From Candidatus Buchananbacteria bacterium RIFCSPHIGHO2_01_FULL_44_11 (GTDB taxonomy: Bacteria; Patescibacteriota; Patescibacteriia; Buchananbacterales; UBA6539): a DNA stretch of 38,539 nucleotides. The stretch spans positions 1 through 38,539 of the forward strand of contig MHIE01000007.1 in NCBI GenBank assembly GCA_001817345.1, written 5' to 3'. Under the pieces are notes generated by a model. The model searched no databases, had not been told where the DNA came from, and saw nothing but the letters and a program-made list of their open reading frames with translations. A program made the position numbers and the translations under genes. This document shows, in pieces, positions 1-38,539 of this stretch (position 1 is its first letter; the number at the start of each line of letters is the position of its first letter).

Positions 1-23
1 GGGTGGCTGGCGCAAACAGCTTC

Positions 24-51
24 AAAAATAAACTCCCCAAACAGCGGGGAG
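24..51 (-). terminator. intrinsic terminator downstream of the Avd-like gene
   Basis: Read on the minus strand, CTCCCC and GGGGAG pair as a 6-bp stem with a 7-base loop (arms at 33-38 and 46-51), followed by TTTATTTTT. This is the form of a rho-independent terminator and lies about 50 bases beyond the stop of the minus-strand Avd-like reading frame. Confidence 0.6.
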
Positions 52-61
52 AATGAACCCG

Positions 62-85
62 ATCGTCCCGCCTTGGCGGGACGAT
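62..85. repeat. perfect 11-bp palindromic hairpin
   Basis: ATCGTCCCGCC and GGCGGGACGAT are perfect reverse complements separated by two bases. No T-run follows on either strand, so it resembles an isolated REP-like palindrome more than a terminator. It lies between the Avd-like stop codon and the terminator at 24-51. Confidence 0.55.
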
Positions 86-100
86 ATCTGGGCGGGTTAT

Positions 101-394
101 TTACAAGCGGTGTCGGCTCCCACCCAGCATGCGCCCGATTTCTATCAGTGGCTGTGATAGATGAGTAAATTTTTTATTATCCAACGCCTTGATTTCCCAA
201 GCGATTTGCAAAAAGAATTTTAAGCAGTCCAGTTTAGCAATCGCTTTGTTAATCAGTAGTGGCTTATTATTTTTATCAGCATATTTAGCTAATAGTAGCA
301 GCTCTAAAATTTCAGTAAAAATGGTATCTATTTTTGTGCCCAAGGTGTAACGTGAAAGTCGGGGGAAATGAGGTAAAAAATTGTGCCACGACTT
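101..394 (-). pseudogene. Avd-like four-helix-bundle protein, 5' end broken (no start codon)
   Basis: The translated frame resembles the accessory protein Avd of diversity-generating retroelements, a small helical-bundle protein that binds the reverse transcriptase and template RNA. Visible family features are RYTLGTKID, a Leu-rich helix ILELLLLAK and the C-terminal IGRMLGG. The first usable start is TTG at 343, which would remove the conserved helix 1. The homology continues in frame upstream to 394 (NFLPHFPRLSRYTLG at 344-382), where no ATG, GTG or TTG occurs before a TAA at 395-397. Homologues are about 110-120 residues; this frame gives about 98 without a start. The C-terminus after GRMLGG (SRHRL) is also unlike the usual lysine-rich ending. 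It is divergent from the reverse transcriptase at 471, and its broken end abuts that gene. I infer a decayed gene; a TTG-started 80-residue protein is possible but would be incomplete. Confidence 0.65.
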
Positions 395-470
395 TTACGC
401 CTCAACCATTTTTTGTAGTATGGGCAAGTCATTGGAAATTGTTGAGGGGGGGGGTAGGATTATAGGTCAT

Positions 471-1511
471 ATGAAAAACCAATGTTTAGTTAATTATTAT
501 GATATTGTATCAGCCGACAATTTACTGTCGGCTTGGCGTGAATTTATTGTCGGGAAAAAATTAAAGCCAGATGTGCAGCAGTTTTCGTTGAACCTGATAG
601 ATAACATTTTACAGCTTCATGACGAACTTGCCAATCATACCTATCGCCACGGTGGTTACAAAAGTTTTTACATCACTGATCCGAAGTTACGACACATCCA
701 CAAGGCCAGCGTCCGTGATCGGTTAATTTGCCACGCCATATACCGCCAGCTCTATCCATTTTTTGCCAAAACCTTTATCGCCGATTCATACTCGTGCCAG
801 CTAGGCAAGGGGACACATAGAGCAGTTGCCAGGTTTAAAAGTTTTAGCCGACAAGCAAGCCAAAACAACGCCGTTACGTGCTGGGTATTGAAGGGTGATA
901 TTAAAAAGTTTTTTGAAAGCATTGACCATGATGTTATTTTGGGAATTTTAAGCGAATACATTGCTGACCCAGAAGTAAGAAAATTTCTTGCCACAATCAT
1001 TAGCAGTTTTGAAATTCGCCCGGGAAAGGGCCTACCATTGGGAAATCTAACCTCGCAGTTATTTGTTAATGTCTACATGAATGTATTTGATCAGTTCGTC
1101 AAGCACAAAATAAAAGCTAAATATTATATTCGTTACGCCGATGACTTTGTTATTTTGTCTGACAGTAAAACATCATTGCCAAAAAATTTGCGGTCAGTCG
1201 GCGAGTTCCTAGAGAATAAGTTGAAATTAACATTGCATCCCGACAAGGTTTTTATTAAAACTATAGCGTCAGGAATGGATTTTTTAGGCTGGGTTAGCTT
1301 TCCTCACCATTCAGTTTTACGGACAAAAACCAAACGGCGGATGATGGATAGAGTCAAGAAAAACGTTCAACCCCAAACCCTTGCGTCTTATATAGGGTTT
1401 TTAAAGCATGGCGATACTTTTGAGTTAATGCAAGGACTTCTAAATCATTACTGGTTATGGGAAAATATTGGAGATAGTTTGGTAAAAATTCCAAAAAAGC
1501 TTTATAATTAA
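471..1511 (+). CDS. reverse transcriptase of the diversity-generating-retroelement type
   Basis: A 346-residue RNA-directed DNA polymerase. The fingers and palm motifs are in order: IHKASVRDRLICHAI near residue 80, SYSCQLGKGTHRA near 105, the first catalytic Asp at 143 (KGDIKKFFESIDHD), LPLGNLTSQLF at 188-198 and the catalytic YADD at 222-225, then LRTKTKRRMM in the thumb. The LGNxxSQ form of the fourth motif, instead of the QGxxxSP of retron and group II intron enzymes, is characteristic of DGR reverse transcriptases, which make the adenine-mutagenised cDNA that diversifies a target gene. I place the start at ATG 471 (AGG 5 bases upstream); the frame is open back to ATG 381, but that stretch is antisense to the Avd-like gene and unlike the family. 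I found no template or variable repeat in the window, so DGR activity is unproven. Confidence 0.88.
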   Translation: MKNQCLVNYYDIVSADNLLSAWREFIVGKKLKPDVQQFSLNLIDNILQLHDELANHTYRHGGYKSFYITDPKLRHIHKASVRDRLICHAIYRQLYPFFAKTFIADSYSCQLGKGTHRAVARFKSFSRQASQNNAVTCWVLKGDIKKFFESIDHDVILGILSEYIADPEVRKFLATIISSFEIRPGKGLPLGNLTSQLFVNVYMNVFDQFVKHKIKAKYYIRYADDFVILSDSKTSLPKNLRSVGEFLENKLKLTLHPDKVFIKTIASGMDFLGWVSFPHHSVLRTKTKRRMMDRVKKNVQPQTLASYIGFLKHGDTFELMQGLLNHYWLWENIGDSLVKIPKKLYN

Positions 1512-1582
1512 TTAAGAGATTTTAAAGTAAGCCTGCCCGCCAAAATGTAAAAGGAGGCGGATTTAGCTGACCATAATAAGGT

Positions 1583-3427
1583 ATGAAAAAAATCGACTTA
1601 GAAAAAATCGCCAAACTCCTGCGTTACTACATTATCCAGTCAACGACCAAGGCCGGTTCGGGCCATCCGACCTCCTCGCTTTCCGCGGTGGAATTGATGG
1701 CGGGCTTGATGTTTGGCGGTCAGTTCCGTTTCGACGTCAAGAAACCGAAAAACCCTAACAATGATCGGCTGATTTTTTCTAAAGGCCATGCCTCGCCTCT
1801 ATTTTATAGTTTATGGCTGGCCGCTGGCGCGGTGACGCCTAAGCAAATGATGACCTACCGTAAGTTCGGCAGTCCCTTAGAAGGCCACCCGGTCATGAGT
1901 TTTCCTTACACCGAAGCGGCGACTGGCTCTTTGGGCCAAGGTCTTTCCATTGGCGTAGGTATGGCGATCAATGCTAAATATTTAGATAAGTTAAGCTACA
2001 AAACTTATGTCTTGTTGGGTGACAGTGAAATGGCCGAAGGCTCGGTTTGGGAAGCAATTCAATTGTCCGTTCATTATAAACTTGATAACCTCGTTGCGAT
2101 TTTGGATGTTAATCGGTTGGGCCAAAGTACGGCGACAATGTCTGGCCATAATGTTTTAGCTTACCAAAAAAAGTTTAGCGCTTTTGGCTGGCAGACAATT
2201 GTTATTGACGGCCATGATTTTGCCGCTGTTACTCATGCTTATCAGCAGGCCAGTCAGGCCAAAGGCCGGCCGGTTGTGATTATCGCTAAAACCATTAAAG
2301 GTAAGGGTGTATCATTTTTGGAGAATAAATTGGGCTGGCATGGTAAAGCGCTCAAACCTGACGAGGCAAAGAAAGCTTTAATTGAACTCGGTCAAGTTGA
2401 TTTAAAAATTCGGGGGCAGGTTCTGCCGCCTCGAGCTGGCAAAGCTAAGTCGCTTAAGGTCAAATTTTTCAAGCCGGTGGTTTATAAACTTGGCGACAAG
2501 GTGGCGACGCGTAAGGCCTATGGTTACAGTTTAGCTCGGCTGGTTAAGCGTTTTCCTCAAATTGTCGCTTTGGATGGTGAAGTCAGCAATTCCACTTACG
2601 CTGAAGATTTTGCCGCTGTCTATCCGGAGCGCTACTTTGAAATGTTTATTGCCGAACAAAACATGGTCGGCACCGCGGTCGGTTTAGCTAACCGCGGCAA
2701 GATTCCTTTTGTTTCCACCTTTGCCGCTTTTTTCAGCCGGGCTTTCGATCAAATTCGGATGAGCCGGTATTCCAATGCCAATATTAAATTTGTCGGCTCA
2801 CATGCCGGTGTTTCCATTGGTGAAGACGGGCCGTCGCAAATGGGTTTGGAAGAAATTGCCATGTTTCGGACTTTACTTGATAGCGTGGTGTTATATCCGT
2901 CCGATGCGGTCAGCGCCGATAAACTTTTTGAGCAGGCGGCGCGTCACCAAGGCATTGTTTATATTCAAACTACGCGGGCAGCCACGCCGGTAATTTACAA
3001 AAATAGCGAGAGTTTTCCCATAGGCGGCAGCAAAGTCTTGCGCCAGAGTAATAAAGATGAAGTAACCGTCATTAGCGCCGGAATCACTTTGTCTGAGGCT
3101 CTGAAAGCAGCGGCTGAGCTAGGGAAAGAAAAAATAAATACCAGGGTGATTGATCTATATAGCGTTAAACCAATTGACGTAGCGACAATTAAGAAAGCCG
3201 CCAAAGAGACTAAGGCGATTATTGTGGTTGAAGACGGCTATCACGAGGGTGGCTTAGGCGAGGCCGTTTTGTATTGTTTAGCCGAGCTAGCTAAAGTCCG
3301 GGTTCCGGTTCGTGTCTTAGCCGTGCGCAAGATGCCCAAAAGCGGCCAGCCGGAGCAACTCCTTAACTATGAAGGCATTTCGGCCGCCGCGATTATCCGA
3401 GAAATTAAAAAGTTAATTAAAAAATAG
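1583..3427 (+). CDS. tkt: transketolase
   Basis: A 614-residue, single-chain transketolase that moves two-carbon units between ketose and aldose phosphates, using thiamine diphosphate. It links glycolysis to pentose phosphates. N-terminal half: [25 protein letters not shown], and the ThDP/metal motif [13 protein letters not shown] followed by DVNRLGQS. Middle pyrimidine-binding domain: [15 protein letters not shown], and [21 protein letters not shown] carrying the catalytic Glu. Then [21 protein letters not shown] and the C-terminal domain ([15 protein letters not shown]). The length matches short bacterial transketolases. The motif reads GDS where GDG is usual; Ser at this place occurs in this subfamily. 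The preceding spacer holds an AAAAGGAGGCGG stretch about 20 bases before the ATG, with AAGG adjacent to it. The next gene starts one base after its stop, so they are probably co-transcribed. Confidence 0.95.
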
Positions 3428-3428
3428 T

Positions 3429-4196
3429 ATGGCGAAAAAAAACATAAAGCATAAAAAATTGAAACCAAAATTTAAGTCCCGGCTGCATACGGTTTTACGG
3501 GAAACGCCGGAAGTCAGCTTTTCTTGGCGGATTTTTAAAATCATGGGTGAGTTTGTCCATGGCTTTGATTTTTTAAGACAGTTTGGTCTAGCCGTCAGTT
3601 TCTTTGGTTCGGCTCGGACTTTGCCGGAGAATAAAGATTACCGGGAGGCGGCTAAATTGGCCGGGCAACTGGTTAAACGCGGTTTTGCCGTCATCACCGG
3701 CGGCGGCCCGGGTGTAATGGAAGCCGCGAACAAAGGCGCTTTGGAAGCCAAGGGTGTTTCGGTTGGCCTCAATATTCAGCTACCGACTGAACAGCGGGTT
3801 AATAAGTATGTTAATTTTTCCCAAGCGTTTAATTACTTTTTTGTCCGGAAAGTGATGTTGTCTTATGCTTCGGAAATCTACATTTTTTTCCCCGGCGGTT
3901 ATGGCACTTTGGATGAACTATTTGATATCATGACCCTGATTCAGACTAAAAAGATTTATCCGATTCCGATTATCTTGGTTGACAGTGACTACTGGCAGCC
4001 GCTGATCAATTGGATGGAGCAAGAGTTATGTAAAAAACACAAGCTGATTGACCAGGAAGACACTAAAATTTATTATTTAGCTAAGGATACCACGGCCGCC
4101 CTGAAATATATTGACAAACTGATTAAAGACCGTAAACTGTTTGACAGCACGGAAAAGCCGGTGGAATACAGCAGTGACCAAAAAATTCGCCGATAA
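3429..4196 (+). CDS. LOG/TIGR00730-family protein (putative nucleotide 5'-monophosphate phosphoribohydrolase)
   Basis: A 255-residue Rossmann-like protein of the LOG family, often mislabelled lysine decarboxylase. The two signatures are present: [15 protein letters not shown] (around residues 94-108) and [15 protein letters not shown] (around 154-168), the PGGxGTxxE active-site motif. Characterised members release a nucleobase from a nucleoside 5'-monophosphate, producing ribose 5-phosphate; in plants and some bacteria this yields active cytokinin. The N-terminal 25 residues are Lys-rich and outside the domain. It starts one base after the transketolase stop and 10 bases before glpX, so it sits in a sugar-phosphate operon. 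A role feeding ribose 5-phosphate into the pentose-phosphate pool fits that context but is inference. Confidence 0.85.
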
Positions 4197-4206
4197 CCTT
4201 TAATTT

Positions 4207-5157
4207 ATGGACCGTAATTTAGCTTTAGAATTTGTTCGGGTCACCGAGGCCGCCGCCATTGCCGCGGCCAAATGGCTGGGGCGCGGGGACGGCAAAAAAG
4301 CGGACGGCGCCGCGGTGGATGAAATGCGCGACCGCTTCAATCAGATTGATTTTTCCGGTCGAGTGGTGATTGGCGAAGGGGAAAAAGATGAAGCGCCGGA
4401 GCTTTACACTGGCGAAAAAGTGGGTAAGGGCAACGGTCCGGAGATGGATTTAGCCGTTGATCCACTGGAGGCCACTGACAGCGTTGCTTTCGGCCGGCTT
4501 AATGCCATATCAGTTATCGCCGCCGGTGCCAAAGGCAGTTTGCTTCACGCGCCGGACACCTATATGGATAAGATCATAGTGGGTAAAGAAGCGGCCAGCA
4601 TTGTTGATTTAGATGCGCCGGTCAAAGTTAATTTGAATAAAATCGCCCAAGCTTTGGGCAAACCAGTTGAGGAAGTAACCGTGATGATTTTAGACCGGCC
4701 GCGGCATGAAAAGCTGATTGCCGAAATCAGAGCCGCCGGCTCAAGAGTGAGATTGATTACCGATGGTGATGTGGCGGCCGGTATCGCCAGCTGTTTAGCC
4801 GATAGCGGGGTGGATGTGGTTTTGGGTATTGGCGGTAGTACAGAAGCAGTTTTAGCCGCTGTCGCGGTAAAAATTTTGGGTGGTCAAATACTTTGCCGCT
4901 TTAAGCCCCGCCATGAAGCCGACCAAAAAGCGGTTATGGAATGTTTAGACCAAGCTGGCATTAAAGACATCAATACCATTTTTAAGGCCGAGGATTTGGC
5001 CAAGGGCCATCAGCTGACCTTTACTGCTACCGGCATTATTGACGGTCCGCTGGTGCCTGGCGTCTTATTTAAAAAAGACCAAATTATCACTCATTCAATT
5101 GTCATTCGCGGCCAGAGCGGTACGGTGCGCTATATTACGACACATCACCATAGTTAA
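4207..5157 (+). CDS. glpX: fructose-1,6-bisphosphatase, class II (GlpX)
   Basis: A 316-residue GlpX-family phosphatase, converting fructose 1,6-bisphosphate to fructose 6-phosphate with Mn2+ or Mg2+. The start is typical (MDRNLALEFVRVTEAAAIAAA), followed by WLGRGDGKKADGAAVDEMR, the metal-binding VVIGEGEKDEAPELYTGE, and AVDPLEATDSVAFGRLNA. Later elements are ITDGDVAAGIASCL, the glycine-rich GIGGSTEAVLAAVA and the C-terminal GQSGTVRYITTHH. Length is normal for the family. Some GlpX proteins also hydrolyse sedoheptulose 1,7-bisphosphate. With the neighbouring aldolase, transketolase and transaldolase it would run the reversible carbon rearrangements between triose, hexose and pentose phosphates. 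It lies 10 bases after the LOG gene and is followed by an AT-rich spacer. Confidence 0.93.
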   Translation: MDRNLALEFVRVTEAAAIAAAKWLGRGDGKKADGAAVDEMRDRFNQIDFSGRVVIGEGEKDEAPELYTGEKVGKGNGPEMDLAVDPLEATDSVAFGRLNAISVIAAGAKGSLLHAPDTYMDKIIVGKEAASIVDLDAPVKVNLNKIAQALGKPVEEVTVMILDRPRHEKLIAEIRAAGSRVRLITDGDVAAGIASCLADSGVDVVLGIGGSTEAVLAAVAVKILGGQILCRFKPRHEADQKAVMECLDQAGIKDINTIFKAEDLAKGHQLTFTATGIIDGPLVPGVLFKKDQIITHSIVIRGQSGTVRYITTHHHS

Positions 5158-5160
5158 AAA

Positions 5161-5245
5161 TTTTAAATTATAAATTTTAATTAAATAAGCTAATTTTAAA
5201 TATTTAATTATTTTGATTCTATTTAAAATTTAAAATTAGATATTG
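5161..5245. repeat. AT-rich spacer element, copy 1 (second copy at 33182-33267)
   Basis: Almost pure A/T, made of words such as TTTTAAATTATAAATTTTAA and AAATATTTAATTATTTTGATT. It matches the spacer at 33182-33267 over about 85 bases with only scattered differences and small indels. Both copies end within about 15 bases of a start codon: aldolase here, and the duplicated uvrA start there. No other element is visible between glpX and the aldolase gene. Confidence 0.75.
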
Positions 5246-5259
5246 AAAATTGTTTTTCT

Positions 5260-6216
5260 ATGATTGTTTCGACCAAAAAATTATTTGCCCACGCTTACGG
5301 TCAGTACGCCCTGGGCGCTTATAACATTAATAATGCTGAGCAGCTGATGGGTTTATTCCGGGGGAATATTGAAAGCCAGGCGCCGTTCATCATTCAAATT
5401 TCTAAAGGCGCCAGAAAGTATACGGATAAGCGTTTGTTGGAAGCAATGATCCGGGCGTCGGAGCAAATTTTTCCTGAGGCAATTTTTGCCGTGCATATTG
5501 ATCATGGCGATGAGGAAACCTGCCTGGACGCGATCCGAAGTGGGTTTTATAGTTCAGTGATGATTGATGCTAGTGATAAAGATTTTGCCGAAAATATGGC
5601 TATCACCAAGCGGATAGTGGCCGCAGCTCATGCCAAAGATGTGGCGGTGGAAGCCGAGCTGGGGCAGCTGGGTGGTGTGGAAGAACATATCTCCGTTGCC
5701 GAAGACCGGGCTCATTTGACCGACCCCAAGCAGGCGGAGGAATTTATTAGCCAGTCAGGCTGTGACAGTTTGGCCTGTGCCATTGGCACCAGTCATGGTG
5801 CTTACAAATTCAGCGGTTCACAATCAATTCATTTTGATATTTTAGAGGAAATTCAAAAGTTAGTGCCGGGTTTTCCTTTGGTGATGCATGGTTCAAGCTC
5901 GGTGCCGGCCGAGGAAGTCGAGCGGATTAACGCCGCTGGTGGTAAGCTTAAGGGTGCCAAGGGTGTGGACGAAACCCAGTTTAAGAATGCGGCTAATCTT
6001 GGCGTGACTAAAGTTAACATTGATACCGATGGCCGGCTGGTTTGGACCCGGGTTCACCGGGAATTTTTCCGCGACCAGCCAGAAGTTTTTGACTTGCGCA
6101 AACCGGGAGAAATCTTTATGAATGAATACGCCAAGTATATTTTTCATAAGAATCAGATGCTGGGCAGTGCCGGTCAGCTGGAAGCGGTCAGGCAATCTTT
6201 GCAGTTCAGAAAATAA
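5260..6216 (+). CDS. fba: fructose-bisphosphate aldolase, class II
   Basis: A 318-residue zinc-dependent aldolase that cleaves or forms fructose 1,6-bisphosphate from glyceraldehyde 3-phosphate and dihydroxyacetone phosphate. Family landmarks: GAYNINNAEQLMGLF near the N-terminus, the zinc and catalytic segment AVHIDHGDEETCLDAI, VEAELGQLGGVEE, then GTSHGAYKF with a zinc-ligand His, and MHGSSSVP with the third zinc-ligand His, then the phosphate-binding VTKVNIDTDGRLVWTR. Length is usual for the class IIA/B boundary. It is preceded by the AT-rich element rather than tightly packed to glpX. It is followed after 5 bases by a REP-like hairpin and then the transposase gene. Its context with GlpX, transketolase and transaldolase supports a role in gluconeogenic and pentose-phosphate carbon flow. 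Confidence 0.94.
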   Translation: MIVSTKKLFAHAYGQYALGAYNINNAEQLMGLFRGNIESQAPFIIQISKGARKYTDKRLLEAMIRASEQIFPEAIFAVHIDHGDEETCLDAIRSGFYSSVMIDASDKDFAENMAITKRIVAAAHAKDVAVEAELGQLGGVEEHISVAEDRAHLTDPKQAEEFISQSGCDSLACAIGTSHGAYKFSGSQSIHFDILEEIQKLVPGFPLVMHGSSSVPAEEVERINAAGGKLKGAKGVDETQFKNAANLGVTKVNIDTDGRLVWTRVHREFFRDQPEVFDLRKPGEIFMNEYAKYIFHKNQMLGSAGQLEAVRQSLQFRK

Positions 6217-6219
6217 ATT

Positions 6220-6237
6220 ACCCCACTTCAGTGGGCG
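6220..6237. repeat. REP palindrome type 1, left of the transposase
   Basis: CCCAC-TTCA-GTGGG (6222-6235), within ACCCCACTTCAGTGGGCG. An identical copy lies at 6801-6818, right of the transposase gene. The pair brackets the gene, as expected for REP sequences linked to a RAYT. Confidence 0.8.
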
Positions 6238-6246
6238 GAATCAGAA

Positions 6247-6780
6247 ATGTCACATTTATATTTAGACGGTAGCTACTACTTTGTCACCCGGCCTACTTTT
6301 AATAAAGAAAAGTATTTTAAGGAAGATGAAAAAAAGAAAATTGTTTTGAATCGTTTGATTCTAGCCCAGAAAAAATTTGATTTTTCGCTTCACGGCTTTG
6401 CTATCATTTCTAACCACTACCATTATTTGGTATTATTAAAACAATGGAAAACCTTATCTTTAATAGAAGGATTTATAGCTGGCGGTAGCTCTTATGAACT
6501 GAATAAACTTAATGGCATCAAGCGTCGAGTTTGGGATAATTACTGGGCGGAAATTATTCAAGATGATAAAGGTTTAAGGAAAGTCTTGGGTTATATTTTA
6601 GGTAATCCCTTAAAACACGGTGAGGCCAAAAATTTTACCCAATTGCAAAAGTACCCTTTTGCTAGCTACCAACAAGCCATTGATAGCTACGGCAAACAAG
6701 AAATTGATGATTTAATCCTTGCAGTTAAAGGTTTGGATTTAGAAAATAGAACCGATTTTAAGAAGTTAATAGCCGACTAA
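6247..6780 (+). CDS. REP-associated tyrosine transposase (RAYT, IS200/IS605-like Y1 family)
   Basis: A 177-residue protein of the Y1 transposase superfamily, single-strand nucleases that nick through a tyrosine. The metal-binding HUH signature is visible as ISNHYHYLVLL around residues 56-66. The later helix LRKVLGYILGNPLKHG holds a Tyr in the position expected for the nucleophile (Tyr near residue 117). The family start is recognisable as GSYYFVTRPTFNKEKYF. Palindromes of two types surround the gene: CCCACTTCAGTGGG before and after it, and CCGACTAAAGTCGG overlapping its stop codon and again at 6825-6842. This is the arrangement of RAYT genes, which are usually single copy and thought to mobilise REP hairpins. 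It is inserted between the aldolase and transaldolase genes. Whether it is active cannot be seen. Confidence 0.87.
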   Translation: MSHLYLDGSYYFVTRPTFNKEKYFKEDEKKKIVLNRLILAQKKFDFSLHGFAIISNHYHYLVLLKQWKTLSLIEGFIAGGSSYELNKLNGIKRRVWDNYWAEIIQDDKGLRKVLGYILGNPLKHGEAKNFTQLQKYPFASYQQAIDSYGKQEIDDLILAVKGLDLENRTDFKKLIAD

Positions 6781-6842
6781 AGTCGGGTAATATATTTTTT
6801 ACCCCACTTCAGTGGGCGTGAATAAGCCGACTAAAGTCGGGC
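6771..6842. repeat. REP cluster right of the transposase (types 2, 1, 2)
   Basis: Three hairpins follow in order. AGCCGACTAAAGTCGGG (6771-6787) overlaps the end of the transposase gene, so its last codons and stop (GCC GAC TAA) lie inside the hairpin. Then comes ACCCCACTTCAGTGGGCG (6801-6818), identical to the copy at 6220. Last is AAGCCGACTAAAGTCGGGC (6824-6842). Types 1 and 2 alternate. Confidence 0.8.
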
Positions 6843-6867
6843 AATATTATAAAGTAAGACTAAAAAA

Positions 6868-7728
6868 ATGCGACCAAAAAACCTTAAAACCAAAATTTTT
6901 TTGGATGGCAGTGACATTCAGGAGACCAAAACCATTTTGTCGCTGCTTGGATTTTTGGATGGCCAAACTACTAATCCCAGTAATTTTGCCAAAAGTCCGG
7001 AAACCGTCGAGCGAGTCAAGCGTGATGGCACTTTTGATTTAGATGCGTTATACCAAGCATACAAACTGCGTGTTCAACAAATTTCAAAACTATTGCCTGA
7101 CGGATCAATTTCAATTGAAGTTTACGCGGATAAATCCACAACCGCTCCGGAAATGCTAAAACAAGCGCGCGAGTTTAACGGCTGGATTCCCAATGCCTAC
7201 ATTAAGTTCCCTATTACAGCTGAAGGGTTAAAGGCGGCTGAACAGGCAGTAGAAGAAGGTATTCGGCTTAACATGACGCTCTGTTTTTCTCAGCCGCAGG
7301 CCGCGGCGGTTTATGCCGCAACCAAGGGAGCCCCGGTTGGCGGGATTTTTGTTTCGCCCTTTGTTGGCCGCTGGTACGATAAGGGAGTGGCCGGAATGGA
7401 TTTAATTAAAAATATTCTCAAGATGTACGAACAAGGTGACGGTCACGTTAAGGTGCTGACTTCAAGCGTGCGGACGAGCGAACAGTTTCAATACGCCCTG
7501 GCACTCGGTACCGATATCATTACGGCCTATTTTGACGCCATTAAAGATTGGGGAACCGCGGGAATGCCAATTCCAGATGTCGGCACGTTTGACAATTCTG
7601 AGTATCAACCCATTCCGTACGAGGATCTTTCCTTAGATAGACCATGCCTGGATTATAAAATCGGACACAAAATGACCGATGCGGGATTGGAAAAATTTGT
7701 CAGTGACTGGAACGCATTAATAAAATAA
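6868..7728 (+). CDS. tal: transaldolase
   Basis: A 286-residue transaldolase of the class I aldolase fold, transferring a dihydroxyacetone unit from sedoheptulose 7-phosphate to glyceraldehyde 3-phosphate. Visible: KIFLDGSDIQETK near the start, LDGQTTNPSNFAKSP (the DGxTTNPS signature, residues about 30-44), ISIEVYAD, then the Schiff-base lysine in NAYIKFPIT. Later come GIRLNMTLCFSQPQA, GGIFVSPFVGRWYD and VLTSSVRTSEQF. It belongs to the single-domain bacterial type, a little longer than the 210-residue TalC forms. It would complete the non-oxidative pentose-phosphate set with the transketolase upstream. The RAYT unit separates it from the aldolase gene, so it probably needs readthrough or its own promoter; I saw no clear one. 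Confidence 0.93.
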   Translation: MRPKNLKTKIFLDGSDIQETKTILSLLGFLDGQTTNPSNFAKSPETVERVKRDGTFDLDALYQAYKLRVQQISKLLPDGSISIEVYADKSTTAPEMLKQAREFNGWIPNAYIKFPITAEGLKAAEQAVEEGIRLNMTLCFSQPQAAAVYAATKGAPVGGIFVSPFVGRWYDKGVAGMDLIKNILKMYEQGDGHVKVLTSSVRTSEQFQYALALGTDIITAYFDAIKDWGTAGMPIPDVGTFDNSEYQPIPYEDLSLDRPCLDYKIGHKMTDAGLEKFVSDWNALIK

Positions 7729-7811
7729 TTTCTAATGTCTAATTCCTAATTCCTAAAGCTATTTATTGGTTATTAGAAATTATGTCATTGGTAATTTTAA
7801 AACTATGATGG

Positions 7812-7882
7812 ATCCCGTTAGACATTTTGTATGGCGCTGGCGGGAATCCAGAAAGATAAATAAATTGTATGTCTAACGGGAT
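7812..7882 (+). promoter_or_regulatory. 14-bp inverted repeat enclosing the PGI/PMI start codon
   Basis: ATCCCGTTAGACAT (7812-7825) is the exact reverse complement of ATGTCTAACGGGAT (7869-7882), with a 43-base loop that itself contains GGCGCTGGCGGGAATCC. The right arm contains both possible start codons of the isomerase gene (7869 and the first base pair of the ATG at 7881). If it folds in mRNA it would hide the start. The AT-rich stretch before it (7733-7765) is a degenerate repeat of CTAATTCCTAA-like words. Confidence 0.6.
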
Positions 7883-8837
7883 GGATCAAGCGATTAAAGA
7901 TTTTGCCAAACAATTCAGTTACCAGCCGCAGCTGGAAGGGGATTTTGATAATTCCCGGTTTCAGAAGTTTATTGTCTGCGGCATGGGCGGCTCGCATTTG
8001 GCCGCTAATATTTTAAAGACTGTTGAGCCGCAGCTGGATTTGGTTATTCATTCTGACTATGGTTTGCCAACGGCTGATTTAGCCGGTCGGTTAGTGATTG
8101 CCATGTCTTATTCCGGCAATACCGAAGAAGTTATTGAATCTTTTAATCAGGCTTTGGAGTATCAACTGCCTTTAATTACCATTGCCGTCGGCGGCCGGCT
8201 TTTGGAATTAGCCAAAGCGAATGGCGTGCCTTATATTCAATTGCCCAATACCGGCATCCAGCCCCGCTCGGCTCTGGGTTTTATGTTTTTAGCCTTGCTT
8301 AAAGCGATGGGTCAAGAAGATTCACTGAACCAGGCTTCAAAATTGGTTCATATCTTAAAACCAGCCGATTTAGAGCCGGCCGGCCGCGGCCTGGCGGAAA
8401 AATTTGCCGGTTCTGTACCAATTATTTATGCCTCCAATCGCAATTGGTCAGTGGCTTATAACTGGAAAATTAAGCTTAACGAAACCGGTAAAATCCCGGC
8501 TTTCTATAACGTTTTGCCGGAAATGAATCACAACGAAATGATTGGTTTTGACGTTAAAGACAGCAGCCAAGAACTTTCAGAAAAATTCTATTTTGTTTTT
8601 TTACGCGATCCTGACGATCATCCTCAAATCAAGAAACGCTTTAAGGTTTTAGAGAGTCTTTATCAGAATCGAGGTTTGCGAGTTGAGGCTATTGATCTAG
8701 CCGGAGAAACAGTGTTAGAAAAAATTTTTTCTTCCTTACTTTTGGCCGATTGGTTCGCGTTTTATACAGCCCAAAATTATGGGCTGGAATCCGAGTTAGT
8801 GCCAATGGTGGAAGAATTTAAAAAATTAATTCAGTAA
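7869..8837 (+). CDS. bifunctional phosphoglucose/phosphomannose isomerase
   Basis: A 322-residue protein with tandem SIS domains, of the archaeal/CPR type that interconverts fructose 6-phosphate with glucose 6-phosphate and mannose 6-phosphate. The sugar-binding loop is CGMGGSHLAANIL (about residues 37-49), followed by VIAMSYSGNTEEV with the SYSGNT phosphate-binding signature. The C-terminal domain starts after IIYASNRNWSVAYNWKIKL and contains LPEMNHNEMIGF, the conserved segment with catalytic Glu and His. Two starts are possible: ATG 7869 gives four extra residues (MSNG), and ATG 7881 begins MDQAIKDFAKQF. Both lie in an inverted repeat that may control translation. In context it brings hexose phosphates into the pathway formed by the preceding genes. 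The neighbour downstream starts 15 bases after its stop. Confidence 0.88.
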   Translation: MSNGMDQAIKDFAKQFSYQPQLEGDFDNSRFQKFIVCGMGGSHLAANILKTVEPQLDLVIHSDYGLPTADLAGRLVIAMSYSGNTEEVIESFNQALEYQLPLITIAVGGRLLELAKANGVPYIQLPNTGIQPRSALGFMFLALLKAMGQEDSLNQASKLVHILKPADLEPAGRGLAEKFAGSVPIIYASNRNWSVAYNWKIKLNETGKIPAFYNVLPEMNHNEMIGFDVKDSSQELSEKFYFVFLRDPDDHPQIKKRFKVLESLYQNRGLRVEAIDLAGETVLEKIFSSLLLADWFAFYTAQNYGLESELVPMVEEFKKLIQ

Positions 8838-8852
8838 ATTTAGTCAATCTTT

Positions 8853-9284
8853 ATGAAGAATCAAAAATTAATTTTTATTTCCAGCATCGCTTTAGCCGCA
8901 TTGGTCATTGTCGTGATCGTCGTTCAGGTTATGAGTTCAGCTAACGCTGGCCCGGGTCAATATGACAGTTTTGCCCAATGCTTAAAACAAAGCGGCGCTA
9001 AAATGTACGGCGCTTACTGGTGCCCTCACTGTCAGGATCAAAAAGAAATGTTTGGCCCCAGCTGGCAATACGTTGATTACATTGAGTGCGCCATTCCCGG
9101 CGGTCAGGGTCAAACGGCCGTTTGCAGTCAGGCCGGCATTGACGGTTATCCGACCTGGGTGTTTGGTGACGGCAGCCGGGTGGCCGGTGCCATGTCTTTG
9201 TCAGATATCAGTCAAAAGAGCAACTGCCCGCTTGAGCCGATTGCCGAACCGATTGCTCAGCCTCCAGCGGCTGAAGCGCAATAG
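8853..9284 (+). CDS. membrane-anchored thioredoxin-fold protein
   Basis: A 143-residue exported protein. An N-terminal hydrophobic segment (residues about 6-27, LIFISSIALAALVIVVIVV) serves as signal anchor. A thioredoxin-like domain follows with the redox motif YWCPHCQDQKEMFG (CPHC around residues 56-59) and the cis-Pro region GIDGYPTWVFGDG. The arrangement resembles the thioredoxin domain that accompanies VKOR or occurs free in Patescibacteria. The expected role is making or shuffling disulfides outside the membrane, matching the Cys-rich exported proteins elsewhere in the window; that link is inference. Two further Cys pairs (QCLKQ, ECAIP, VCSQA, NCPLE) may form structural bridges. The tail is Pro/Ala rich. 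No VKOR integral-membrane partner is seen nearby. Confidence 0.78.
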   Translation: MKNQKLIFISSIALAALVIVVIVVQVMSSANAGPGQYDSFAQCLKQSGAKMYGAYWCPHCQDQKEMFGPSWQYVDYIECAIPGGQGQTAVCSQAGIDGYPTWVFGDGSRVAGAMSLSDISQKSNCPLEPIAEPIAQPPAAEAQ

Positions 9285-9312
9285 ATCCAGAGTTTCCCGG
9301 CCTGGTTAAAAG

Positions 9313-9321
9313 TGATATAAT
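9313..9321 (+). promoter_or_regulatory. extended -10 promoter before the membrane protein gene
   Basis: TGATATAAT: a perfect TATAAT (9316-9321) with an upstream TG in extended -10 position. No convincing -35 is seen. A start near 9328 would give a leader of about 20 bases before the ATG at 9348. Confidence 0.5.
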
Positions 9322-9347
9322 ACCTCTTGTTCTTATTTGGTGACTAT

Positions 9348-10082
9348 ATGAAAAGACAGCTGGGTATTATCATCGCTTTTATTCTGGAAGTTTCTTTACT
9401 CCTAGTAGTTTTGATTTTTTTGTTGCTTGGCATCGTCGGCATTTTTTTGCCCATTATTCCCGGTCTGGTTTTAGTTGGTTTTGCCGTCGCGATTTACACT
9501 TTTCTTTTGAAAAACGAAAAGAATCAATTAAGCCATCGGTTTCATCGTTACCTCCTCAAATTCAAATCGCGTTTTAACCGATTAACAAATAATCGAATCT
9601 ATATGGGCATCATTAAAACAATCAAAAAAAGAAGAGCGGAAGCAATTCAGCGCACCATTGTCCGCTATGGTTTGATTCTATTTAGTTTCAATTTCACTTT
9701 AATCCTGTTTTTATTTTTTCTGCTGATGGGATTAACGACCGCCGCTTTCTTATTAAGCTTATCAGTTTGGGTGATTGCTTTTGTGCCTTTGTTTGTAATT
9801 TTTTTGTTTGCCGCCACCGCTTCGATTATTTGGTACCGTTTTGGTCAAATTTTAAGATCAGTTTTTCAGGAAAAATTGATTCTTTACTCCGGTCTGGTGG
9901 TTTTGATCTCGGTTTTGCCGTTACTTTTAATTTTGTTTTTTTTGTCGCTGATTATAAGTGTTTTCAGTTTTTCTGGCTCCAGCTTACTGCCGACAATTTT
10001 TCTGGTGACTCTTTTAGTGACGGTTTTGGCCGTTATTTTTGAAATATTCATTGTCACTATCGGCGCAGTCACCAAAGATTAA
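9348..10082 (+). CDS. polytopic membrane protein, unknown function
   Basis: A 244-residue hydrophobic protein starting at ATG 9348 (MKRQLGIIIAFILE). An in-frame TTG at 9327 would add seven residues but lies at the likely transcription start. I see about five or six membrane segments: residues about 4-30 and 30-48 (with the Pro-rich turn IFLPIIPGLVL), 106-135, 135-160 and 174-225, with a basic cytoplasmic loop (NEKNQLSHRFHRYLLKFKSRF) between the second and third. The LPIIPGLVLV turn recalls DUF454/DUF456-type small membrane proteins, but I would not assign a family. Riboflavin kinase starts two bases after its stop, so both are probably one transcript from the promoter at 9313. Confidence 0.75.
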   Translation: MKRQLGIIIAFILEVSLLLVVLIFLLLGIVGIFLPIIPGLVLVGFAVAIYTFLLKNEKNQLSHRFHRYLLKFKSRFNRLTNNRIYMGIIKTIKKRRAEAIQRTIVRYGLILFSFNFTLILFLFFLLMGLTTAAFLLSLSVWVIAFVPLFVIFLFAATASIIWYRFGQILRSVFQEKLILYSGLVVLISVLPLLLILFFLSLIISVFSFSGSSLLPTIFLVTLLVTVLAVIFEIFIVTIGAVTKD

Positions 10083-10084
10083 CT

Positions 10085-10459
10085 ATGGGCATCATTACCA
10101 TTGTTGGTAAGCTTAAAAGTGGCCGCCGGATCGGCCGGACCATTGGTTTTCCGACTCTAAACATCCCCGTATCTCGGGTCATTAAAAAAGACCAATGGGG
10201 AGTTTATTTTTCCCTGCTTAAAATTAACGGCCGGATCTATCCGGCTTTAACCCATTTAGGCCCGCCGAAAACTTTTAAACTGGGCCGGGCCACCTGTGAA
10301 AGCTATTTATTGTATTTTCGGGAGAAGTCGCCGATTATAGAAGTAAAAAAAACTCTGCTTTTAAAGTTGCGCGAGATTAAAAATTTTCCCAGCATCAAAG
10401 AATTAAAAAAACAAATTCGTCAGGATGTTAAGGCGGCTAAGCATTTTTTTGGTCTGTAA
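10085..10459 (+). CDS. ribF: riboflavin kinase (flavokinase domain alone)
   Basis: A 124-residue protein equal to the C-terminal domain of bacterial RibF, which phosphorylates riboflavin to FMN with ATP. The nucleotide and riboflavin-binding segment GRRIGRTIGFPTLNIP (about residues 14-29) is clear, as is the later THLGPPKTF and the helical tail REIKNFPSIKELKKQI typical of the family (usually LRxExKFxSxxELxxQIxxD). The N-terminal FMN adenylyltransferase domain of full-length RibF is absent, so only FMN, not FAD, could be made by this protein. Single-domain versions are known in reduced genomes. It is tightly coupled to the upstream membrane protein gene. Confidence 0.85.
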   Translation: MGIITIVGKLKSGRRIGRTIGFPTLNIPVSRVIKKDQWGVYFSLLKINGRIYPALTHLGPPKTFKLGRATCESYLLYFREKSPIIEVKKTLLLKLREIKNFPSIKELKKQIRQDVKAAKHFFGL

Positions 10460-10481
10460 AATGATTCTGTTATTTTTTTGA

Positions 10482-10552
10482 CCCCTCACCCCTTAACCCC
10501 TCTCCCTCAGGGAGAGGGTGCCCGAACGAAAGCGAGGGCAGGTGAGGGAATG
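10482..10552. repeat. REP-like compound palindrome, CCCTCACC...GGTGAGGG type (isolated copy)
   Basis: Outer arms CCCCTCACC and GGTGAGGG enclose two hairpins: CCCTCTCCCTCAGGGAGAGGG and GCCC...GGGC (GCCCGAACGAAAGCGAGGGC). The architecture matches the two elements flanking the DUF559 gene at 31088-31150 and 31506-31570. A separate hairpin CCCTCCTTGAAAAGGAGGG follows near 10581-10600. Confidence 0.7.
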
Positions 10553-10642
10553 AACGGATTAAGAGAGTTTAATTAACCACCCCTAAATCCCTCCTTGAAA
10601 AGGAGGGGAAAGCTTGGGAGCTAAAATTTTTTAAAAAAAATT

Positions 10643-10676
10643 AGCCAGAGCGGTAGAAACCAAACTGGCTTTTTTC
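10643..10676. terminator. bidirectional intrinsic terminator between riboflavin kinase and the minus-strand gene
   Basis: AGCCAG (10643-10648) pairs with CTGGCT (10665-10670). On the plus strand it is followed by TTTTTTC; on the minus strand the same stem is followed by AATTTTTTTT. It can end both the riboflavin kinase transcript and the opposing minus-strand unit. Confidence 0.75.
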
Positions 10677-10713
10677 GTAAGAGCGTTTTTTGTTGTCAAT
10701 CACCATCTTCGGT

Positions 10714-11736
10714 TTAGTCGGCCATCCGGCCGGAGTCGTCGTTATCATTCCCGTCGTCGGTCGGATCACGGTTCAAACCGAGCTGATCGGCCGAAATCAG
10801 ATCCGGTCTCGGCGGGTTGAGATACGGCTGAAGCGCCTGGCGGAGCTGCCGTGGCAGGGTTTCGGGCTTGAGGCCGGCGTAAGCGATGAAAGCCATGAGT
10901 AAATGAGCAACTTCGTTTGTCAGCCCGTCTGTGATTTCTTGGCTGAACTTGGTGGCCACAATGACCACTCGGCCGTCTTCGAATACCGGTTCCATCTGGT
11001 GATACTCGGCCATCACCTCGGCGTGGCACCGTTCCATGACCCCTTGCAGTTTGTGGAGCAGTTCTCCGACCGGTTCGGGTTCGGTCCGCAGCAGACTATA
11101 TAGGTCATGAGCTTCTTGCATTGACTCTGCCCAAGACCGCTTGAGTTCGTCGACGGCTGTCTGGAGTTTATTCAACTCCCTGGCTTTTTCGGTTTCGATT
11201 GCGATTGCCGTCTTCTGCCCCTGGAATTCCAGGCAGAAACCTTGAGCCTCGTCACCGCTGATGCGCAGTTCGTCACTGGTCATCATTTCTGCCTTGAGTC
11301 CAGGCAGTTGCCGGAGTTGCGCCAGCAGGATCGACCACTGTTCAGAACAGTTCTCGCCGTCTTGTTTGTTTTGTTTAGTCAAAGCCGCGAGCCTGACCCT
11401 GGCGACCTGAAGGGCATCGCGCCGAGTGACAAACGTCCGGCAAGCGATTGCGACGTCCGGGTGCATGTTTTGGTCTTCGGTCAAGTGCAGCGTAACCGTT
11501 TTTCGGGTGGCGGTTTGCACCCCTTGGCCGCTGAAAATGAGACTGGGTATTTGCAGACCGGCTACCCCCAGCATCGCGAGCAGACCGACCTGGCCGCTGA
11601 CCATAAGCTCTCCTTGCGGGTCTTTCACGCACCAGGATTCAAACATGCTGTCTTCGGGAAAAGTACCCAGTTCCTCCAGCAGTCTGGCGATGAAAGGATT
11701 TTCGCCCTCTATTCTCTTTGGCATCTTTCTGGCCAT
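10714..11736 (-). CDS. unknown GC-rich protein of 340 residues (minus-strand unit A)
   Basis: I do not recognise this protein. It has no signal peptide or membrane segment. The N-terminal third contains a Gly/Leu-rich stretch (VGLLAMLGVAGLQIPSL). Residues about 180-260 are helical and charged, with coiled-coil character (KARELNKLQTAVDELKR, LLHKLQGVMERCHAEVM). The tail is acidic (RDPTDDGNDNDDSGRMAD). Codon use is GC-rich, unlike the plus-strand neighbours. The start ATG at 11736 directly abuts GAGG; ATG 11724 (MPKRIEGEN) is an alternative. It has its own TTGACA-N17-TAATAT promoter and the terminator at 10643-10676, so it is a self-contained monocistronic unit, opposite to all surrounding genes. 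It separates riboflavin kinase from the pilus locus. Function unknown; no family assigned. Confidence 0.72.
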   Translation of the reverse strand: MARKMPKRIEGENPFIARLLEELGTFPEDSMFESWCVKDPQGELMVSGQVGLLAMLGVAGLQIPSLIFSGQGVQTATRKTVTLHLTEDQNMHPDVAIACRTFVTRRDALQVARVRLAALTKQNKQDGENCSEQWSILLAQLRQLPGLKAEMMTSDELRISGDEAQGFCLEFQGQKTAIAIETEKARELNKLQTAVDELKRSWAESMQEAHDLYSLLRTEPEPVGELLHKLQGVMERCHAEVMAEYHQMEPVFEDGRVVIVATKFSQEITDGLTNEVAHLLMAFIAYAGLKPETLPRQLRQALQPYLNPPRPDLISADQLGLNRDPTDDGNDNDDSGRMAD

Positions 11737-11798
11737 CCTCGTCTAGTTGGTTTGGTGCCAATTATTTAGCCTTATCAGCTAGTTGGCTTTTGTCTGCT

Positions 11799-11827
11799 AT
11801 ATTACAAAAATTATGCACTTTTGTCAA
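11799..11827 (-). promoter_or_regulatory. sigma-70 type promoter of minus-strand unit A
   Basis: On the minus strand TTGACA (11827-11822), 17-base spacer, TAATAT (11804-11799). Transcription would start near 11792, giving a leader of about 55 bases that can fold through GCCAA/TTGGC. Confidence 0.75.
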
Positions 11828-11836
11828 TACATTTTG

Positions 11837-11866
11837 TTGGCAGTAATTGGTAAAATATGTTATAAT
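11837..11866 (+). promoter_or_regulatory. promoter of the type IV pilus locus
   Basis: TTGGCA (11837-11842), 18-base spacer, TATAAT (11861-11866) preceded by TGT as an extended -10. The start would be near 11873, leaving a leader of about 243 bases before the response regulator. It is back to back with the unit A promoter, the two -35 boxes only about 10 bases apart. Confidence 0.7.
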
Positions 11867-11922
11867 TTAAACATCTTGATCTAATTAAAAAAACTGGAAT
11901 TTTACAAATCGCTTGTCGCGTA

Positions 11923-12095
11923 TCGTAAATCGCAGCAACGATTTGCGATTAGCCATTAGCGACATGCAAATGTAGCAGGGCGCGACGAAGTGTTGATCGT
12001 TTTAATCAATGAACCCGATACTCCGAAGCAAGTCGCCGACGCTCCAAAGCTAAGATAGTTCAAGCTTTGGCGACGGAGCACTTCGGGGTATTCGG
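11923..12095 (+). promoter_or_regulatory. structured 5' leader of the pilus operon
   Basis: Several hairpins occupy the untranslated leader. TCGTAAATCG pairs with CGATTTGCGA (about 11923-11948, one wobble). ACTCCGAAG (12020-12028) pairs with CTTCGGGGT (12081-12089), enclosing GCTCC/GGAGC and CCAAAGCT/AGCTTTGG (12044-12051 with 12063-12070). The sequence matches no riboswitch class I know. It may be a cis-acting RNA or an inserted palindromic element. Confidence 0.5.
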
Positions 12096-12115
12096 CGAGC
12101 AACATAATAAATTTT

Positions 12116-12496
12116 ATGTCAAACGGTGATAAAACAATTCTAATTGTAGAGGACGATAAGTTTTTGGCCAAAATGCTTGGCCGAAATTTGGAATCCCATC
12201 ATTATCAAGTGGTTCAAGCGATTAATGGTAAAGAGGGGCTGGTGAAAGCCTCTCAGGGCAACATTGATTTAATTCTTTTGGATATTATGCTGCCGGATAT
12301 TGACGGCTTTGATTTGCTGGAAACAATAAAAAATGACGAGAAAACTAAAAGAATTCCCGTTATTATTATTTCCAACCTGGGTCAGCCGGAAGATATCCAG
12401 CAGGGTAAGTCTTTGGGCGCTAAGGATTATTTGGTGAAAAGTGATTTAAGTCTGGATCAGGTGGTGGAAAAAGTCAGAAAAAATTTACCCCAATAA
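12116..12496 (+). CDS. single-domain response regulator (CheY/PilG-like)
   Basis: A 126-residue receiver domain with no output domain. The acidic pocket is ILIVEDDKFL (residues about 8-17), the phosphorylated Asp lies in LILLDIMLPDIDGFDLL (Asp near residue 58), the switch Ser in VIIISNLGQ and the conserved Lys in AKDYLVKSD. Such stand-alone regulators act by binding partners after phosphorylation by a histidine kinase. As first gene of the pilus locus, 37 bases upstream of pilB, it may control pilus extension like PilG or PilH; this is inference. No histidine kinase is present in the window. It is the first reading frame after the structured leader. Confidence 0.88.
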   Translation: MSNGDKTILIVEDDKFLAKMLGRNLESHHYQVVQAINGKEGLVKASQGNIDLILLDIMLPDIDGFDLLETIKNDEKTKRIPVIIISNLGQPEDIQQGKSLGAKDYLVKSDLSLDQVVEKVRKNLPQ

Positions 12497-12533
12497 ATCC
12501 AGCCCTGTCCCGATAATTAATTTTTCTAAAAAA

Positions 12534-14216
12534 ATGCAGTTGGCTAACGAAAAAGTAAAAATTTTGGTTCAGAATTTGGACTTAGTGCCCAAGGACCGAT
12601 TGGAAGAAGTTTTTGCTGAGGCCGAGAAAGATAACCGGCCGCTGGCGACTTTACTCGTCGAGCACGACTTGATTTCCGATGACCAGATTGGCCAAGTTAT
12701 CGCCGATCATTTAGGTTACGACTTTGTTGATTTAGACAATACGCCGATTGACACGGAAGTTTTAAACATCATCCCTGAAGTGATGGCTAAAAAACAAAAA
12801 GTCGTTATTTTTGGCCGCGACAAAGATGGCATCAAACTCGCCATGGTTAATCCCGGCAATCTGGAAATTATCCATTTGGTGGAAAAAAAAACTGGTCAGC
12901 CGGTACTGCCTTATTATACAACCATTGACAACATCAACGCCGCTTTAGTCAAATACCAAAAAGAAATTCAAAAAGAGTTTGCCTCAATCATTAAAGAAAA
13001 TATTTCTGCCGCTAAAAAAGGGGCCAAAGCCGAAGACTTGCCGATCGCTAAAATTATTGACACGCTGATTGAATACGCCTATCAAAATAAATCTTCCGAT
13101 ATCCATGTTGAGCCGGGCGAAGAAAAGACTTTGGTCCGGTTTCGGATTGACGGCATTTTGCATGACATCATTGAACTGCCTAAAGAGGTTCATGATTTAG
13201 TCGTGACCCGGATCAAGATTTTATCCAAATTAAGAACTGATGAGCACCAAAGCGCCCAGGACGGTAAATTTCGGGCTGACCTGGAAGATGAAAAGTTGGA
13301 CATCCGGGTTTCAATTATTCCCATTGTTGAAGGTGAAAAAATCGTCATGCGGTTATTGTCGGAAAAAAGCCGGCAGTTCAGTTTGGAAGACTTAGGCATG
13401 TCCAGCGCGGACTTGGTTAAAGTCAAAAAAGAATACTCCAAGCCTTATGGCATGATTTTAGCCACCGGGCCGACCGGCTCGGGTAAAACCACGAGCTTGT
13501 ACGCCATCTTGAAAATTTTGAACCGTCGGGAAGTCAACATTTCCACCATTGAAGATCCGGTGGAATACGACATGGACGGCATTAACCAAATTCAGGTTAA
13601 CTCAAAAACTAATCTGACTTTTGCCGCCGGTCTGCGGTCAATTTTGCGCCAGGATCCGGACATTATCATGGTCGGCGAAATTCGCGATAAAGAAACGGCC
13701 GAAATTGCCATTAATTCCGCTATGACCGGCCACCTAGTTTTATCGACTCTGCACACCAATGACGCGCCCACGGCCTTACCCCGATTTTCCGAGATGGGTA
13801 TTGAACCGTTTTTAATCGCCTCAACCGTCAACATTATTATCGCCCAGCGCCTGGTCCGCAAAAACTGCACCCAATGCATTGTCAGCGAACAAGTTTCTTT
13901 GGCGGAATTAAAAAATCAATTTTCTTCGGTTTTAGTCAGTAAGCTGTTCGGGGAAAATGAAGCCGGTGTTAGGCTTTATCACGGCAAAGGCTGTTCAGTT
14001 TGCAGCCAGACAGGTTATCACGGCCGGATTGGCATTTTTGAAGTTTTGGATGTCACGGAATCAATTAGGGAATTGATCATGAAGCGGGCCGACGCTGATC
14101 AGATTCGGGATCAGGCGATTAAAGAAGGCATGACGACAATGATTGAAGATGGTATCAAAAAAGCCTTATCCGGTTCAACTACTTTGGGTGAAGTTTTACG
14201 CGCGACTCGCGAGTAA
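12534..14216 (+). CDS. pilB: type IV pilus assembly ATPase PilB (GspE family)
   Basis: A 560-residue secretion ATPase that powers pilus extension as a cytoplasmic hexamer. An N-terminal GspE/MshEN-type domain (residues 1-150, ATLLVEHDLISDDQIGQVIA) precedes the ATPase core. Motifs: SSDIHVEPGEEKTLVRFRID, Walker A GPTGSGKTTS near residue 312, Asp box IEDPVEY, Walker B LRQDPDIIMVGEIRD near 373, and the His box GHLVLSTLHTNDAPTAL. The zinc-binding Cys pairs CTQC and CSVC are present (about 447-490), the second followed by GYHGRIGIFEVL. The length is usual. It is followed 4 bases after the stop by pilC. No retraction ATPase PilT lies in this window. Confidence 0.95.
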   Translation: MQLANEKVKILVQNLDLVPKDRLEEVFAEAEKDNRPLATLLVEHDLISDDQIGQVIADHLGYDFVDLDNTPIDTEVLNIIPEVMAKKQKVVIFGRDKDGIKLAMVNPGNLEIIHLVEKKTGQPVLPYYTTIDNINAALVKYQKEIQKEFASIIKENISAAKKGAKAEDLPIAKIIDTLIEYAYQNKSSDIHVEPGEEKTLVRFRIDGILHDIIELPKEVHDLVVTRIKILSKLRTDEHQSAQDGKFRADLEDEKLDIRVSIIPIVEGEKIVMRLLSEKSRQFSLEDLGMSSADLVKVKKEYSKPYGMILATGPTGSGKTTSLYAILKILNRREVNISTIEDPVEYDMDGINQIQVNSKTNLTFAAGLRSILRQDPDIIMVGEIRDKETAEIAINSAMTGHLVLSTLHTNDAPTALPRFSEMGIEPFLIASTVNIIIAQRLVRKNCTQCIVSEQVSLAELKNQFSSVLVSKLFGENEAGVRLYHGKGCSVCSQTGYHGRIGIFEVLDVTESIRELIMKRADADQIRDQAIKEGMTTMIEDGIKKALSGSTTLGEVLRATRE

Positions 14217-14220
14217 CTAT

Positions 14221-15453
14221 ATGAAATTTGATTACGTTGTTTTTGATCGTAGCAATCAGATCAAGAAAGGATCAACTCAAGCCGCCGATTTGAAAGAGGC
14301 GACTCAGCTTTTAATCAGTCAGGGTTGGTTTATCAAAAAAATAAAACCCCGCGGCCGGGCCAAGGGCGGGTTTGGCGAATTGAGCCTGGGCCGGGTTTCG
14401 TTGATTGATAAAGTTTTATTTACCAAGCATTTGTCAACGATGCTTAAATCCGGCATCACCCTCAATGAGGCTTTGGCCGTGATCGCGGATCAGACCACTT
14501 CCCAAAAATTCAAAAAAATTATTCTAAACGTTTTAGAAAGTGTTAAAACCGGCCAGAACTTATCGCGCTCTTTGGAAAAATTTCCTAAAGTTTTTGATTC
14601 GTTGTTTATTAATATTATCAAGGTTGGGGAAGAAAGCGGTACGCTGGAAGGTAACCTGGAGTACCTGTCTCATGAAGTTTCTGACCAGCTGGAGTTGCGC
14701 CGCAAAGTCAAAGCGGCGGCTTTTTATCCGGCCATTGTCTTATTTGCGACCGGCGGTTTGATTGTCGTTTTGGCTTATTTTGTCTTGCCGAAAATCACCC
14801 AGTTATTCAGAACCTTGAAGTTTGATTTACCCCTCAGCACCAAGGTTTTGCTTTGGGTTTCGGATTTAATGGAAAAGCACGGTGGGGTGATTATTCTGAG
14901 TCTGATTATCGGCTTAGTCCTACTCCGGGCCGTTTTGACCAGCAAATTCGCCCAGCCGTTTTGGCACCGTTTGATTTTGAAGTTGCCGGTGGTCGGCACC
15001 ATTGTCATTAATTACAACCTGACTTTGATGAATCGAACCCTGGGCATTCTGCTTAAAAGCGGTTTAACCATTGATCGGGCTCTGGCTGTGACGACCCAAA
15101 CTTTAAGTAATTTGATTTACCAGCGGCGCTTGACCCGAGTCTTGACTCAGATCCAAAAAGGCCAGCGTTTTTCCGACACCCTGGCCGGGTTTCGTCAGTC
15201 CAGGCGCCATCCGCTGTTTCCACTTTTGGTCGTTAAAATGATTGATGTGGGTGAGCGCAGCGGCCGGCTGGACGAGTCATTCTCTTATTTGGCGGAATTT
15301 TTTGAAAAAGAAGTGGATAACACCACAAAAAATTTAACTACTATTTTAGAACCATTGCTTTTGGTTTTTATCGGTTTAATTGTCGGTTTTGTCGCCATTT
15401 CGGTTATCGCTCCGATTTATCAAGTCACCGGGCAACTGGGTGGCGGTCTTTAA
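14221..15453 (+). CDS. pilC: type IV pilus inner-membrane platform protein PilC (GspF family)
   Basis: A 410-residue polytopic protein starting at ATG 14221 (MKFDYVVF), four bases after the pilB stop; the frame is open further upstream but overlaps pilB. It shows the tandem T2SSF domains: LTKHLSTMLKSGITLNEAL-like segment (around residues 70-90, with LFTKHLSTMLKSG), then IKVGEESGTLEGNLEYLS. A first transmembrane region lies near 165-200 (FYPAIVLFATGGLIVVLAY). The second domain is LNRTLGILLKSGLTIDRAL-like (MNRTLGILLKSG) with IDVGERSGRLDESFSYL, and a C-terminal membrane segment is EPLLLVFIGLIVGFVAISV. It forms the platform through which PilB drives pilin polymerisation. Confidence 0.93.
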   Translation: MKFDYVVFDRSNQIKKGSTQAADLKEATQLLISQGWFIKKIKPRGRAKGGFGELSLGRVSLIDKVLFTKHLSTMLKSGITLNEALAVIADQTTSQKFKKIILNVLESVKTGQNLSRSLEKFPKVFDSLFINIIKVGEESGTLEGNLEYLSHEVSDQLELRRKVKAAAFYPAIVLFATGGLIVVLAYFVLPKITQLFRTLKFDLPLSTKVLLWVSDLMEKHGGVIILSLIIGLVLLRAVLTSKFAQPFWHRLILKLPVVGTIVINYNLTLMNRTLGILLKSGLTIDRALAVTTQTLSNLIYQRRLTRVLTQIQKGQRFSDTLAGFRQSRRHPLFPLLVVKMIDVGERSGRLDESFSYLAEFFEKEVDNTTKNLTTILEPLLLVFIGLIVGFVAISVIAPIYQVTGQLGGGL

Positions 15454-15511
15454 AGCGATTTTTTGTTTTAGCTAATTAATTGTTAATTAAGTTTTAACAA
15501 TTGGCAAAATC

Positions 15512-15958
15512 ATGCGGGGTTTTACCCTCATTGAATTAATTCTGATTCTAGCGATTATCGGCGTGATGTCGCTTTTAACTTTGCCGTTTCTCCAATCGTT
15601 TCAAGTTTCTTCTGATTTAGCGACCTCGGGTTTTAATTTGCTCGCCACTTTACGTCAGGCCCAAAGACAAGCCCAGACCGGTCAAGACAATTCAAATTGG
15701 GGGGTCTATTTTGATGACGGTAATCATCAATTTATTCTTTTTCGGGGTGACAGTTTTGCCAGCCGCGAGCCAAGTGAGGATCAGGTGGCGACATATTCCG
15801 AGATTTTTTCTTTTCAGCCCGACTTTGGCGACCAAATCGTTTTTTCTTTGTTCAACGGTCAGCCCTCGGCCAGCGGTATAGTTCAAATCTCAGGTCCCAA
15901 TAATCAAGTTAGAGTTATTCTGATTGCCGCTGATGGCCAAATTAATATTGGTAATTAA
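15512..15958 (+). CDS. type IV pilin-like protein, GspH/FimT type
   Basis: A 148-residue prepilin. The class III signal MRG-FTLIELILILAIIGV is at the very N-terminus: short basic leader, Gly before the cleavage site, Phe at +1, Glu at +5 of the mature protein, then a hydrophobic helix. The following LLATLRQAQRQAQTG is the helix typical of GspH/FimT minor pseudopilins. The globular part has beta-rich sequence with NWGVYFDDGNHQFILF. Minor pseudopilins prime pilus assembly. A hairpin (AATTGTTAA/TTAACAATT, 15478-15502) lies just before it. No prepilin peptidase gene is in the window. Confidence 0.85.
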   Translation: MRGFTLIELILILAIIGVMSLLTLPFLQSFQVSSDLATSGFNLLATLRQAQRQAQTGQDNSNWGVYFDDGNHQFILFRGDSFASREPSEDQVATYSEIFSFQPDFGDQIVFSLFNGQPSASGIVQISGPNNQVRVILIAADGQINIGN

Positions 15959-16067
15959 CTCTAGTCATTCAGCTTTTAGCTGATAGCTTACAGAAGTAAT
16001 CAAAGGTTAACAGCTATCGCTGTGATGATAGAACAGTCAATTACTAAACCTAGAAAATAAAATCGCA

Positions 16068-18014
16068 ATGCTACCAGCTACCAGCTACAAGCTACCAGCT
16101 AAAACCGGCGTTTCTTTGGTGGAAGTAATTCTGGCCGTGGCTTTGTTCGCTTTGTTCGCCACGGCTTTACTGGGTTTATTATTTGCTTCTTACGGCAGTA
16201 ATTTTCAGGCCTTAGAAAAACACAAAGCCGGGCTCTATGCCCAGGAGGGTTTAGAAGCCGTGTTATCTATCCGGCGCCAAGCTTGGAATTTATTGGTTAA
16301 CGGCGACCATGGGCTGACTAGCTTAGCCGGTTTTTGGCAATTCAACGGCAGCTCAGATCTGATAGAAAATAAATATCAGCGGACCATTACCTTGAATGAT
16401 GTTTGCCGCGACCCCAGCGGTTTAATCGTTGACTGTTTGAGTCCGGGCGCTTTGCCTGATTTGCACAGTAAACAAGCCGTAGTTAAGGTTTCCTATGCCG
16501 CTATTACCGGCGTTAATAATGAAGTCACTTTGGAATCTTTATTGACCACTTGGCAGAGCCGGGATTGGCTTCAGACCAATTGGACTGGCGGCGCCGGCCA
16601 GACGAGCTGGTCTGAAGCTAATCGGTATTATTCTGACGATGGTCAGATTGATTACAGCACGGCCGGAGAAGTAAAATTAGTCAGTTTAGGTGGCAACAGC
16701 TGTGGCAAAAAGATTTGGCCCTTCACCACCCCAACCGACTACACTTACGATTCAGCCAAAATAGAAGTCAGCGGTGGCTTAGCCGAACTTAAGGGTCAAG
16801 CTGGTGGTACATCCGGGGCTACGACTAATCCTGGTTTTGATTCCAGCACCACCGGCTGGACCTATGCTGACTGGAATCAGGGTGGTGGTGAAGTTAACGT
16901 CACCGGCAGCCGTCTGACTAGCGGAGGCAATCCCAACGCTTGGGTTTACGTCAATTTTCCCAGGGGCAGTAACGATGAACTGGGTGGCTATTGGCGACAA
17001 GCTTTTACCACCACGGTTAGCAGTCCGACGGTGAACGTTAATTTTGACTGGCAGGTTAGCCAGTATGATCCAACGCCTAGCACCTTACAACTTTATGTTT
17101 TTGTTGATCCCAGTCCCGGTGTGCCGACTCTGGGTCAGCAGGTCTGGTCTTCCGGTGAAATCACCAGTACCAGCGGCTGGGTCAACGTCTCAAACATCGA
17201 CGCCTCGTCTCGGGTCAGTAGCTCTGGCACTTACTATTTGAAAATCGCCGCTTGGGTTGAAACGCCAGGCTCGACCACCGGTTCGTTCCGGATTGGTTAT
17301 GACAACGTCAGTCTAGACTGGGTAGGCGGCACCTCTTATCCTTCTGACAACCCAACGATTAATCCGGTCGCTTCTTATGAAGTTTCTAACATTGACGCCT
17401 GGTCTTCTTTTGCCGAGACGGCCCAAAAAAACGGTGGCGAAATCTATTACCAATTGTCTAGTGACAACGGCACGACCTGGCAATATTTCGACGGCGCTAA
17501 CTGGACTACCGCCGGTTTTGGTCAGTACAATCCGGCGAGTGTTGTTAACGCTAACCTCTCCAACTTCGCCACCACCACCGGCTCAATTATGTTCAAAGCT
17601 TTCCTGGCCAGTGACGGGCAACAAGCAGTGAAGTTGGACCGAGTCGTTCTTGGCTGGGGCCAAGGTGAGTTGTCCGGCTTTGCCACGAGCGGTTGGCTGG
17701 AGAGCTCCGCCTTTAATACCGGCGGTCAAAGTTCGTTTAACCTTTTGAGTTTAGCTGGTTTGATTCCCAGCAGTTCTTTTGATGTCGCCGTTCAATTAGC
17801 GACCGCGCCGGATTCAGGTGGCTTGCCCGGCAGTTGGTCAGACTGGTTGGGGCCGTCTGGTTTAGGCACCTACTACAGTCTGGGGGAAGAAGTCCTAATC
17901 CCTTTGGCTAATAACCATAACGATCACCAATGGCTAAAATATAAAGTCTTTTTATCGGGCGACGGCAGCGACACGCCAGTTTTAAATGAGGTGAAAATAA
18001 ATTATACACCGTAA
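16068..18014 (+). CDS. large pseudopilin-like protein with a long beta-rich passenger
   Basis: A 648-residue protein with a prepilin N-terminus: leader MLPATSYKLPAKTG then VSLVEVILAVALFALFATALL (Gly before the cleavage site, Val at +1, Glu at +5). Ordinary minor pilins of the GspI/PilV kind end near residue 200; here about 450 more residues follow, Ser/Thr/Gly/Asn-rich and beta-like. They contain a segment like a carbohydrate-binding or jelly-roll module (residues about 255-420, NPGFDSSTTGWTYADWNQGG to FRIGYDNVSLDWVGG), then repeated WQYFDGANWTTAGFG-like stretches. It could be a tip adhesin carried by the minor pilin complex (inference). The first residues are encoded by a low-complexity repeat of CTACCAGCTA words, which makes the exact start uncertain. 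The stop overlaps the next start (TAATG). Confidence 0.82.
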   Translation: MLPATSYKLPAKTGVSLVEVILAVALFALFATALLGLLFASYGSNFQALEKHKAGLYAQEGLEAVLSIRRQAWNLLVNGDHGLTSLAGFWQFNGSSDLIENKYQRTITLNDVCRDPSGLIVDCLSPGALPDLHSKQAVVKVSYAAITGVNNEVTLESLLTTWQSRDWLQTNWTGGAGQTSWSEANRYYSDDGQIDYSTAGEVKLVSLGGNSCGKKIWPFTTPTDYTYDSAKIEVSGGLAELKGQAGGTSGATTNPGFDSSTTGWTYADWNQGGGEVNVTGSRLTSGGNPNAWVYVNFPRGSNDELGGYWRQAFTTTVSSPTVNVNFDWQVSQYDPTPSTLQLYVFVDPSPGVPTLGQQVWSSGEITSTSGWVNVSNIDASSRVSSSGTYYLKIAAWVETPGSTTGSFRIGYDNVSLDWVGGTSYPSDNPTINPVASYEVSNIDAWSSFAETAQKNGGEIYYQLSSDNGTTWQYFDGANWTTAGFGQYNPASVVNANLSNFATTTGSIMFKAFLASDGQQAVKLDRVVLGWGQGELSGFATSGWLESSAFNTGGQSSFNLLSLAGLIPSSSFDVAVQLATAPDSGGLPGSWSDWLGPSGLGTYYSLGEEVLIPLANNHNDHQWLKYKVFLSGDGSDTPVLNEVKINYTP

Positions 18015-18526
18015 TGGCAACCAAAAACCCAAAATCCAAAACCCAAAACTCTGGTTTTACTTTGATTGAGCTGATAATTTATTTAGCCATTGTCAGTATA
18101 ATTTTAGTCAGTATTTCTTATTTAACCATTGATTTGATTAGCGGTCAGAGCAGTAGTCAGGCTGATCAAGAATTGATTTATGGTTTTAATTTTATTACCG
18201 CTACACTGATTAAAGATATTCGCTTGGCTCAGGACATTACCAGTTTGTCTAGCGGCGTTTTGGCTTTAACCATGCCTGGCGATGATGTAACCTATAGTTT
18301 TGACTTGAGTAATAAAAAATTGACCAGACAAATTGGCGCTGCGGTCGCTGATCTACATAGCGACGCCATTGAAGTGACCGGCAGTTTTAGCGATCGGTCG
18401 TATTTGGGCCGGGCGAAAAATGTCGGCGTTGATTTATCTTTAAATTATAAAAACCCTGATAATTTGCCTCAATATAACGCCAGCACCACGGCGAGTTTTT
18501 CGGTTGAGCTGCGGGGCCGAAGGTAG
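18014..18526 (+). CDS. minor pseudopilin, GspJ/PilW-like
   Basis: A 170-residue prepilin: leader MATKNPKSKTQNSG, then FTLIELIIYLAIVSIILVSI with Phe +1 and Glu +5. The helix continues as ISYLTIDLISGQSSSQADQEL, and the IKDIRLAQDITSLSSGVLAL segment is like GspJ/PilW proteins. Its ATG overlaps the preceding stop codon by one base, so translation is probably coupled. The leader peptide is encoded by a low-complexity run of CCAAAA words. It would be processed by a prepilin peptidase encoded elsewhere. Confidence 0.84.
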   Translation: MATKNPKSKTQNSGFTLIELIIYLAIVSIILVSISYLTIDLISGQSSSQADQELIYGFNFITATLIKDIRLAQDITSLSSGVLALTMPGDDVTYSFDLSNKKLTRQIGAAVADLHSDAIEVTGSFSDRSYLGRAKNVGVDLSLNYKNPDNLPQYNASTTASFSVELRGRR

Positions 18527-18551
18527 TATTAGTGACTAATTTTAATTTCTA

Positions 18552-18950
18552 ATGACCAAGAATCAATCAAAAAAAAAGTTAAGCCTTGGACCGCGGGGTT
18601 ATATCGCTTTGATCTCCTTGCTGATTATTGCCGCTGCCGGGCTGACAATTGCTTTGAGTGTCAGCCTGACCGGGCTGGGGACAGTTCAGTTAAGCTTGGC
18701 TGATGTTCAGGCGAGCCGGGCCAAAAGTTTAGCGAACAGTTGCCTGGAGGACGGCCTGGAGCGCCTGCGTTTGAGTTGGAATGATTATTCTGGTTCGTTG
18801 TCAATTGGCGGCGAATCTTGTATAATAAATGTGACAACTGGGTCGGGCAGTGCGACTTTAGTCGCCACTGGCACAGTTAGTCGTTACACTCAAAAAATTC
18901 AAATCCAGGTTGATTCTAACTTAGCAGTTATCAACTGGCAGGAATATTAG
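18552..18950 (+). CDS. PilX/GspK-like pilus protein
   Basis: A 132-residue protein with a basic leader (MTKNQSKKKLSLGPRG) and a hydrophobic helix YIALISLLIIAAAGLTIALS after Gly. The +5 Glu of true pilins is missing: the segment is G-YIALISLL, as in PilX or GspK-type proteins that start the minor pilin complex. After the helix comes AKSLANSCLEDGLERLRLS, then a small beta domain with a Cys pair (GESCIINV and the earlier NSCLED). It follows the GspJ-like gene by 25 bases. Gene order H-like, I-like, J-like, K-like matches minor pseudopilin operons. Confidence 0.78.
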   Translation: MTKNQSKKKLSLGPRGYIALISLLIIAAAGLTIALSVSLTGLGTVQLSLADVQASRAKSLANSCLEDGLERLRLSWNDYSGSLSIGGESCIINVTTGSGSATLVATGTVSRYTQKIQIQVDSNLAVINWQEY

Positions 18951-18954
18951 GTTG

Positions 18955-19006
18955 TAGGTTATAACTTTTAGCTTATTAGTGTTTGTCCTAAAAAGTTGAT
19001 AACCTA
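18955..19006. repeat. inverted repeat before pilM
   Basis: TAGGTTATAACTTTT (18955-18969) pairs with AAAAGTTGATAACCTA (18991-19006), a 15-bp stem with one bulged base and a 21-base loop. No T-run follows. The surrounding spacer is built from TAGGTT/AACCTA words. Confidence 0.6.
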
Positions 19007-19025
19007 ACGACTAAAAACCTAAACT

Positions 19026-20654
19026 ATGGCAAGAAACAATATTTTTGGTTTAGACATCTCCGATCACTCCATTGAAGCGGTTTTAATCAAAAAAACTTTT
19101 GGTCGGCCGAAAGTCGCGGCTTATGCCCGGACCGTTTTACGCGGCGACGTTATTCGCGACGGCATCATTAAAAATCCCGAGCGTTTAGCCGAAAACATTA
19201 AAAAAGTTTTAGCCTCCGGCCGGCCCAAACCGATCAGAGCTTCGCGCTGCATTTTATCTTTGCCCGATGCCCGGGCGTTTACCACCATTTTCAAATTGCC
19301 GGCGGGCCTCAAGCACAGCGAGATAAAAAATACCATTCCTTATAAAGCCGAAGAGATTATACCGTTCAAATCTTCCGAGGTTTATTTTGATTTTAAGACT
19401 ATTGTTAGAGTTGACAGCACTCAGGAGGTGTTTTACGCCGCCGTGCCCACCAAAGTCATTGACGGCTATCTTGATGTTTTAGCTAAGGCCGGCTTAACGG
19501 CGGTGGCTTTTGATTTGGAATCAATCAGTCTGGCCCGAGCCCTGGTCAGTCCGGCTTTAATCAATGAAGCCAAAAAGCATTTAGCCAAGGACTCTAAAAA
19601 GTTTGACGCCGCGATTCTTCTAATGGACATCGGCGCCCGGGTGACTAATCTGAATATTTTTGACCGCAACGGCATCCGCCAGAGTTTATCAATTAAAATC
19701 GCCGGCAATCGTTTCAGCAAAGCTTTGGCCGCTAAATTGAGCGTGACCGAACATGAAGCCGAGGCGTTGAAAATAAAAGTCGGCTTTGATTCCAAACAAG
19801 ATAAAGGCCGAGTGGCCTTAGTTTTGCAAAAAGAATTTGAACGCTTGATTAACGAGACTAAAAAATTAATCAATTATTACCAAGAAGAAAGCGGCCGGCG
19901 GGTTGGTTTAGTGATTTTAGCCGGCGGCTCCAGTCTTTTGCCCGGCCTTGATCAGCACCTGACCGACAACCTGGGTTTGCCGGTCAAGATCGGCGATATC
20001 TTGACAAAAGTTAATGATCCGGCCAACTTGATTAAAGCCAAGAATAAATCCGTTATTTTTGCCAATGTTTTAGGTTTGGGCTTGCGCGGTATCAGTAAAA
20101 GTCCGGCCATCGGCGATATCAATTTTTTACCTTTGAAAAAAGCCGGTTTAAAGTTTAAGCCACTGGCAACCGATAAATTAGCTTGGCGTTTGGTTTACGT
20201 GCGCTTGGCCGTTCTTTTGGTCGCCGCTGTGGTTTTTGTTGGCCTGACGATTTTCAAAAACCGGGGCTTTGATTTATATCAGCAAGTCTATCCGGTGCCA
20301 GATTACAGTACCGAAGTTTCGGCCGACATTAATTATGAGGCTTTGGATCAGCTGCGGCTGCAATTTATGCTGGACGCGGCGACCAGCACCTCAACCACTA
20401 CCCCCACTACCACCCCGGCCGTAATTGAAGCTGAATCGCTTTTCACCATCAAAATTAAACAAACCAGTGCTGGCTATCTAAATGTTCGGTCTGGTGCCGG
20501 CACCAATTATCCTAAAATTGGTCAAGTTGATTCCGGGACCGAGTTGCCGGTCTTAGCCGAACAGGATAACTGGTATCAAATTGAGTTGATTCAAGAGGCG
20601 GTCAGACAAGAAGGCTGGGTTTCGGCCAGTTATGTGGATAAGGTGGAAGAATAA
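19026..20654 (+). CDS. pilM: PilM-like actin-fold protein fused to a transmembrane segment and an SH3 domain
   Basis: A 542-residue protein. Residues about 1-370 are PilM, an actin-like ATP-binding protein of the inner-membrane pilus complex: IFGLDISDHSIEAVLIKK (phosphate 1), LSLPDARAFTTIFKLPAGL, IPYKAEEIIPFKSSEVYFDF, LLMDIGARVTNLNIF (phosphate 2) and LILAGGSSLLPGLDQHL (adenosine). Ordinary PilM ends about there and binds the N-terminus of PilN. Here the chain continues: a basic region, a transmembrane helix at about 390-412 (YVRLAVLLVAAVVFVGLTIF), a Thr-rich linker (TSTSTTTPTTTPAV), and a bacterial SH3 domain at about 472-542 (GYLNVRSGAGTNYPKIG, WYQIE, GWVSASYVDKV). SH3 domains of this type often bind peptidoglycan. 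No pilN or pilO follows, so this fusion may anchor the motor itself (inference). Confidence 0.88.
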   Translation: MARNNIFGLDISDHSIEAVLIKKTFGRPKVAAYARTVLRGDVIRDGIIKNPERLAENIKKVLASGRPKPIRASRCILSLPDARAFTTIFKLPAGLKHSEIKNTIPYKAEEIIPFKSSEVYFDFKTIVRVDSTQEVFYAAVPTKVIDGYLDVLAKAGLTAVAFDLESISLARALVSPALINEAKKHLAKDSKKFDAAILLMDIGARVTNLNIFDRNGIRQSLSIKIAGNRFSKALAAKLSVTEHEAEALKIKVGFDSKQDKGRVALVLQKEFERLINETKKLINYYQEESGRRVGLVILAGGSSLLPGLDQHLTDNLGLPVKIGDILTKVNDPANLIKAKNKSVIFANVLGLGLRGISKSPAIGDINFLPLKKAGLKFKPLATDKLAWRLVYVRLAVLLVAAVVFVGLTIFKNRGFDLYQQVYPVPDYSTEVSADINYEALDQLRLQFMLDAATSTSTTTPTTTPAVIEAESLFTIKIKQTSAGYLNVRSGAGTNYPKIGQVDSGTELPVLAEQDNWYQIELIQEAVRQEGWVSASYVDKVEE

Positions 20655-20668
20655 TTTTTCGCTATCCG

Positions 20669-20722
20669 TGGTATAATTAAGTTAACAATTTAAACATTAA
20701 CATCCATAATCCTTATGGTTAA
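20669..20722 (+). promoter_or_regulatory. promoter and leader hairpin of the pilin gene
   Basis: TGGTATAAT (TATAAT at 20672-20677) is an extended -10 with no obvious -35. The leader then forms TTAA-CAT-CCATAA-TCC-TTATGG-TTAA (20697-20722), a hairpin ending directly at the ribosome-binding site AAGGAGGTG (20721-20729). This suggests a separately controlled, strongly translated gene. Confidence 0.6.
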
Positions 20723-20734
20723 GGAGGTGAAATT

Positions 20735-21238
20735 ATGAAGAAGAAAGGTTTTACTCTTATTGAACTGCTGATTGTCATTGGTATTATTGCCATTTTAGCG
20801 GCAATTATTTTTGTCGCCGTTGACCCGGCTCGTCGTCTGGCTGAAGCCAGAAACGCCGTACGCTGGAGCTCAACCAATTCAATTTTGAACGCGGTTTTAA
20901 AATACACGGTTGATAACGGCGGTTCACTGCCAACTGCAATCTCTGGTGCTAGCGTTGCCACTAATTACATTATCGGCACCGGTGGTGTTGGTAATTGTGC
21001 GGCCACTTGTTCTAACGGCGGCGGTACTATCAGCCATAGTAACGATTGCCTTAGTCTTGCCGCTTTAGTTGACGAGTATATTGCTTCCATTCCAATTGAT
21101 CCGAGCGGTGGTACTACCTGGACGGCGGCTCAGACCGGTTATTATCTCAGCAAATCAACTAACGGTCGGATTACGGTTGGCGCCTGCGGCACGGAAACTG
21201 TTGGTGGGGCACAGCCATCAATTAGCGTCAGCCGTTAA
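20735..21238 (+). CDS. type IV pilin, probably the major subunit
   Basis: A 167-residue prepilin with the strongest signals in the locus: leader MKKKG, then FTLIELLIVIGIIAILAAIIF (Phe +1, Glu +5). The helix ends in VDPARRLAEARNAVRWSST, a form common in Patescibacteria pilins. The globular part has four Cys in two pairs (NCAATC and CL...AC), probably disulfides, and Ser/Gly/Thr-rich loops. An optimal Shine-Dalgarno (AAGGAGGTG), its own promoter and a strong terminator right after it make high expression likely, hence the assignment as main subunit; proof would need expression data. It ends the pilus locus. Confidence 0.88.
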   Translation: MKKKGFTLIELLIVIGIIAILAAIIFVAVDPARRLAEARNAVRWSSTNSILNAVLKYTVDNGGSLPTAISGASVATNYIIGTGGVGNCAATCSNGGGTISHSNDCLSLAALVDEYIASIPIDPSGGTTWTAAQTGYYLSKSTNGRITVGACGTETVGGAQPSISVSR

Positions 21239-21264
21239 GATTCAATCCCCTCAATTATCACTAA

Positions 21265-21301
21265 AGTAGAAACGCTCCAATGGGGCGTTTCTACTTTTAT
21301 T
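21265..21301 (+). terminator. intrinsic terminator after the pilin gene
   Basis: AGTAGAAACGC (21265-21275) and GCGTTTCTACT (21285-21295) form a perfect 11-bp stem with a 9-base loop, followed by TTTATTATTATT. It closes the pilus locus. TATAAT at 21312-21317 just after it may be the -10 of the next gene. Confidence 0.85.
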
Positions 21302-21350
21302 ATTATTGGAGTATAATGTTATTAGGTAGAAAAATATTGATTAAAGATAT

Positions 21351-21863
21351 ATGTCTAAAAAAGCCGTATTTATTATCGCCCAAAATGGTTTTCGCGACGA
21401 AGAACTTTTAGAGCCAAAAGCCGTCTTAGACGACCGGGGCATTCAAACCAAAGTCGCCAGTCGGACTAGAAAAAAGGCCCTGGGCAAATTGGGTACGGAA
21501 ATTGAACCCGACCTGGCTTTGGCCGAAATTCGGCCTCAAGATTTTGACGCTGTTATTTTTGTCGGCGGTCCTGGTGCCGTTGAATATCTGGCTGACCCTT
21601 TGGCCTGGAACTTGGCCAAAGGCTTTAAGCAGGCTGGAAAAGTTGTTGCCGCTATTTGTCTGGCCCCCTCGATTTTAGCCAATGCCGGTCTTTTGATCAG
21701 TAAAACCGCCACCGCCTTTCCGTCGGAAGAAAATAACTTAAAAGCCAAGGGCGCGGATTACACCGGGATGCCGGTTGAAGTGGATCAAAATATTGTCACC
21801 GCCATCGGCCCGGAAGCGGCGAAGGAATTCGGTGAGCAAATCGCCTATCTTCTGGCTGCTTAA
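21351..21863 (+). CDS. DJ-1/PfpI family protein
   Basis: A 170-residue protein of the class I glutamine amidotransferase-like fold. The DJ-1/PfpI features are the Glu in FRDEELLEP (about residue 17), the nucleophile elbow VVAAICLAPSILA with the reactive Cys near residue 104, and IFVGGPGAVEYL. The C-terminal AIGPEAAKEFGEQIAYLL is typical. Family members include intracellular proteases, chaperones and glyoxalase-like or deglycase enzymes; which activity applies cannot be read from sequence. Its last 40 bases, including stop, are within a 47-bp sequence repeated exactly 4.7 kb downstream, so this 3' end was copied or used as a recombination site. Confidence 0.88.
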   Translation: MSKKAVFIIAQNGFRDEELLEPKAVLDDRGIQTKVASRTRKKALGKLGTEIEPDLALAEIRPQDFDAVIFVGGPGAVEYLADPLAWNLAKGFKQAGKVVAAICLAPSILANAGLLISKTATAFPSEENNLKAKGADYTGMPVEVDQNIVTAIGPEAAKEFGEQIAYLLAA

Positions 21864-21870
21864 AATTTTG
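21824..21870. repeat. 47-bp perfect direct repeat, copy 1 (3' end of the PfpI gene)
   Basis: Starts GGAATTCGGTGAGCAAATCG and ends GCTTAAAATTTTG. It encodes the last 13 residues of the PfpI protein plus the stop. An identical copy lies at 26531-26577. The two copies bracket the subtilase gene. The bases outside the repeat differ completely on both sides. Confidence 0.92.
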
Positions 21871-21904
21871 TCGTAGCCTTCATCGTTAAATGCGGCTAGC
21901 AACA

Positions 21905-21933
21905 TTGATTTTTTTGTTAAAATATGCTATAAT
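21905..21933 (+). promoter_or_regulatory. promoter of the subtilase gene
   Basis: TTGATT (21905-21910), 17-base spacer ending in TGC, TATAAT (21928-21933). Expected start near 21940, with a leader of about 50 bases before ATG 21991. It lies inside the segment bracketed by the 47-bp repeats. Confidence 0.65.
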
Positions 21934-21990
21934 TAAATTGTAATAAGCTAAATCTAGCTAAAATTTTTTAAAAATAAACTCAAAATATAT

Positions 21991-24900
21991 ATGGGTTACC
22001 GTCAGGTCGAGGTTGTGACAGCGACCAAAGTTGGCATAATTGTCAAGATGACTATATTAGCCACTGCCGTTTCTACCGCCGTTATCGGTGGTCTTTTTGT
22101 TTCCAGCATGGCAGTAGGACTAAACAGTATTGCGATTTCCGAGGTTGGCGGTTTTCGGATGGCTGCAGTTAATTTATCAAAAGAAAAAACAGAGAAAGAA
22201 CAAGTTGATTATGATAAGCTTCCTCGGTATGTTCCCGGTGAAATAATCGTAAAGTTTAAAGACACAACATTAACAAATGATATTTTAAAAAATAATAAAT
22301 TATCCGCCAAGACACTAGCGACAGGCGATTCAAACCTTGATAAGCTGTTTTCAGAATATGGCATAGAATCGGCGGAAAAAGTGTTGAGGACGTCAATATC
22401 TGACCAGAACAAATTAATAGAGCAAAGCCGTTTAGTTAAATTCAAATCTCCTAAATTGAAGAATAACGCAATTTTACATCAGGAAGAAAGAGTCAAAAAT
22501 TTAGAACAGGGAAAAAAGATTGATGATCTGGATAATTTGACCCAGGATTTTATCAATAAGATAAAAAAGAATAGCAAAGTAGAATATGCTGAACCAAATT
22601 ATATTTTTAATGTCTCTAATTCTAGTCCTTGTTATAGCAGCGAAACAAAACAACTAGAAGCGCATCGCTCTGGCGTGACGGGGAATCATTCGGTAAAAAT
22701 TGCGATTGTTGATACAGGGGTTGATTCTACGCATGAAGATTTGGCGGCCAATGTGATTCCAGGTTATGATTTTGTGAATATAGATTTTGATTATTGGTCA
22801 ACTGTGCCGGGGGTTTCTTTGAATACCGGTGGCGGCAACTGTTCGCCGACCACCCCCCAATATTGTTTAGATGATTATTTTTCTCTTGACAGCGATCCGG
22901 CTGATAAAAATGGACATGGTACTCACGTAGCCGGTATTGCCGCGGCACTAGATAACACCTTTGGGATAACCGGTGTGTGCCCGGGTTGTTCTATTTTGCC
23001 AGTTCGTGCTGGCTTTAGTATTAAGTTTAACAACTACATCATTGGTACTTTAGAGAATGATGATATCTATAACGCCATAATTTATGCGACGGATCATGGC
23101 GCCAATGTAATAAATATGAGTTTTGGGGGTAGCTTCTCGGATTTGCAGCAGGAGGCAATACAGTATGCTTACGCCAAGGGGGTGACTTTAGTGGCCGCTG
23201 CTGGCAATTTTCGTACAGATGATAAAACAAATTCTTACCCAGCAGCATTTGACGACGTTTTGGCAGTTTCGGCCTTAGGCGATTGGTTTGGTGCGGCGCC
23301 TGGGGAAAAGAGCTGCTATGGGGCTGATTTCTCTAATTACGGCAGTTGGGTAGATGTTGCTGCGCCAGGGTCTTGGGTGAAATCAACTGTTCCAAAATCA
23401 TTAGAGTCTTCTGGCTATGCGCATAAGTCTGGCACTTCAATGGCCTCGCCGTACGTGGCAGGTCAAGCCGGGCTAATATTGTCAAAGTACCCAGGCTTAA
23501 GTCCAAAAAAAGTAGCTAATCTTATTGAGTTGACTGCCAATCCAAATAAAATTACTTATGATCGTTCTCATTTTTTTGGAAGTGGTGTAATTGACGTTTA
23601 CAACAGCGTCACAGAATCAATTGCACTTGCTTCGGATAGCGATATTGGTATCTCGCACCCTCTTGATAATATCATTGTGAATAGTTCGATAATTATTGAC
23701 GGCCGTGTCCAGGGGTCAAGGTATAAACTTGAATATAGCACTAATCCATACAATAATTCCTGGAGCAGCATTGTTCCCTGGTCAACGATTACGAATCCTA
23801 ACTTTTCTGTAACTTGGGATCCTTCCAGTGTTCATCTTGCGGTTGGCAAATTTTATGTTAAATTAACCGCGGAGGATATCAGTGGAGGGTTGAATACATC
23901 TTATTTGACCCTGTTTAATCAAGGATTGGGATGGCCAAAATTTTTTTATACAACGCTTGGCGTAGAAGCACACCCCACTGTAACCAAATTAAGTACTTCG
24001 AGTAACAAAAAGATATTGATTATTTCATTATCAGGCAATCCATTATATGGCGTACCAGCATCAGTGTCTCAATTTGATTTTTTTGGAAATACTGTCATTG
24101 CCTTTCCTTCCGTTGTTGGATTTAATCTATATGGCAATCAGTTAGTTGTTGGAGATATTAATAATGATGGAGAAGACGAACTGGTAATAGCAGGCAATCC
24201 GTCCGGTTGGTCGCCAAATACCGGCGGATGGGTGATAGAAGCCCACTCAAAGACCGGTGGTTTGCTATGGCGAAGAAGCGACATCACTGGTGCAGCGGCA
24301 GCCTATATTACTATTGAGGACTTGGATAATGATAAAAAAACAGAAATTCTGTATAATCATTATATATTGAATGGGTCCACCGGTACGAATTATAAAAATT
24401 TTGTCCCGACAAAGATCCCTTCTTCGGGGTTGTCGGATATGTCTTCTTACCATCTGGCAATTGACACAAATGGAGACTCAAAAAAGGAAATTATATATGG
24501 TGATTATAGCAACAGCAGTTCTTCCTTAAATGCGCTTAGTGTCAGTGATCAGGGATCGTCAATAGTGTGGTCAACCACCTTGAGCAGTCAAGTTATAACA
24601 AGCATAGTCAGTGGGGATATAAACAATGATGGCTGGCCGGAGATAATGGTCGGGACCATGGATTTGGACACCTCTAACCTCCCATCCGCCTTTCTTTATA
24701 TCTTAGATAGAAATGGCCATATCGTGAGTCGGATTGAATTAAGCGGACCAGGAGCATCGAATGACGGAACGCGTTATACAAAAGTTAGGTTAGCGCTTGC
24801 TGACCTTGATGCATCGGGCAACCTGGAAATAATTGCTACTTATTTTAATCAAATATTCATTATTAGTAATGGTACAATTTCTAAGGTAATAGCCAATGGG

Positions 24901-26409
24901 AAGGTTGGGGAAGATAATAATATCGAGGGATTGGCTATTGCTGACGTCAATAATGACAATTTTCCCGAAATTGTGGTGAACTATGAGGTTTTGTTGGCAG
25001 ACAATGAATTAAGCGGAATTAGTATATGGGATAGGCAAGGAGGACTCATGGATAGTAGAATATATCCATATAATGATTGGGGGGCAAATCCAGTCATATC
25101 TGATCTCAATGGCGATGGTAAATTAGAAATTATAGTTCATTCGAGGACTAACAGCCTTAATTCTAAAGGTCTGGTAGATATATGGAGTTTGCCCTTAAGC
25201 TATAATCCGACTAAGATGGATTGGCCGATGCTGCAACGTAATTTTCAACATACGGGTGTTTACCCCCTTCCTTCCAGGGTCACTTTTACTCAGCCGACTG
25301 TTGCGACCCAAACAATACCTGGCGTGTCCATGTCAGTGACGTGGATCGGACCTGATTTTCCTGCCAGCCAGACTGGCCAGCTGTACTTATTTGATGCGAC
25401 GGCGAACACCATGATTACCAGCCCCTATCAAGATTATATTGACCGTACACCCCCGACGACTGTTAATAGCTGGAATTTACTCTTGAGTGGAGGATCATTT
25501 AACCCGACGCTGCGTAACAACTTGCCCATGGGTTCGTACAAATTTGTCTTTGCCGACGACCCGCCAATTTCAACAATTTACGGGACCAGTCCCGTGTTCA
25601 CGGTCGGACCATATGTAACGATCAGTCAGCCAACGGCTAACTCACTCGTGTCAGCCGGTAAATCAATGCAGGTCTCGTGGACTGATCATGGGTTTGCCCA
25701 GAATCAGACTGGCTACGGTCTTTCTTCGGCTGATACTGGTTTTCTGTATCTATATAATGCTACCACGAATACCATGGTCGTTAATCCCTACCAAGATTAC
25801 ATTAATCGGGGGTATACCAATCAAAATCCATTAAATGGTTGGAATCTATACCTCTATGGGGTGTCGTTTAACCCGACCTTGCGCAATGATTTACTCGCCG
25901 GATATTATAAGTACGTGATGACTGATTTGGCAGGCAAAATTGTTGGGGTAAGTCCGAGATTCTATGTCTCAGCCTATGTGCCGCCCACCTGTACTTCAAA
26001 TTGGTCTTGCGCTGCCTGGGATCAATGTAGCTCTAGCGGTACCCAAACCCGGACTTGCATCGATGCTAATAAATGTCCGACGCCAACCAATCAACCAGCC
26101 CCCAGTCAAAGCTGTACTTATGTTACGCTCTCTGGTTTTTCTTGCCTCCAAGGTGAAACAACCTATAAGGGAGAGGAGGCAACTTACAACGGCAGTACTT
26201 GCGCTGATATTAATTCACAAAATTATCCCTCTGATGCTTATGGCCCTTGCCAATACGGTTCGCTTGGCTCATGTGCCTGGGATTATGAAACCGAAACCTG
26301 CATCAATAATTGCCAAAATTTGGAGGATTATGATTCTTGCATCAATGCCAATGAAAATCCTGAGGACCCAACCTGGTGTATTCCGGCCTCAACTCCCCCG
26401 CCACCCTAA
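21991..26409 (+). CDS. multidomain exported subtilisin-like serine protease
   Basis: A 1472-residue exported protein. After an N-terminal hydrophobic segment (about residues 12-45) comes a prodomain beginning RYVPGEIIVKFKD. The peptidase S8 domain has all three catalytic residues: Asp241 in VDTGVDSTHED, His309 in NGHGTHVAGIAA, and Ser483 in SGTSMASPYVAG, plus the oxyanion segment AAAGN. A beta-sandwich region follows, then about seven FG-GAP/VCBS-like repeats (GDINNDGEDELVIAG, EDLDNDKKTEILYN, GDINNDGWPEIMVG, SDLNGDGKLEIIVH; residues about 720-1050), likely a calcium-binding beta-propeller. Two related modules of about 115 residues share FNPTLRN. Last is a Cys-rich tail with a thrombospondin-1-like motif (WSCAAWDQCSSSGTQTRTC). 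It ends in PPPP. It probably acts at the cell surface. Codon use is more AT-rich and less regular than in the pilus genes, and the gene lies between 47-bp direct repeats, both suggesting acquisition. Confidence 0.9.
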   Translation: MGYRQVEVVTATKVGIIVKMTILATAVSTAVIGGLFVSSMAVGLNSIAISEVGGFRMAAVNLSKEKTEKEQVDYDKLPRYVPGEIIVKFKDTTLTNDILKNNKLSAKTLATGDSNLDKLFSEYGIESAEKVLRTSISDQNKLIEQSRLVKFKSPKLKNNAILHQEERVKNLEQGKKIDDLDNLTQDFINKIKKNSKVEYAEPNYIFNVSNSSPCYSSETKQLEAHRSGVTGNHSVKIAIVDTGVDSTHEDLAANVIPGYDFVNIDFDYWSTVPGVSLNTGGGNCSPTTPQYCLDDYFSLDSDPADKNGHGTHVAGIAAALDNTFGITGVCPGCSILPVRAGFSIKFNNYIIGTLENDDIYNAIIYATDHGANVINMSFGGSFSDLQQEAIQYAYAKGVTLVAAAGNFRTDDKTNSYPAAFDDVLAVSALGDWFGAAPGEKSCYGADFSNYGSWVDVAAPGSWVKSTVPKSLESSGYAHKSGTSMASPYVAGQAGLILSKYPGLSPKKVANLIELTANPNKITYDRSHFFGSGVIDVYNSVTESIALASDSDIGISHPLDNIIVNSSIIIDGRVQGSRYKLEYSTNPYNNSWSSIVPWSTITNPNFSVTWDPSSVHLAVGKFYVKLTAEDISGGLNTSYLTLFNQGLGWPKFFYTTLGVEAHPTVTKLSTSSNKKILIISLSGNPLYGVPASVSQFDFFGNTVIAFPSVVGFNLYGNQLVVGDINNDGEDELVIAGNPSGWSPNTGGWVIEAHSKTGGLLWRRSDITGAAAAYITIEDLDNDKKTEILYNHYILNGSTGTNYKNFVPTKIPSSGLSDMSSYHLAIDTNGDSKKEIIYGDYSNSSSSLNALSVSDQGSSIVWSTTLSSQVITSIVSGDINNDGWPEIMVGTMDLDTSNLPSAFLYILDRNGHIVSRIELSGPGASNDGTRYTKVRLALADLDASGNLEIIATYFNQIFIISNGTISKVIANGKVGEDNNIEGLAIADVNNDNFPEIVVNYEVLLADNELSGISIWDRQGGLMDSRIYPYNDWGANPVISDLNGDGKLEIIVHSRTNSLNSKGLVDIWSLPLSYNPTKMDWPMLQRNFQHTGVYPLPSRVTFTQPTVATQTIPGVSMSVTWIGPDFPASQTGQLYLFDATANTMITSPYQDYIDRTPPTTVNSWNLLLSGGSFNPTLRNNLPMGSYKFVFADDPPISTIYGTSPVFTVGPYVTISQPTANSLVSAGKSMQVSWTDHGFAQNQTGYGLSSADTGFLYLYNATTNTMVVNPYQDYINRGYTNQNPLNGWNLYLYGVSFNPTLRNDLLAGYYKYVMTDLAGKIVGVSPRFYVSAYVPPTCTSNWSCAAWDQCSSSGTQTRTCIDANKCPTPTNQPAPSQSCTYVTLSGFSCLQGETTYKGEEATYNGSTCADINSQNYPSDAYGPCQYGSLGSCAWDYETETCINNCQNLEDYDSCINANENPEDPTWCIPASTPPPP

Positions 26410-26429
26410 AAACACTGTCATTACCCTTT

Positions 26430-26570
26430 ATGATTAAACTGTCATCAACCAAGATTAACCTGCTGTCATTAGTTTTTAGTCTTATCGGTGGTGATTTATT
26501 AGTGGTTAATAAAACGTCGGCTCAATTACCGGAATTCGGTGAGCAAATCGCCTATCTTCTGGCTGCTTAA
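26430..26570 (+). pseudogene. signal-peptide fragment fused to the copied PfpI 3' end
   Basis: A 46-residue frame. Residues 1-34 look like the beginning of an exported protein: MIKLSSTKINLLSLVFSLIG with a basic start, a hydrophobic core, and TSAQLP at a plausible signal-peptidase site. From residue 35 on, EFGEQIAYLLAA and the stop come from the 47-bp repeat copied from the PfpI gene. The breakpoint is at 26531. I read it as an exported-protein gene truncated by the event that created the repeat; it could still be translated, but a function is unlikely. Confidence 0.7.
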
Positions 26571-26577
26571 AATTTTG
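26531..26577. repeat. 47-bp perfect direct repeat, copy 2
   Basis: Identical to 21824-21870. It joins the truncated signal-peptide frame on its left to the upstream region of the beta-helix gene on its right. So both large exported-protein genes of the region are preceded by this repeat. Confidence 0.92.
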
Positions 26578-26664
26578 GGGCAGAGTTTAACTCAAAATAA
26601 TTTTAAAAATACGGGGCATAGTGACAAAATAACAAAATTGAAATTACTCATTAAAAAAAGGGCG

Positions 26665-28770
26665 ATGGTGGTTTCATTAATCTCAATCGCCACCCTTTGT
26701 CTTGTAGTTTTAACTATCGTCTTGGCGGCGCCAGGACCAAGTGATTGGTACGTCCGGCCGGGTAGTGGTTCCGGCGACGGAACATCCTATGCCACTGCCT
26801 GGAGAGGCCTGGAAAACGTAATCTTCGGATCAGGTGGAGTCCAGGCAGGGGATACGCTTTATATTTGTGGCACTCACACGGCGGTCGGGACTCAAGTCAT
26901 CAATATTCCCTCGGGTACCGCCATTAGTCGAATCACAATCCGTATGGACTGCCCGAGCAGTGATGATGGTAAAGTATTTGGTTATATCTTTAACCTCGGC
27001 GGCTCAAGCTATCTAACTTTCTACAAATGCTACTTCGATGCCGCGCCGATTGTGATGGACAACCCCGATGACCCGGGACCGCCGGTACTGTTCTCTCATG
27101 ACGTGACTATTGATAGCTGCGTGCTGAAAAATGACATAGACAACATAATTGATTTATACGCCGGAAATGATAATTGGATAATCCGCAATTCGGATCTCTC
27201 TCAGTCGGAGACGGGAATTTACACTCATACTTCCGTAAATGCGGCCGGCGGTGCCAGCTATTTAACCGTGGAAAACAATTTTATTCACGACATGTGTTTG
27301 ACGCCAGCACAACTTGCTAATTCTGATTGCCATGCGGTTGGCATCCAAAATGGCTCCAATATTACCATCACTAAAAATCAAATTTGGAATACGGGCGCGG
27401 CGATTGAGTTTTGGTCATGGCCGACGGCGGCCATGACAAACAATACCATCAGTTATAATTTTATCAAGGATATAAAGGTGGCATCTGTGACCGAAGGCGG
27501 TGGCATAAGAGTTTCCAACCATACGTCTCCGGGTTTGAGAACGGGTTTCAAAATTTATAGTAATATTATTGAAAGTACCGGGCTAGGAGGATCTGGCACT
27601 CAAGGCAATGGCATTGAACTTAACTTGGCCGATCCCGTTGAGGTCTATAATAATGTTATTAAAGATGCAAGGGGTACGGGGATTAGTATAAAAGATGATA
27701 ATTCTGCTACTACTTATGGTGTTAGTGGATTTGTCTATAATAATATTATTGTCAATCCTGGAAATTACTATGTGTCATTAGACGGGAGGACTTATAGTAA
27801 TGCAGTAGATTTGGATTATAATGTTTATTCTCCATATCCGGCGGCCGGCAAATTTTACTTTAGACCTTCGGGAACCTATGGCGCCAATTCGATTTTTACT
27901 GATCCAAATTTTCTCAATGCCAGCGGGAACTTCAACCAGTCCACTGATTTTCAACTCCAAGCCACCAGTCTGGCCATTGATCAGGGCAGGTTAACATGGT
28001 TGACTGAAGACTTTGCGGGAAACACCATTCCCTACGACAGCACTGCTGCCGATATTGGCGCTTTTGAGTACACTCCCGGCAATACGGTGGCCACGCCCAA
28101 TGTCCAGCCAGGTACCGGCACGTACACCTCGCCGATCGCCATAACGCTAAGCAGCGCCACGGCAGGGGCGACGATCCGCTACACCACCGACGGCTCCGAG
28201 CCGACCGGCAGCTCGGTGGCTTATGCCGGAACATTCCAGGTCAGTGGCAGTCCGGGAAATTCAATCACACTCAAAGCCAAGGGATTCAAGGTTGGTATGA
28301 CTTCCAGCGATACCGCCATAAATACTTTCACGATTCCACTGACGCTGCCAGACATCACTATTGATTCGATTGCTACCAATCCGGCTCAGCCAGTAGTCGG
28401 TCAACCGGTGGCTATTATCGTCATTGGCCATAATAATGGAGGTATTAACTTGACTTCTTCTCAAGGAGTTGATAGTTTTTCTTCTGATTTTTCTACTTTT
28501 GTCCAAGCCAACCCGCCATCTTTTTCGCCGGCAATAATCGACGCCGGTCATCCATTGCTGTCGGGTCAAATTTTTACCTATACCTTTCAAGGTTCGTTTA
28601 ATACCGTTGGCAGCGCAAATTTATTATTTAGCATTGACCAGCCATCGGCGCTTGCCGAATCGAATGAAAGTAACAACACCTTTAGCAGAACAGTGATAGT
28701 TAGCGCAACAGCGCCGGTTCTCGCGCCCTTTACTACCTTCAGCAACTGCCGACCGGTTCAATCCCATTAA
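26665..28770 (+). CDS. exported beta-helix protein with chitobiase C-terminal-like and CARDB domains
   Basis: About 701 residues from ATG 26665; a TTG at 26638 would add MKLLIKKRA, which improves the signal peptide's basic start. The signal peptide is followed by DWYVRPGSGSGDGTSYATAWRG, a common beginning of secreted parallel beta-helix proteins. Residues about 60-450 show right-handed beta-helix (pectate-lyase-like) repeats with stacked Asn (VENNFIHDM, ITKNQIWNTG, TNNTISYNFI, IYSNIIESTG, VYNNVIKDA, VYNNIIVNPG). A CHB_HEX_C-like domain follows (IRYTTDGSEPTGSS), then a CARDB-like domain (ALAESNESNNTFSRTV). This suggests binding or cleaving of polysaccharide at the surface; no catalytic residue can be assigned. 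The last 22 residues (ending NCRPVQSH) are unlike the domain before and are encoded partly by a large hairpin, so the end may be altered. Confidence 0.82.
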   Translation: MVVSLISIATLCLVVLTIVLAAPGPSDWYVRPGSGSGDGTSYATAWRGLENVIFGSGGVQAGDTLYICGTHTAVGTQVINIPSGTAISRITIRMDCPSSDDGKVFGYIFNLGGSSYLTFYKCYFDAAPIVMDNPDDPGPPVLFSHDVTIDSCVLKNDIDNIIDLYAGNDNWIIRNSDLSQSETGIYTHTSVNAAGGASYLTVENNFIHDMCLTPAQLANSDCHAVGIQNGSNITITKNQIWNTGAAIEFWSWPTAAMTNNTISYNFIKDIKVASVTEGGGIRVSNHTSPGLRTGFKIYSNIIESTGLGGSGTQGNGIELNLADPVEVYNNVIKDARGTGISIKDDNSATTYGVSGFVYNNIIVNPGNYYVSLDGRTYSNAVDLDYNVYSPYPAAGKFYFRPSGTYGANSIFTDPNFLNASGNFNQSTDFQLQATSLAIDQGRLTWLTEDFAGNTIPYDSTAADIGAFEYTPGNTVATPNVQPGTGTYTSPIAITLSSATAGATIRYTTDGSEPTGSSVAYAGTFQVSGSPGNSITLKAKGFKVGMTSSDTAINTFTIPLTLPDITIDSIATNPAQPVVGQPVAIIVIGHNNGGINLTSSQGVDSFSSDFSTFVQANPPSFSPAIIDAGHPLLSGQIFTYTFQGSFNTVGSANLLFSIDQPSALAESNESNNTFSRTVIVSATAPVLAPFTTFSNCRPVQSH

Positions 28771-28812
28771 CCATCGTTTTAATGGCAGTTGGAGGCGCTA
28801 ATGGCTGAAGGT
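28735..28812. repeat. two-step inverted repeat across the end of the beta-helix gene
   Basis: ACCTTCAGC (28735-28743) pairs with GCTGAAGGT (28804-28812), and AACTGCC (28744-28750) with GGCAGTT (28784-28790). The gene's stop lies in the enclosed loop. Imperfect nested arms of this kind recall mobile palindromes or recombination sites. No T-run follows. Confidence 0.55.
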
Positions 28813-28849
28813 GCTGTATCCTTGCGGATTCAATTAATAACGCGCCCCT

Positions 28850-28873
28850 CCCTCTCACCCGAGGGCATTTTTT
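28850..28873 (+). terminator. intrinsic terminator after the beta-helix gene
   Basis: CCCTC and GAGGG (28850-28854 with 28861-28865) with a 6-base loop, followed by CATTTTTTG. The stem is short, but the T-run and the position before the uvrB promoter support it. Confidence 0.6.
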
Positions 28874-28886
28874 GATAGTCATACCC

Positions 28887-28915
28887 TTGTCAACTGGTTT
28901 TGATTAATATATAAT
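28887..28915 (+). promoter_or_regulatory. promoter of uvrB
   Basis: TTGTCA (28887-28892), 17-base spacer, perfect TATAAT (28910-28915). The start near 28922 leaves a leader of about 230 bases. That leader (to 29149) has AT-rich words (AAAATCCAAATATCAAAATT) and no recognisable gene or motif. I see no SOS box like those of well-known phyla. Confidence 0.72.
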
Positions 28916-29149
28916 ACAGTTTACAGATTAAATTAATAATAATTCACGATTCAAGGTACTGTTAAGGTTCCTTTAGCTTGCTATGCCGCTATTTCACTAA
29001 AGCTTGTTACTCCCCCCTAGCAATAAATACTAAGCCCGAAACACAAAATTCGAAACAAGGTCTAAAAATCCAAATATCAAAATTCTAAAGGTCAAACCAA
29101 ATACCAATGATAAATTTAGAATTTGAATAATTATAATTTCTTTATACCA

Positions 29150-31084
29150 ATGACCCAATTTAAACTAAAAGCTCATTTCTCGCCTAAAGGCAGTCAGCCG
29201 GAAGCAATCAAAAAGCTTTTAGCTGGTTACAAAAAGTATAGCCAGCAAACTCTTTTGGGCGTGACCGGTTCGGGCAAGACTTTTACCGTTGCTAACTTGA
29301 TAGAAAAAATCCAAAAGCCGACTTTAATTTTGTCGCACAACAAAACTTTAGCCGCCCAGCTGTTCCAGGAGTTCCAGTCATTTTTTCCGGAGAATAAAGT
29401 TTGCTATTTTGTTTCTTACTACGATTACTATCAGCCGGAAAGTTATTTGCCCGCTTCAGACACTTACATTGAAAAAGACGCGATGATTAACGAACAAATT
29501 GAACGTTTACGGCTGGAAGCGGCCACGTCGTTAATGAGCCGGACCGATACCATTGTCGTCGCTTCAGTTTCTTGCATTTACGGTTTTGGCCAGCCGGCCG
29601 ATTTTGTCGGCGAAAGTCTTCATTTGCAGGTTGGTCAGAATATTAAGCGCCAGGATTTACTTCGGGCTTTGGTCGGTATTCAGTATGAACGCAGTGATTT
29701 GGAACTCCATCCCGGCCGCTTTCGGGTGCGCGGCGGTACAGTTGACGTGATTCAGGGTTCAGCCAACAGCAATATTGTCCGGCTGGAATTATTTGACGAT
29801 GTTTTGGAATCAATCACCGATGTTCATCGTTTGAGCGGCCGGAAAATCAATGATTTAAAAGAAGTTTGGCTGTATCCGGCGAGACCTTTTATCGTGCCTG
29901 AGGCAAGAGTCAAGCCGGCGTTAGCCGCGATCCGAGAAGAGCTAAAACAGCGGCTGCCGCAACTCGAGCCGCTTGAAGCCTATCGGTTGAATCAGCGGAC
30001 CAATTATGACCTGGAAATGATTGAGCAGCTGGGTTATTGCAAGGGCATTGAAAATTATTCCCGTCATTTTGATCAACGCCAAGTCGGTCAGCCGCCCTTT
30101 ACTTTGATTGATTTTTTCAATTACGTGACTAAAGACTGGCTTTTTGTGATTGACGAAAGTCATGCCACTATTCCTCAAGTCCGGGGAATGTATGAAGGCG
30201 ACCGGGCGCGCAAAAAAAACCTGATTGATTACGGCTTTCGTTTGGAGTCGGCTTATGACAACCGGCCGCTGAAATTTGCTGAATTTGAAAAATCTTTAAA
30301 GCACGTGGTTTATACTTCCGCCACTCCCAGTCAGTATGAGTTGAATTCCAGCGAGCAAGTGGTGGAACAAATTGTCCGGCCGACCGGCTTGGTTGACCCG
30401 GTGATTACCATTAAACCGGCCGTCGGTCAGGTCGCTGACTTGGTTCAAGAGATAAAAAAAACCACCAAGCTTGGCTATCGGTGTTTAGTAACAACTTTGA
30501 CCAAAAGAATGGCTGAAGATCTGACGTTGCATTTTTTAAACGAGGGTATTAGGGTTCAGTATCTTCATTCCGACATTGAGACCCTGGAGCGGATTAAAAT
30601 TATCCGTGATCTGCGGCTGGGCAAGTTTGATTGTTTAGTCGGCATCAATTTATTGCGCGAAGGATTGGATTTACCCGAAGTGGCTTTGGTGGCAATCCTA
30701 GACGCGGATAAGGAAGGTTTTTTGCGCAACAGCCGGAGCTTAATCCAAACCACCGGCCGGGCAGCCAGAAACATTGACGGCCGGGTGATTATGTATGCCG
30801 ATAAAATAACTGAGAGCATTAAAGAAGCTATTAGGGAAACTGACCGGCGGCGCCAAGTCCAGTTAGACTATAATAAAAAATACCGGATTACGCCAAAAAG
30901 TATTGTCAAAGCCATTGCCCAGGAAGAAGTCGTGATTGAACCCGGCGAAAAAGGCCGGGCATTGGAGCTGGATAAAATGCTGATTGACCTGGAAGGCCAG
31001 ATGCGGAGCGAGGCGGAAGCCTTAAACTTTGAAAAGGCAATTGAACTGAGGAATAAAATTGAAAGTCTGAAAGCAAAATTATAA
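29150..31084 (+). CDS. uvrB: UvrB, excinuclease ABC subunit B
   Basis: A 644-residue DNA damage recognition helicase of nucleotide excision repair. It is loaded by UvrA and recruits UvrC. I take ATG 29150 (MTQFKLKAHFSPKGSQPEAI); the frame is open to a TTG at 29123 but that adds nonconserved residues. Motifs: Walker A GVTGSGKTF (about 38-46), the beta-hairpin YYDYYQPESYLPASDTYIEK, DESH-box FVIDESHATIPQVRGMY, motif V/VI region LLREGLDLPEVALVAILDAD and QTTGRAARN, and the C-terminal UVR domain that contacts UvrC (ALNFEKAIELRNKIESL). Length is slightly under the usual 660-670. It has its own promoter and is followed by the DUF559 element. Confidence 0.96.
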   Translation: MTQFKLKAHFSPKGSQPEAIKKLLAGYKKYSQQTLLGVTGSGKTFTVANLIEKIQKPTLILSHNKTLAAQLFQEFQSFFPENKVCYFVSYYDYYQPESYLPASDTYIEKDAMINEQIERLRLEAATSLMSRTDTIVVASVSCIYGFGQPADFVGESLHLQVGQNIKRQDLLRALVGIQYERSDLELHPGRFRVRGGTVDVIQGSANSNIVRLELFDDVLESITDVHRLSGRKINDLKEVWLYPARPFIVPEARVKPALAAIREELKQRLPQLEPLEAYRLNQRTNYDLEMIEQLGYCKGIENYSRHFDQRQVGQPPFTLIDFFNYVTKDWLFVIDESHATIPQVRGMYEGDRARKKNLIDYGFRLESAYDNRPLKFAEFEKSLKHVVYTSATPSQYELNSSEQVVEQIVRPTGLVDPVITIKPAVGQVADLVQEIKKTTKLGYRCLVTTLTKRMAEDLTLHFLNEGIRVQYLHSDIETLERIKIIRDLRLGKFDCLVGINLLREGLDLPEVALVAILDADKEGFLRNSRSLIQTTGRAARNIDGRVIMYADKITESIKEAIRETDRRRQVQLDYNKKYRITPKSIVKAIAQEEVVIEPGEKGRALELDKMLIDLEGQMRSEAEALNFEKAIELRNKIESLKAKL

Positions 31085-31087
31085 GTA

Positions 31088-31150
31088 ATCCTTCTCCCCA
31101 TTTAAATGGGGAGAAGGTGCCCCGAGCCTAAGCGAGGGGCGGATGAGGGG
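31088..31150. repeat. REP-like compound palindrome left of the DUF559 gene
   Basis: CCTTCTCCCCATTT pairs with AATGGGGAGAAGG, then GCCCCG...CGAGGGGC, ending in GATGAGGGGAC. It is in inverted relation to the element at 31506-31570, which begins GTCCCCTCACC. Confidence 0.7.
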
Positions 31151-31154
31151 ACTT

Positions 31155-31502
31155 ATGGCAGATAGAATAGTTAATTTAGCTAGACAATTGAGAAATCGTC
31201 AAACTGACTACGAAGCGAGACTTTGGCAAATACTTCGGGACAGAAGATTTTCCAATTTTAAATTTGTTAGGCAATGTCCTATTGGAAAATATATAGTTGA
31301 CTTTTGTTGTCGTCAAAAGAAACTAATCATTGAGTTAGATGGCGGACAGCATTATGGTGACAGAAATATTAAATACGATGAAGAAAGAGATAAATACTTA
31401 GACGCAAGAGGCTATAAGCTTGTCAGAATTGCAAACAATGAATTAGATAAAAATATTGATAGAATAAAAGAGGCTATTTATTATGCATTGAATGATCGGT
31501 AA
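31155..31502 (+). CDS. DUF559 endonuclease-like protein (Vsr-related fold)
   Basis: A 115-residue protein from ATG 31155 (MADRIVNLARQLRN); an ATG at 31143 adds MRGL but lies within the palindrome. DUF559 features: TDYEARLWQILRDRRFSNFKF (start RQTDYEARLW), then FVRQCPIGKYIVDFCC, where the Asp and the following LIIELDGGQHYG form the PD-(D/E)XK-type active site, and the C-terminal YLDARGYKLVRIANNEL. It resembles very-short-patch-repair nucleases but without their zinc site. The activity of this family is mostly untested. Inverted copies of a compound palindrome stand immediately at both ends, so the gene and its hairpins look like one small mobile or domesticated unit, inserted after uvrB. Confidence 0.85.
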   Translation: MADRIVNLARQLRNRQTDYEARLWQILRDRRFSNFKFVRQCPIGKYIVDFCCRQKKLIIELDGGQHYGDRNIKYDEERDKYLDARGYKLVRIANNELDKNIDRIKEAIYYALNDR

Positions 31503-31505
31503 TTT

Positions 31506-31570
31506 CGTCCCCTCACCCGTCCTGTCAGTCGCGACCGACAGGACACCCTCTCCCCTTATGGGTAGAGGGT
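31506..31570. repeat. REP-like compound palindrome right of the DUF559 gene
   Basis: GTCCCCTCACCC, then GTCCTGTC...GACAGGAC, then CCCTCTCCCCTTATGGGTAGAGGG. Same layout as the left element in inverted orientation, and as the isolated copy at 10482-10552. Confidence 0.7.
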
Positions 31571-31646
31571 AGCTTGGATGATAGTCTGAAAGTTAGCTAG
31601 AATAGAGTTATAAATCCTTGTTTTTTAAAAAATTGGATAAAAAAAT

Positions 31647-31695
31647 CACCCCACCTTTGTGAAATCGATCAATCAAGAAGAATTTCTTCGGGGTG
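31647..31695 (-). terminator. intrinsic terminator of minus-strand unit B
   Basis: On the minus strand CACCCC (31695-31690) pairs with GGGGTG (31652-31647), followed by ATTTTTTT. The 37-base loop contains a smaller palindrome GAAGAAATTCTTC. It is placed to end the unit starting near 32210. Confidence 0.6.
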
Positions 31696-31850
31696 GGGGA
31701 TGGTTCCTCGGCGGTGCCGGCCCCTAGGGGGCAAGATTTTTGTTTTGCTAGCCGAGTGTTAGCTCAGCAACCTGATCGCCTATGATATGGCGCGGTATGT
31801 GCAAATACAAAGACTTTTTCGGCATTAAGAGGGTGCGAACCTAGTCTTTA

Positions 31851-32180
31851 TTAGACTAGGAAAAAAGGAACTAGGAGTCGTTGAGGCCTAAAGTCAGCTC
31901 CTTTCCCTGGCGGTTTAGCGCCAGTAGCGTTAAATGGTGAAGCCGAATTGCCGCAAATTTCCCGCCACGGCGGGAAAGCTTCAGGATCCGATTGACCAGC
32001 AGGGTTGGCGGGACTGCTTGCGCAGAATAGCGCCAGGGCTGGCGAATAAAGCAGGGTGTCAAATCCTGCAGCGGACCGAGAAGCTTGGTGTTGCGACGGG
32101 TCGTCCTTGGTTTTCCGGGGCATGCTTATCCCCGGGCATAGGATTGAACCAGAAGGACTGGGACGTCGGATTTGGGCCAT
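31851..32180 (-). CDS. possible small protein of minus-strand unit B, frame uncertain
   Basis: The stretch 31640-32245 is a GC-rich minus-strand transcription unit, but the coding frame cannot be settled. One choice is ATG 32180 with GAGG four bases upstream, giving 109 residues (MAQIRRPSPSGSILCPG...). Another has better third-position GC: a 40-45 residue frame ending TCGGTCCGCTGCAGGATTTGA, whose stop overlaps a TTG start of a 63-residue basic frame (31871-32062, containing NRILKLSRRGGKF and NRQGKELTLGLNDS). A 25-residue frame MPKKSLYLHIPRH... follows further down. The same DNA holds many strong hairpins (AAGCTTC/GAAGCTT with CGGACC/GG.TCCG, CTGGCG/CGCCAG, CCCGCC/GGCGGG, CCGGGG/CCCCGG, CCTAGTCT/AGACTAGG), so a structured non-coding RNA is equally possible. 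It matches neither RNase P RNA nor tmRNA signatures that I know. Confidence 0.3.
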   Translation of the reverse strand: MAQIRRPSPSGSILCPGISMPRKTKDDPSQHQASRSAAGFDTLLYSPALALFCASSPANPAGQSDPEAFPPWREICGNSASPFNATGAKPPGKGADFRPQRLLVPFFLV

Positions 32181-32216
32181 TCGGCCTCACCACACTCAAT
32201 GAACTGATAATGGTTG

Positions 32217-32245
32217 ATATTGCCATGAAAATAAAAAAATGTCAA
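32217..32245 (-). promoter_or_regulatory. promoter of minus-strand unit B
   Basis: On the minus strand TTGACA (32245-32240), 17-base spacer ending in TGG (extended -10), CAATAT (32222-32217). Transcription would begin near 32210 and run to the terminator at 31647. Confidence 0.65.
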
Positions 32246-32294
32246 TTTTTGTTAACCTACTCACTTATTAACTTACAAACCTACCAACTAAAAA

Positions 32295-33131
32295 ATGATT
32301 GCTTTTTTCCTTTTGTTTATCGCTAACAGTTTTGTCGAGATCGGTACGACCATCGGCAAAGACCAGACCGAGAAACGCCAACAAAGTATTTACACTATGG
32401 GTTTTTTGAACTTACTCTGGAGTACGGTTTTCTTTTTATTCTTTGCTTTTTTTGTCCGCCAGGGTTTTTTGTTTTCCCTGGCTTCTTTGCCGACGTTTAT
32501 TCCTAGAGTAATTTTAGAAATTGTCCAAGCCCATTTTACCGTCCTGGCGATTAAACACGCCAGCCGCAGTACTTTCAGTTTTATTCGGGTTTTGACGATT
32601 CCTTTATTACTGATTGTTGATTTGATTTTAGGCTACCGGCTTAACCCCCATCAAATCCTTGGCATTGTCATTATCGCCGTGGCTTTAATTTTATTGTTAG
32701 TCAGGCGCAGTTTGAAAACTAAAGGCATATTTTTTGTTTTATTTACTGCGGTCAACGCCGTCATTACTTTATCTTTATACAAGTATGACATTACCCATTT
32801 TAATTCGGTTGAAGCCGAGCAAAGCCTTGCCCTTTCTGTCGTTACGGCTTATTTTATGATAATGGCGCTTTTGGTGGCCAAAGAAAATCCTTTACGCTTT
32901 TTAGCTAAACCGATTTTTTTGACCCAATCGTTGCTTAATGGCGCCGGAGATGTGATTATCAGTTTCTCTTATTTGTTTGCGCCGGCATCAGTCATCACCA
33001 CAATCAAAAGGTCAATTTCGGTTCTGTTTTCCGTCATGTCCGGTCATTTCTATTTTGGCGAAAAATATCTGATGTTAAAAATTCTAGCTTTTATTTTGGT
33101 GGCCGGCGGTTTATTGCTTTTAGTTTTCTAA
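32295..33131 (+). CDS. DMT-superfamily (EamA-like) membrane transporter
   Basis: A 278-residue protein with about nine or ten membrane helices and little outside the membrane. The EamA/DMT pattern is visible: a helix FLLFIANSFVEIGTTIGK, a second pair around FLNLLWSTVFFLFFAFF, the internal duplication with RSTFSFIRVLTIPLLLIVD in the first half and ASVITTIKRSISVLFSVMSG in the second, each followed by a GY/GE-type loop (LGYRLNPHQILGI; YFGEKYLMLKIL). These carriers move small metabolites; the substrate cannot be inferred. It starts after a low-complexity spacer of CCTACTCACTTATTAACTTA words and ends before the AT-rich element. Confidence 0.82.
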   Translation: MIAFFLLFIANSFVEIGTTIGKDQTEKRQQSIYTMGFLNLLWSTVFFLFFAFFVRQGFLFSLASLPTFIPRVILEIVQAHFTVLAIKHASRSTFSFIRVLTIPLLLIVDLILGYRLNPHQILGIVIIAVALILLLVRRSLKTKGIFFVLFTAVNAVITLSLYKYDITHFNSVEAEQSLALSVVTAYFMIMALLVAKENPLRFLAKPIFLTQSLLNGAGDVIISFSYLFAPASVITTIKRSISVLFSVMSGHFYFGEKYLMLKILAFILVAGGLLLLVF

Positions 33132-33181
33132 ATTAGCCGTTATAATGGCAGGAATATTTCAGCCATAGTTGAACTAATTTC

Positions 33182-33267
33182 AAATTTTAAATTATAAATT
33201 TTAAATAAATGACTTAATTTTAAATATTTAATTATTTTGATTTTATTTAAAATTTAGAATTAGGTAT
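33182..33267. repeat. AT-rich spacer element, copy 2
   Basis: Same element as 5161-5245. It ends a few bases before the ATG at 33275, which begins the truncated copy of the uvrA start. This suggests it was the native spacer in front of uvrA. Confidence 0.75.
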
Positions 33268-33274
33268 TAAAAAA

Positions 33275-33301
33275 ATGTCAGAACAATTTATTAAAATTCG
33301 G
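33275..33301 (+). pseudogene. duplicated first 27 bp of uvrA (truncated copy)
   Basis: ATGTCAGAACAATTTAT, then TAAAATTCGG. This matches 33794-33820 in 26 of 27 positions (T for C in codon 6). Beyond it the sequence diverges at once into minus-strand unit C. The frame does not continue into uvrA. Confidence 0.88.
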
Positions 33302-33310
33302 AGTATTTTT

Positions 33311-33356
33311 GTTAGAAAAGAAAAGAGCGCCTGCCATTTCAAGAAACAGGACGCTC
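33311..33356 (-). terminator. intrinsic terminator of minus-strand unit C
   Basis: On the minus strand GAGCG(T)CCTG (33356-33347) pairs with CAGGCGCTC (33333-33325), a 9-bp stem with one bulge, followed by TTTTCTTTTC. It ends the unit just before the duplicated uvrA start. Confidence 0.75.
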
Positions 33357-33575
33357 GGGATGAGGGTATATAGAGCAGAAAGCCATCTAGCACACGGCTT
33401 AAATCTTTTCTCGTCACCCGATACGCAGGTCCCGCGAACCGGCCACAATTTGGCCGAGGAATTTGCGGTTGCCGCATTGTATGGGATTTCGGAGATTGGA
33501 TCGGGTAAGTTATGCTAGGGCTTAAGGGAAAAAAAGTTGCTGCGGGAATCATCTTTTGGCTGTAACCCGTAGGCC

Positions 33576-33644
33576 TTAGACGACGACGACGGCTTCGCTT
33601 GAAGCACCTCCAGCAACTTCCCTCTGAATAAAAAGAACAAGCAT
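33576..33644 (-). CDS. possible 22-residue leader peptide ending in four valines (unit C)
   Basis: The frame MLVLFIQREVAGGASSEAVV continues with VV and TAA. It is the first ATG of unit C, about 27 bases after the predicted transcription start and next to a hairpin (ATCTCAT/ATGAGAT). Its codons 9-11 form one arm (AAGTTGCTG) of a 9-bp stem whose other arm (CAGCAACTT, 33542-33534) is followed by T7, which is attenuator-like. Leader peptides with runs of Val/Leu/Ile codons control branched-chain amino-acid operons in other bacteria. Here no such gene follows: only about 200 bases of unassigned sequence and a terminator. The Shine-Dalgarno is weak. The whole unit might instead be a non-coding RNA of about 350 bases. 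Confidence 0.35.
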   Translation of the reverse strand: MLVLFIQREVAGGASSEAVVVV

Positions 33645-33677
33645 TATCTCATCAGAGGCAATCTCTAATGAGATGGC

Positions 33678-33706
33678 AGTGTATCATATTAAATAATTTT
33701 TGTCAA
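33678..33706 (-). promoter_or_regulatory. promoter of minus-strand unit C
   Basis: On the minus strand TTGACA (33706-33701), 17-base spacer ending TGA (extended -10), TACACT (33683-33678). Start near 33671. It fires away from uvrA. Confidence 0.72.
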
Positions 33707-33793
33707 GGGTTTTTCAAAATATAACAAATTTTGGCTAAAATATGGCAAAAATAAAGAAAATATCATTATTAAAGCGGTCTATGAGCACCTAAT

Positions 33794-36619
33794 ATGTCAG
33801 AACAATTTATCAAAATTCGGGGTGCCCGAGAGCATAATCTTAAAAACGTTGACGTGGATATTCCCATTGATCAATTAACGGTCATTACCGGTTTATCCGG
33901 TTCGGGCAAATCAACGCTGGCTTTTGACACCTTATATGCCGAAGGTCAGCGCCGATACGTGGAGTCGCTTTCGGCTTATGCCCGGCAATTTTTGGGTTTG
34001 ATGAATAAACCCGACGTTGACCGTATTTCCGGTCTTTCACCGGCGATTTCCATTGAGCAGAAATCGGTTTCCAAAAATCCGCGGTCAACCGTGGGTACGA
34101 TTACCGAAATCCACGATTATCTCCGGCTGCTTTACGCCCGGATTGGCCAGCCCCATTGCCCGCAGTGCGGCAAAAAAATCATGCCCCAGTCCGTGGAATC
34201 AATTAGTCAACTGATTCTTCAAGAAAAATCCGGCCGTAAGCTCCAAATTTTGGCGCCGGTGGTCCGGGGCAAAAAAGGCACTTACGAACAGTTGTTTCAG
34301 GATTTATTCAAACAAGGTCACCGCCAAGTCCGGGTGGACGGTGCGACTTTTGATTTAGCCGATTGGTCTGAGATTAAACTGAACAAGCAGAATAAGCACA
34401 ATATTGAAGTGATGATTGACCGGTTGCTGATTAAAAAAGACGTTTTTTCCCGGCTTCAGGAAGCGATTGAAGCGGCCGTCACTTTGGCCGCCGGGTTAGT
34501 CTTGATTCTGGAAGCCGACAAAGAAAAACTTTTTTCCCAAAACAATTCCTGCCCGGACTGCGGCATTTCTTTTGAAGAACTTCAGCCGAGGATGTTTTCT
34601 TTCAACTCACCCTTTGGCGCTTGTCCAGAGTGCCACGGTCTGGGGTTTTTGCAGCGGATTGACGCTGACTTGGTTGTACCCGACAAAAATCTATCTTTAG
34701 CCGAAGGAGCGATCCGGCCCTGGCAGACCCACGGGGAAGGCTGGCGGAAAAAAATGTTGGAAAGTCTGGCCGAGCATTACCATTTTGATTTGTGGCAGGC
34801 CTGGAAAAAACTGCCGAAAACCGTTCAAGATATTATTTTTTACGGCTCAAAAGACGAAATCAAGTTTGATTTGCATTCCTTTGACCGTAATTCCAACTAT
34901 TCCTGGACTGGCCAATTTGAAGGCGTGATGCCTCAACTCGAGCGGCTTTACAAACAAACCGAATCGGATTATCGCCGGCAGGAATTGGAAAAATATATGG
35001 TGATGGGGGAGTGTTCTGTTTGCCGGGGCAAAAGATTAAAACCCGAGTCGCTGGGTGTGAGCATTAACGACCAGAACATCTGGCAGGTGTCCGAACTTGC
35101 CATTGCCAAAGCCTTTGAATTTTTTGACCATTTGAAATTAACCAAAGAAGAAAGCCAGATTGCCAAGTTGATTTTGAAAGAGATAAAAGACCGTTTGCTG
35201 TTTTTGATTGACGTCGGCTTGGATTATTTGAATTTAAACCGCGCGGCGGGGACTTTGGCCGGCGGCGAAGCCCAGCGGATCAGGTTGGCGACCCAAGTCG
35301 GCTCCGAACTTCGGGGAGTTTTGTATATTTTGGACGAACCGTCAATCGGCCTGCATCAGCGCGATAACCGGCGGCTGATTGACACTTTAAAGCGGTTGCG
35401 CGACTTGGGCAACACCGTTTTGGTGGTTGAACACGACCAAGAAACGATTTTGACTGCCGATTACGTCATTGACCTGGGGCCAGGCGCGGGTATTCACGGC
35501 GGCCAGATTGTCTGCGCCGGCAGTCCGGAGAAAATTAAAAAATGTAAGCAGTCAATCACCGGTCAATATTTAACTGGTCAAAAATCCATTACCCTGCCGG
35601 CGCAGCGCCGCAAGGCTTTTGACTGGTTGGAGGTTTTAGGCGCCAGCGAGCACAATTTGAAAAATATTGACGTCAAAATTCCCTTGAAGGTTTTTTGCTG
35701 CGTTACCGGCGTTTCCGGTTCGGGCAAATCGACTTTGGTTAACGACATTTTATACAACGCTTTGGCCAAAGTTTTGCACGGCGCGACTGAGCCGGTCGGC
35801 CGGCATAAAGCCCTGCGCGGCTACGGGAGGCTGGAAAAAGCGATTATGGTTGACCAGTCGCCGATTGGCCGCACCCCGCGCTCCAATCCCGCCACTTATA
35901 TTGGGGTTTTTACGCCCACCCGGGAACTGTTTGCTTCTACCCCGGAAGCCAAGGTCCGCGGCTACAAAGTCGGCCGGTTCAGTTTTAACGTCGCCGGCGG
36001 CCGGTGCGAAGAATGCGAGGGCGACGGCGTTAAAAAAATTGAAATGCATTTTTTACCCGATGTTTACATTGAGTGCCAGCAATGCAAAGGCAAGCGCTAC
36101 AACCAAGAGACTCTGACGGTTAAGTATAAAGGCAAAAACATCGCCGAAGTTTTGGACATGACCGTGGAAGAGGCCTTGGAATTTTTTAAACCCATCCCGG
36201 CGATTAAAAATAAACTCCAGACTTTGTTTGACGTCGGTCTGGGTTATATTAAGCTGGGTCAGCCGGCCACGACTTTATCGGGCGGCGAGGCTCAGCGGGT
36301 CAAATTAACGGCGGAACTTTCCCGCAAAGGCGGCGATGCCCTCTATATTTTAGATGAACCAACGACCGGCCTGCATTTTGACGACGTTAATAAACTGCTT
36401 TCGGTTTTGAATCGGCTGGTGGATAAAGGCAATAGCGTGTTAGTCATTGAACACAATTTGGACGTGATTAAGTGCGCTGACTGGGTAATTGATTTAGGGC
36501 CGGAGGGCGGACAGAAAGGCGGGCAAGTGATTGTTGAAGGCAGCCCGGAAAAAATTGCCAAGTGCGCCAAATGGAGTTATACTGGTCAATTTTTAAAACC
36601 GTTGTTGAAATTAAAGTAA
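33794..36619 (+). CDS. uvrA: UvrA, excinuclease ABC subunit A
   Basis: A 941-residue ABC-type ATPase that scans DNA for lesions and loads UvrB. Two nucleotide-binding halves are complete. First: Walker [17 protein letters not shown] (about 31-46), zinc Cys pairs CPQC and CPDC...CPEC, signature [12 protein letters not shown] (Ala where Ser is usual), and Walker [17 protein letters not shown]. Second: Walker [17 protein letters not shown], the zinc hairpin [16 protein letters not shown] to CQQC, signature [12 protein letters not shown] and [11 protein letters not shown]. Length is normal. I chose ATG 33794 because an [18 protein letters not shown] start is conserved in the family. The same 27 bases occur at 33275, on the far side of unit C, so the gene's start was duplicated and its original spacer displaced. 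No strong promoter is obvious in 33707-33793. Confidence 0.96.
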
Positions 36620-36677
36620 AAAAAATTGAGGGGAGCGCACCGACACCGAGGTAGGTTTGTGGTGTGGGTGCGCTCCC
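36618..36677 (-). terminator. intrinsic terminator of minus-strand unit D
   Basis: On the minus strand GGGAGCGCACC (36677-36667) and GGTGCGCTCCC (36641-36631) form an 11-bp perfect stem, followed by CTCAATTTTTTTT. The T-run is encoded by the A-run overlapping the uvrA stop codon, so unit D ends right at uvrA. Confidence 0.82.
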
Positions 36678-36725
36678 GCTCTCTGGGGTGTGAACCATTT
36701 CCTGGCGGAAAGGTTCGGCTGAAGA

Positions 36726-36992
36726 TCAAGCAACGAATACTCCCGAAGCTGGGCAAACCCCGCCCCCTTCTCCCAGAGGGCAGCCGCAGATACAGAATCC
36801 AGGTCTGCTCTGATCCTGCCGGTGCTGGCTGGCGACGGGATTGATGTTGGCAGTAGGGTTGGAACTGGATTTGGGACTCCTGGAGATTTGCCCGCCACAA
36901 CGCGGGCAGAAGTTGGCCAGAGGCCGTAATTGCGTTCCGCAGTGGCTGCAGCCTTCACTAGTTCTTTGCACTGTGAATTGGGCTTTGGGCAT
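36726..36992 (-). CDS. small zinc-ribbon protein (unit D, second gene)
   Basis: An 88-residue protein starting at ATG 36992 with an excellent ribosome-binding site (AAAGGAGG, 5 bases upstream). The N-terminal part holds a zinc ribbon: CSHCGTQLRPLANFCPRCGG (residues 14-33), the CxxC-x11-CxxC spacing of small double-knuckle ribbons. The rest is Ser/Pro/Gln-rich and ends in a Cys/Gly-rich tail (PGFCICGCPLGEGGG). It may bind DNA, RNA or protein; nothing more specific can be said. The stop of the preceding gene overlaps its ribosome-binding site (TAAAGGAGG), so translation is coupled. Codon use is GC-rich compared with uvrA. It lies convergent to uvrA. Confidence 0.72.
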   Translation of the reverse strand: MPKAQFTVQRTSEGCSHCGTQLRPLANFCPRCGGQISRSPKSSSNPTANINPVASQHRQDQSRPGFCICGCPLGEGGGVCPASGVFVA

Positions 36993-37003
36993 TGTGGCCT
37001 CCT

Positions 37004-37213
37004 TTAGACCAGAACCATTTCCAAGAGCTGGATTGCCTTTTCGGCATTCCGTTGGTCGCCGAGTTCGATGTGGGAGAAATCCCTCCCCGGGGAGAAAGCG
37101 AATGACGGGGAAGTTCCCCATGACAACGGCCGAGCTTCCTGCTCCGCCGCCTGTTGGCGCCAGAAAGACTCGGCTTCCTGTTGCCGCTGGTTTCCCAGTT
37201 GAGCTTGAGTCAC
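37004..37213 (-). CDS. small Gln/Glu-rich protein (unit D, first gene)
   Basis: A 69-residue frame starting at GTG 37213, with GGGAGG eight bases upstream. Sequence: MTQAQLGNQRQQEAESFWRQ, then a middle part with SPSFAFSPGRDF, and a C-terminal helix RNAEKAIQLLEMVLV. I recognise no family. Its stop overlaps the ribosome-binding site of the zinc-ribbon gene, so the two form a small operon from the promoter at 37278-37306. The Gln/Arg/Glu-rich N-terminus and the amphipathic C-terminus suggest a protein-binding peptide; this is weak inference. Confidence 0.55.
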   Translation of the reverse strand: MTQAQLGNQRQQEAESFWRQQAAEQEARPLSWGTSPSFAFSPGRDFSHIELGDQRNAEKAIQLLEMVLV

Positions 37214-37277
37214 TTTCGTGCCCTCCCTTTAAGAACAACTTTGAATAAGATAGTATTTCAGTGTTCGCATTGTCCAT

Positions 37278-37306
37278 AGTCTAACACATTTTATTATTTA
37301 TGTCAA
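37278..37306 (-). promoter_or_regulatory. promoter of minus-strand unit D, overlapping the uvrC start
   Basis: On the minus strand TTGACA (37306-37301), 17-base spacer ending TGT (extended -10), TAGACT (37283-37278). The -35 box uses the uvrC start codon region ATGTCAA (37300-37306), so RNA polymerase here and translation of uvrC share bases. Confidence 0.75.
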
Positions 37307-38539
37307 TATTGAGCCAAAAATTAAAGAATTCACCCCATCAGCCGGGCTGTTATTTATTTAAAAATCGGCCAGGGAAAATTATTTACATTGGCAAAGCCAA
37401 GGATTTAAAAAAACGAGTCAGTTCTTATTTTAGAAAAAACCTTGAGTACAAAACTCAGAAATTGTCCGAGGAAATTTTTGATGTTGATTTTTTTGTTACT
37501 GACAGCGAGGTCGAAGCCCTACTCTTAGAAGCCAAGTTAATCAAAGAAAATCAGCCTAAATATAATTTGGAACTAAAAGGTGGCGTGCGTTATGCTTACA
37601 TTAAAATCACCAGTGAGCAATTCCCCCGGCTTGAGACAGTGCGGTTATTCAAGCGCCAGGATAAAATATTCGGTCCATTTGCCATTGCCGATAACCGCAA
37701 GAGTTTGATTAGTCTGGCTAATGAGTTATTTAAATTGCGCACCAGCAAAGAGAGAGTGGTTAAGATTGCTCAGCGATACAGGATCCGCTGTTCCGTGCCG
37801 CCGTTTATTAGGTTAACGACGCCGGAAGAATACCAAAAGGATGTTGAGAAAGCGGCCTTGCTGCTGGCGGGCAAAATGGATCACTTGATTTCCAGTTTGC
37901 AAGCGGAGATGAGGCAGTATTCCGGACAAAATAATTTTGAGCTGGCTAAACTGCGCCGCGATCAAATTAAAGCCTTGGTCCAGCTGTCGGAAAAACAGAA
38001 AATTGAACGGCGCAAAAATTACGACCAGGATGTCATTAACTTTCTGATTTCCCTGAATAAATTTGTTGTTCAGCTGTTTAACATCAATAAAGGCGTGGTT
38101 TCCGGCCGCAAAGAATTCCGTTTCCCGCTGGCTAAAGTCAATGCCGATCCCTCTGTCGCCTTAGCGGATTTTATCAGCCAATACTATTACAGCAATGAAA
38201 TCCCCCAAGAAATAATTATTCCCCAAAAAGTTAAAAATCAAAAAGCTTTGGGAGTTTATTTAACCAAACTGGCTGGCCGAAAGACTGAGTTGACTGTGCC
38301 GCAGAAAGGTGACAAAGTTTTACTGCTTGGATTGGTGAAAAAAAATCTCGTCAGTGCTTTGAAGCGCGGCGACAGCGCTTTAGCCGAGCTCCAAGACAAA
38401 CTCAGCCTGCCGGCCTTCCCCTCAGTGATTGAATGTTTTGACGTTTCTAACCTGGGGGCAAATCAGATCGTCGGTTCAATGGTTTATTTCAAAGACGGCC
38501 GGCCGGATAAGAATAATTATCGGCGGTTCAAAATTAAGT
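37300..38539 (+). CDS. uvrC: UvrC, excinuclease ABC subunit C (partial, runs off the window)
   Basis: The first 413 residues of the nuclease that makes both incisions in nucleotide excision repair; the reading frame is open at the window edge. The N-terminal GIY-YIG nuclease domain is PHQPGCYLFKNRPGKIIYIG with AKDLKKRVSSYF (residues about 11-45), slightly altered in that the first Tyr is in GCYLF. ALLLEAKLIKENQPKYNL contains the catalytic Glu. A UVR motif lies near 200-225 (NFELAKLRRDQIKAL), where UvrB binds. The beginning of the RNase H-like second nuclease domain is visible as IECFDVSNLGANQIVGSMV with its first Asp. The four-Cys cluster found in many UvrC proteins is not seen; the region near residue 165 (RYRIRCSVPPFIR) has only one Cys. 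No clear Shine-Dalgarno precedes the ATG. This completes uvrB, uvrA, uvrC in one neighbourhood. Confidence 0.92.
   Translation, partial: MSILSQKLKNSPHQPGCYLFKNRPGKIIYIGKAKDLKKRVSSYFRKNLEYKTQKLSEEIFDVDFFVTDSEVEALLLEAKLIKENQPKYNLELKGGVRYAYIKITSEQFPRLETVRLFKRQDKIFGPFAIADNRKSLISLANELFKLRTSKERVVKIAQRYRIRCSVPPFIRLTTPEEYQKDVEKAALLLAGKMDHLISSLQAEMRQYSGQNNFELAKLRRDQIKALVQLSEKQKIERRKNYDQDVINFLISLNKFVVQLFNINKGVVSGRKEFRFPLAKVNADPSVALADFISQYYYSNEIPQEIIIPQKVKNQKALGVYLTKLAGRKTELTVPQKGDKVLLLGLVKKNLVSALKRGDSALAELQDKLSLPAFPSVIECFDVSNLGANQIVGSMVYFKDGRPDKNNYRRFKIK

Follow-up and report, generated by a model that had tools for sequence, protein, structure and literature searches.

A 47-bp sequence from the 3' end of a PfpI-family gene occurs twice, as a direct repeat, in Candidatus Buchananbacteria bacterium RIFCSPHIGHO2_01_FULL_44_11, where the two copies bracket a gene for an exported subtilase. 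In the assembled sequence, the observation holds. To read it as the integration of an element at PfpI, as the original prediction did, is to over-read it; most likely, it is an ordinary scar in a variable slot. We put at about one half the probability that the 47 bp are the junction scar of a one-off recombination without site specificity in this slot, and not an att site. Unless a contig is named, coordinates refer to the window, the whole stretch of 38,539 nucleotides (contig MHIE01000007.1) that was analysed. The features at this locus are as follows.

21351–21863, + strand: PfpI gene (DJ-1/PfpI family, 170 aa, PF01965 at 1.1e-38), intact, its 3' end being copy 1
21824–21870, + strand: repeat copy 1, made up of the final 13 PfpI codons, the stop and 7 nt
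21871–26530: inter-copy segment, 4660 bp, 41.8% GC
21991–26409, + strand: exported subtilase, 1472 aa, FG-GAP repeats and, at the C terminus, cysteine modules (PF00082 at 1.3e-50, PF13517)
26430–26567, + strand: truncated signal-peptide frame read from the sequence, 34 codons plus the 12 last PfpI codons in frame
26531–26577, + strand: repeat copy 2
26638–28770, + strand: exported right-handed beta-helix / CHB_HEX_C / CARDB protein (PF13229, PF13290, PF07705)
29123–31084, + strand: uvrB, conserved right border of the slot (a 65–71% identical uvrB lies downstream of PfpI in four relatives)

The repeat, GGAATTCGGTGAGCAAATCGCCTATCTTCTGGCTGCTTAAAATTTTG, is exact (47/47) at a spacing of 4707 bp. 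This length is far beyond chance expectation: across 60 simulated windows matched in dinucleotide composition, exact direct repeats reached a length of 17 at most. A third copy, with up to three mismatches allowed, is absent from the rest of the 943-kb assembly (78% complete). Similarity is lost abruptly on either side, at the borders of the 47 bp, and a tandem duplication of the 4.7 kb is therefore excluded.

The sequence belongs to PfpI. Orthologues in family members are 54–69% identical, several of them in the same genomic position, and share the C-terminal peptide, for example KEFGERLAYLLEG and KEFGEALAYLLEG. Since this peptide end is conserved in relatives, the 47-bp sequence must originate from PfpI, whose final 40 coding bases thus have a second copy 4.7 kb downstream. 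Terminator folding of the two PfpI flanks, computed to find the older one, gave z scores of -1.0 and 0.0.

Between the copies, the only open reading frames are the subtilase, the stub (the truncated signal-peptide frame) and short overlapping frames. Neither the frames nor Pfam searches revealed a recombinase, transposase or other mobility gene in this 4.7 kb, and the 4.75-kb segment matched no plasmid record. Within the genome, its tetranucleotide distance ranks at the 95th percentile and the codon usage of the subtilase gene at the 7th. Subtilase matches at E<=1e-30 occur in 30 of the 381 genomes of the class, own genome counted, and its phage relatives are limited to distant matches in the protease domain. 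The cysteine-rich C-terminal modules also occur in further proteins encoded by this genome, and this speaks against contamination by an unrelated organism.

The stub merges with copy 2. From the ATG at 26430, the frame reads MIKLSSTKINLLSLVFSLIGGDLLVVNKTSAQLP up to the joint and, in copy 2, EFGEQIAYLLAA followed by a stop. The signal-peptide frame breaks off exactly at copy 2, and its 34 residues have no other copy in the assembly. The frame is maintained over the joint, for which the odds by chance are one in three. Downstream, the beta-helix protein may start at a TTG (26638) or an ATG (26665); the codon usage of its gene lies at the 12th percentile of the genome, and no full-length relative was found in 55 related genomes.

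These results bear out what had been described from the letters of the window alone: an exact repeat that consists of the last 13 PfpI codons, the stop and 7 nt, brackets the subtilase gene and leaves PfpI intact; a second copy fused to a truncated signal-peptide frame; an exported-protein gene after each copy; and no integrase in the segment.

We compared the locus with its counterparts in members of the same family and order. In four of these relatives, the order of type IV pilus genes (pilM–pilA), PfpI, slot, uvrB and uvrA is kept, and the distance from PfpI to uvrB is 1.0–1.8 kb versus 7.3 kb here. The cargo, named by inspecting translated sequence and not by family search, is trxB (thioredoxin reductase) in G002 and a glutaredoxin, a thioredoxin and two small genes in G003; in G009 and G007 almost nothing lies between PfpI and uvrB. 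On further contigs, where the stretch read holds no uvrB, what comes after PfpI is trxB (G005) or thioredoxin-type genes (G004, G001). The contents differ among relatives, and the PfpI–uvrB interval is therefore a variable slot. None of the relatives carries the subtilase or the beta-helix protein in it, nor a repeat of the PfpI end downstream of PfpI. When GTDB species genomes were scanned with PfpI, no close relative appeared beyond one already in the comparison.

Seen against these relatives, the 7.3 kb of slot content is a lineage-specific gain on either side of copy 2, and not just between the copies. The original idea that the DNA after PfpI is added material thus stands: it is gained relative to the relatives, and the composition of the segment is unusual both in tetranucleotides (95th percentile) and in codon usage (7th). 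The suggestion that the repeat is a site for swapping exported-protein genes holds in part; the interval is a variable slot, but the 47-mer bears no sign of repeated swapping. The genome has no third copy of the 47-mer, and the relatives have no repeated PfpI end. A lack both of further copies and of empty-site relatives had been named as counting against the prediction. The first applies; as to the second, different content or little stands after PfpI in family-level relatives.

Starting from the repeat, the truncation and the variability of the slot in relatives, which are observed, we infer a mechanism and an order of events. The PfpI–uvrB interval would gain and lose accessory genes, and the exported-protein genes would have entered it in this lineage through recombination lacking site specificity. 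At one joint, the interior of a signal-peptide gene, resident or incoming, would have been fused to a DNA end that starts 40 coding nucleotides before the end of PfpI, with the outcome that the PfpI end is present twice. Two routes can be envisaged. Along route (a), homology-facilitated illegitimate recombination (HFIR) would have joined two variants of the slot, PfpI–subtilase–stub gene and PfpI–beta-helix–uvrB, with the crossover on the uvrB side homologous and the joint on the left illegitimate; this would explain both the truncated stub and the presence of accessory DNA on both sides of copy 2. Along route (b), a linear fragment would have been inserted at a staggered break and the 47-nt overhang filled in, like a target-site duplication, which would explain the duplication directly. 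Both routes fit, and the data do not distinguish between them.

Among transformable bacteria, HFIR is well established (PMC6382021). As in the reading proposed for this locus, it expects a homologous joint on one side and an illegitimate one on the other, with foreign DNA gained and resident sequence lost at the joint. In contrast to that system, the event here is read from a single allele and, as to DNA uptake, comEC was not found in the assembly (genome 78% complete). Ku is absent from the assembly as well, and end joining would therefore need an alternative pathway. That the signal-peptide frame is cut at copy 2 and recurs nowhere else in the assembly is as expected of an illegitimate joint. 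The single repeat pair, the truncated stub, the atypical composition and the sporadic subtilase and beta-helix genes all fit a recombination scar.

We weighed several other explanations. An assembly chimera, which we consider unlikely while taking it seriously, would have arisen from two strains that are alike up to the 47-mer and then continue into the subtilase in one and the beta-helix side in the other; by joining the branches, the assembler would have doubled the 47 shared bases, with a result that looks just like the arrangement seen here. The exactness of the repeat and the truncated frame to the left of copy 2 suit this account, and the draft (30 contigs, 15 short N gaps) has flaws elsewhere. 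At one gap (contig C20, 349–372), an overlap of 32 bp was left unmerged and stands on either side, and contig C8 has a perfect 554-bp inverted repeat (33217–33770 and 33809–34362, 38-bp spacer) that is likely a fold-back artefact. However, the joint at copy 2 is free of N. Overlaps between contig ends measure 25, 51, 60, 74 and about 86–91, with no constant 47, and so lend no support to a fixed assembler k of 47, a candidate that we rejected. Internal exact repeats of up to 106 bp are bridged in the assembly, and the assembler should therefore span 47 bp. Finally, the genome has diverged gene-end duplications at uvrA and secA (described below), which are not something an assembler would invent.

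Site-specific integration, the reading put forward originally, appears quite improbable. It would have a recombinase of the tyrosine or serine type, either working in trans or lost since then, insert an island of the cis-mobilizable type at the PfpI 3' end, the two copies being attL and attR. Elements do integrate into the 3' ends of protein genes, icd in E. coli being an example, and an intact PfpI with its 3' end repeated at the far border is the usual picture for integration in the 3'-distal part of such genes. Five tyrosine recombinases and one serine recombinase are encoded elsewhere in the genome, on other contigs. Among thaumarchaeal elements, 14 of 68 have the 3'-distal part of a protein-coding gene as their integration site (PMC6563490), and tyrosine-recombinase elements of this kind likewise leave the target gene intact and repeat its 3' end at the far border. 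What differs here is that there is no integrase, no pair of empty and occupied sites and no recurrence of the site, while the far joint holds a truncated gene, which is unexpected for an att border. The ssrA islands of Dehalococcoides (15 islands) also include members without an integrase, with cargo between direct repeats of a gene end and no integration module (PMC3146451); there, however, many repeat copies and sister islands with an integrase occupy one site, whereas here we see a single pair. With neither a third, att-like copy in the genome nor a repeated PfpI end in relatives, the site shows no reuse. The 4.7 kb hold no gene for a recombinase or any other mobility function, a search of 2.9 million viral contigs gave no exact 47-mer, and no plasmid record matches the segment; the claim of integration was not borne out. 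If the segment were absent, the junction would read PfpI, the 47-mer and GGGGCAGAG, and a circle would join 26530 to 21871 through one 47-mer; in the family and order members compared, PfpI is followed by other genes or by little.

To a transposon-like insertion with a long target-site duplication we give very little credence. It would account for a target duplicated directly around an unrelated segment and for gene-end duplications of 33–47 nt at three loci. Known transposons, however, duplicate targets much shorter than 47 nt; the segment has no transposase frame, its ends are not inverted repeats by inspection, and the three intervening segments have no sequence in common. Highly improbable, too, is a general insertion process without sequence specificity that would duplicate 33–47 nt of its target and deliver accessory DNA beside core genes with neither integrase nor transposase, its products surviving only where the duplication covers a gene end and leaves the genes intact (PfpI 3', uvrA 5', secA 5').

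Contig C19 carries a diversity-generating retroelement (41469–42092 and 40069–41082), with a template and a variable repeat (TR/VR) 492 bp apart and an adjoining reverse transcriptase gene; 21 of the 25 mismatches between TR and VR are at a template A. We rejected such an element as the cause of the PfpI repeat, whose copies, unlike the C19 pair, are identical and free of A-specific changes. The window has a second reverse transcriptase gene (PF00078), of unassigned type, at 381–1511, and a search of the first 6.5 kb of the window against the genome gave no template/variable repeat pair. A Y1 (IS200-like) transposase gene lies at 6247–6780 (weak Pfam match), within 6218–6847, flanked by the short hairpin-like repeats TTACCCCACTTCAGTGGGCG and AGCCGACTAAAGTCGGG.

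Scanning 938 kb of the genome for gene-end duplications free of paralogy and dispersed repeats returned two further examples.

33272–33304 and 33791–33823, + strand: 5' end of uvrA (first ~30 nt) duplicated, 33 nt at 91% identity, the copy 519 bp upstream
Contig C21, 8341–8375 and 8530–8564: 5' end of secA (first ~33 nt; SecA by Pfam) duplicated, 35 nt at 94% identity, the copy 189 bp upstream

In neither case does similarity extend past the ends of the repeat. The upstream secA copy begins a 53-codon frame whose initial residues match SecA. The stretch between the uvrA copies matches no Rfam family, and no structured RNA or tmRNA was found in it. If the C8 inverted repeat and regions that are multi-copy or repetitive internally are set aside, controls on the opposite strand and in mid-gene gave few comparable matches. 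In the relative G002 (601 kb scanned), a duplication at 260478/261773 looked by eye like a repeated promoter and was left out of the count.

The segments enclosed at PfpI, uvrA and secA share no sequence with one another. That the loci are unrelated in sequence argues against one site-specific cause and against a single sequence-specific site. The PfpI copies are 100% identical, unlike those of uvrA and secA, and the three cases may therefore differ in cause. A common mechanism is, at n=3, a suggestion, and the uvrA and secA cases give a hint that scars of this kind are recurrent in the genome.

A separate observation concerns the uvrA remnant copy, which directly follows a ~100-bp AT-rich, partly palindromic dispersed repeat. 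This repeat occurs in at least six places in the genome, namely in the window at 5151–5249, upstream of fba, and at 33175–33273, upstream of the uvrA remnant, and at C21:16063, C20:9678, C4:3856 and C6:38387. Possibly it is a non-autonomous element of small size.

The PfpI repeat, being one pair in one draft genome, is mainly a caution against calling every repeated gene end an att site. Read as a recombination scar, it would be a concrete trace of a small-genome bacterium gaining genes for surface or secreted proteins next to its core genes with no mobile element to be recognised. Should the gene-end duplications turn out to be a single process, such gains could be mapped by their scars.
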